Part shown: piece after piece, positions 1 through 36,349 of the stretch
Numbering within the stretch: the stretch's first letter is position 1
Layout: each line of letters begins with the position of its first letter
Assembly (NCBI GenBank): GCA_030154085.1
Contig: JASKKR010000022.1
Location: forward strand, 1-36,349
Direction of reading: 5' to 3'
Source: Candidatus Cloacimonadota bacterium
Lineage (GTDB): Bacteria; Cloacimonadota; Cloacimonadia; Cloacimonadales; Cloacimonadaceae
DNA length: 36,349 nt
Program-made: the position numbers and the translations under genes
The notes under the pieces: model-generated
What the model was told of the DNA's origin: nothing
Database searches by the model: none
Seen by the model: only the letters and a program-made list of their open reading frames with translations

Positions 1-694
1 GCGATTACCTCTATCGATCCTGCTTGTTTAGATGTTTGTACAGGGCGTATTGTCAATTTAACCAATTGGTATCAATGTCGTATACATGTTTATGGATTTG
101 CCTATGATTCCAAAGCTGGTCATGTTTGGCAATGCTCCTAGCGATTATCAAGACGTGTATGTGAGCTACCACAGAGGCAAAAAATAGAGTTGAATGGAAA
201 TAAATCCATAGCTTGCTTTGTCTCCAATTCAAATCATCCTTTTGCACTTGTGATTCAAGGTTTTTGTTATGCCATATCAATCTGCTGTCCATAATGGTCT
301 ATCCTTTATCTAATAATGACAATGATAGATCCTATCATCTTCACCATCATAGCGATATAAAGTAGCGCTATACAAGCCAAGGATGATTGATCTACAAACA
401 TCAACTCTAAAATAACTAAAGGTATATCAGCCTGATCTGTCAAGCACAAATAGTCGATTGTTTTAGAAAAATCATGTCCATAATTTGGTATCGCAATCGG
501 GAATGCGGTCTGGACAGCACCATTGCCATAACCGACCAGAGAGGAATAGATTAGCAGAATCATAGGAGAAGACAGTGTTGTCACATTTTCAGCAAACTCA
601 GTTTTGTTAGAAGGTGATACATTTTGGAATTATGCATGATACATAGTATCTTTATGATTGGAAGGAAAAACAGAGTGACCAACTCAGAAAAACC
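1..694. other. Left-edge region with no supported gene
   Basis: I see no convincing gene here. Two minus-strand open frames exist, at 53-292 and 306-584. The first has no recognisable motif or ribosome site. The second is hydrophobic and could be a decayed membrane-protein fragment, but it has no good Shine-Dalgarno site and its neighbouring frames are broken by stops. The stretch ends at the promoter of the first operon. Confidence 0.5.
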
Positions 695-722
695 TTGACA
701 GAACTTAGTAATAAAGTATCTT
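695..722 (+). promoter_or_regulatory. Candidate sigma-70 promoter of the first operon
   Basis: A perfect TTGACA lies at 695-700. A TATCTT (4 of 6 matches to TATAAT) lies at 717-722 after a 16-bp spacer. The expected start of transcription is near 730, giving a short leader to the TTG start at 776. Function is inferred from position and sequence only. Confidence 0.5.
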
Positions 723-775
723 AGGCAGCGTTTGGTGGAGAATGTAAAATTTCAGCCTGACAAGGGAGAAAGATA

Positions 776-1666
776 TTGCTGGTACAGAAGTATTTTGAAA
801 CTCGGATGCAGATGATTGACGAGGGCTTAACAACATTGTTGGATCTGGATAAACACTATGCCGGAACCCTCAAAGAAGCGATGATCAAGGCTGTAATCCC
901 TGGAGGGAAAAGGTGGCGTCCGCTACTTTTGATCTCTATCTTTGAAATGCTAACAGGCATGAAAAAGAACAATAAAATTCTGCCTGATGCAGTCCATGCA
1001 GCCTGTGCAGTAGAACTTATTCACAACGCGGCCTTGATACATGATGATCTTCCCTCAGTGATGAACAGAAAGGAACGCCGGGGTGCAGCAGCCATACATC
1101 AAGAATACGGCAATGCTGTAGCTATATTGGCAGCAGATGCACTCTATATTCTCGCCTTTGAATCTATCAGTAAAATCAAGGATCCTCACAAAGCAATTCT
1201 TTCTATTCGAAGTTTAGCTATCAACAGTAAAAGTTATGGCTTGATTGGTGGGCAGACAGTTGATCTAACTAGTAAACGCAGAGTCATGAAGATCAATACA
1301 CTGCGATATATAGACATGAAGAAAGTTGGTTCTCTGCTTACAGCAAGCTCAGAAATTGCCTGCATCTTAGCCGACGCTGATGAAAACACGAGACAGATAA
1401 TGAACGAGTATTCAGTAAATCTTGGAATGGCATACCAAATAATTTCGGACATCGAAAAGGATTATTCCCGGGGGAGCGATGGGCTGGACTTCTCGGATGA
1501 CTATATCCCAGTTTCCAAAAGTGGATATACGGGTCTGATGGGCTTTGACAAAGCTCGCCGCGAGGTAGAAAAGCTCTTAGACGAATGTGATCGCGGAATT
1601 AGACCATTCCCGAACAATACCGTACTCATGGAGTTTATTCAAATGATAGCGGAGAGGTTACCATAA
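776..1666 (+). CDS. Polyprenyl synthase family protein with degenerate aspartate motifs
   Basis: This is an all-alpha isoprenyl diphosphate synthase fold of 296 aa, close to the usual family length. Such enzymes condense isopentenyl diphosphate onto allylic diphosphates. Family marks are GGKRWRP near residues 43-49, the helix ending in HDDLP at 89-93, RRG at 101-103 and GGQTVDL at 158-164. The first Asp-rich motif keeps D90 and D91, but the following Asp positions are Met96, Asn97 and Arg98. The second motif, normally DDxxD, reads SDIEKD at 224-229. Both metal sites are therefore altered, so the protein may be inactive, a regulatory subunit, or have changed specificity. The TTG start is supported by AGGGAGA at 763-769. 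It heads an operon, and the next gene begins 7 bp after the stop. Confidence 0.8.
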   Translation: MLVQKYFETRMQMIDEGLTTLLDLDKHYAGTLKEAMIKAVIPGGKRWRPLLLISIFEMLTGMKKNNKILPDAVHAACAVELIHNAALIHDDLPSVMNRKERRGAAAIHQEYGNAVAILAADALYILAFESISKIKDPHKAILSIRSLAINSKSYGLIGGQTVDLTSKRRVMKINTLRYIDMKKVGSLLTASSEIACILADADENTRQIMNEYSVNLGMAYQIISDIEKDYSRGSDGLDFSDDYIPVSKSGYTGLMGFDKARREVEKLLDECDRGIRPFPNNTVLMEFIQMIAERLP

Positions 1667-1673
1667 ACGAGGC

Positions 1674-2453
1674 ATGATTGATATTCACACACATATCCTT
1701 CACAATATCGACGATGGTTCTAATGATATTGACAAAAGCATAGCACAATTACGCATCATGGATGCTGGCGGGATCCAAAGGGTTTACTTAAGTTCTCATT
1801 ACTTCCATGGTCATTACCAATATGAACGCAGTGACTATGACCTAAAACTGGCAGATCTTCGTCAAGCAGCTCAGAAGGCTGGGCTCAAAATAGATATACA
1901 AAGTGGTTTTGAGGTCTTCATTCAGCCAGGGATAGTAAATGATGTTATTAGTAAATCTCTATTTTTGGGAGACAGCCAATATGTTCTTATAGAAAGCGAG
2001 TTAAATGGCATCCCAGCTGATTTTTATGATAATGTATATCCCTTATTGCGAGCAGGATGCAAGCCTATCTTGGCGCATGCTGAGCGTTATGTGAGCATTA
2101 TGCATAAGCCTTCTACAGTTCGCAATCTCATCGAAAAGAACATATACATACAGACAAATGCAGGTTCACTTTTGGGATACTATGGAGAGAAAGTTCGCCA
2201 GACCGCTTGGATACTCATTAATAATGGCTGGACTCACATCTTGGCATCTGATGATCATGTACGGGGGGATTATAAGGCTTTTTTCAAAGCAAAAAAGATA
2301 ATCCAAGAACGCATTGATGATAAAACCGCCAACCTGCTCACTAGTGAACATCCTGCAATGATCCATGCTTCTCTAAATATCCCCTATTCCTATGTAATCG
2401 TAAAGCATATCCCACCCAGAAGAAAGAGTTTCTTAAGGAGAATCTTTGCATAA
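1674..2453 (+). CDS. PHP-family tyrosine phosphatase (CpsB/CapC/YwqE type)
   Basis: A PHP-domain metallophosphoesterase of 259 aa. In CpsB/YwqE relatives this cytoplasmic Mn-dependent enzyme dephosphorylates tyrosine kinases that control capsule or exopolysaccharide assembly. The metal-binding motifs are all present: DIHTH with H5 and H7, followed by the IDDGS block typical of CpsB, then SSHYFHGHY near 40-48, a Glu in SGFE, PILAHAERY in the middle, and ASDDH near the C-terminus. The ATG start follows the upstream stop by 7 bp. The end overlaps the next gene by 8 bp, so translation is probably coupled. No matching tyrosine kinase is visible in the window, so the substrate is unknown. Its operon suggests control of envelope glycan or lipid assembly. 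Confidence 0.8.
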   Translation: MIDIHTHILHNIDDGSNDIDKSIAQLRIMDAGGIQRVYLSSHYFHGHYQYERSDYDLKLADLRQAAQKAGLKIDIQSGFEVFIQPGIVNDVISKSLFLGDSQYVLIESELNGIPADFYDNVYPLLRAGCKPILAHAERYVSIMHKPSTVRNLIEKNIYIQTNAGSLLGYYGEKVRQTAWILINNGWTHILASDDHVRGDYKAFFKAKKIIQERIDDKTANLLTSEHPAMIHASLNIPYSYVIVKHIPPRRKSFLRRIFA

Positions 2454-3423
2454 ATTACTTATTACTGGAATCACAGGCTTCGTGGGCAGAGAGGTCTTAA
2501 AGGCCATAATTGACAGTGATTGGGAAATAACGGCGATTATACGTCCTAAGACGCGTGCCAGTCGTTATCAAGAATTTGCGGACAAGATAGCAATCAAGGA
2601 GCTTGATCTTGCTGACACGAATTCTTTGCGAGACTATCTTCAAAGTTCTGATTTTGACACCATCATGCACATTGGAGCTTTACGCGGTGGCAGAAAAGCA
2701 AGTCGAGCTCAATACTATCGTTGCAATGTCAGCAGTACCGAACAGATGGTCGACTACTGCGTTAAACACGATGCCAGATTGATATTTTGCAGTTCCGTTG
2801 GCGTTTTTGGTGCCATTCCCGAAGAACTTCCGGCAAACAACCAGAGTCGCAAAAATCCTGATAATTACTATCATTTTACTAAGATAGAAGCTGAGAAAGT
2901 GATCAATAGGGCTGTGTTACATGGTCTGACAGCAGCGATCATTCGCCCCAGTATAACTTACGGCAAGGGTGACCATGGTTTTCCCTATCAATTGGTGAAA
3001 ATGGTAGCAAAATATAGATTCCCCATGATTAATAAATCGGTGTGGATCCATCTATGTCATATTGAAGCTTTAGTAGAAGCCTTTAAATGGTGTCTGGAAG
3101 AAGATTTCACTAGTGGTATGGCATGGAATGTTGCGGATCGAGAATCCGTCCAGCTAAAAGCTCTTGTAAATTTTATATCACGGCAGATACACAAAAAGAA
3201 CTACCCTTCCTTTCTAACTGTAGATCGATTTTTCTTTGCTTTGGGAGAAAGGATATCTCGGTTTTTGAAGAATGAGCTTTTCATCAGTCGTTTTGAATTG
3301 ATTTCAAAGAGCTGGTTTTACGATGTCCAGGATTATTATGATGCCATGCAAAAAAAAGGTATCAAGCCCCATTATACGATACCCGATATTCAGATCACAA
3401 TAGACGACTATCTGGAGAAATAG
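2446..3423 (+). CDS. NAD-dependent epimerase/dehydratase (extended SDR)
   Basis: A 325-aa extended short-chain dehydrogenase. The N-terminal Rossmann motif is G8xxG11xxG14. The catalytic elements are a Ser in SSVGVFG at about 116-122 and the Tyr-Lys pair Y142xxxK146. Members act on nucleotide-sugars, sterols or other NAD(P)-linked substrates. The C-terminal part is too generic to name a substrate. The TTG start is set by AAGGAG at 2435-2440, five bases upstream, and the gene overlaps the PHP phosphatase by 8 bp. The stop shares one base with the next start. Placement between a phosphatase, a methyltransferase-like protein and a flippase-like protein suggests envelope sugar or lipid modification, which is inference. 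Confidence 0.75.
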   Translation: MHKLLITGITGFVGREVLKAIIDSDWEITAIIRPKTRASRYQEFADKIAIKELDLADTNSLRDYLQSSDFDTIMHIGALRGGRKASRAQYYRCNVSSTEQMVDYCVKHDARLIFCSSVGVFGAIPEELPANNQSRKNPDNYYHFTKIEAEKVINRAVLHGLTAAIIRPSITYGKGDHGFPYQLVKMVAKYRFPMINKSVWIHLCHIEALVEAFKWCLEEDFTSGMAWNVADRESVQLKALVNFISRQIHKKNYPSFLTVDRFFFALGERISRFLKNELFISRFELISKSWFYDVQDYYDAMQKKGIKPHYTIPDIQITIDDYLEK

Positions 3424-4271
3424 TGGCGATCCCTATTATAAATAATTGGCGAAGCTATTTTGACAGTCTTCATGAGGGAATGGGCTCGTCCTATGAACGT
3501 ATTATTCTTAATAGGCTAATCTTATCACTTCACAGGAAGGAGCAGTTTGAGAGCGCTTTAGAATCTCCCTGCTTTGGTTTTACTGGAATCACTGGCATAA
3601 ACTTGGTAGCACTCGCCCAGAGTGGTTGCGATATCTATTTGGAAGATCATTCTGCTGAGCGCATCTCTCTAATCCGTAAAACCTGGTTAGAGCTCGGGCA
3701 ATTTGCGCATTTGCGGCTCAATGACAACTATCGCAAGCTGGATTATCCAGATAAATCCATAGATTTTGGTTTTAATTTTTCTGCATTATGGTTTGTCGAT
3801 GACCTACCTGATTTTCTGGGGGAACTTTGTCGCGTGATTAAAAAGGATATCTTACTTTGTGTCCCGAACAAATCCGGTATTGGCTTTAAAGGACAGCTAA
3901 AAGGATACAGCCCAGAACTCTATCCCGAGCTCAAGCTTCAACATATCGACACTCAAAGCATAGTATATTTGATGAAAAAAAACGGGTGGAGCCTGGTTAA
4001 ATCTGATTATATAGATTGCCCTCCATGGCCAGACATTGGTATGAGCAAGGAAGACTATCTGGCAAGGTTATTGGGCAAAAAAGTCTTGCAGAATTCTATC
4101 CCTGAGCGAGAAGATAATCATTCCAAAGCTCTGAGTATTCTGCCATACTATAGGGGAGAAGATCCAGACTTTGAAAAGCGTATGCTAAGGTTCTATCCTT
4201 TTGAGATGTTAGCTCCTCACTTTGTGAAGAGATTTTGGGCGCATCACTATTACATGTTATTTAAGCCGTGA
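3423..4271 (+). CDS. SAM-dependent methyltransferase-like protein
   Basis: A 282-aa cytosolic protein resembling class I (type 11) methyltransferases. The motif I region reads GFTGITGINLVALAQSG near residues 49-65 in place of the usual Asp/Glu-x-Gly-x-Gly-x-Gly, followed by an acidic residue pair after the second strand (LEDHS). A motif IV-like stretch follows with Asp-Phe-Gly-Phe-Asn-Phe. The SAM-binding glycines are therefore partly degenerate, and activity is uncertain. The GTG start overlaps the stop of the epimerase by one base, and the end overlaps the next gene by 4 bp. The strict coupling suggests it acts in the same pathway. The substrate cannot be named from sequence alone. Confidence 0.6.
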   Translation: MAIPIINNWRSYFDSLHEGMGSSYERIILNRLILSLHRKEQFESALESPCFGFTGITGINLVALAQSGCDIYLEDHSAERISLIRKTWLELGQFAHLRLNDNYRKLDYPDKSIDFGFNFSALWFVDDLPDFLGELCRVIKKDILLCVPNKSGIGFKGQLKGYSPELYPELKLQHIDTQSIVYLMKKNGWSLVKSDYIDCPPWPDIGMSKEDYLARLLGKKVLQNSIPEREDNHSKALSILPYYRGEDPDFEKRMLRFYPFEMLAPHFVKRFWAHHYYMLFKP

Positions 4272-5302
4272 ACAAAAGAAATTTACTGGCTTTGATCATC
4301 GGAACTGTGGTTGGAGTGATCCTTATATTGCTCTGGTTAAACTACATTCCGGTTTCAGAATTAAAGGTCTATTTCGGTAGCATTTCCAGTATTCACGTGC
4401 TTTATGCCTCAATCTGCTATTTGGCGGCATATTTTGTTCGTTCTGTACGCTGGAACATCCTCCTTTCCCAGAGTATTAAGATCCCGATCTATAGAAGCTG
4501 GCTCTATTCTATGGGAGGCAATTTACTCAATTATATGATCCCCATCCATGCTGGCGAGTTTGTCAAAAGCTGGTTTGTAAAAAGAAATCACGGGCAAAGC
4601 ATGGCGCGCACCCTACCTTCTGTTTTCATAGACAAGACCTTTGATACCCTGGCAATTGTAAGTGTGATCATTCTAATTCCTTTTTTAAAGATTCAAGTTA
4701 GCAGACCGCTTTTGATTTTGTTAATCCTACTGAGCCTAGTTTTTATAATATGCGTTGGTCTGCTTTTCTTGGCAACTTGGAAGCAGGACAAAGTGCTTGG
4801 AATCTTAAGCTATCCTTTGCGCATCCTTCCCAAACGCATTTCGGATTTTATTATCGATAAGCTGAGCCTATTTATAGAAGGTTTAAATGTCTTTGAACAG
4901 CATCCGCTAAAACTTATTGTGGCGATAGTTCTGACTGCGATAGGGATCTTCTTAGATGGTTGTTATTTTTATCTGTTGTTCATGGCATTTAGGGTCGAAT
5001 TCAGCTTCTTATTAGTACTCTTTGGTTATACACTAATCAATCTCAGCTATGCTTTACCGCAACCACCGGCACAATTAGGTAGTAATGAATGGATGATGAT
5101 CATCATCTTCAGCATAGGATTTAATTTGACAAAGACTAGCGCCTCGGCGATTATGGCTTTTGCTCATATTCTGACAGCAATCTTGATGCTGATATTTGGC
5201 AGTATTGCATATGGCATCTCGGGTTATGAGGTGATACGCATGATTTTTAAAGGAGAAGGACTCGATGGAAAACCAGATAGAAAAGATACAGCAACTCAGT
5301 AA
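4268..5302 (+). CDS. Lysylphosphatidylglycerol synthase transmembrane-type flippase-like membrane protein
   Basis: A 344-aa polytopic inner-membrane protein with about eight hydrophobic segments, the first at about residues 6-25. It resembles the UPF0104/LPG_synthase_TM family, the membrane half of MprF. Visible family features are a conserved YxxRSxRWxxLL stretch early, GxxLNYxxP near residue 80, a GEFxKS-type motif, and a late PxxPxQxGxNE element. Members are implicated in lipid flipping or transfer, including archaeal AglD-type dolichol glycosylation steps. The GTG start overlaps the previous stop, and the 3' end overlaps the MoxR gene by 38 bp. With the prenyl synthase-like protein upstream, movement of a lipid-linked intermediate across the membrane is a reasonable guess. 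Confidence 0.7.
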   Translation: MNKRNLLALIIGTVVGVILILLWLNYIPVSELKVYFGSISSIHVLYASICYLAAYFVRSVRWNILLSQSIKIPIYRSWLYSMGGNLLNYMIPIHAGEFVKSWFVKRNHGQSMARTLPSVFIDKTFDTLAIVSVIILIPFLKIQVSRPLLILLILLSLVFIICVGLLFLATWKQDKVLGILSYPLRILPKRISDFIIDKLSLFIEGLNVFEQHPLKLIVAIVLTAIGIFLDGCYFYLLFMAFRVEFSFLLVLFGYTLINLSYALPQPPAQLGSNEWMMIIIFSIGFNLTKTSASAIMAFAHILTAILMLIFGSIAYGISGYEVIRMIFKGEGLDGKPDRKDTATQ

Positions 5303-6248
5303 TTCTACTAATGAACTCAAAAAGCAGATCTCAAAAGTGATTGTGGGACAAGAAAAGGTAATTGATGAGGTTCTTACTGCCCTCTTTGCCAATGGGCATG
5401 TCTTGATTGAGGGAGTTCCTGGACTTGCCAAGACTTTGATGATTTCATCTTTGGCTCAGAGCCTTTCGCTATCATTCTCAAGAATCCAATTTACACCGGA
5501 TCTCATGCCTTCGGATATCACTGGCAGTGACATTCTCGTCTCAGATCCAAAGACAGGAGCTAAAAGCTTTGATTATCTTAAAGGTCCAGTATTTGCAAAC
5601 ATTATTTTAGCAGACGAAATCAATCGTACCCCTCCCAAAACTCAAGCTGCTCTTTTACAAGCTATGCAGGAATATGCCATCACCAGTGGTAATAAAACAT
5701 GGAAGCTGGATAGACCATTCATAGTCATGGCTACTCAAAACCCCATCGAACAGGAAGGGACATATCCTTTGCCGGAAGCTCAACTCGATAGATTCATGTT
5801 TTTTATAAACATCGATTATCCGAATTATGAAGAAGAACTTATGATAGTGGAGAACACCACCGGTGCTGCATTGGCAAAGATAGAGCCTTGCTTGAATGCT
5901 GAACAAATAATATCTTTACAAGAAGTGGTTCGCAATTTACCGGTGAGTGAGCATGTGCTTAAGTATGCAGTGAATCTGGTTAGATCCAGTCGTCCGAACA
6001 GCAGTGATGCTAGTGCGGAGATCAAACGCTGGGTAAGCTGGGGTGCAGGTCCTCGCGCTTCCCAATATCTAATTCTAGGAGCTAAAGCTGTTGCTGCATT
6101 GGACGGAAGACTAAGCCCATCCGAGGAAGATGTCCGAACTGTAGCGCCAATAGTGTTAAAGCATAGGATCCTTGTATCATTTGCCGCTGAAGCAGAAGGG
6201 ATTGACTCCACTATGATCATCAACAATCTTATTAAGGAGAAATCCTAA
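5265..6248 (+). CDS. MoxR-family AAA+ ATPase
   Basis: A 327-aa AAA+ ATPase of the MoxR group, chaperone-like proteins that help assemble or activate metal- or VWA-domain partners. The Walker A motif is GVPGLAKT with Lys56. Walker B is ILADEINRTPP with D117 and E118. A sensor-1 ATQNPIEQEGTYPLPEAQ block and a C-terminal lid complete the family pattern. MoxR genes usually sit beside DUF58 and VWA genes. None is seen here, which is unusual. The ATG start is supported by an AAAGGAGAAGG stretch inside the end of the flippase-like gene, so translation is coupled. The next gene starts 11 bp downstream. Confidence 0.9.
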   Translation: MENQIEKIQQLSNSTNELKKQISKVIVGQEKVIDEVLTALFANGHVLIEGVPGLAKTLMISSLAQSLSLSFSRIQFTPDLMPSDITGSDILVSDPKTGAKSFDYLKGPVFANIILADEINRTPPKTQAALLQAMQEYAITSGNKTWKLDRPFIVMATQNPIEQEGTYPLPEAQLDRFMFFINIDYPNYEEELMIVENTTGAALAKIEPCLNAEQIISLQEVVRNLPVSEHVLKYAVNLVRSSRPNSSDASAEIKRWVSWGAGPRASQYLILGAKAVAALDGRLSPSEEDVRTVAPIVLKHRILVSFAAEAEGIDSTMIINNLIKEKS

Positions 6249-6259
6249 ACGGAGGCACA

Positions 6260-7192
6260 ATGAAAAGCCTGTTAATCTCACTTCTAGCCTTTTTACTTTG
6301 CTCTGGTCTAGCAGCTATAGACAATCGATTTGTCTATCCTTTGGGACAGGTAAAAGGCGTCGATGCCCAAAATATTCATGTCTCAGATTCCCAAATACTC
6401 ATCAGAGATGCTTATAACATCTGGATCTACAGCACCTTCAATGCTTGGCAACCTAGGCTAGAAGCCGGTTTCCATTCCGATTTCCGCATAGAAGACGTAG
6501 ACTTTCAAGCCGGAAACCTTATCTATGTATCCAGTCAAGAAGCCAGCAATACTGTCACTCAAATCGATTCTCTCAGTCAATTTAGCAGGATCTATTTTAT
6601 TAATACAGTCATTGGCGATAAAATGAGCAGGGAAGGCTCCACGCTCTACGTAGCGGATCGCTATCGTGGAATCGATATCATCAATATTGGTCACGGTGGC
6701 ACAAGCGAACACCTAGCAAACTTTGCCGAAAAATGGGGTATAAGAGATTTTGTAGTTGAATATCCTTACATATATGCGCTCAACGATTTTGGCTTTATCA
6801 CTGTCGATATCAGCAATCAAAGCTTTCCTTTGAGCATTGCAACAAACTATCAGATCTCCGAAGCCACCCAACTCGTTAAATCCGGCAGCAATGTATATAT
6901 TGCTGCAGGTAAAGAACTTATTGTCATCTCTATTGACCAGATTGACAAACCTACTCTAGTCAGCCAAACGGCTTTCTTCAATCAGATACAATCTATTGAG
7001 GTCAAAGATAACCGCCTGTTTTTAGCTCTTGGTCAAGGGGGAGTTAAGATCATAGATATTTCAAATCCATCACGCCCACGAGACATCCACACCTTTTATC
7101 CTCCCGGATCTGCACTGGATATAGCTTTGGAAAATGAATACATATACGTAGCGATGGGGAAGGATGGCTGGTCGATATATGAATATCGCTGA
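6260..7192 (+). CDS. Secreted LVIVD-repeat beta-propeller protein
   Basis: A 310-aa exported protein with an N-terminal signal peptide (Lys-3, hydrophobic core to about residue 17, cleavage near GLAA). The rest is a run of beta-propeller blades of the LVIVD type. Repeated cores of the form GxxIIDISNPxxP are seen (RGIDIINIG, GFITVDISNQSFP, GVKIIDISNPSRP). Such repeats are common in secreted or surface proteins of FCB and archaeal genomes and usually mediate binding rather than catalysis. A clear GGAGG precedes the ATG. It is the last gene of the operon. No sorting domain is seen at the C-terminus, so a periplasmic or lipid-independent extracellular location is likely. Confidence 0.75.
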   Translation: MKSLLISLLAFLLCSGLAAIDNRFVYPLGQVKGVDAQNIHVSDSQILIRDAYNIWIYSTFNAWQPRLEAGFHSDFRIEDVDFQAGNLIYVSSQEASNTVTQIDSLSQFSRIYFINTVIGDKMSREGSTLYVADRYRGIDIINIGHGGTSEHLANFAEKWGIRDFVVEYPYIYALNDFGFITVDISNQSFPLSIATNYQISEATQLVKSGSNVYIAAGKELIVISIDQIDKPTLVSQTAFFNQIQSIEVKDNRLFLALGQGGVKIIDISNPSRPRDIHTFYPPGSALDIALENEYIYVAMGKDGWSIYEYR

Positions 7193-7563
7193 TCACTTGA
7201 AATATGATGACATGATTATTTTTATAACCTCACGCTTCAGATAAATCTGGCTGAATCCAGGTCAATAATCCTTGGCAAAGTCATCTCAAACCTCATCAAA
7301 ATCAAGCTCGTAAGTACTTGAAAAACTAGTGTACTTGACGCCTCCCCCGTTTCTCGCCCCTTTGAGAAGTGAGCAAGAAACGGGAAAATAAGGAGTTACA
7401 GCTTTGTGAAGTGTATCCTGCAACCATAGTTTTGCTCAATTCAAATGGGCAAAAAAGAACACCGCATAATTTATAGGATCGGATCAGAAACAAGATTTCT
7501 GTTGTCTGGGGCATATCGAGTTTCTAGCATCATAAGCTCCAGAACATACATTTTGGCAATGAG
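7193..7563. other. Convergent intergenic gap carrying repeat copy 1
   Basis: This gap separates two converging operons. It contains the first copy of the dispersed palindromic repeat (7331-7412). The rest holds no supported gene and no classical stem-plus-T-run terminator on either strand. A short perfect palindrome (CAGATAAATCTG) lies near 7238-7249. Confidence 0.6.
7331..7412 (+). repeat. Dispersed palindromic repeat, copy 1
   Basis: This is one of three related elements in the window. Its hairpin arms are 7346-7359 and 7371-7384, pairing with two mismatches around an 11-base loop. It is followed by a conserved tail, AAAATAAGGAGTTACAGC, at 7385-7402. The tail is identical in copy 2 and differs at two positions in copy 3. 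Confidence 0.8.
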
Positions 7564-8187
7564 TTATACTATCTGGAAAAGCCAATCACGATTTTGATCA
7601 CGCGAATCTGAATGTACAACGCTTTTCCCATGCTCAGCTTGGGGCTGATCAAAGCCTTTGATATTAGCCTCCAAAGACTTTTGCCAGCGCTGGCTATCAA
7701 GAGTTATATGTTTTTGATAGTTACCCAGGAATGCAGAGGCCAGGTCAATGAAAGTCATATAACAGAATTCATCAGCCCAAAATAGCAGCAGATGGCTTAC
7801 ATCGACTTCAGGGTAGTCTATCCTGCTTTTGGAAAAATCCACAAAATAAAAGTCGGATCCTGCTTGTAATATATTTTGTGGTTGGTTGTCTATATGGCAA
7901 AGGCATTTATCTTTGTCCATGCTCGCTAGGTGAAATTCCGTTATGGCTTGGGCAAGACTTTGGGCAGAAAAACTCTTCTGCTGAAGATATGATTTACCTT
8001 GTATTCTCTTGAAGCTTAAGTACCAATATTCTTCGCCCATTACATCAGCTTTGCCCGAAGATATGAGTTTCGGGATATGGGGAAGACCAGCTTTATATAC
8101 ATCCAGTTCCCTTAAGTATGATTTTTCATCAGAAAAAAGTTTTGAAACCACAGAAGGGTAAAGTATCATAACTGATCTTTGTTGCAT
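7564..8187 (-). CDS. Kinase-fold protein (APH/lipopolysaccharide-kinase-like)
   Basis: A short 207-aa protein with the core of a eukaryotic-type or aminoglycoside-phosphotransferase kinase fold. Visible residues are Lys16 and Glu27 as a possible ATP-positioning pair, the catalytic loop H98-I-D100 with Asn105, and a DFG-equivalent VDFSKS with Asp117. The glycine-rich loop is missing or very reduced. The family includes small-molecule and lipid A/Kdo kinases, and the substrate here is unknown. The start ATG shares one base with the stop of the upstream propeller gene. It is the last gene of the long minus-strand operon. Confidence 0.6.
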   Translation of the reverse strand: MQQRSVMILYPSVVSKLFSDEKSYLRELDVYKAGLPHIPKLISSGKADVMGEEYWYLSFKRIQGKSYLQQKSFSAQSLAQAITEFHLASMDKDKCLCHIDNQPQNILQAGSDFYFVDFSKSRIDYPEVDVSHLLLFWADEFCYMTFIDLASAFLGNYQKHITLDSQRWQKSLEANIKGFDQPQAEHGKSVVHSDSRDQNRDWLFQIV

Positions 8188-9002
8188 CAGTCTAAAGACA
8201 CTCTTTCGATTCGATTTAAGGTTAAGCGGGGGATGATCAATTCATTAGTTGGCTTGTGATAATAAATATCAGCAGCTCCCTTATATTCAGTGATAAAAGG
8301 TATCATCCGGTTCTGTTCTTGAGGGATTTGGATGATCATATCTTCCGACCAAGAGGTAAAATATATACGACCTAGATCGTCAATGGCGATGCCGTCCAGG
8401 TTAGAGTAAAGAGTATCCATGAAGATACTGACGCTGTTGTCTCGCACATCAACGCTTAAAATGGGGGATTGATTATCATAGTTTACTACAAACATCTGCC
8501 AACGAGGACGATCATAGATGATGCCGTTTGGTTTTTTAATGAGTGGGTTGATAATTTTCTCTCGAGTTCCAGAGGCAGGGTCATAGACAAAGATGCAGTC
8601 CCCAGCAGTATCTGTGATATACATGATGCCATCTTCAGTAATAGCGATGTCATTAAGCCCGATAGCGCCATCAATCGGATAGCTTTCAATAATCGAGGCT
8701 TGGGCGATGTCTACTTTGTGGATTGTGGTTGGATCAGTTACATAGAGCGAGCCTTCGTAGACTAAGAGTCCCTTGGGTTCGACAAAGGCATTTGGCATAT
8801 ATTCTGAAAAATTGCCGTCGTTGTCCATGGCAATTATGCTGCCGTTGCCCACATTTGAAATCAAAAAGCGTTCGCCGACAGCATCATATGCAACACTCTC
8901 GGGATTGTCCAATTTTACATTACGACCGATAATTAAACTGAGTATGATGGCACTGATGATAATAACTGCCAATGCCAGCAGAACGATATGTTGTTTTTTC
9001 AT
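8187..9002 (-). CDS. Membrane-anchored NHL/SMP-30-like beta-propeller
   Basis: A 271-aa protein with one N-terminal hydrophobic segment (about residues 6-26). It is probably an uncleaved anchor placing the rest in the periplasm. The body is a six-bladed propeller of the NHL/SMP-30 (gluconolactonase-like) type, with repeating blocks such as GLLVYEGSLYVTD, DIAITEDGIMYITD, GIIYDRPRWQMFVV and GIAIDDLGRIYFTS. An Asn in the KKPNGI block and Asp residues in DGIAIDDLG are where SMP-30 enzymes bind metal, but the match is too loose to claim lactonase activity. An AAGGAA precedes the ATG. The gap to cysS is one base, so it is clearly co-transcribed. Confidence 0.7.
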   Translation of the reverse strand: MKKQHIVLLALAVIIISAIILSLIIGRNVKLDNPESVAYDAVGERFLISNVGNGSIIAMDNDGNFSEYMPNAFVEPKGLLVYEGSLYVTDPTTIHKVDIAQASIIESYPIDGAIGLNDIAITEDGIMYITDTAGDCIFVYDPASGTREKIINPLIKKPNGIIYDRPRWQMFVVNYDNQSPILSVDVRDNSVSIFMDTLYSNLDGIAIDDLGRIYFTSWSEDMIIQIPQEQNRMIPFITEYKGAADIYYHKPTNELIIPRLTLNRIERVSLD

Positions 9003-9003
9003 T

Positions 9004-10392
9004 TTATTTCCTTATCTCCCATGTGCTTCCTTGAGGTGTGTCTTTAATCTCTATTCCCAATGCCAGAAGATCATCTCGGATCGTATCGGATTTTGCCCAA
9101 TCCTTTTGAGCTCTGGCTTCTGAACGGTATTTTAGAATTAAATCTATGAGTGCTTTAGTAAGTTCAGGCATATCATGAGAAAGGCGATTTTCAGGATGTT
9201 GGAAGAAGCCTAGGCAATTGCCAAGTTTGTAGAGCATACGGGCTGCATCCTGGCGTTGGGTTTCCTCCAAATTGTTGTCTTTAACGAGATGAGTAAGATC
9301 AAAAAGCGAAGCAATGGCTTTTGCAGTGTTAAAATCATCATCCATGGCATTTTTGAATTCTTTTTCAATATCCAAACATTGAGGATCTTGAATAGTTGGC
9401 TCTTTCCATATCTCATGAGGGAAGCTACTAAGAGCATCGTAAAAATTGGTTACTGCTTTATCAGATTCTTCAATCAGCTCGCGGGTGAAATCGATCGGAG
9501 AGCGATAATGTTTTGAGAGGAAAAAGAAACGGATTGCTTCAGCGTCATATTGTTCAAGCACATCCCGAGCGGTAAAGAAATTTTTGAGACTTTTGCTCAT
9601 CTTTTCGCCATCAATATTAAGAAAACCATTGTGCATCCAATACCTTGCTAGAGGTTTTCCCGAAAGAGCCATAGCTTGAGCGTTTTCATTTTCATGATGC
9701 GGAAAGACTAGATCTATTCCACCGCCGTGAATGTCAAAGGTTTGCCCCAGATACTTTTGGCTCATGACCACACATTCTGTGTGCCATCCAGGACGACCTT
9801 CTCCCCAAGGGCTTTGCCACACTGGTTCTCCAGGCTTACTTTTTTTCCAGAGAGTAAAATCCGCGGGATGCTTTTTATGGAGATTTTCTGCTACCCTTGC
9901 TCCTGCTTTTTGATCGTTAATATTTTTACCAGAAAGCAAGCCATATTCTGGAAAAGATTCCGTATCAAAATATACATCACCATCCACTTCATAAGCATGA
10001 TTGGAATCGACTAGTTTGCGAATCAATTCTATGATCTCTGGCATCATTTCGGTGGCTCTGGGCTGATGGTTTGGCTTTTTGATGCCAAGAGCTGCGCAAT
10101 CTTCCAAAAAAGCATTGGTGTAGAAATCCGCTATTTCGCGAAAATCACGGTCTTCTGCTTTGGCTTTTTCGATGATTTTGTCGTCGATGTCAGTAATGTT
10201 TTGCACATAAGTGACCTGCATGCCCGTGTATTCAAAATAGCGCCTTACCACATCAAAGAAGAGAAAAGCGCGAGCATTGCCTATGTGGAAATAATTATAT
10301 ACTGTTGGTCCACATGCATATAGCTTTATCTTGCCATCCTCTAGGGGAATGAAATCTTCTTTCTTTCTGGTCTGTGTGTTGTAGAGCTTCAT
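9004..10392 (-). CDS. cysS: Cysteinyl-tRNA synthetase
   Basis: Charges tRNA-Cys with cysteine in the cytoplasm. This 462-aa class Ia synthetase has the usual length and all signature elements: zinc ligand Cys27 in YACGPTVY, HIGN at 36-39, GWHTEC at 202-207, HGGGIDL at 222-228, HHENE at 232-236, and the KMSKS loop at 264-268. The start ATG has GGAG upstream. It lies between the PorU-like gene (20 bp gap) and a membrane-anchored propeller (1 bp gap), so this essential gene is embedded in a mixed envelope operon. Confidence 0.98.
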   Translation of the reverse strand: MKLYNTQTRKKEDFIPLEDGKIKLYACGPTVYNYFHIGNARAFLFFDVVRRYFEYTGMQVTYVQNITDIDDKIIEKAKAEDRDFREIADFYTNAFLEDCAALGIKKPNHQPRATEMMPEIIELIRKLVDSNHAYEVDGDVYFDTESFPEYGLLSGKNINDQKAGARVAENLHKKHPADFTLWKKSKPGEPVWQSPWGEGRPGWHTECVVMSQKYLGQTFDIHGGGIDLVFPHHENENAQAMALSGKPLARYWMHNGFLNIDGEKMSKSLKNFFTARDVLEQYDAEAIRFFFLSKHYRSPIDFTRELIEESDKAVTNFYDALSSFPHEIWKEPTIQDPQCLDIEKEFKNAMDDDFNTAKAIASLFDLTHLVKDNNLEETQRQDAARMLYKLGNCLGFFQHPENRLSHDMPELTKALIDLILKYRSEARAQKDWAKSDTIRDDLLALGIEIKDTPQGSTWEIRK

Positions 10393-10412
10393 TTATATTT
10401 ATTCTCCATAAA

Positions 10413-13400
10413 CTAATTATAAATCACAAGGCGTTCCCGTTTTTCTATGCTCCCGCCAGCTTGAGTTTTAGCACGAATACGAATGAAATATGTATTATTG
10501 GCAAGTTTCTTTCCGAATTCATCTCTTCCATCAAAAGGAATCTGATTAAATCCCTTATGTGCTAGGGTTTCTATCCTGCGAATTCTTTTACCACTCATGG
10601 TGAATATATCCAATGTAATCTCGGCATCGTCAGAGATCAGGAAAGTGATGTAACCACTATCTCTCATCGGGTTTGGATATGGCAGGAAGTTTTCCAGGGT
10701 AATAGGACCTGTATTTTTAGCGATGAAATCAGTCTCTGCAACTTCCGGGAGATTGTAGTTGTCAAATGCAATCAGCTGGAGGATATGATGTCCTTCATTA
10801 AGCTCAGGTAGAGGGTATGTAAGACCACCTGTCGTGAAAGAATCTGTATCATAACTAAAATATTCTGTAACGCTAATTGGCTGAGCCGAGTTATTTAGGA
10901 TTAGGAAAATATGGTGACCAGCGCTTCCAGTCACGTTTATCCCATTTTCGTCTGATATCCTGGCATAAAGGACAGGTTTTGTGCTAACAGTATCTCCAGG
11001 GCGAAAATCCATGGAAGAAAGATATAGTGTGATCTCCGGAGGAAGGTCGTTGACCTGTGATCCAGGCAAGACTACATTGGAAAGAGACATTGGGGAATAA
11101 TATGTTATGTAATCTTTTTGGCTTAATTCATCCCAAAAATAGGCATAAATCAAACCGGTGTCTCCATTGGAAACATCATCTGGCACGATAAATTCTGACT
11201 GTAGATTTGCACTTTCTACGCTCACTTTGCCACGGAAGATCTGGGGTCCTCTTTTGTCTACGGTAAGGTTACCGATCTGATAGGAAAACATATTGTCAAA
11301 AGCCAAAACGGTAGCTTCGCCATTTAATCCCTCTTGTCCAAAACTACCTTGTGTTTTAGCTCGTTGCCTTGCATGCAAGATCAGGCTATCTCCGGATGAG
11401 GAACGTGATCGAGCATCATCGTCGCTGTTGTCTACTACGCTAAGTGTCATATCGCCAATTCGCTGAGGTGGCACTATCTCTAAATTTGGATCTCCCAAAA
11501 TAACATACATAGCGTTATTATCAGGACTGCTTGTGTATCTAATCTTGGCATCATTTAGTGCGTAACCCAGGGGATAACGTTCATTAGTGATATTCGGGAC
11601 AAAGATTCTCATCAATGAGTTATTAGGCATTGGGAAGCTTTTTCTGGTGGCTCCGACTGATGCAATCGCTCCGACCCCATTCATAAGTACCGTCTTTTGT
11701 CCTAAACTATCAAAAGCCCAGTAATCAAACCAACTCACTTCACAAGAAGCAGCAATGAACAAACCCAGCTTGTTACTATTCTGGAATCTGTGCATATCGG
11801 TTGAAGCTGATAAGTAGTTTTGCATACCTAACTTATCAAAGGAGCCGTGCCCAATATAGTACCATAAGAGCCGACCATCGTTAATGGCGTCAAAGAAATC
11901 GTTGCGTACAGCAGGTTTGTTCAAAAACTCGTCATAATCATATTCTTCAGCGAATATTTTAGTGTTTTGCACGGAAGGATGGATTAAACTTGATAAGTTT
12001 TGCATATCGACAGAGTGTATCCATTCATTACTGTTTGGTCCGTTAACAGTATCATCTGCCAAGAATAGAATGTGATTGCGCCAAAGACCTGGAGTGGGAT
12101 TTTGAGTATATTCTCTAAAGTTTGAGATCATGATAGAGAGCTCGTTAAGGTCTTTTGCAGGGTATCTGCCGATAATAATCTCAGGATTCCTGTCATTTGT
12201 CAGCATAGCGAGATAATCATCCGAAGTAATAGACTTAAAAGGATGTTGGTATATCATCATTTTGTTTTTGGCTGCTGCTGCACCTGAGAAGTTTCTCCAA
12301 TCTAAAGTACCTAAACCAAGCAAGGTAACTGATTGTATTTTTGGCTCAGGAGCATTATGGTATACAAAGCGCAAATATTGGCGGATAGCCAGAGGATCAG
12401 GATTCCCGCCGCTAAATTGGTTGAAAATATCTGTATCAAGCACTACCTTTGTGGTATATTGCCAGTTTTGCCAATAGAGTTCTGCCAATTCCTGAGCCTT
12501 GTCCAGGAAATCAGAGTGAGTAATGATGACGCTGTGTATAGGTTCTTGCAGGATGGTCAGATCCACGGGATTCATCTGCTCAATGCTAACTGGCGAGTAA
12601 TATTCGCTTGGTTTAGCGACAACAAATTGTGTATCGGTTTCACCCGTAGACTTAAAGCTGAAGCCATTGGCTGTAATTTCGATAGGTAATATACTTATGA
12701 TGCTGGGACTGGTGATCTTAAAGACAAATGTGTTATCACTATTGCCGGTGAAATTGTATTTCACGCTCTGACCAACGCTTGGGACATGCGCATTGACCAA
12801 ATATTGACTCGTACCTTTCTGAAGGTTTCTGTTGTATTGCACTGTGTAATAATCCAAAAATAGGTTTGATATGCCGCTATCTCTGAAGACTCGTATAACG
12901 ATACGGTTATTTCCACTTTGGAATGCCGAAGTTGGGCGAGAAAAATTGAAGATGGATGTACTTTGCCACTGATGAACATCACTATTGTATTGATTAGGGA
13001 CAACTACACCATTTACAAAAACGCTAATTTTATGAGTGTTATTTCCGCTGGTTTCTTCTTCTCGCAATCGCATCTGTAAAATCTGCTCTTCGGCTGAATT
13101 AAGATCCGGCAAATTGATGTCAAAGGCATAGTCCAAAGTGGAAGAGCCAAACAATCTGTTCATATACCATGTATATCCGATCAGTTCTCGACGATACCGC
13201 TCTTTCTCGACATGGATGATCTCAGTGTGGCTGGATACTTCTTGGTTGAAATTTACAAGTGGTTCTTCGGTAGGTATCCTCAAAGGGGGATTGTCAAAGC
13301 TCCCAGCAAACGTGAGCCAATATACTACATTTGATGAGTAAGGATTTTGGTAGATCTTTTGAAAATCAGTCTGTAAAGCACTGTTTGTATCATAGCCATT

Positions 13401-14315
13401 CCGGTTGATCGCATAAAACGCGATGTAATCTGATGGATCTAATATGGCGTCTTCTTCACCATGGACATAGATGGGGATCTCTGTAAAAGCTTCTCCAGGA
13501 TAGATGGTTTGACTTGGAAGAACTTTGCCGAAAGTACTAAATATCCTGATGCTACGTGGGTCAATCTCAGAGACAGGCAAAAATGATAGCTGAGATGGAT
13601 TAATTCTGAAGATACCGTTTTTGTCTGTCTCGATCTTTACCCACCAAGGTGAACGGGAGAAATCTGCATAATAGATTTCTTCGCGAGTAGTCTGGATCCA
13701 GAATTTGGCTTCCTCTGCATTAAGGAGCTGTGACAGTAATATGTCCGCCATGGGATCTATTCTAGGTGTACTTTTGGTTCCCACATCTCCCTGAATTGAG
13801 ATTTGTATGCGGATCTTAGTTAGCACTTCCAAGGTCAAGTCCCCATCGTATATAAAGGGATTGACGACAAAGGGAACGTATGGATGTTCGCGGAAAATCT
13901 GAGTTCCCAAGCTTACTATGGGCTCATGTCTACTTGGTTTATAGAGTAATTCATCTATGCGGAAATCATATTCAGAACCATCTTCACCATTATTAATGAA
14001 AGGCACAGGTAAGACACGGCGTTTCATCCGCACTTTTTCACTGCTAGTTGAAAGAATTTGATAACTGGCATTTCCATTGGGTGGGATGCCTACTTTGAAC
14101 TCAAAATATGGCAAAGAGGGACCACCTGACTGCGATGGTGACCCGGATGTTTGATCAGTATGAATTGAAGTGAATTCAGAGTCTTCAAACAATTGGTAAC
14201 CACCTAGCTCAAACTCGACAATTAAACCCGATCCTTGCCTGTCAACAACTGTAATACCAGCACTTAGCAGGCAATAAGCTGCCAATAATAGTGCTACAAG
14301 AATCATCTGTTTCAT
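10413..14315 (-). CDS. PorU-like C25 (gingipain-type) peptidase with C-terminal sorting-type domain
   Basis: A 1300-aa secreted protein. The signal peptide covers about the first 19 residues and is followed by a long beta-rich N-terminal region. A peptidase family C25 domain runs from roughly 595 to 960. Its catalytic pair is visible: His823 in YYIGHGS and Cys858 in FIAASCEVSW, 35 residues apart as in gingipains. The C-terminus (from about 1212) has the YPNP start and a FlgD-like/type A sorting-type Ig fold ending in RERLVIYN. In Bacteroidota, PorU is the type IX secretion sortase that removes such domains from cargo. Length and order fit PorU, but a secreted C25 protease is possible. The ATG overlaps a 50-aa membrane-protein gene by 4 bp. 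Confidence 0.8.
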   Translation of the reverse strand: MKQMILVALLLAAYCLLSAGITVVDRQGSGLIVEFELGGYQLFEDSEFTSIHTDQTSGSPSQSGGPSLPYFEFKVGIPPNGNASYQILSTSSEKVRMKRRVLPVPFINNGEDGSEYDFRIDELLYKPSRHEPIVSLGTQIFREHPYVPFVVNPFIYDGDLTLEVLTKIRIQISIQGDVGTKSTPRIDPMADILLSQLLNAEEAKFWIQTTREEIYYADFSRSPWWVKIETDKNGIFRINPSQLSFLPVSEIDPRSIRIFSTFGKVLPSQTIYPGEAFTEIPIYVHGEEDAILDPSDYIAFYAINRNGYDTNSALQTDFQKIYQNPYSSNVVYWLTFAGSFDNPPLRIPTEEPLVNFNQEVSSHTEIIHVEKERYRRELIGYTWYMNRLFGSSTLDYAFDINLPDLNSAEEQILQMRLREEETSGNNTHKISVFVNGVVVPNQYNSDVHQWQSTSIFNFSRPTSAFQSGNNRIVIRVFRDSGISNLFLDYYTVQYNRNLQKGTSQYLVNAHVPSVGQSVKYNFTGNSDNTFVFKITSPSIISILPIEITANGFSFKSTGETDTQFVVAKPSEYYSPVSIEQMNPVDLTILQEPIHSVIITHSDFLDKAQELAELYWQNWQYTTKVVLDTDIFNQFSGGNPDPLAIRQYLRFVYHNAPEPKIQSVTLLGLGTLDWRNFSGAAAAKNKMMIYQHPFKSITSDDYLAMLTNDRNPEIIIGRYPAKDLNELSIMISNFREYTQNPTPGLWRNHILFLADDTVNGPNSNEWIHSVDMQNLSSLIHPSVQNTKIFAEEYDYDEFLNKPAVRNDFFDAINDGRLLWYYIGHGSFDKLGMQNYLSASTDMHRFQNSNKLGLFIAASCEVSWFDYWAFDSLGQKTVLMNGVGAIASVGATRKSFPMPNNSLMRIFVPNITNERYPLGYALNDAKIRYTSSPDNNAMYVILGDPNLEIVPPQRIGDMTLSVVDNSDDDARSRSSSGDSLILHARQRAKTQGSFGQEGLNGEATVLAFDNMFSYQIGNLTVDKRGPQIFRGKVSVESANLQSEFIVPDDVSNGDTGLIYAYFWDELSQKDYITYYSPMSLSNVVLPGSQVNDLPPEITLYLSSMDFRPGDTVSTKPVLYARISDENGINVTGSAGHHIFLILNNSAQPISVTEYFSYDTDSFTTGGLTYPLPELNEGHHILQLIAFDNYNLPEVAETDFIAKNTGPITLENFLPYPNPMRDSGYITFLISDDAEITLDIFTMSGKRIRRIETLAHKGFNQIPFDGRDEFGKKLANNTYFIRIRAKTQAGGSIEKRERLVIYN

Positions 14316-14464
14316 GATTTTTTATCCACTCTAAATATCTTTTCCATCAGATATATGAGCAGGTAGAATATCCCGGTAAAGATAAATATTCCAAGCATTC
14401 CTTGAAGCATTATCCACAGGGATTGGTGAACCACCTCTATGTTTGCGATTATCATTTGAAACAT
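14312..14464 (-). CDS. 50-aa OadG-like single-span membrane protein
   Basis: This short gene encodes 50 residues from the ATG at 14464 to the TGA at 14312. A strong AAAGGAG precedes the start by about 7 bases, and the end overlaps the PorU-like start as ATGA. The protein has a short N-terminus (MFQMIIANIEVVHQ), one hydrophobic span over about residues 16-40 containing LQGMLGIFIFTGIFYLLIYL, and a basic tail (EKIFRVDKKS). The layout resembles the small gamma subunit (OadG) of Na+-pumping decarboxylases and OadG-related small subunits, where a single helix precedes a charged tail. No alpha or beta decarboxylase subunit is in the window, so the partner is unknown. Coding is supported by spacing and ribosome site. 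The family call is tentative. Confidence 0.7.
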   Translation of the reverse strand: MFQMIIANIEVVHQSLWIMLQGMLGIFIFTGIFYLLIYLMEKIFRVDKKS

Positions 14465-14476
14465 CGGGTACTCCTT

Positions 14477-14941
14477 TTACACATGGTAGGGTCTTCCGTT
14501 TGATATCATCATGGCACGATAGATTTGTTCGATTAGAATCAAGCGTACCATACGATGCGTGAAAGTAAGGCGGGAAAGGCTCAACCTCAACTGTGCTCTT
14601 CTTTTAAGTTCATCGCTAGTGCCATACACTCCACCAATCACGAAGACTATCCTTTTCCTATCATACAAACTAGTCAGAAACTTTGAGAACTCAAGCGAAT
14701 TCTTTTCTTCTCCGGCTTCATCGAGTAGGATTACATAGTCATCCGCTTCGAGTTTGTCTAGGATGTTCTGGCTTTCTTTTTGGATCACGAGTTCTTTGTC
14801 TCCCATTTGTTTGATGCTAATATCGGCAAGTTGCTGTATCTGCAGGTTACACATAGGTCTTAGCCTTTTTGTATACTCAGAGATAGCTTCGCTAAGCCAG
14901 CGATCCTTATTTTTACCGAGTTGGATAATTTTTATCTTCAT
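14477..14941 (-). CDS. rlmH: 23S rRNA (pseudouridine1915-N3)-methyltransferase RlmH
   Basis: An SPOUT-class enzyme that methylates pseudouridine 1915 in helix 69 of 23S rRNA, using SAM. The 154-aa length matches the family when the ATG at 14941 is used. An upstream in-frame extension to 14980 would add residues inside the ptb gene and is unlikely. The trefoil-knot SAM motif FVIGGVYG is at 100-107. The C-terminal signature, LSRLTFTHRMVR then EQIYRA then GRPYH, is complete. It follows ptb and precedes the small OadG-like gene by 12 bp. Confidence 0.95.
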   Translation of the reverse strand: MKIKIIQLGKNKDRWLSEAISEYTKRLRPMCNLQIQQLADISIKQMGDKELVIQKESQNILDKLEADDYVILLDEAGEEKNSLEFSKFLTSLYDRKRIVFVIGGVYGTSDELKRRAQLRLSLSRLTFTHRMVRLILIEQIYRAMMISNGRPYHV

Positions 14942-14946
14942 TATCA

Positions 14947-15846
14947 TCAAAGCATGGACGCTAATCCTAGCGCCATACATAGCATTTTTGTTTCACCATC
15001 ATCTGCTCTTGAGGGGATCAGTATAGGGGCCTTGGTGCCCATTACTACATGAGCCACACGGTAGTTACAATAGTAAGTAAGCATTTTGCCAAAGATGTTC
15101 CCAGCTTCTATATTTGGGACAATCATGATATCTGCGTTCCCTCCGACAGGACTAGTGATGCCTTTAAGCTTAGCTGCTGTTGCATCTACTGCATTGTCAA
15201 AAGCCAGAGGTCCTTCGATCGTACAATTTTTTATCTGTTTTCGGTCGTTCATCTTTGCAATCATTGCTGCATCCATTGTAGAAGGCATCTTTGGATTAAC
15301 TGCCTCGACGGCAGAGAGAAGCGCAACATTGGGGTTTGGATTTCCCAGATAATGTGCGACCTGAACGGCATTTTTTATGATAGCTATCTTGTCTTTCAAT
15401 TCTGGCAGGATGTTAATGCCACCATCACTCATTAATTTGATACCGTCGGGGTGTTCATAAGCGAGCACATCTGAGATCACCTCGCTGATTCTCAGACCAT
15501 TATCTTTGTCCAAAACGGCTTTGAGCAACATCGATGTATCCGTTTTCCCTTTGAGGATGAGATCTGCTTTGCCTTCATTGACTAATGCTACTGACCGTTT
15601 GGCTGCTGCAACCAGGTCAGCACCTGTATCTATGATCTCAAAATTGCCATCATAGTCGGAATCAATCTTCTGCAGCAAAGATTGGATTGCCGTTTTGTCT
15701 CCGACTAATATGCTTTCTGCAATCCCTTCTTTTCTGGCTAATATAGCGGCATCCAAGACACTTTCTGTCTGGGCGGCAGCAATTACTACGGTACCAGTGC
15801 GAGCTTCTTTTACTCTTGATAGAAGTTCATCAAAGTTTTGTATCAT
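14947..15846 (-). CDS. ptb: Phosphate butyryltransferase (phosphate acyltransferase family)
   Basis: A 299-aa member of the PTA/PTB family, which interconverts acyl-CoA and acyl phosphate with free phosphate. Its length and the lack of a DRTGG domain favour phosphate butyryltransferase over the larger phosphate acetyltransferases. Recognisable stretches are DLILKGKTDTSMLLKAVLD in the middle, LMSDGGINILPEL, EGPLAFDNAVD, and PNIEAGNIFGKMLTYY near the C-terminus. In anaerobes it works with butyrate (or branched-chain acyl) kinase to gain ATP from amino-acid or fatty-acid fermentation. No kinase partner is in the window. It is 14 bp downstream of the sigma factor gene and 5 bp ahead of rlmH. Confidence 0.9.
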   Translation of the reverse strand: MIQNFDELLSRVKEARTGTVVIAAAQTESVLDAAILARKEGIAESILVGDKTAIQSLLQKIDSDYDGNFEIIDTGADLVAAAKRSVALVNEGKADLILKGKTDTSMLLKAVLDKDNGLRISEVISDVLAYEHPDGIKLMSDGGINILPELKDKIAIIKNAVQVAHYLGNPNPNVALLSAVEAVNPKMPSTMDAAMIAKMNDRKQIKNCTIEGPLAFDNAVDATAAKLKGITSPVGGNADIMIVPNIEAGNIFGKMLTYYCNYRVAHVVMGTKAPILIPSRADDGETKMLCMALGLASML

Positions 15847-15860
15847 GTCTGCTCCTGTTT

Positions 15861-16748
15861 TTAGTAACTGTATCTATCAATAAATTCGTCTACAAAAGCA
15901 TCTTCTTCTGGTTTCATATTGTCAAGAATCTTTTTGAGAGCTTCCTTTTGGATTTGTCGCACTCTTTCTCTAGAGAGTCCCATCATCTCTGCTATTTGAG
16001 CGAAGTTTTTACTCTCATTATTTTCATTGAGACCAAAATATGTGCGGATGATTTCAGCTTCTCTTTTGTCCAGCTTATCGATTGCTTTGTGTATTCGATT
16101 TGTTAGGCGTTTCTTTTGGTAAAGTTCTTGAGGATCTAAAGCTTTGGGATCCTGCATGAGATCTTTAGTGCTAAAATTTTGAAAGTCTGATGTCTGTAAA
16201 ATATCGTCATAAGATGATGTTTCCGGCATTTGTTCTTTGAGGAGGTCGATGGATTTTTCTGTCATATTTAGACGGTCAGCGATTTCTTCAGTGCTGGCAT
16301 TCTCTCCGGTTTCGGAAAATACGCGTTCTTGAGTAGCTTTGACGCGGTGGGCTGCACTGGACTTTCCAAGAGGAACTCGAATTAGGGAAGACTTTTCAGA
16401 TACAGCAAGCATTATGCGTTGCTTGATCCACCAGATTGCATATGAGATTAACTTGATGTCCTTATCCGGGTCAAATTTCTCTATGGCTTTGATGAGGCCA
16501 ATATTGCCTTCACTGATCAATTCAGAAAGTGACAGTCCTCTATTTTGATATCTGGCAGCTATTTTGACCACAAACTTGAGATTCGCCTGGGTCAGCTTTT
16601 GCATGGCTTCGATATCACCGTTTCTTGCTCGAATGCCCAATTCATGTTCTTCTTCTCGGGTTAGAGTCTTATACTTTGAGATCTCGTTAAGATAGTTTTG
16701 CAGAGCTTTGTCTGCAAAGACACTTTCGTGTTTCATTCCTTTTGGCAT
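15861..16748 (-). CDS. RNA polymerase sigma-70 factor (primary-type or group 2, no region 1.1)
   Basis: A 295-aa sigma-70 factor lacking region 1.1, as in the short primary sigma factors of FCB bacteria. Region 1.2 covers about residues 14-47. Region 2 runs 54-123, with the core-binding NLKFVV and the -10 recognition helix YAIWWIKQRI at 103-112. Region 3 follows. Region 4 spans 217-279, with helix-turn-helix FAQIAEMMGLSRERVRQIQKEA. The changes in region 2.4 relative to the usual YATWWIRQAI mean it could be a group 2 (RpoS-like) factor rather than the housekeeping one. Genome-wide comparison would settle this. It lies 9 bp after the M23 peptidase gene. Confidence 0.9.
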   Translation of the reverse strand: MPKGMKHESVFADKALQNYLNEISKYKTLTREEEHELGIRARNGDIEAMQKLTQANLKFVVKIAARYQNRGLSLSELISEGNIGLIKAIEKFDPDKDIKLISYAIWWIKQRIMLAVSEKSSLIRVPLGKSSAAHRVKATQERVFSETGENASTEEIADRLNMTEKSIDLLKEQMPETSSYDDILQTSDFQNFSTKDLMQDPKALDPQELYQKKRLTNRIHKAIDKLDKREAEIIRTYFGLNENNESKNFAQIAEMMGLSRERVRQIQKEALKKILDNMKPEEDAFVDEFIDRYSY

Positions 16749-16757
16749 ATCAGTATC

Positions 16758-17891
16758 CTAGTTTATTAGCAAGACCTTTCTGGGGTTAATGGCTTTTCCT
16801 TTGACACGGTATTCAAAATGCAAGTGCGCTGTAGTGGCGTTTCCTGTAGCTCCGACAGTCGCTATCTGTTGCCCTTTTGTCACCTTGTCACCTACTTTGA
16901 CCAAATTCTTCTCATTGTGTGCATATACTGTCATTACAAAATCAAGATGTTCGATTACTATCACATTCCCATAGGAGCCCTGGGTGCCGGCAAACACTAC
17001 TTTGCCATCCAGAACGGCATTAATTGGGGTACCGTTTTTTGCGCCTATGTCAATCCCTTTGTGCGGCTTACCATTACGCAAACCGTATTCGGATATTATA
17101 GCACCTTCTATGGGGTTTACTAGATCGTCACGAATCCGATCCTGCTTTAATATTTCTTCGGTAGCAAGACGATCCAAAGTTGCTTGATTCATTGAGCTCG
17201 TGCTCGAATATATGACCAAGCGTTGTCCTACTCGTATATCATCTGACGTTAGAGAGTTAATTCGCTTCAATTCAGCAACCGAGATGTTATTTGCTCTGGC
17301 AATTCCAAAAAGAGTATCTTTCGGTTTTACCACATAAACTGTTTCTTTGACCTCTGTCTCGGTCTTATCCGAAGTCACATCAACTGAAGGATTATTGGTG
17401 GGTTCTGTGGGATGCTCATTTTCGTTTAAGTGAGCTGGATTGCGGATTATGATACGCTGTCCGGGGAAAATTGGTGCATTTTCATTAGCAAAACCGTTCC
17501 AAGCTACAAGATCACGAATGCTGATCCCATGGTTTCGAGCAATGCGATAGAGATTGTCCCCACGTTGAATCTGATAGAAATAACTAGCCGGTAGGGAAGA
17601 GCGTTGGATCGGACGCTCTGATGATTGTTGCACTAATTCCTTAGAATCGTTACCATCAGAAGTGCTGCCTTTGACTTTAAGAACCTGACCGATGCTAATG
17701 TTACTGTCTGAAAGATTGTTTAGCTCTTGAATCTCTTGGACTGACATTCCATACCGCTTACTAAGACTATAGAGGGTATCTCCCCGGCGAACTATGTGAG
17801 TCTGAATCTGAGCTAATGCCGAAATCGGTAGTAAAAGGACAAACAGCAGGATCCACAGTAATTTATTTATATTATTTAATTTCAAAATCAT
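16758..17891 (-). CDS. LysM x3 / M23 peptidoglycan endopeptidase (NlpD/EnvC-like)
   Basis: A secreted 377-aa cell-wall protein. It has a signal peptide ending near ISALAQ (residue 28), then three LysM peptidoglycan-binding domains at about 33-73, 107-149 and 186-228. A C-terminal LytM/M23 metallopeptidase domain follows. The zinc ligands are present: H277 and D281 in PHKGIDIG, and H358 in HLHFE, with H325 and H356 as catalytic histidines. It should therefore be active, unlike E. coli NlpD. I chose the ATG at 17891, just inside the acylphosphatase end. A longer frame to 17921 would run further into that gene. An LysM-NlpD-like gene beside a sigma-70 factor recalls the nlpD-rpoS pair. Confidence 0.9.
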   Translation of the reverse strand: MILKLNNINKLLWILLFVLLLPISALAQIQTHIVRRGDTLYSLSKRYGMSVQEIQELNNLSDSNISIGQVLKVKGSTSDGNDSKELVQQSSERPIQRSSLPASYFYQIQRGDNLYRIARNHGISIRDLVAWNGFANENAPIFPGQRIIIRNPAHLNENEHPTEPTNNPSVDVTSDKTETEVKETVYVVKPKDTLFGIARANNISVAELKRINSLTSDDIRVGQRLVIYSSTSSMNQATLDRLATEEILKQDRIRDDLVNPIEGAIISEYGLRNGKPHKGIDIGAKNGTPINAVLDGKVVFAGTQGSYGNVIVIEHLDFVMTVYAHNEKNLVKVGDKVTKGQQIATVGATGNATTAHLHFEYRVKGKAINPRKVLLIN

Positions 17892-18141
17892 TATACTCTT
17901 TTGTAATTTCCATTTCATCAATGCTAAGGCTTTTTACTCGGGAAAAACCATTTCCCAATTTTAACAAATCGCAAAAGCTCTGAAGTTGATTTCGAGCACC
18001 CTGAGCCAGAATGTATACAGAACCATCCGGTAGATTCCGTACAAATCCCCTGATATCGCATCGTTGGGCTAATGCTTGCGCATGATATCGAAAACCAACG
18101 CCTTGCACTCGCCCCGTGGCTATTATTTCCCATTGATGCAT
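17872..18141 (-). CDS. acyP: Acylphosphatase
   Basis: A small (89 aa) cytosolic enzyme hydrolysing acyl phosphates. The hallmark GRVQGVGFR is at 10-18 with catalytic Arg18, and the second catalytic residue Asn36 is in GFVRN. It ends in a beta strand (NDFEIK), as usual. It is the first gene of the long minus-strand operon, 26 bp below a near-consensus -10, and overlaps the next gene by 20 bp. A phosphate acyltransferase (ptb) in the same operon could supply its acyl phosphate substrate, which is speculative. Confidence 0.93.
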   Translation of the reverse strand: MHQWEIIATGRVQGVGFRYHAQALAQRCDIRGFVRNLPDGSVYILAQGARNQLQSFCDLLKLGNGFSRVKSLSIDEMEITKEYNDFEIK

Positions 18142-18167
18142 ATTTACTCACTTCATGCTTTTGGTTC

Positions 18168-18196
18168 TTTATATTTCAGGGCTTGAAATTTGTCAA
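18168..18196 (-). promoter_or_regulatory. Near-consensus sigma-70 promoter of the acyP-to-kinase operon
   Basis: On the minus strand TTGACA (18196-18191) is followed after exactly 17 bp by TATAAA (18173-18168). Eleven of twelve consensus bases match with ideal spacing. Transcription would start near 18160, giving a leader of about 20 bases before the acyP ATG at 18141. No other strong promoter was noticed inside the ten downstream genes. Confidence 0.8.
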
Positions 18197-18732
18197 GGAT
18201 TCCTTTGCAATCAGCTTCAGTCTATTAGCACCCTTCAGCCATGATGCTTGACCCTTTTTAGCAGTGAAGCTCAATTTATAAGATTAATAGCTTGTCATCA
18301 AAACGTTAGCTTCCAATATCAACTATAATCAAAGATAAAGTTAATAATATTGCTTATCATCGTGTAATGGCAAATTATGCAAAGCCGTAACTCCTTGTTT
18401 TCTCGTTTCTTGCACACTTGGTGAATGAGCGAGAAATGGGCAAGGCATCAAAAGCCATGCTATTTACCGTGTTAGAGCTATAAAATCCATTCAAAATATG
18501 CTAAAATTTCGTTTGATTTATTTCAGACTGGCACGGCAGGGGAGTATAATTTTATCTCAAAAAGAATCATTGCATCAAGATGCGAATATATGAAATATAT
18601 TTTGTTTAATACAGGTATCAATAAATGAGTGTGTACTAATCCATCCAGCTTGATTGGAACGTAGCGGAGTGATACGATATTGCTTATAAATAATCGTTCG
18701 CAAGAATAAAGCAATTATTGGTCATATTAACC
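18197..18732. other. Divergence-free intergenic gap with repeat copy 3
   Basis: This gap lies between gpsA (ending at 18733) and the acyP promoter. Both flanking operons read leftwards. It contains copy 3 of the dispersed repeat (18374-18458). I see no supported gene: the minus frame at 18523-18714 has no ribosome site or motif. A loose inverted pair (ATTGCTT/AAGCAAT) just after gpsA is too open to call a terminator. Confidence 0.55.
18374..18458 (-). repeat. Dispersed palindromic repeat, copy 3 (reverse orientation)
   Basis: Read on the minus strand this matches copy 2 across its length: a GGCTTTTGATGCC-type head, a hairpin around 18402-18440 (imperfect here), and the AAGGAGTTAC tail. It has more mismatches than the other two copies and looks like an older insertion. 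Confidence 0.75.
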
Positions 18733-19755
18733 TTAGAATTCTGCTTTAAGCTCTCGCAGCATTAGATCGTGCATGGCTTCGAGAGGATCTTTGTCTTCAT
18801 AGAGGATTAGATAAACCTGTTCCACGATTGGCATTTCAACGTGCATCTTGTGGGCAAGCTGATATACTGATGCGGTAGTGGCGACACCTTCTGCTACCAT
18901 TTCCATGCTGGCTTGAATATCAGATAGCTTTTCAGATTTACCGATTCTATAACCTACATAGCGATTTCGGCTGTGAGGGCTGATAGCTGTAGTAATTAGG
19001 TCACCTATGCCGGATAGTCCCAAAAAAGTCTCTCTACGCGCGTTCATAGCGACACCAAAGCGGCTGATTTCCACAATGCCACGAGTAAGTAAAGCACCCA
19101 TTGTGTTGTCGCCAAAGCCCAGCCCACTGATGATTCCAGCTGCAATTGCTATGATGTTTTTGACTGCTCCACCAATTTCAACTCCAACGATATCAAGACT
19201 ACGATAGACTCTGAAATACTCATTAGAAAAGATTTCTTGCAGCTCGCGCAGGATGTCTTCATTAGAGCCAGCTATGACCACTGTAGTGGGTAATCCTTTC
19301 GCAACTTCCTCGGCATGACTAGGTCCGGAAAGGGCACAGATTTTATGATGCACGTCCTTGGGGAGTTCTTCCATAAGGATTTTATCAATGGTCTGCAAAC
19401 TGGATTGTTCGATGCCTTTGGCGACGTTTACTATGGCTTTCAAGTTAGGCGAATTCCAGATTCGCTCACTGGTATGGCTATCGATACTGCGAATGGTATT
19501 GCGGATAAATTGCGATGGAGTTGCCATGAGAATTAATCTGCTATCAAAATCAGCTATTTCTACAAAGCTATCAGTAAAGTTTACGGCTTTTGGCAACTTG
19601 ACTTCTCTGAGGAGAGCAGGATTTGAGTGAGTCTCTTTGAGAATCTTAAGATATTTCGGATTGTATTCCCAGACAAGAATGCTATGACCATTCTCGGCAA
19701 GGAGTTTTGCCAAAGCAAGACCCCATCCACCTCCGCCAATGATGGATATCTTCAT
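18733..19755 (-). CDS. gpsA: NAD(P)-dependent glycerol-3-phosphate dehydrogenase
   Basis: Makes sn-glycerol 3-phosphate from dihydroxyacetone phosphate for phospholipid synthesis. The 340-aa length is normal. The Rossmann loop GGGGWG is at 7-12, MATPSQ at 78-83, K113 in NVAKG, SGPSHAEEV at 143-151, and catalytic K199 in GGAVKNIIAIAAG. The ATG overlaps the stop of the acidic small gene by 4 bp (ATGA), so it is translated as the last gene of the pgs operon. No terminator is obvious after it. Confidence 0.96.
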   Translation of the reverse strand: MKISIIGGGGWGLALAKLLAENGHSILVWEYNPKYLKILKETHSNPALLREVKLPKAVNFTDSFVEIADFDSRLILMATPSQFIRNTIRSIDSHTSERIWNSPNLKAIVNVAKGIEQSSLQTIDKILMEELPKDVHHKICALSGPSHAEEVAKGLPTTVVIAGSNEDILRELQEIFSNEYFRVYRSLDIVGVEIGGAVKNIIAIAAGIISGLGFGDNTMGALLTRGIVEISRFGVAMNARRETFLGLSGIGDLITTAISPHSRNRYVGYRIGKSEKLSDIQASMEMVAEGVATTASVYQLAHKMHVEMPIVEQVYLILYEDKDPLEAMHDLMLRELKAEF

Positions 19756-20066
19756 TTTTTAATAGATTTGCAAAAGCGGCTGAGATCTATATCATCGTCC
19801 TCGTCATCATCTTCGTCAAGATCTTCTTCATCCAATACCCAGTCAGGACAAAAGAGGAGATCCTCTTCATAATCCCAGCCATCTACATTAGCAATGCCGT
19901 ATCGATCAAGAGTTTCCTCTTCCCAGAAGGAATAGTGACAGACTCCTTCGGAATTTGCCCACACTAAAACAGGGTTTTTATAGTGTCGGATATCTATTTT
20001 ATGGTTTTCCACAAGGTCCAAGAACTCTCTGATCTTCTTTTTGTCTTTTTCCGATCTAAACTCCAT
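19752..20066 (-). CDS. Small acidic protein of unknown function
   Basis: A 104-aa soluble protein that I do not recognise. The first 30 residues are basic and helical (EKDKKKIREFLDLVENHKIDI). The middle has aromatic-rich strands (VLVWANSEGVCHYSFWEEE). The end is a run of Asp and Glu (DEEDLDEDDDEDDD) before a basic tail. A GAGGAT ribosome site precedes the ATG, and the end overlaps gpsA as ATGA, so the gene is real. It may be a small regulator or binding protein for the neighbouring surface-polymer genes, but nothing in the sequence proves this. Confidence 0.7.
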   Translation of the reverse strand: MEFRSEKDKKKIREFLDLVENHKIDIRHYKNPVLVWANSEGVCHYSFWEEETLDRYGIANVDGWDYEEDLLFCPDWVLDEEDLDEDDDEDDDIDLSRFCKSIKK

Positions 20067-20080
20067 GTTATCCTCACATC

Positions 20081-21217
20081 TTAGAATTTGTATTTTACCA
20101 TGGCCGAGAGACGGTTTTCGCTGAATTCTTTTAAGCGAATTACGCTATCGTTTGGTGAATCTACATTCCTGAAGATATGCAAGTAGTCAAGAGATAAATT
20201 CCATTTTGGGGTAAGTTTGACGTTAACTCCTGCTTTTGTATTGTAAATGTGATAGACACGTCCGCCATACCAATCACCATCACCTTGGTAAAATCTATCC
20301 TCTTTGACCAGTTCCAGATATGGTCTCCAACTTTGATTTTTGGTGCTTTCACCATTAATAGGCATAGCTTTCATGCGTAGAACGCCACGGTAGATATTGC
20401 TATCGTAGCTGCCATCATCGGCATTTACATCTTCGTAGCCAGTGCTTTCATAACTGCGATAGCTGTATGATCCTTGTAAAGAGAAGATGGGGAAGCTATA
20501 GCGGGCTCCAACTTCGGTGGTGACGCGGTTGCCATCAGCCTCAGTGAAATATTTGTTGTAATAGAGGTCTTCATATCGGATATTAGCAAAGGTGGTGAGC
20601 TTGCGCATAGGTCTGACTACCAATTCAGCCCGATAGAGATTTCTTTCGTAGCAATACTGTTCTAGCTCACCTGTGCCGTCACTATCAGTATAATGACGGT
20701 AATAGATATGAGGATAATATCCATAGAGTGTGGTTAGACTCCAATAATAACGATCCACTCTGAAACGAAGCAGAACGTCTTGTCGATATTTATCTGTATT
20801 GCTGATGTTTTGATTAACAGTAGCTGTTATAGAAGGTGTGAATGTCCACCAACGATATGGGATTGGGTATGCCAGATCGAGTTTGGTGGCAATATTCAAA
20901 TCATCAGTTGTTTCGACAAAATCGAGATTGGGATGATCATTTTCCCAACGTGAGAGATCGTAGTCTGAGAGCTGAAATACATTGTCGGTGAAGGTGACAC
21001 CCATACTCAGCTCAGCCTCAATCTGTGCATATGCATAGCCCAAAGAGAAGAGGAGAAATCCTAGGCATAAGATGATGGGGCGGAAGTCTTTTTTGCGTTT
21101 TAGAGCTCTTGGATTATGGATTTTCTTCTCGTCATTAGATCTTACATCTTCTTGCTGGTCAGGATATATCTCACGAGGGGCGTGTTTGTTGTTGCTGAGA
21201 TTTTCTGGGGAACGCAT
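20081..21217 (-). CDS. Outer-membrane beta-barrel protein with unusually long N-terminal region
   Basis: A 378-aa protein predicted to form an outer-membrane barrel. It has many alternating Tyr/Arg/aromatic strands (for example RYYWSLTTLYGYYPHIYYRHY) and a terminal strand ending in VKYKF, the aromatic-ended signal read by BamA. The hydrophobic export core, ILCLGFLLFSLGYAYA, does not begin until about residue 49, after a charged and polar stretch with a KRKKDFR cluster. The ATG is supported by AGGAGA five bases upstream, and no later Met precedes the core, so the extension seems genuine. It lies between a secreted protein of unknown function and the acidic small gene, downstream of pgsW. It is a candidate pore for the polymer. 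Confidence 0.7.
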   Translation of the reverse strand: MRSPENLSNNKHAPREIYPDQQEDVRSNDEKKIHNPRALKRKKDFRPIILCLGFLLFSLGYAYAQIEAELSMGVTFTDNVFQLSDYDLSRWENDHPNLDFVETTDDLNIATKLDLAYPIPYRWWTFTPSITATVNQNISNTDKYRQDVLLRFRVDRYYWSLTTLYGYYPHIYYRHYTDSDGTGELEQYCYERNLYRAELVVRPMRKLTTFANIRYEDLYYNKYFTEADGNRVTTEVGARYSFPIFSLQGSYSYRSYESTGYEDVNADDGSYDSNIYRGVLRMKAMPINGESTKNQSWRPYLELVKEDRFYQGDGDWYGGRVYHIYNTKAGVNVKLTPKWNLSLDYLHIFRNVDSPNDSVIRLKEFSENRLSAMVKYKF

Positions 21218-21226
21218 ATTAATCTC

Positions 21227-22048
21227 CTATTCTCGAATGAAAACTGGGCGTGCCATAAACATATGGTCACTCTCCGCACGTAGTTCATAGTCACTGCTAT
21301 CCGGATTATCGGGCAGCTCAATCTTTTTCCCGATGGTGAGGTAACGCACTCCCTGAGCGCTATATTTAGTGGATCTAGCCAGGCTAAAAGTGACAGTTTC
21401 TACCTTTTCTCCGTTGTGATACACGCTGAATACAGGTAGTGTTCGGTCTGTAAGTCGGGCACGAACATACACTATAGCATTTCGACCGTTGTTGTGAGTA
21501 AATTTGAAGGGCTGAGTGGGATTGAAAGTATAATATTCTCTAGTGATATTGTTGTGAGTGACATCTATTATTCCAGCATGAGCGTGTATTTGACGGTTAG
21601 GTTTGTGCACGACTGCAGGTTTGGGCTTTACTAAGCTCATTTTGTAGGGACGCATATAGATGCTACGCTGATAACAAAGGACTTCGATTGATTCTGTTCC
21701 TTGTGGAATGTCGAATTCAATATCTTTATAGATGTAGTAGCCATTGAGCTGTTCATCTAATTGAAGATCATATCTAGTGCGCTCGCCATTGATTATAATA
21801 TATAAATGTGGTTTGCGTAAATCTTCGATGCTAAAACTTCGCAACTGAATACGCTCCACCCCTTCTGTCTTGATAGTCATGGTCTTTTCAGGTAAGCTAC
21901 GATAGAACCAATGTCTAGCATCTCCTATTTGACGAATCCGTCGGCTTCCTGGATTTTCAAAATCCATGATGCTAGTACGATAGTCTTGTGCTAGAGCAAT
22001 GCTACCTAAAAGGCAGATCAGGACCATGATTATATATTGTTTCTTCAT
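21227..22048 (-). CDS. Secreted protein of unknown function in the pgs operon
   Basis: A 273-aa exported protein with a clear signal peptide (MKKQ, hydrophobic core, cleavage near SIALAQ at about 21). The mature part is beta-rich. Repeated stretches such as TMTIKTEGVERIQLRSF, IEVLCYQRSIYMRP and FSVYHNGEKVETVTF suggest two immunoglobulin-like or jelly-roll domains. I cannot name a family. AGGAGG lies upstream of the ATG. It is placed between pgsW and the barrel gene with short gaps. A periplasmic role in holding or guiding the poly-glutamate chain to the barrel is plausible but inferred. Confidence 0.65.
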   Translation of the reverse strand: MKKQYIIMVLICLLGSIALAQDYRTSIMDFENPGSRRIRQIGDARHWFYRSLPEKTMTIKTEGVERIQLRSFSIEDLRKPHLYIIINGERTRYDLQLDEQLNGYYIYKDIEFDIPQGTESIEVLCYQRSIYMRPYKMSLVKPKPAVVHKPNRQIHAHAGIIDVTHNNITREYYTFNPTQPFKFTHNNGRNAIVYVRARLTDRTLPVFSVYHNGEKVETVTFSLARSTKYSAQGVRYLTIGKKIELPDNPDSSDYELRAESDHMFMARPVFIRE

Positions 22049-22060
22049 TGAAAAAGCCTC

Positions 22061-23191
22061 CTAAAGTTCATCGTCCGTATCAACGATGTTTGCCATAAAC
22101 CTGCGATCATGACGGTCGAATATGATTACTAAAACGATTGCTAAGATCAAAATGATCAAGCAAATGGCAGAAACAGTGACGTTGTGGATGGTGGAACTAA
22201 AGACAGTTCCTTCTCCAACTACTGGTTTGTGGTCTAGGGAAAGGTTAAGCTGATATTTATTAGCCCAACGGATAATGCGGCGGATATGTAAGACAGGGAC
22301 ATTACGTTTCGCCATCTTCATCATCACGCCTTCACGCTCAAAATTTTTCTCGGCGAGCTTAGTATTAAGCCCTTCTGGGATCAAATTGGCATTTGTTTCA
22401 CTTCCTACATTTGCAATGCCACTGCCGATATTTACGAAGAGATGATAGCGACCCTCTCCTCCAAGCATGCGGTCATAGGCTTCCATATGCAAATCTACGC
22501 TTTCCTCCAGACTGCTGCCGTAGATCAGCGGGACATTGTTTCGAGCCATAGCTTCACGGAGAGCATTAATGCCATTTTCGGTCAATCCGATACCACGATC
22601 TTCACTGCCGCCAATGGAGGCGTAGCTGGAACCAAAGCTGAGGAGTCCCTTCTCCCGAAGAATTGCTTCCATATCAAGCCAAGTAAGCTCTTCTCGGTTT
22701 GCACCATAAGAAGCAGAGGATAGGGAGACGATGATCTTTGGATCCAATTCTAGCACGGTAATAGCTGCATATAATGCAAGATTAACAGCGGGATTGCTAC
22801 CCGTGATACCGACGGCGATCTTGTCTCCACTGCTGGCACGACGACTGAGCTCTTCTACGAATATCGCAGCGATGTTTGGATTGATGGCTGCTTGCTTTTC
22901 GGAAAGCAATCCTCTATCGGTTGTTATGGAGCTCAAGCGAGGACCGATCAAGCCAGTTTGAAACGGATCATTGATGGGGTCGATTTCAATATTTCGTGCA
23001 CGAATCTCGGTGGTGAGAGCATCAATATATTCCTGCATAAGGTTTACAGCTGCGAGTTTTTGTTCATAATTATCAGTACGGATCTCTACATAACTATTTG
23101 CCGCGATCAAATACAAAATAATAGATAAAACCAAAAGCAGGATCAGAGACCAGCCGGATTTGAGACTTGGGCGATACATTTTGTTATACAT
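22061..23191 (-). CDS. pgsW: Poly-gamma-glutamate system protein (PgsW type)
   Basis: A 376-aa inner-membrane protein with one transmembrane helix near residues 14-32, a large outer domain, and a second helix near the C-terminus (VSAICLIILILAIVLVIIF). It matches the poly-gamma-glutamate system protein family, which accompanies PgsB/PgsC in many non-Bacillus genomes and replaces PgsA in those loci. Typical segments are VGITGSNPAVNLALYAA, ASYGANREELTWLDME and FVNIGSGIANVG. I placed the start at 23191, where GGGGAGG lies 6-7 bases upstream at the end of pgsC. A longer frame to 23215 would overlap pgsC further. The exact reaction of PgsW is not established. Confidence 0.85.
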   Translation of the reverse strand: MYNKMYRPSLKSGWSLILLLVLSIILYLIAANSYVEIRTDNYEQKLAAVNLMQEYIDALTTEIRARNIEIDPINDPFQTGLIGPRLSSITTDRGLLSEKQAAINPNIAAIFVEELSRRASSGDKIAVGITGSNPAVNLALYAAITVLELDPKIIVSLSSASYGANREELTWLDMEAILREKGLLSFGSSYASIGGSEDRGIGLTENGINALREAMARNNVPLIYGSSLEESVDLHMEAYDRMLGGEGRYHLFVNIGSGIANVGSETNANLIPEGLNTKLAEKNFEREGVMMKMAKRNVPVLHIRRIIRWANKYQLNLSLDHKPVVGEGTVFSSTIHNVTVSAICLIILILAIVLVIIFDRHDRRFMANIVDTDDEL

Positions 23192-23192
23192 C

Positions 23193-23648
23193 TCAGACCT
23201 CCCCACCAAAAACAACAGTTAGCACAAGTCTGACTAAAACAGCGGCAACTCCCATCGTGGAAACAGTCTTCCAAAATCCTTGACGCTCAAACCAGTTTGC
23301 AATTAATCCCGGCACGATATAGCCGATAGATTGCATTTGCAATTGGTGAATAGTGATTTCTTGAATTACCATGATCCGAGAAACCCAACCCAAGATAAAG
23401 CCGATCAAGATGCTGAGGACCATTCTGCGCTTGCCAAAAAGCAATGTAAATTGACCAATCAGGCGGATAAACCCCCAAGTAAGCAAACTAATTATTAATG
23501 TTCCCAAAATCTGAAGAGGTTTATCTAGATAAAGAGCGATATATCCCGGAACAACTATTCCTCCGGCAGAAGCGCCCAATAATTCAGAAAAGACCAGACT
23601 GATAATAACGCCGATTCCTACTGCGGCTTGTACTACTGCATCAACCAC
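23193..23648 (-). CDS. pgsC: Poly-gamma-glutamate synthesis membrane protein PgsC/CapC
   Basis: A 151-aa polytopic membrane protein with four to five hydrophobic helices, the normal PgsC length. Family hallmarks are GIVVPGYIALYLDKP near residues 30-44, an RLIGQFTLLFGKRRM stretch, and GYIVPGLIANWFERQG in the second half. With PgsB it forms the membrane synthase for poly-gamma-glutamate. The GTG start has AAGGAG six bases upstream and overlaps pgsB by 8 bp. The stop is one base before pgsW, so the three genes are translationally linked. Confidence 0.92.
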   Translation of the reverse strand: MVDAVVQAAVGIGVIISLVFSELLGASAGGIVVPGYIALYLDKPLQILGTLIISLLTWGFIRLIGQFTLLFGKRRMVLSILIGFILGWVSRIMVIQEITIHQLQMQSIGYIVPGLIANWFERQGFWKTVSTMGVAAVLVRLVLTVVFGGEV

Positions 23649-24834
23649 GATCAGCTCCTTTATTTGCTTTTGGTATTTTATGTTTAAAATGCGCTACAAT
23701 CTGAGCGCCATATTTAAAATCTCCGGCTATATTGCCAATTCCTAATACATGAGATTCATCGCGAGTGAGTTCCCAAACTTTCTGATAGATTTTTTCTGTA
23801 ACGGGCTGTCCCATGGGGAAGATTTTTTCAGGTGGTATCTTTTTGCTTAAAGCATAATTCTCTACTTTCTCGGGGATCTCACCAGTGAGGAGAAGAAAGT
23901 CATAGTCCACAGATACCAAAGCATCAATTAGTTGTTGGGATCTAAAGAGGCGATCTGCGCGGCTATTTAATATGATGATGGTTTCTGTGTTTTTAAGATG
24001 ACCAGTCACCATATTAATGATATAAACTGTAGATTCCGGATCATTAGCAGCAAAGACATTGTAAAAATTGATCTCTTTTCCGCGGTCGATAATGTGATAT
24101 TTCTTAAGTGCTCCAGGATCCGGATGAGCTTCTTGCATTCCCTTTAAAGCTACATCTCGGGGGATTCCTACTTCTGCACATACGGCAAGAGCAAGCTGAA
24201 CATTTTCTTTGTGCTCGATGTAGTGAAACTTCGCTAATTCTTCAGGAGTTACATCAGTTGGAAGAATCTGGTGAATCTGAGTCTTGCGGCTGTTTGCAAC
24301 TTTCTGAAGTATCTTAAATTGAGGTACTTCAGATGTATAGCAGACTCCCCCATGTGGAATGGTGTTGGATAAACTCATCGTCACACTGTGGACAGAATTA
24401 CCCATCAAGTCCAAGTGATCAGGGCGACAATTTGTAATCACTGAGATGGTGCTTTTTACAAATTTCCTTTCCGTAATCCACTGGAATACTGGATTTACTG
24501 CCATACATTCGATTACGATTGCATCGGGCTTCTTTTTTGCAGCATAACGGAATATATATTTCTGTTCTATGATGTTTGCCCCTTGCAAGCGTATAATTGC
24601 AGCCTCTCTACCGTCTTCCAATACCATGCGCGGTAGAGTGCCTGTGGTTTTTGCTAAAGTCTTCTTTCCACCAGCTCTAAGCCCTGCTGCAATTAACCTA
24701 GTTACGCTAGATTTTCCCCTAGTTCCATTTACATGAATGCGGATGGGAATCGAGGCTACATTTCGGCAGTGGCGATGATACTCCCAAGCCCAGTATAAGA
24801 TCAGGACCAAGGTCGCTGTGATCAATAATGTCAT
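23641..24834 (-). CDS. pgsB: Poly-gamma-glutamate ligase PgsB/CapB
   Basis: A 397-aa ATP-dependent amide ligase of the Mur ligase superfamily that links glutamate through the gamma-carboxyl. An N-terminal membrane helix (about residues 3-17) is followed by the ATP loop HVNGTRGKSSVTR at 34-46. Further PgsB signatures are IVIECMAVNP and ITNCRPDHLDLMG in the middle and LGIGNIAGDFKYG near the end. GAGGAA stands upstream of the ATG. It is the first gene of an operon with pgsC, pgsW and four more genes. The polymer could be capsule-like, released, or an osmolyte. Confidence 0.93.
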   Translation of the reverse strand: MTLLITATLVLILYWAWEYHRHCRNVASIPIRIHVNGTRGKSSVTRLIAAGLRAGGKKTLAKTTGTLPRMVLEDGREAAIIRLQGANIIEQKYIFRYAAKKKPDAIVIECMAVNPVFQWITERKFVKSTISVITNCRPDHLDLMGNSVHSVTMSLSNTIPHGGVCYTSEVPQFKILQKVANSRKTQIHQILPTDVTPEELAKFHYIEHKENVQLALAVCAEVGIPRDVALKGMQEAHPDPGALKKYHIIDRGKEINFYNVFAANDPESTVYIINMVTGHLKNTETIIILNSRADRLFRSQQLIDALVSVDYDFLLLTGEIPEKVENYALSKKIPPEKIFPMGQPVTEKIYQKVWELTRDESHVLGIGNIAGDFKYGAQIVAHFKHKIPKANKGADRG

Positions 24835-25121
24835 CTATATTCCTCATGCTAATAAATAATCTCTTTTAATTTTGGACACCTTTTAGCATACGTCCATATC
24901 ATACTCTGTGCAATATCCATTCCACTATTAAGAAAATATCTGCATTCGCACTAAGATCATGGTTTATTTCTAACAAGAACACAGAAGGCACTTTTGTGTA
25001 TGGACATTATCGTATCCCCTAAATCATACCCGCTGATTGTGTCAAGACTTCTCTTCTTTTTTTTGCACATATCAGAGATTGCATTAGCTTATATAGCAAA
25101 AAAATTGAAAAGGAGTATTCC

Positions 25122-25370
25122 ATGAAACCTGCTACGAAAAATAAGACCCTAAGAATTACCATCCCCCTGATGTTTATCGCCATCCTTATAAACCAGATTG
25201 CGATATACCTATATGAAATCTTTGGCAAATCGCAAAACAATGAAACACTGACCGAAATCCACGCTTTTGCCGGTCTTTGTTTTATTATTCTAGCTGTTAT
25301 TCACTTGATCTTAAATTGGTCTTGGGTCAAGAGTCAGATTTTTGGAATCAAGAAGAGCAAGAAAGATTAA
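25122..25370 (+). CDS. Small DUF4405-like two-helix membrane protein
   Basis: An 82-aa protein with two transmembrane helices, at about 12-32 and 48-66, and a basic tail. His47 in EIHAFAGL and His61 in VIHLILNWSWVK are arranged like the paired heme-type histidines of DUF4405 and small cytochrome b-like proteins. AAGGAG precedes the ATG by about 7 bases. It stands alone, divergent from the pgs operon. Heme binding is possible, not shown. Confidence 0.75.
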   Translation: MKPATKNKTLRITIPLMFIAILINQIAIYLYEIFGKSQNNETLTEIHAFAGLCFIILAVIHLILNWSWVKSQIFGIKKSKKD

Positions 25371-25521
25371 ACTTCATTCGCAGAGATCTAGTCGATAAAA
25401 AACCCACACGTATAATCATTTCTTTACCGTTATTTTGATGTCTCTCAATGAGAGCAGTAGTGGTTCATGCTCCGCCATTTCGGAAGTTTTTGTACAAAAC
25501 GTGACGTGTGAGACAACAGAA

Positions 25522-25593
25522 GCTCAAAGAGTGCTTAAAAATGAGCATATCTCAACTTGAGATGTTTATGATCCTTATTTGCGCTCTTTGAGC
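25522..25593. repeat. 72-bp imperfect inverted repeat (long hairpin)
   Basis: The outer ends GCTCAAAGAG (25522-25531) and CTCTTTGAGC (25584-25593) are perfectly complementary, and the centre ATCTCAA-C-TTGAGAT closes as another perfect 7-bp stem. The segment between pairs only partly. It lies between converging genes. No T-run follows on either strand, so a plain rho-independent terminator is not supported. Confidence 0.65.
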
Positions 25594-25651
25594 AATTTTG
25601 GCAGCTAATAAAATCTAAGGGATATTCCCCAAGATACTATGCGAGTAGATG

Positions 25652-26794
25652 TTATTGAGCCAAACTAATCTTACTTTCCATCATCCTGTGTATGTCCAAG
25701 TGTGAGTAGAAATCACTATATTCTTGGATCAAATCTGCAAACAACTCTTTGACGGTTGTAATTTTTTTCACCAGATAAGCATTAGCACCTGCAAAAGCAA
25801 AGCCAGCTGTCATCTTGCCATTTCTGGCATTTTGTAAGGCTCGAGCTATGCAATAAGGAGTATTTCTAAAGTCGCAGGTTTTCAGGCATTTCCAGGGGCA
25901 AACAAATGGTTTTTTGATGCCTTCGGTGACGTCCATGAGAAATTGGTTATTAATAGCTCTTCCTGGCATACCTACGGGACTTTTTATGATCACGATGTCA
26001 TCTTGTTTGCAATTTATAAACAGTTCTTTAAATGCTTCGTTGGCATCACATTCTTCTGTGGCAACAAAACGTGTTCCCATTTGAACACCATCTGCACCCA
26101 ACTTCATAATCCTAGCTATATCCGCACCAGTGAATATTCCTCCGGCAGCAATAAGTGGGATTATTTTGGAGTATTTTTCTTCAACTTTTTGTACTTCTTG
26201 CTTTACTTGAGGCAAGAGCTCTTCCAGGCTATATGTTTTGTCAAAGATTTGTTCTAGTTTGAAACCTAGATGTCCACCTGCCTTGGGACCTTCCAGAATT
26301 ACCAGATCAGGAATGCGATTAAAGTGCTCAGCCCAATGATTGAGGATGATCTTTGCTGCTCTGCTAGAACTGACGATGATGCCGATCTTAGATGGTGCAT
26401 TTTGAAGATAATCCAGTGTCATAGTGGAGGGCAGTCTTAGCGGTAATCCTGCACCTAAGATCACGATATCCGCCTTTTCCTCAAAGCTGGCTTTGATCAG
26501 ATCGTCAAAATCTGATACAGCATACATAATATTGACACCGATAATGCCATCACTTTTACGGCGTGCAGCCCGTATTTCTTCTTTCAAAGCTGTGGCATTT
26601 GCTTCCTTGTAGCTCAAACCTTTTTGAGGGTGCAGAACGCCTAATCCCAAGGAAGATATGACTCCAATACCACCTTCGTTTGCCACGGCTGCTGCTAAAT
26701 TACTTAGGGATATTCCAACGCCCATTCCGCCTTGGATAATGGGGACTTTGGCGATCAAATCGCCTATTTTCAGGTGGGGCATTTTTATATGCAT
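25652..26794 (-). CDS. Nitronate monooxygenase / FabK-like flavoprotein with Cys cluster
   Basis: A 380-aa FMN-dependent TIM-barrel protein of the 2-nitropropane dioxygenase/FabK group. The N-terminal IIQGGMGVGIS at 19-29, EGPKAGGHLGF at 168-178 with the active-site His, IAAGGIFTGADI at 215-225 and GADGVQMGTRFVATEE at 233-248 are family signatures. Such proteins oxidise nitronates or act as enoyl-ACP reductase, and sequence does not decide between them. Unusual is a C-terminal cysteine group, C299, C303, C307 and C315, inside a segment with KCLKTCDFRNTPYC, which could hold an iron-sulfur cluster. It is a single gene with a fairly long upstream gap. Confidence 0.85.
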   Translation of the reverse strand: MHIKMPHLKIGDLIAKVPIIQGGMGVGISLSNLAAAVANEGGIGVISSLGLGVLHPQKGLSYKEANATALKEEIRAARRKSDGIIGVNIMYAVSDFDDLIKASFEEKADIVILGAGLPLRLPSTMTLDYLQNAPSKIGIIVSSSRAAKIILNHWAEHFNRIPDLVILEGPKAGGHLGFKLEQIFDKTYSLEELLPQVKQEVQKVEEKYSKIIPLIAAGGIFTGADIARIMKLGADGVQMGTRFVATEECDANEAFKELFINCKQDDIVIIKSPVGMPGRAINNQFLMDVTEGIKKPFVCPWKCLKTCDFRNTPYCIARALQNARNGKMTAGFAFAGANAYLVKKITTVKELFADLIQEYSDFYSHLDIHRMMESKISLAQ

Positions 26795-27074
26795 AATTAC
26801 CTCGATTCTTTAGTTTACTGTTTATGACGGGTAGCCATAGCCAGCTTATAAACTAATGAACTTACGTAATAATTGAGATTGCTAAGCCGTCGTGGGCTAA
26901 AATGCCTTTTGATAGTCTAGGAATTGGAACTATTCATAACGATCTTTTAGTTTATAATGTCAATTAACACATAATGACTAAATCAGTCAACCCTTATTTT
27001 CAAAAAGCTGACTTTGCTTAGCTATGAATCGCTTAGAATATCTAATCTAAGTCGGGATAATGAGTTTAAAGCTC

Positions 27075-27392
27075 TCAATTGATAACTTTTTCCACCGGTA
27101 GTAAGTAAATGGCTGCCAGCTTCTTGCCTAAGAGATCTAGACCAGAATTTTTCAACTCTTCTAGGGCAAATGATACATCTTCTTCTTCCGCTGTGCCCAT
27201 GATCACGTTTCCGTAGCCGGTTTTGAGGGCAGCGCTTTCCTGAAAGCTGACAAAGAGCGGAATATCGTAGAGAATCTTTTGTCCCAAGCTTTCTCCTGAG
27301 AGTACGATAGTATCTTCGATTCCTGCTTCTGCCAAAGCCAGGATCACATCATCAAGGTATTTATCGTTAAACAGATGTAATATCATATACAT
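27075..27392 (-). CDS. Small PII-like (ferredoxin-fold) regulatory protein
   Basis: A 105-aa cytosolic protein. The pattern of strand (MYMILHLFN), helix (DVILALAEAGIEDTIVLSG), loop, strand (NVIMGTA), helix (DVSFALEELKNSG) and final strand (KLAAIYLLPVEKV) resembles PII and PII-like trimer proteins that bind nucleotides and regulate transporters. The T-loop sequence is not recognisable, so the name is tentative. GGAG is upstream of the ATG. It is the last gene of a trio with a PTS EIIA-type protein and a CPA2 antiporter, 12 bp behind the latter, which makes control of that antiporter its likely job. Confidence 0.55.
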   Translation of the reverse strand: MYMILHLFNDKYLDDVILALAEAGIEDTIVLSGESLGQKILYDIPLFVSFQESAALKTGYGNVIMGTAEEEDVSFALEELKNSGLDLLGKKLAAIYLLPVEKVIN

Positions 27393-27404
27393 TTCAAAAC
27401 TCCA

Positions 27405-28604
27405 TTAATCCTTTACTTTCAGCTCGTTGGCACGGGATAGACCATATTTTACCAGGACCGGTCCGATCAACATGATCAGGAATGTAGTCGCCGTCATCAC
27501 GCTAATCACTTGTTTTGCTTGGTACATCAGTCCCAAATTACTTAAAATTTTAGCTGCTCCCAGGCTGAGTCCGATTGCTACACCGGCTTGAGAGAGCAGG
27601 GTAAAGCCAAGATTTTTGCTTACTTTATCTGGTACTTTAGCTAGATTGCCTCCCCAGCGAGCACCATAATATTTACCCAAACTGCGAAAGACAATGTAGA
27701 TCAAGATTACTCCAGCATAGTCTTTAATCATCCCAAAATCCAATTTGGTACCAATCAGGACAAAAAACATCAAATAAACTGGTGGCGACCACTGCGTAAG
27801 TGCATTGGTGAATTTTCGGGTGACAATGGTATTGCTGTTTGTCATCACAATCGCTGCACTCATGGTCAGCAAGATGGGTGAGATGCCATAAACCTCTGCT
27901 AACGAACACATGGCAAATAGACTGCCCAGAGAAAAAATGAGGAAAAGCGATTGCTCGTGCAAATATCTGCCTACGTTTACCAGAATGTAGCCAATTGAAG
28001 CTCCTAATACTATTTCCAAGATGATATCCCAGGAAGCTTGCAGTAGTGCGGTACTAACGCTGAGCTCATGTGAGCCTAACATGATTGCTGCCAATGGAAT
28101 AGCCAGAGAATATAAGATAAGAGCAAAGATATCATCCAAACCCATCACGGCAAATAGAGTGCTAGTGAGTTCTCCTTTGGCTTGATATTGGCGAATTACG
28201 TCAATAGTCCCGGCTGGGGCAGTGGCACATGCCAAAGCGCCGTAGATGATGCCCATAGGAATGCTTTTAAGAACAATGGCTGTAGCTATGCCAGTAAGTA
28301 AGAAAGCGATTCCAGCTTCCATACATACGATGATGATGATGCTTTTGCCCATCTTTCTGAGTTCATGAAACCGCAATTCGCTACCGACATTGAATCCGAT
28401 TAAAGATAGAGTGATAAGATTTACAAAGGAAATGCTATCCAGTTCAGTTTGGGATACAAAACCGACCAAAGATGGTCCAAAAAGTGCGCCTGTGATAATA
28501 TAGCCGATGATTACCGGAATCTTGGCATAGGCTGCTCCCCTTCCGGTAAGCAATGAAAAGAGCATACAAAGCCCCATGAAGGCAAGAATATGCGTTACGA
28601 TCAT
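27405..28604 (-). CDS. CPA2-type cation/proton antiporter
   Basis: A 399-aa inner-membrane protein with about twelve helices and no C-terminal RCK/TrkA domain. It matches the Na+/H+ or K+/H+ exchanger family CPA2: IPVIIGYIITGALFGPSLVGF early, a GFNVGSELRF helix, the ATAPAGTIDVIRQ helix break in the middle, and GLDDIFALILYS with the essential Asp pair. It exports Na+ or K+ in exchange for protons. Its ATG directly follows the EIIA gene stop with no gap, and the PII-like gene lies behind it. The lack of its own regulatory domain may be made up by these neighbours. Confidence 0.88.
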   Translation of the reverse strand: MIVTHILAFMGLCMLFSLLTGRGAAYAKIPVIIGYIITGALFGPSLVGFVSQTELDSISFVNLITLSLIGFNVGSELRFHELRKMGKSIIIIVCMEAGIAFLLTGIATAIVLKSIPMGIIYGALACATAPAGTIDVIRQYQAKGELTSTLFAVMGLDDIFALILYSLAIPLAAIMLGSHELSVSTALLQASWDIILEIVLGASIGYILVNVGRYLHEQSLFLIFSLGSLFAMCSLAEVYGISPILLTMSAAIVMTNSNTIVTRKFTNALTQWSPPVYLMFFVLIGTKLDFGMIKDYAGVILIYIVFRSLGKYYGARWGGNLAKVPDKVSKNLGFTLLSQAGVAIGLSLGAAKILSNLGLMYQAKQVISVMTATTFLIMLIGPVLVKYGLSRANELKVKD

Positions 28605-29066
28605 CTATTTGCTGCTTTTAAATAGATTGTATATACTTTTGGCATCCGGCGCTTCGTGGAGTTGTTTAACAAAATCAGGATTGCGAAGCCGCAGCATCAA
28701 ACGAGAGAGCAATCTGATGTATTCCTTATCCTGAGTATCGGATGCAACGATCAAGATTGCAATTGTGACTGCTTTGCCATCGTCGCTTCCAAAATCTACG
28801 CCCTTTTTGATGCGGGCGATACTTACTACGAAGTCGCTCGCATACTTGGTGCGTGCATGAGGAATAGCAAAGCCATTGCCTATCCCTGTACTACCCGCTT
28901 TTTCTCGGTCAAAAATGGCTTTGCGTACCTGGTCAAAATCAAGGATTCGATCGCTATCTTTCACCATGTCCAGCAATTGCTCCAAGAGCTCCTGCTTATT
29001 GGATACATCAAGATCTCTAATCCTATTTTCGGTAAGTATTGAAGATACTTCAAGCGTTTGATTCAT
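28605..29066 (-). CDS. PTS EIIA (PtsN/fructose-type) domain protein
   Basis: A 153-aa stand-alone EIIA domain of the fructose/mannitol/PtsN class. The phosphorylatable histidine is His70 in GIGNGFAIPHARTKY. The hydrophobic strand AILIVASD and terminal KQLHEAPD helices are typical. No EIIB or EIIC gene follows, which argues for a regulatory rather than sugar-uptake role. GAGAGGTGG lies before the ATG. As head of the operon with an antiporter, it may gate ion exchange in response to phosphorylation, as PtsN does for K+ transport in other bacteria. A TTGACA at 29129-29124 may be its -35 element. Confidence 0.88.
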   Translation of the reverse strand: MNQTLEVSSILTENRIRDLDVSNKQELLEQLLDMVKDSDRILDFDQVRKAIFDREKAGSTGIGNGFAIPHARTKYASDFVVSIARIKKGVDFGSDDGKAVTIAILIVASDTQDKEYIRLLSRLMLRLRNPDFVKQLHEAPDAKSIYNLFKSSK

Positions 29067-29231
29067 AGTCGTTTATACCACCTCTCTAATGATTAGTTTC
29101 ATATTTTTATATATCAGCTATTCTGTCAATATCTTTGCTGACATTGAAATAAACTAGATCAGGAATTTATGAAGCGATTGGATTATGTTCGGCAATATGT
29201 TCAAAATTAGATTCTTAACTACTTGCAAAAT

Positions 29232-29317
29232 ATGGCTCCTTGATGTCTTCCTCGTTTCTTGCTCATTTGAGCAATGAGCAAGAAACGAGAAAATAAGGAG
29301 TTACAGCGTTGTGAAGT
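29232..29317 (+). repeat. Dispersed palindromic repeat, copy 2 (best preserved)
   Basis: Two perfectly complementary 17-bp arms (29251-29267 and 29273-29289, arm CTCGTTTCTTGCTCATT) enclose a 5-base loop. An upstream head, ATGGCTCCTTGATGTC, and a downstream tail, AAAATAAGGAGTTACAGC, are shared with the other copies. There is no T-run after the stem, so it is not a standard terminator. Confidence 0.85.
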
Positions 29318-29519
29318 TCGTTCTGGCATTGTCGTTTTTAGCTTGCTTGAAACATTATTTGGTTACACAATCCCATAATCTATAAAGCTCGATTCCATTC
29401 ATCAAACTGGTGTATAACTTGTAGTAGATTAATATAATACATCATGTTCAAAAATATCATTGAAAGACCTAATCCTACCTCAGATATAGTTTACAGATCC
29501 TCTAAAGAATGCCATCCGA

Positions 29520-29551
29520 GTCGTGGAATACCGCCCGGCACTTTCCACGAC
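29520..29551. repeat. Small inverted repeat in the divergent gap
   Basis: GTCGTGGAA (29520-29528) and TTCCACGAC (29543-29551) form a 9-bp perfect stem around a GC-rich 14-base loop (CCGCCCGG in the loop). It stands out in an AT-rich gap. It could be a protein-binding site or a remnant repeat. Confidence 0.6.
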
Positions 29552-29682
29552 ATATTTATTCTATAAAGATACATCATGATATGAGGTCATTTAACGTTAT
29601 CAACAATAACTAATTTGCAATTTTCAGTGACCTCTTCATACTGGTCTTTAGTCTGTATTCAGTGAAGTTAGGAAAATTCCGC

Positions 29683-29712
29683 TTGACAAATAGCCTGCAT
29701 TAAAAGCATTAT
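29683..29712 (+). promoter_or_regulatory. Candidate promoter of the surE operon
   Basis: TTGACA at 29683-29688 is followed after 18 bp by CATTAT (29707-29712). An alternative -10 (TATAAC) begins three bases later. The ATG at 29731 would give a very short leader, which fits weakly with the AAAGGTAG ribosome site at 29719-29726. Confidence 0.45.
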
Positions 29713-29730
29713 AACATAAAGGTAGAAAAA

Positions 29731-30084
29731 ATGGCTAAGCAGAAAAGTAAAATTGTCAAAGAACTTGATCCCAAGGATGTAGAAGGCTTCTCAGAAGCTC
29801 GCATAAAGCACTATCTATCCTTGGGTTATCGTCCTTATTTGGATGAAAGATCCAAGGTGAAGTGGTTAACCTTGCCTCAATTTACTATGTTAGAGGCCAG
29901 TCAGGTCAAGGTGCCCATTACCCATTATATCTTTGGTTCTAAAAATAAAGGAAGATACCGTAGACGTCGGCATCATGGTCGGTTTGTCGGTTTTGTCCTA
30001 CGTCACTGGTTCTTCGCACTATTGCTATTAACGATATTTGCTGCTTTAGCCTATATATATTTTAATCAATCAGTAATATTTTAA
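29731..30084 (+). CDS. Small single-span membrane protein of unknown function
   Basis: A 117-aa protein that I do not recognise. The soluble N-terminal part (about residues 1-75) has VEGFSEARIKHYLSLGYRPYL, a helix-rich stretch. It is followed by a very basic patch (KGRYRRRRHHGR) and one C-terminal helix (HWFFALLLLTIFAALAYIYF), giving an N-in topology. An AAAGGTAG precedes the ATG. It is the first gene of the surE-pcm operon, 10 bp ahead of surE. Confidence 0.75.
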   Translation: MAKQKSKIVKELDPKDVEGFSEARIKHYLSLGYRPYLDERSKVKWLTLPQFTMLEASQVKVPITHYIFGSKNKGRYRRRRHHGRFVGFVLRHWFFALLLLTIFAALAYIYFNQSVIF

Positions 30085-30094
30085 GGAGCATATT

Positions 30095-30859
30095 TTGAGA
30101 ATCTTATTGGTTAATGATGATGGTATCAATGCCCCGGGTATCCGAGTTTTGCAAAAAGCACTAAAAGAAAATGGACACAAGATCATCATGGTAGCTCCCG
30201 ATTGTGAACGCTCAGCCGCCTCGCATTCAATAACTTTACGTAAAGATGTTACAGCAAAAAGAATAGCACAGGATGAATGGGCAATTAGCGGTACACCCGT
30301 CGATTGCATAATGATAGCTCTACAGAAGATTATCAAAGACGATGTTGACCTCGTGATATCGGGGATCAACGCCGGGCAAAATATGGGAGAGGATGTCCTT
30401 TATTCCGGCACTGTGGCTGCTGCAATCGAAGCATCCATGCTAGGTTATAAAGCGATAGCACTTTCTATCAATGCCTATCAAGATCAATTATTTGAAGAAG
30501 CTACCCGCTGGTTTATGACTCTTATGGAAGAAGGGATCTATGAATTGACCAGTCCCGACCGAGTCCTGAACATTAATTTCCCCAATATAGCTCATGATGA
30601 AGTCAAAGGTTTACGCCTCACCAAGACTGGGCATCGCCGCTATTACAACTTTGTGACAGTCAAAGATGAAACTGCAGATGGTTTCTCCTATCGAGTTGGC
30701 GGCAATCAGCCTGAGTGGGATTTTGAAAGCGGTACGGATTCTGAAGCAGTAAATCAGGGATATATTTCGATCAGTCCTTTAGGATTTGAATTGACTGATC
30801 CCGATGGCTTTCCTCCGATCCTGAGTTGGATAGAATCCAAGCAATTGTTGGAGGTTTAG
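30095..30859 (+). CDS. surE: 5'/3'-nucleotidase SurE
   Basis: A 254-aa metal-dependent survival protein that removes phosphate from nucleoside monophosphates. The N-terminal metal motif NDDG is at 7-10, PDCERSAASHS holds Ser40, and SGINAGQNMG at 89-98 carries Asn92. The TTG start has AAGGAG at 30083-30088, six bases upstream. It precedes pcm by 6 bp, the same surE-pcm pairing known from E. coli and many other bacteria, tied to stationary-phase survival and repair. Confidence 0.96.
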   Translation: MRILLVNDDGINAPGIRVLQKALKENGHKIIMVAPDCERSAASHSITLRKDVTAKRIAQDEWAISGTPVDCIMIALQKIIKDDVDLVISGINAGQNMGEDVLYSGTVAAAIEASMLGYKAIALSINAYQDQLFEEATRWFMTLMEEGIYELTSPDRVLNINFPNIAHDEVKGLRLTKTGHRRYYNFVTVKDETADGFSYRVGGNQPEWDFESGTDSEAVNQGYISISPLGFELTDPDGFPPILSWIESKQLLEV

Positions 30860-30865
30860 AGGAAT

Positions 30866-31507
30866 ATGCGTTTCGAAGATCAGCGGGCAATCTTGATAGA
30901 AGAGCTCAAGCTCAATAGCATTTCTGATCCGGACATTCTAGCTGCTTTTGCCAAGATTCCTCGAGAGGATTATGTCTTGCCTCAGTTTCGCGAATATGCC
31001 TACCGGAATCAACCATTGCCGCTGAATCTTGGACAAACCATCTCACAACCTCTAATGATCGCTCAGATGATGAGCATACTCAAGTTGTGCTCTTCGGACA
31101 GGGTCTTGGAAATTGGTACCGGAAGCGGATACCAAACTGCGCTTTTGGCATCTGTCGTAGATGAAGTCTGCACCGTCGAGCTTTATGATCAACTTTCTCT
31201 AAATGCACAAAAAGTCCTTAAAGCTGCTGGTTTTAAAAATATATATTTCAGGATTGGAGATGGATGGCAGGGATGGCAAAAAGCATATCCTGCTTACAAG
31301 GAATTCAATAAAATTATAGTATCTGCAGCAGCCGATGAAATTCCAATGCGGCTTACCGAACAGCTTGCGGAAGGTGGCATAATGGTCGTGCCTGTGGGAG
31401 ATTCTCATCAACAGATCCTAAATGTGATTACTAAGAAACATGGCGAGCTGGAGATTCGTCAGGACTGTCCATGTGCTTTTGTGCCGCTTATCAAAAAAGG
31501 AAAGTGA
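30866..31507 (+). CDS. pcm: Protein-L-isoaspartate O-methyltransferase
   Basis: Repairs damaged proteins by SAM-dependent methylation of L-isoaspartyl residues. The 213-aa length is normal. GQTISQP at 56-62 is the substrate-loop signature, and EIGTGSGYQTALLA from 82 is the SAM motif I. VVPVG (motif III region) follows near the C-terminus. It lies directly behind surE and 7 bp ahead of the cyclic-nucleotide-domain gene. Confidence 0.95.
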   Translation: MRFEDQRAILIEELKLNSISDPDILAAFAKIPREDYVLPQFREYAYRNQPLPLNLGQTISQPLMIAQMMSILKLCSSDRVLEIGTGSGYQTALLASVVDEVCTVELYDQLSLNAQKVLKAAGFKNIYFRIGDGWQGWQKAYPAYKEFNKIIVSAAADEIPMRLTEQLAEGGIMVVPVGDSHQQILNVITKKHGELEIRQDCPCAFVPLIKKGK

Positions 31508-31514
31508 GGCTTTT

Positions 31515-31982
31515 GTGAAGACATTTTGGAGATGGTTTGTTTCTCTTTTTAAAGGTCCTAAAGAATATATGCGTCTACGGGACTATCCAATCTTTAGTAA
31601 ACTAAGCTCTTACGATCTATACTTACTTGCAGCGCGTATGCATGAACGCAGGTTCGTAGATTCTGAGAAGATCTTTGAATCACAGTATCCTTTAGAAGTA
31701 ATCTACTTTGTTCGTACTGGCGAGATTAAGATAGAAAGATTGTATGGGGGTAAAGAAGAGAAGATTTTGGGTCAGAATGAGCATCTTGGCATTCTCGATA
31801 TGTTTCATGGGGAATATCGCACCAGCACAGCTACTGCCATCAACGATGTCACGCTTGATGCAATTTCGAAGTCTGATCTCTTGGATTTTATAGCTGCTCG
31901 TCCTCGCTGTGGACTTAAGATTTATGATGCGATTTGTCGTGAATTTGCGTCTTTAATTTTTGAAATCGCTGGCAAGAAATAG
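31515..31982 (+). CDS. Cyclic nucleotide-binding domain protein (Crp-like sensor without HTH)
   Basis: A 155-aa protein consisting almost entirely of one cNMP-binding beta-roll, with an aromatic N-terminal helix. Domain marks are FSKLSSYDLYLLAARM at the start, YFVRTGEIKIER in the roll, and a phosphate-cassette-like LGILDMFHGEYRTSTATA, where an Arg is kept before the STATA turn. No DNA-binding domain follows, so it is not a Crp regulator but may bind a nucleotide and sense it for a partner. I chose GTG at 31515 with GTGAGG five bases upstream. A longer frame from 31440 lies inside pcm. It precedes the AI-2E-type transporter by 2 bp. Confidence 0.75.
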   Translation: MKTFWRWFVSLFKGPKEYMRLRDYPIFSKLSSYDLYLLAARMHERRFVDSEKIFESQYPLEVIYFVRTGEIKIERLYGGKEEKILGQNEHLGILDMFHGEYRTSTATAINDVTLDAISKSDLLDFIAARPRCGLKIYDAICREFASLIFEIAGKK

Positions 31983-31984
31983 CA

Positions 31985-33046
31985 ATGAACTGGACAAAGA
32001 CTATATTTTACGTTCTTTTGGCCATTTTGATTTTAGCTGGGCTTATATTCTATCGATGGGTATTTTCCTATCTCATTGCAGCATTGGTTTTTTCATATAT
32101 TTTGGATCCCGGGGTAACCTGGTTGGAACATCGTAAGATTCCACGGTGGTTGAGTGTTTTGCTCCTGTATCTAACTGTAATTGGCATCATCGCATGGTTC
32201 ACAAGCCGACTCATTCCGGAATTGATGAATCAGGCAAACAGTCTGATTGCGATTCTAAGTAACAATGAATCGGTTAGTAATGAGACCTTGGCGCAGATTC
32301 CTTTCCTAAATGGAATATATGATTTTGTCTTAAATCTCGATAATCAAATTCCGGGTTTGAATCTGGGAGAGCAATTTGCTACTGTACTCGATAATGCGAC
32401 TGATTTTATGGCGAGATTACCCAAATTTTTGGTAGATCACTATTCAACCATTATATCTGCAGTATCCTTTATAGGGATGATTCCCCTGATCAGTTTCTTT
32501 TTGCTCAAAGATAAGTTTAAGTTTCGGAGGAATTTATTGAAGCTAAGTTCAAACAGATTTTTTGAACTTATGATGATCATAGTTGGAAGGATAGATAAGA
32601 CTGTCGGCACGTATCTGCGCGCGATGGTATTTGAGGTGATCGCTGTAAGTATTTTAGCAAGTATAGCTTTGCAGATTGTGGGAGTTAGCAATCCCGTGCT
32701 GATTGGGATCTCGGCAGGAGTGGCTAATATCATACCATATTTTGGACCTTTTTTTGGAGGTGCGCTTGCAGTCGTGACAGTCTTGTTTGAGGGAGGACCA
32801 TTCGTTAAAATGGTATACGCCGCTTTGGCCATGTATCTGACTCAAGTGGTTGATAACAACCTCGTCTACCCAGTAATCGTCGGGACTACGATCAAAATGC
32901 ATCCTCTGTTGGTGCTTCTAACTGTCCTCGCAGGAGGATGGTATGGAGGAATCTTGTGGATGTTGATCTCGGTGCCCTTAGTATTTTTGGTTTATAACAT
33001 CATAACCGTTTTATATACAAACCTTAAACAATTTAGAATTATTTAA
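31985..33046 (+). CDS. AI-2E/PerM family transporter
   Basis: A 353-aa inner-membrane protein with about seven helices of the PerM/YdiK (AI-2E exporter) family. Typical marks are an early YxxLDPxVxWLE-like stretch (YILDPGVTWLEHRKIPRW), a long periplasmic-type middle segment, PLISFFLLKD near residue 163, and NIIPYFGPFFGG then a VDNNLVYPVIVG motif in the C-terminal half. Members export autoinducer-2, Na+ or other small solutes; the substrate cannot be told. The two-base gap to the cNMP-binding gene suggests joint regulation. Confidence 0.88.
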   Translation: MNWTKTIFYVLLAILILAGLIFYRWVFSYLIAALVFSYILDPGVTWLEHRKIPRWLSVLLLYLTVIGIIAWFTSRLIPELMNQANSLIAILSNNESVSNETLAQIPFLNGIYDFVLNLDNQIPGLNLGEQFATVLDNATDFMARLPKFLVDHYSTIISAVSFIGMIPLISFFLLKDKFKFRRNLLKLSSNRFFELMMIIVGRIDKTVGTYLRAMVFEVIAVSILASIALQIVGVSNPVLIGISAGVANIIPYFGPFFGGALAVVTVLFEGGPFVKMVYAALAMYLTQVVDNNLVYPVIVGTTIKMHPLLVLLTVLAGGWYGGILWMLISVPLVFLVYNIITVLYTNLKQFRII

Positions 33047-33061
33047 AGAGGAAAAGAAAGA

Positions 33062-34240
33062 ATGAGCATATTGGACAAGTGTTACAATTTTACGGATGCC
33101 CATGAGGCAATGGAGATGGGTTTCTACCCTTATTTTCGTGAGATTAGTTCGGAACAAGACACTGAAGTGATTTGTAATGGCAAAAAGATGCTGATGATTG
33201 GCTCAAATAGCTATCTTGGGCTAACTACACATCCCAAGGTCAAAGAAGCAGGAATAGAGGCAATGAAAAAGTATGGCAGTGGATGTGCCGGATCCAGATT
33301 CTTAAATGGGACCTTAGATATCCACTTGGAGTTGGAAAGAGAGCTAGCAAGCTTGGTTGGTAAAGAAGCTGCATTGGCGTATCCTACAGGATATCAAGCC
33401 AATGTGGGTTGCATCTCAGCAATCGTTGGCAAGAAAGACTATGTTGTCACAGATAAATATGACCATGCTTCGATTATCGACGGTTGCCACATGTCTGACG
33501 GAACCATGCTACGATATAATCACAATGATATGTCGTCTCTTGAACGGGCCCTTCAAAAGATCGATGGTCAAAACGCTTTAATAGTAGTAGATGGCATCTT
33601 TTCTATGGAAGGTGATATTGCAAATCTACCGGAGATTTCTAAACTTGCGGAAAAATACTCCGCCAACGTGATGGTTGATGAAGCTCATTCCTTGGGCGTG
33701 CTTGGGGAAAATGGAGCTGGAGCTACTGCTTATTTTGGACTGACCGACAAGATAGATTTTGTCATGGGTACTTTTAGTAAGTCACTGGCATCCGTAGGTG
33801 GATTTATTGCTGCAGATGAACCTTTGATTCACTATCTTAAACACAAATCACGGGCCTTAATCTTTAGTGCTTCGCTGCCACCTGCCTCGACCGCTAGTGT
33901 CTTGGCTGCTATAAAAATCATGAAAGAAGAACCGGAAAGAATTGAACGGCTCTGGGACAACACTCATTATATGATGAACGCTTTCAAAAGCATGGGCTAC
34001 AATACAGGTAACAGCTGTACCCCTGTAATACCACTGGTAGTTGGTGACATGATGACAGCTTTCCATATGTGGGCGAGACTCGGAGAAGAAGGTGTCTTCA
34101 TTAATCCCGTTGTACCTCCGGCAGTCCCACCAAATGGCTGCTTGATTCGCTGCTCATTTATGGCGACCCATACCAGATCCCAATTGGATATGGCTCTGGA
34201 TAAATTTCACATGATAGGCAAAGAACTGGGAGTTATTTAA
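33062..34240 (+). CDS. Serine palmitoyltransferase-like alpha-oxoamine synthase
   Basis: A 392-aa PLP enzyme. The PLP lysine is K240 in GTFSKSLAS, GSGCAGSRFLNGTLD is the substrate-contact block near residue 72, and VDEAHSLGVLG carries the PLP-ring Asp and His. The family joins an amino acid to an acyl-CoA (KBL, BioF, HemA, serine palmitoyltransferase). It resembles serine palmitoyltransferase of Bacteroides most: YPYFREI at the start, SMEGDIANLPEI in the middle, GVFINPVVPPAVPP and RCSFMATHT at the end. That would make 3-ketosphinganine for sphingolipids. An AAGAGG-type ribosome site stands upstream. No other sphingolipid gene is in the window, so 2-amino-3-ketobutyrate or 8-amino-7-oxononanoate synthase remain possible. 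Confidence 0.8.
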   Translation: MSILDKCYNFTDAHEAMEMGFYPYFREISSEQDTEVICNGKKMLMIGSNSYLGLTTHPKVKEAGIEAMKKYGSGCAGSRFLNGTLDIHLELERELASLVGKEAALAYPTGYQANVGCISAIVGKKDYVVTDKYDHASIIDGCHMSDGTMLRYNHNDMSSLERALQKIDGQNALIVVDGIFSMEGDIANLPEISKLAEKYSANVMVDEAHSLGVLGENGAGATAYFGLTDKIDFVMGTFSKSLASVGGFIAADEPLIHYLKHKSRALIFSASLPPASTASVLAAIKIMKEEPERIERLWDNTHYMMNAFKSMGYNTGNSCTPVIPLVVGDMMTAFHMWARLGEEGVFINPVVPPAVPPNGCLIRCSFMATHTRSQLDMALDKFHMIGKELGVI

Positions 34241-34248
34241 AACTTTAC

Positions 34249-34279
34249 TTGACATTTAAACCTATTGTTTAAGTTTAAG
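34249..34279 (+). promoter_or_regulatory. Candidate pckA promoter with overlapping inverted repeat
   Basis: A perfect TTGACA (34249-34254) lies ahead of the PEP carboxykinase gene. A TTAAAC-CTATT-GTTTAA inverted repeat (34256-34272) fills most of the spacer. The -10 element is unclear (TTTAAG at 34274-34279 is 19 bp away). The repeat could be an operator. Six-base arms in AT-rich DNA can also arise by chance. Confidence 0.35.
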
Positions 34280-34330
34280 CAATTAAAGTTTTGATAGAAT
34301 AACAAAATATAGCCATACATGGAGGAATTG

Positions 34331-36061
34331 ATGGCGAGCAAGAGCAGCGCCGCGTATTATCGTGACCTTAAAGATATGTCTCCCATCCGTGCTATTGCGG
34401 AGACATTGTTGAACAACCATCTCGTACGTAAGATTGATATCAGAGAGGCTTATCAGATGGCCTCGAAACAGCCGGGAGTGACGATCACAGATCTGCCAAT
34501 GTGCCCGGAATTTGTAAAACTACACAATCTCCCCAAAGATTCTAAAGTCTTGGACGATTGCCATGGTATGATCATCGGGCGGACCGCCAAAGCAAGACGT
34601 TTTTACAATAGACTGGATGCGTTAAACAAAAACAAACTGGAAGGAGACTTTCGCGAAGCTGTCTGGCAAATGCAACACTATCCTTTGATCAAAGCAGAAG
34701 CTGTCTTGGGAATGGACGAAGATCTGATGATCAAAGCTACTTTCATCACTACTGAAAGCGATGTGATGAACCTCTTCAATTGGCTCTTAAACTTTACCCC
34801 TTATGATTCTATAAAGGATAGATATGAGGCAAGCCGCCCGCTCCCGATCCAGGACATCATTCTAATTGGTTTCAACGAATGGACTTGTAATGACCCCTTC
34901 TATAACAATGTAGGAGCGCCTCAATTAGCTTTGGTCGATGAAAAGCACAATGTAATAGTTAATTTCGGCATGCGCTATTTTGGCGAACGGAAAAAGGGGA
35001 CACTTACCCTAGCATGGACTTCTGGTATCAGGATTGGAATGGCTGCCTGTCACGGCGGAATTAAAGAGATTGATTTTGGCTCCTGTGAAGATGATGTATA
35101 TCACAAATTAGGGAAAAGGTCCATCGCTTTCTACGGACTTTCTGGAACTGGAAAATCCAGCCACACAAATTCTCATGACAATGGCGGAACTTTACCCAAA
35201 GGCTTCACTAAGGTTGTATTGCATGATGATGCCTTTCAGATTGACTTGGAAAATAAAGTATGCCGAGCTTGGGAACCTACTTTATTTGATAAGACAGATT
35301 CTCGCCCTGTTGACCATCCTGATTGGGCATACACTCTCTCCGTAATGAATCATGCAGTTGTTGAGGTGAATGGCAAACGCCTTCCTGTAGGGCAGGATTT
35401 GCGCAATCAAAATGGGAGAGCTTTACTTGATCGTAGTCTTTTGGGTAACTACGTAAATCGTTGCAGATTCCCCAAAGCTCTTGTGTGGCTGATGAAAGAC
35501 AGTGTCCTGCCACCTATCCTAAAACTTGAAGATAAGTACCTGGCTATAGCCATGGGTGCCGCTCTTATGACTCAAAGAAATAGAGCTGAAAATGTCACTG
35601 AAGAAGAACTAAATAAACTCGTTTTTGAACCTTTTGCTAACCCATTTAGAGTATACGAGCTCTATCGAGATGTCGAAGCTTTTCTGCGCGTTGCTGAGGA
35701 AGGAGCTGACTTCTATTGTTTCAACTCTCGAGGATATTGGAAAGAGTCAGACGCAAAGCTAGAAGCTATTCCTCTTAAAACTTCGCTCACTTTGCAAACT
35801 GCTGTTCTGACCGATCAAATCGAGTGGGAAGCGTGGGAAATCATTCCTAATGCCATGATACCTACCCAGGAATCCATAGAGAAAATTCTCCCAGGATACT
35901 ATGAACTTTATCATCCCACAAAACGAGAGAACTTTGACAAATACGTTGCAACCTTAAAGGATAGATTTCAACAACGTATCAACTTTCTCGCCCAAAGCGA
36001 CCTAAAGGAAAAGCCGGAATTGCAACAGCGCCTCTTAGAGTCTCTAACGATAAACGCATAA
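34331..36061 (+). CDS. Divergent ATP-type phosphoenolpyruvate carboxykinase
   Basis: A 576-aa protein of the PEPCK superfamily, which interconverts oxaloacetate and phosphoenolpyruvate with a nucleotide. Kept motifs are GERKKG at 218-223 (usual GEMKKG), P-loop GLSGTGKSSHT with Lys275, and the metal-binding HDD at 298-300. Changes from the common ATP enzymes are SSHT in place of TTLS after the P-loop, and HDDAFQID in place of GDDEHGW. The N-terminal 200 residues fit poorly to the standard enzyme. I chose ATG at 34331 because GGAGG is five bases upstream. An ATG at 34319 has no ribosome site. It may have its own promoter. A strong terminator follows. Confidence 0.75.
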   Translation: MASKSSAAYYRDLKDMSPIRAIAETLLNNHLVRKIDIREAYQMASKQPGVTITDLPMCPEFVKLHNLPKDSKVLDDCHGMIIGRTAKARRFYNRLDALNKNKLEGDFREAVWQMQHYPLIKAEAVLGMDEDLMIKATFITTESDVMNLFNWLLNFTPYDSIKDRYEASRPLPIQDIILIGFNEWTCNDPFYNNVGAPQLALVDEKHNVIVNFGMRYFGERKKGTLTLAWTSGIRIGMAACHGGIKEIDFGSCEDDVYHKLGKRSIAFYGLSGTGKSSHTNSHDNGGTLPKGFTKVVLHDDAFQIDLENKVCRAWEPTLFDKTDSRPVDHPDWAYTLSVMNHAVVEVNGKRLPVGQDLRNQNGRALLDRSLLGNYVNRCRFPKALVWLMKDSVLPPILKLEDKYLAIAMGAALMTQRNRAENVTEEELNKLVFEPFANPFRVYELYRDVEAFLRVAEEGADFYCFNSRGYWKESDAKLEAIPLKTSLTLQTAVLTDQIEWEAWEIIPNAMIPTQESIEKILPGYYELYHPTKRENFDKYVATLKDRFQQRINFLAQSDLKEKPELQQRLLESLTINA

Positions 36062-36090
36062 TATAGCATAAGCAATCCCGAAGTAGATTA

Positions 36091-36118
36091 AAGCCGAGAT
36101 TTCACTCTCGGCTTTTTT
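36091..36118 (+). terminator. Rho-independent terminator after the PEPCK gene
   Basis: A perfect 9-bp stem, AAGCCGAGA (36091-36099) with TCTCGGCTT (36106-36114), encloses a 6-base loop and runs into six T residues (36113-36118), 29 bp after the stop codon. Confidence 0.93.
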
Positions 36119-36258
36119 GCTTTGGGCAATTATTTACTCTTTAAAAAGAAAGCTTATTCCCATACCCAAATTTTGCTATTGCTGCCATTAGGCGGAAGAT
36201 TCTCATGCACCTCTCATAAGCTTGCTTTTTCTGAGCATGGTGTCGTGAGTGGGGAGAT

Positions 36259-36294
36259 AAAAAAATCCTGCCCCGATTTGCACCGAGGCAGGAT
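36259..36294 (-). terminator. Rho-independent terminator of the minus-strand gene at the right edge
   Basis: Read leftwards, ATCCTGCC (36294-36287) pairs with GGCAGGAT (36272-36265) in an 8-bp stem, with two further GC pairs nearer the loop. Seven T residues follow (complement of A at 36265-36259). It lies 22 bp after the partial gene's stop. Confidence 0.88.
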
Positions 36295-36316
36295 ATATCA
36301 GAGCCTGAGCTCTTTG

Positions 36317-36349
36317 TTATTCCATTAGCATCATCTTGCGCGTCTGAAT
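36317..36349 (-). CDS. C-terminal end of a minus-strand gene (partial)
   Basis: The last ten codons of a gene entering from the right edge read IQTRKMMLME before a TAA at 36319-36317. The frame is supported by the terminator just beyond it. The short basic then hydrophobic ending (RKMMLME) resembles the final strand of sorting-type C-terminal domains of secreted FCB proteins, and is comparable to the ending of the PorU-like protein here. Ten residues are too few for a firm identity. Confidence 0.55.
   Translation of the reverse strand: MQTRKMMLME

Follow-up and report, generated by a model that had tools for sequence, protein, structure and literature searches.

A PTS EIIA gene and a PII-like gene flanking an antiporter gene suggest compact control of ion balance by two signals in the uncultured phylum Cloacimonadota

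According to excerpts of a study on Escherichia coli, unphosphorylated PtsN, a phospho-histidine EIIA of a non-sugar phosphorelay, binds to YcgO (CvrA), a K+/H+ antiporter, and inhibits it, phosphorylation weakens this binding, and PtsN acts through the RCK and CorC domains that YcgO carries at its own C terminus (PMC11808508). Excerpts of a review report that proteins of the PII and PII-like kind bind transporters directly and thereby inhibit them, with SbtB-SbtA and GlnK-AmtB as cases in which a small PII-fold protein is encoded with its transporter, that this control appears restricted to transporters able to work as trimers, and that the secondary transporter LacS is controlled by a fused EIIA-like domain phosphorylated by HPr (PMC10710835). 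Here we describe a three-gene locus, or trio, that shares features with each of these systems. Like PtsN-YcgO it combines an EIIA with a cation/proton antiporter, and the control of K+ transport by PtsN, which the original prediction had mentioned, has its precedent there; however, the EIIA gene of the trio adjoins the antiporter gene, a PII-like protein is added, and the antiporter is without a cytoplasmic domain. The ptsN gene lies elsewhere in the E. coli genome, away from the YcgO gene. SbtB-SbtA and GlnK-AmtB involve other, trimeric transporter classes and have no EIIA partner, and the small protein of the trio lacks their P-II motifs. LacS, in turn, is a sugar transporter without a PII-like domain, and its EIIA-Glc-like domain belongs to an EIIA family other than that of the trio. 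Each part of the trio has a known parallel, but we found no description of an EIIA and a PII-like domain joined on antiporters, nor of cation/proton antiport controlled by a PII-fold protein together with a phosphorelay, in a search beyond whose reach most subscription journals lay.

The window (the whole stretch of DNA that was analysed, 36,349 nucleotides, contig C13) belongs to a 1.95-Mb Cloacimonadota MAG that is 99.75% complete. As the original prediction had it, an antiporter gene lies between the genes of a stand-alone EIIA and of a small protein. On the minus strand we observed, in this order, open reading frames for a stand-alone PTS EIIA of the fructose/PtsN type (153 aa, positions 28605-29066), a cation/proton antiporter (399 aa, 27405-28604) and a 105-aa protein (27075-27392). 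The EIIA stop codon is followed directly by the antiporter start, with a gap of 0 bases, and 12 bases separate the end of the antiporter gene from the start of the 105-aa gene. A promoter scan performed at chance level (9 sites found versus 9.2 expected); terminator-like sites were above chance (6 found versus 2.1 expected), and none of them lay just 3' of the trio on its strand. About 280 bases downstream of the trio, an NMO/FabK-like gene is encoded on the minus strand (25652-26794; PF03060, 184 bits; FabK model below its cut-off). A poly-gamma-glutamate synthase cluster is found on the same strand at 22061-24834, with PgsB scoring 406 bits against TIGR04012 (cut-off, 222.7); the two ORFs after PgsB resemble PgsC and PgsW by position only.

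The EIIA protein matched PF00359 with an E value of 1.1e-35 and 123.2 bits (cut-off, 27). His70 could be read directly in the sequence ...GFAIPHAR, in agreement with the earlier statement that it is intact, and the active-site histidine was kept in 144/144 EIIA rows with more than 90 aligned residues, a count that omits shorter rows such as L159 and the broken L039. The four solved chains that were found nearest to it by sequence are PtsN-type IIA proteins, and the protein scored 81.3 bits against the PtsN equivalog TIGR01419, below the cut-off of 138.7. A role as a sugar PTS subunit in the setting of the trio was ruled out, PTS_EIIC (PF02378, the sole EIIC family tried) being absent from all 121 phylum genomes searched.

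The antiporter matched PF00999 over residues 22 to 385 of 399 (E value 1.1e-29; 103.9 bits; cut-off, 26.2). No RCK, CorC or other Pfam domain besides PF00999 scored above its cut-off, and the chain ends at residue 399, which agrees with the original description of an antiporter without an RCK domain. The CPA2 label given to it there fared less well: the protein is an antiporter of the PF00999 family, and an Asp-Asp pair, which is linked to CPA2, was conserved in 129/133 and 132/133 of its relatives with more than 330 aligned residues, but the CPA2 model TIGR00932, although the best NCBIfam match, scored only 55 bits against a cut-off of 238.3, and the label is best regarded as tentative. The second NCBIfam match, PRK05326 ("potassium/proton antiporter"), was likewise far below its cut-off. 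Four solved chains were found by sequence, all titled Na+/H+ antiporter, which we take to be of the NhaP type. The transported ion may be Na+ or K+.

The original prediction had tentatively assigned the 105-aa protein to PII and had set beforehand a check of its PII/ferredoxin-like fold. The protein itself gave no match of note in Pfam or NCBIfam and no sequence match in the PDB. When 28 family members were compared with Pfam and NCBIfam, the best E values were 0.0049 and 0.0015, to unrelated families matched by one or two members each, and one member matched P-II at an E value of 0.062; a profile of the 28 members matched six PDB sequences, mostly repeat proteins, at a best E value of 0.028. 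We thus refer to a PII-like family that has no name in Pfam or NCBIfam. A chance ORF was ruled out by homologues in 75/124 phylum genomes by single sequence, the source genome included (74/121 by profile), and the domain is present in 39 of the phylum's 50 genera.

Two AlphaFold models were obtained, the first from four close sequences (pLDDT 62.7; pTM 0.52) and the second from three sequences led by a relative, L036 (pLDDT 71.9; pTM 0.67). Both predict beta-alpha-beta, a long and poorly predicted loop (about residues 33 to 61) and a second beta-alpha-beta, which is the ferredoxin-like topology of PII, with low to middling confidence and with the loop unresolved. In known PII proteins such as SbtB and GlnK, strands 2 and 3 are connected by a long loop, and the models place that of the 105-aa protein at this position, as in classic PII; the loop placement of PstA, according to excerpts of PMC6516651, differs. 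Foldseek returned PII or PII-like proteins in 49 of the best 50 rows for model 1 (best E value 2.8e-3, none at or below 0.001) and in all of the best 50 for model 2 (best E value 8.3e-4, the sole match below 0.001); rows for TT1020 were counted as PII on our assumption. In VIA, PII-like proteins ranked first for both models, with CPII at Z 8.9 (rmsd 3.0, 81 aligned) and SbtB at Z 8.6 for model 1, and with CPII and SbtB at Z 8.6 and 8.2 for model 2. These matches are support and not proof, since other, non-PII ferredoxin-like folds appeared within 1.4 Z of the best match (from rank 25 at Z 7.5 for model 1 and from rank 30 at Z 7.2 for model 2) and a Z under 8 may mean merely a common arrangement. 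Thus, predicted structures, Foldseek and VIA all agreed with the fold that had been named, and the 105-aa protein is predicted to be related to PII in fold.

Comparison at the level of profiles points in the same direction. Aligned with four P-II proteins from the phylum, a profile of 148 domains reached a score of 34.9 (86% probability), compared to a maximum of 16.8 among 100 column shuffles. The comparison was uneven by subgroup, with 78% probability for the split domains and 3% and 7% for the two fused groups. Against the Pfam family P-II (PF00543; cut-off, 25 bits), the 105-aa protein of the window gave no match, five scores for relatives ranged from 18.9 to 21.6 bits, and the domain was weakly matched in three fused proteins, below the cut-off. 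None of the 148 domains carried a P-II PROSITE pattern or the G-D-G-K core, which we take to be the P-II signature motifs, by a search whose positive control was weak (among the four phylum P-II proteins, PS00496 was found in 0, PS00638 in 2 and the core in 3). A canonical P-II (GlnB/GlnK) was rejected for the 105-aa protein on the missing PF00543 match and the absent motifs. The domain tree was poorly resolved. Because the protein resembles PII in fold and profile, yet falls below the P-II cut-off and lacks the motifs, we call it PII-like and not P-II. The domain is probably also related to P-II by descent.

The association was then followed across the phylum in 149 domain copies, drawn from the window and from loci fetched around homologue matches. 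This set leaves out L001-L036 (named duplicates or loci on the same contigs), L139 (a repeat of L092) and L140-L153 (loci of the source genome that served other questions), as well as L190 and L194, which were scanned and held no domain at threshold. In 136/149 copies, an EIIA and an antiporter were both encoded on the strand of the PII-like domain and no more than 1.7 kb from it, and in 99 of those 136 (102/149 overall) the EIIA and the PII-like domain share one open frame. The expectation that the EIIA-antiporter association would recur in other genomes was thereby borne out, mostly in a fused form. Among the 13 exceptions, two have an EIIA about 1.8 kb from the PII-like domain (L068, L081), eight are cut by contig ends (L065, L078, L079, L088, L096, L109, L136, L192), two are Mrp operons and one, L046, is a true exception, with EIIA and PII-like genes and no antiporter on the fetched stretch. 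The copies do not amount to 149 independent cases, since possession of a PII-like domain was the criterion by which loci were chosen, and close relatives account for many of them (99% identity for the G044 copy, for example). The genes occur in several orders: among 145 clusters, an antiporter followed by the fusion was seen in 77, EIIA-antiporter-PII-like in 31, the fusion followed by an antiporter in 12, EIIA-PII-like-antiporter in 5 and others in 20. Such shuffling argues for function over inherited order, though copies from related genomes are not independent.

Starting instead from the antiporters in 47 genomes that were at least 95% complete, we found that 61/115 PF00999 places above the cut-off lie on contigs with a PII-like domain, as a contig-level count in which a single broken gene contributes two of the 115. 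Twenty loci picked from the other 54 places comprised 8 that also have the EIIA-PII-like fusion and had escaped the first profile, 4 antiporter-EIIA fusions, 1 EIIA cut by a contig end and 7 with neither. From these counts, the pairing of antiporters with EIIA seems to be a main theme of the phylum. The other PF00999 protein of the source genome (L050 3647-5371, G000:C21; 574 aa) has a C-terminal EIIA fused to it, and similar fusions are present in other genomes of the phylum. They share with the trio a PF00999 antiporter and a PF00359 EIIA but differ in that the EIIA is on the antiporter chain and a PII-like domain was not detected.

Genes for EI, HPr and HPr kinase are adjacent in the source genome (L152 4191-7209, G000:C15), and this PTS is perhaps purely regulatory, as the PTS_EIIC search of the phylum would suggest. 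Two of the five EIIA domains of this genome go with antiporters, and another is fused with two CBS domains, its gene neighbouring those of a CitMHS/ArsB-like transporter and a TrkH transporter (L151 2646-6404, G000:C35). We infer that the EIIA proteins of this genome are regulators and not sugar carriers. Phosphotransfer control of the antiporter, as proposed originally, is made plausible by this relay and by the YcgO precedent in the excerpts of PMC11808508. Nucleotide control, the other half of that proposal, is conjectural, and the P-II motifs are missing from all 148 domains. A canonical P-II gave no match in the source genome and was above the cut-off in 3/121 phylum genomes; the source genome does encode a diadenylate cyclase domain.

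We consider it rather probable that the trio is an antiporter operon with a dedicated two-input regulator, made of an EIIA phosphorelay and a PII-like ligand sensor. HPr, fed by EI and gated by HPr kinase, would pass phosphate to His70 of EIIA, and the 105-aa protein would act as a PII-fold sensor of a small ligand, the first candidates being an adenine nucleotide or c-di-AMP. The diadenylate cyclase domain of the source genome would fit a c-di-AMP receptor, whereas the loop placement, unlike that of PstA, speaks against one. Its long loop, in which Pro45 was kept in 148/148 and Phe47 in 147/148 domains (from percentages; rows with 60 or fewer aligned residues omitted), would contact the antiporter or EIIA, the conserved Pro-x-Phe being the likely contact site. 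Most likely, unphosphorylated EIIA would keep the antiporter off together with the PII-like protein in one of its ligand states, and phosphorylation or a change of ligand would free it; the export of Na+ or K+ and the pH of the cytoplasm would in this way be linked to PEP and the energy status. The two proteins would thereby stand in for the missing cytoplasmic domains of the antiporter. Since this antiporter is without RCK and CorC domains, its contact with EIIA must differ from that of YcgO.

In a second reading, to which we give a low probability, the PII-fold domain is an adaptor that docks EIIA onto the antiporter, with the fold and loop kept and phosphorylation as the single input. The absence of P-II motifs from all 148 domains, the near-invariant loop residues and the shared open frame with EIIA in 102/149 copies would all fit an adaptor, as would the antiporter-EIIA fusions without a PII-like domain, which imply that EIIA needs no further partner to pair with an antiporter. 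However, the domain is found in 39/50 genera and forms a separate open frame in 47/148 rows, and the PII-like proteins SbtB and CPII have been solved with bound adenyl nucleotides, according to the structure titles. Less plausible still is that EIIA is a phosphate-dependent activator and not an inhibitor, or that the pair controls the stability or trafficking of the antiporter. The sign of control is not readable from sequence, and PTS-Ntr mechanisms for K+ balance appear to vary among species (excerpts of PMC13104625), but in the one direct precedent found for an antiporter, it is the unphosphorylated form that inhibits (excerpts of PMC11808508). That the EIIA and PII-like proteins merely share the operon of the antiporter and serve other targets, as the L046 locus and the EIIA proteins of the source genome that are not beside antiporters could suggest, is very improbable, because the association persists through several gene orders, in fused and split forms and with two antiporter classes.

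A two-input regulator of this kind would join two global signalling folds, the phosphorelay and PII, on one transporter. Antiporters of the PF00999 fold are known as dimers, which speaks against PII control of one if such control needs a trimer, and the trio would probe the reach of PII control beyond trimeric transporters; a solved complex of PII with the ABC transporter NrtBCD (structure title) already strains the trimer restriction. An EIIA::PII-like protein encoded beside an antiporter makes directly testable the part that PTS EIIA proteins play in K+ and Na+ handling where sugar PTS permeases are lacking. The trio also draws attention to the unnamed PII-like family itself.

The second antiporter class is Mrp (CPA3), which is distinct from PF00999, and in two genomes the pair is embedded in an Mrp operon. 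In L160 (1766-6382), the EIIA and PII-like genes lie between MnhG and MnhB matches, surrounded by MnhE, MrpF, chain-4L-type and Proton_antipo_M genes (all by Pfam); in L159 (1616-6185), a similar order was recognized by eye, with the pair between MnhG-like and MnhB-like genes. One tentative reading is that the EIIA and the new PII-like family form a portable two-input cassette, often as one protein, that would have evolved for the gating of more than one antiporter class (PF00999 and Mrp).

A search with one fused relative found no viral contigs and 153 plasmid records, all below 60% identity, and the annotated ones among the 20 plasmid matches listed were PTS IIA or fructose PTS genes; the plasmid search with the 105-aa protein of the window found none. 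Some copies of the module are irregular. L043 appears to be an antiporter-EIIA-PII-like triple fusion, in which the antiporter part covers positions 3 to 249 of the 375 of its model, and may be a deletion or an assembly error. L190 (3701-4045, G096:C14) holds an EIIA and PII-like remnant with internal stop codons, apparently a decayed copy. Finally, a 240-aa protein of the source genome (L149 5950-6672, G000:C1) has an apparent excisionase-type helix-turn-helix, judged by eye, followed by an EIIA domain, and could be a phosphorelay-controlled DNA-binding protein.
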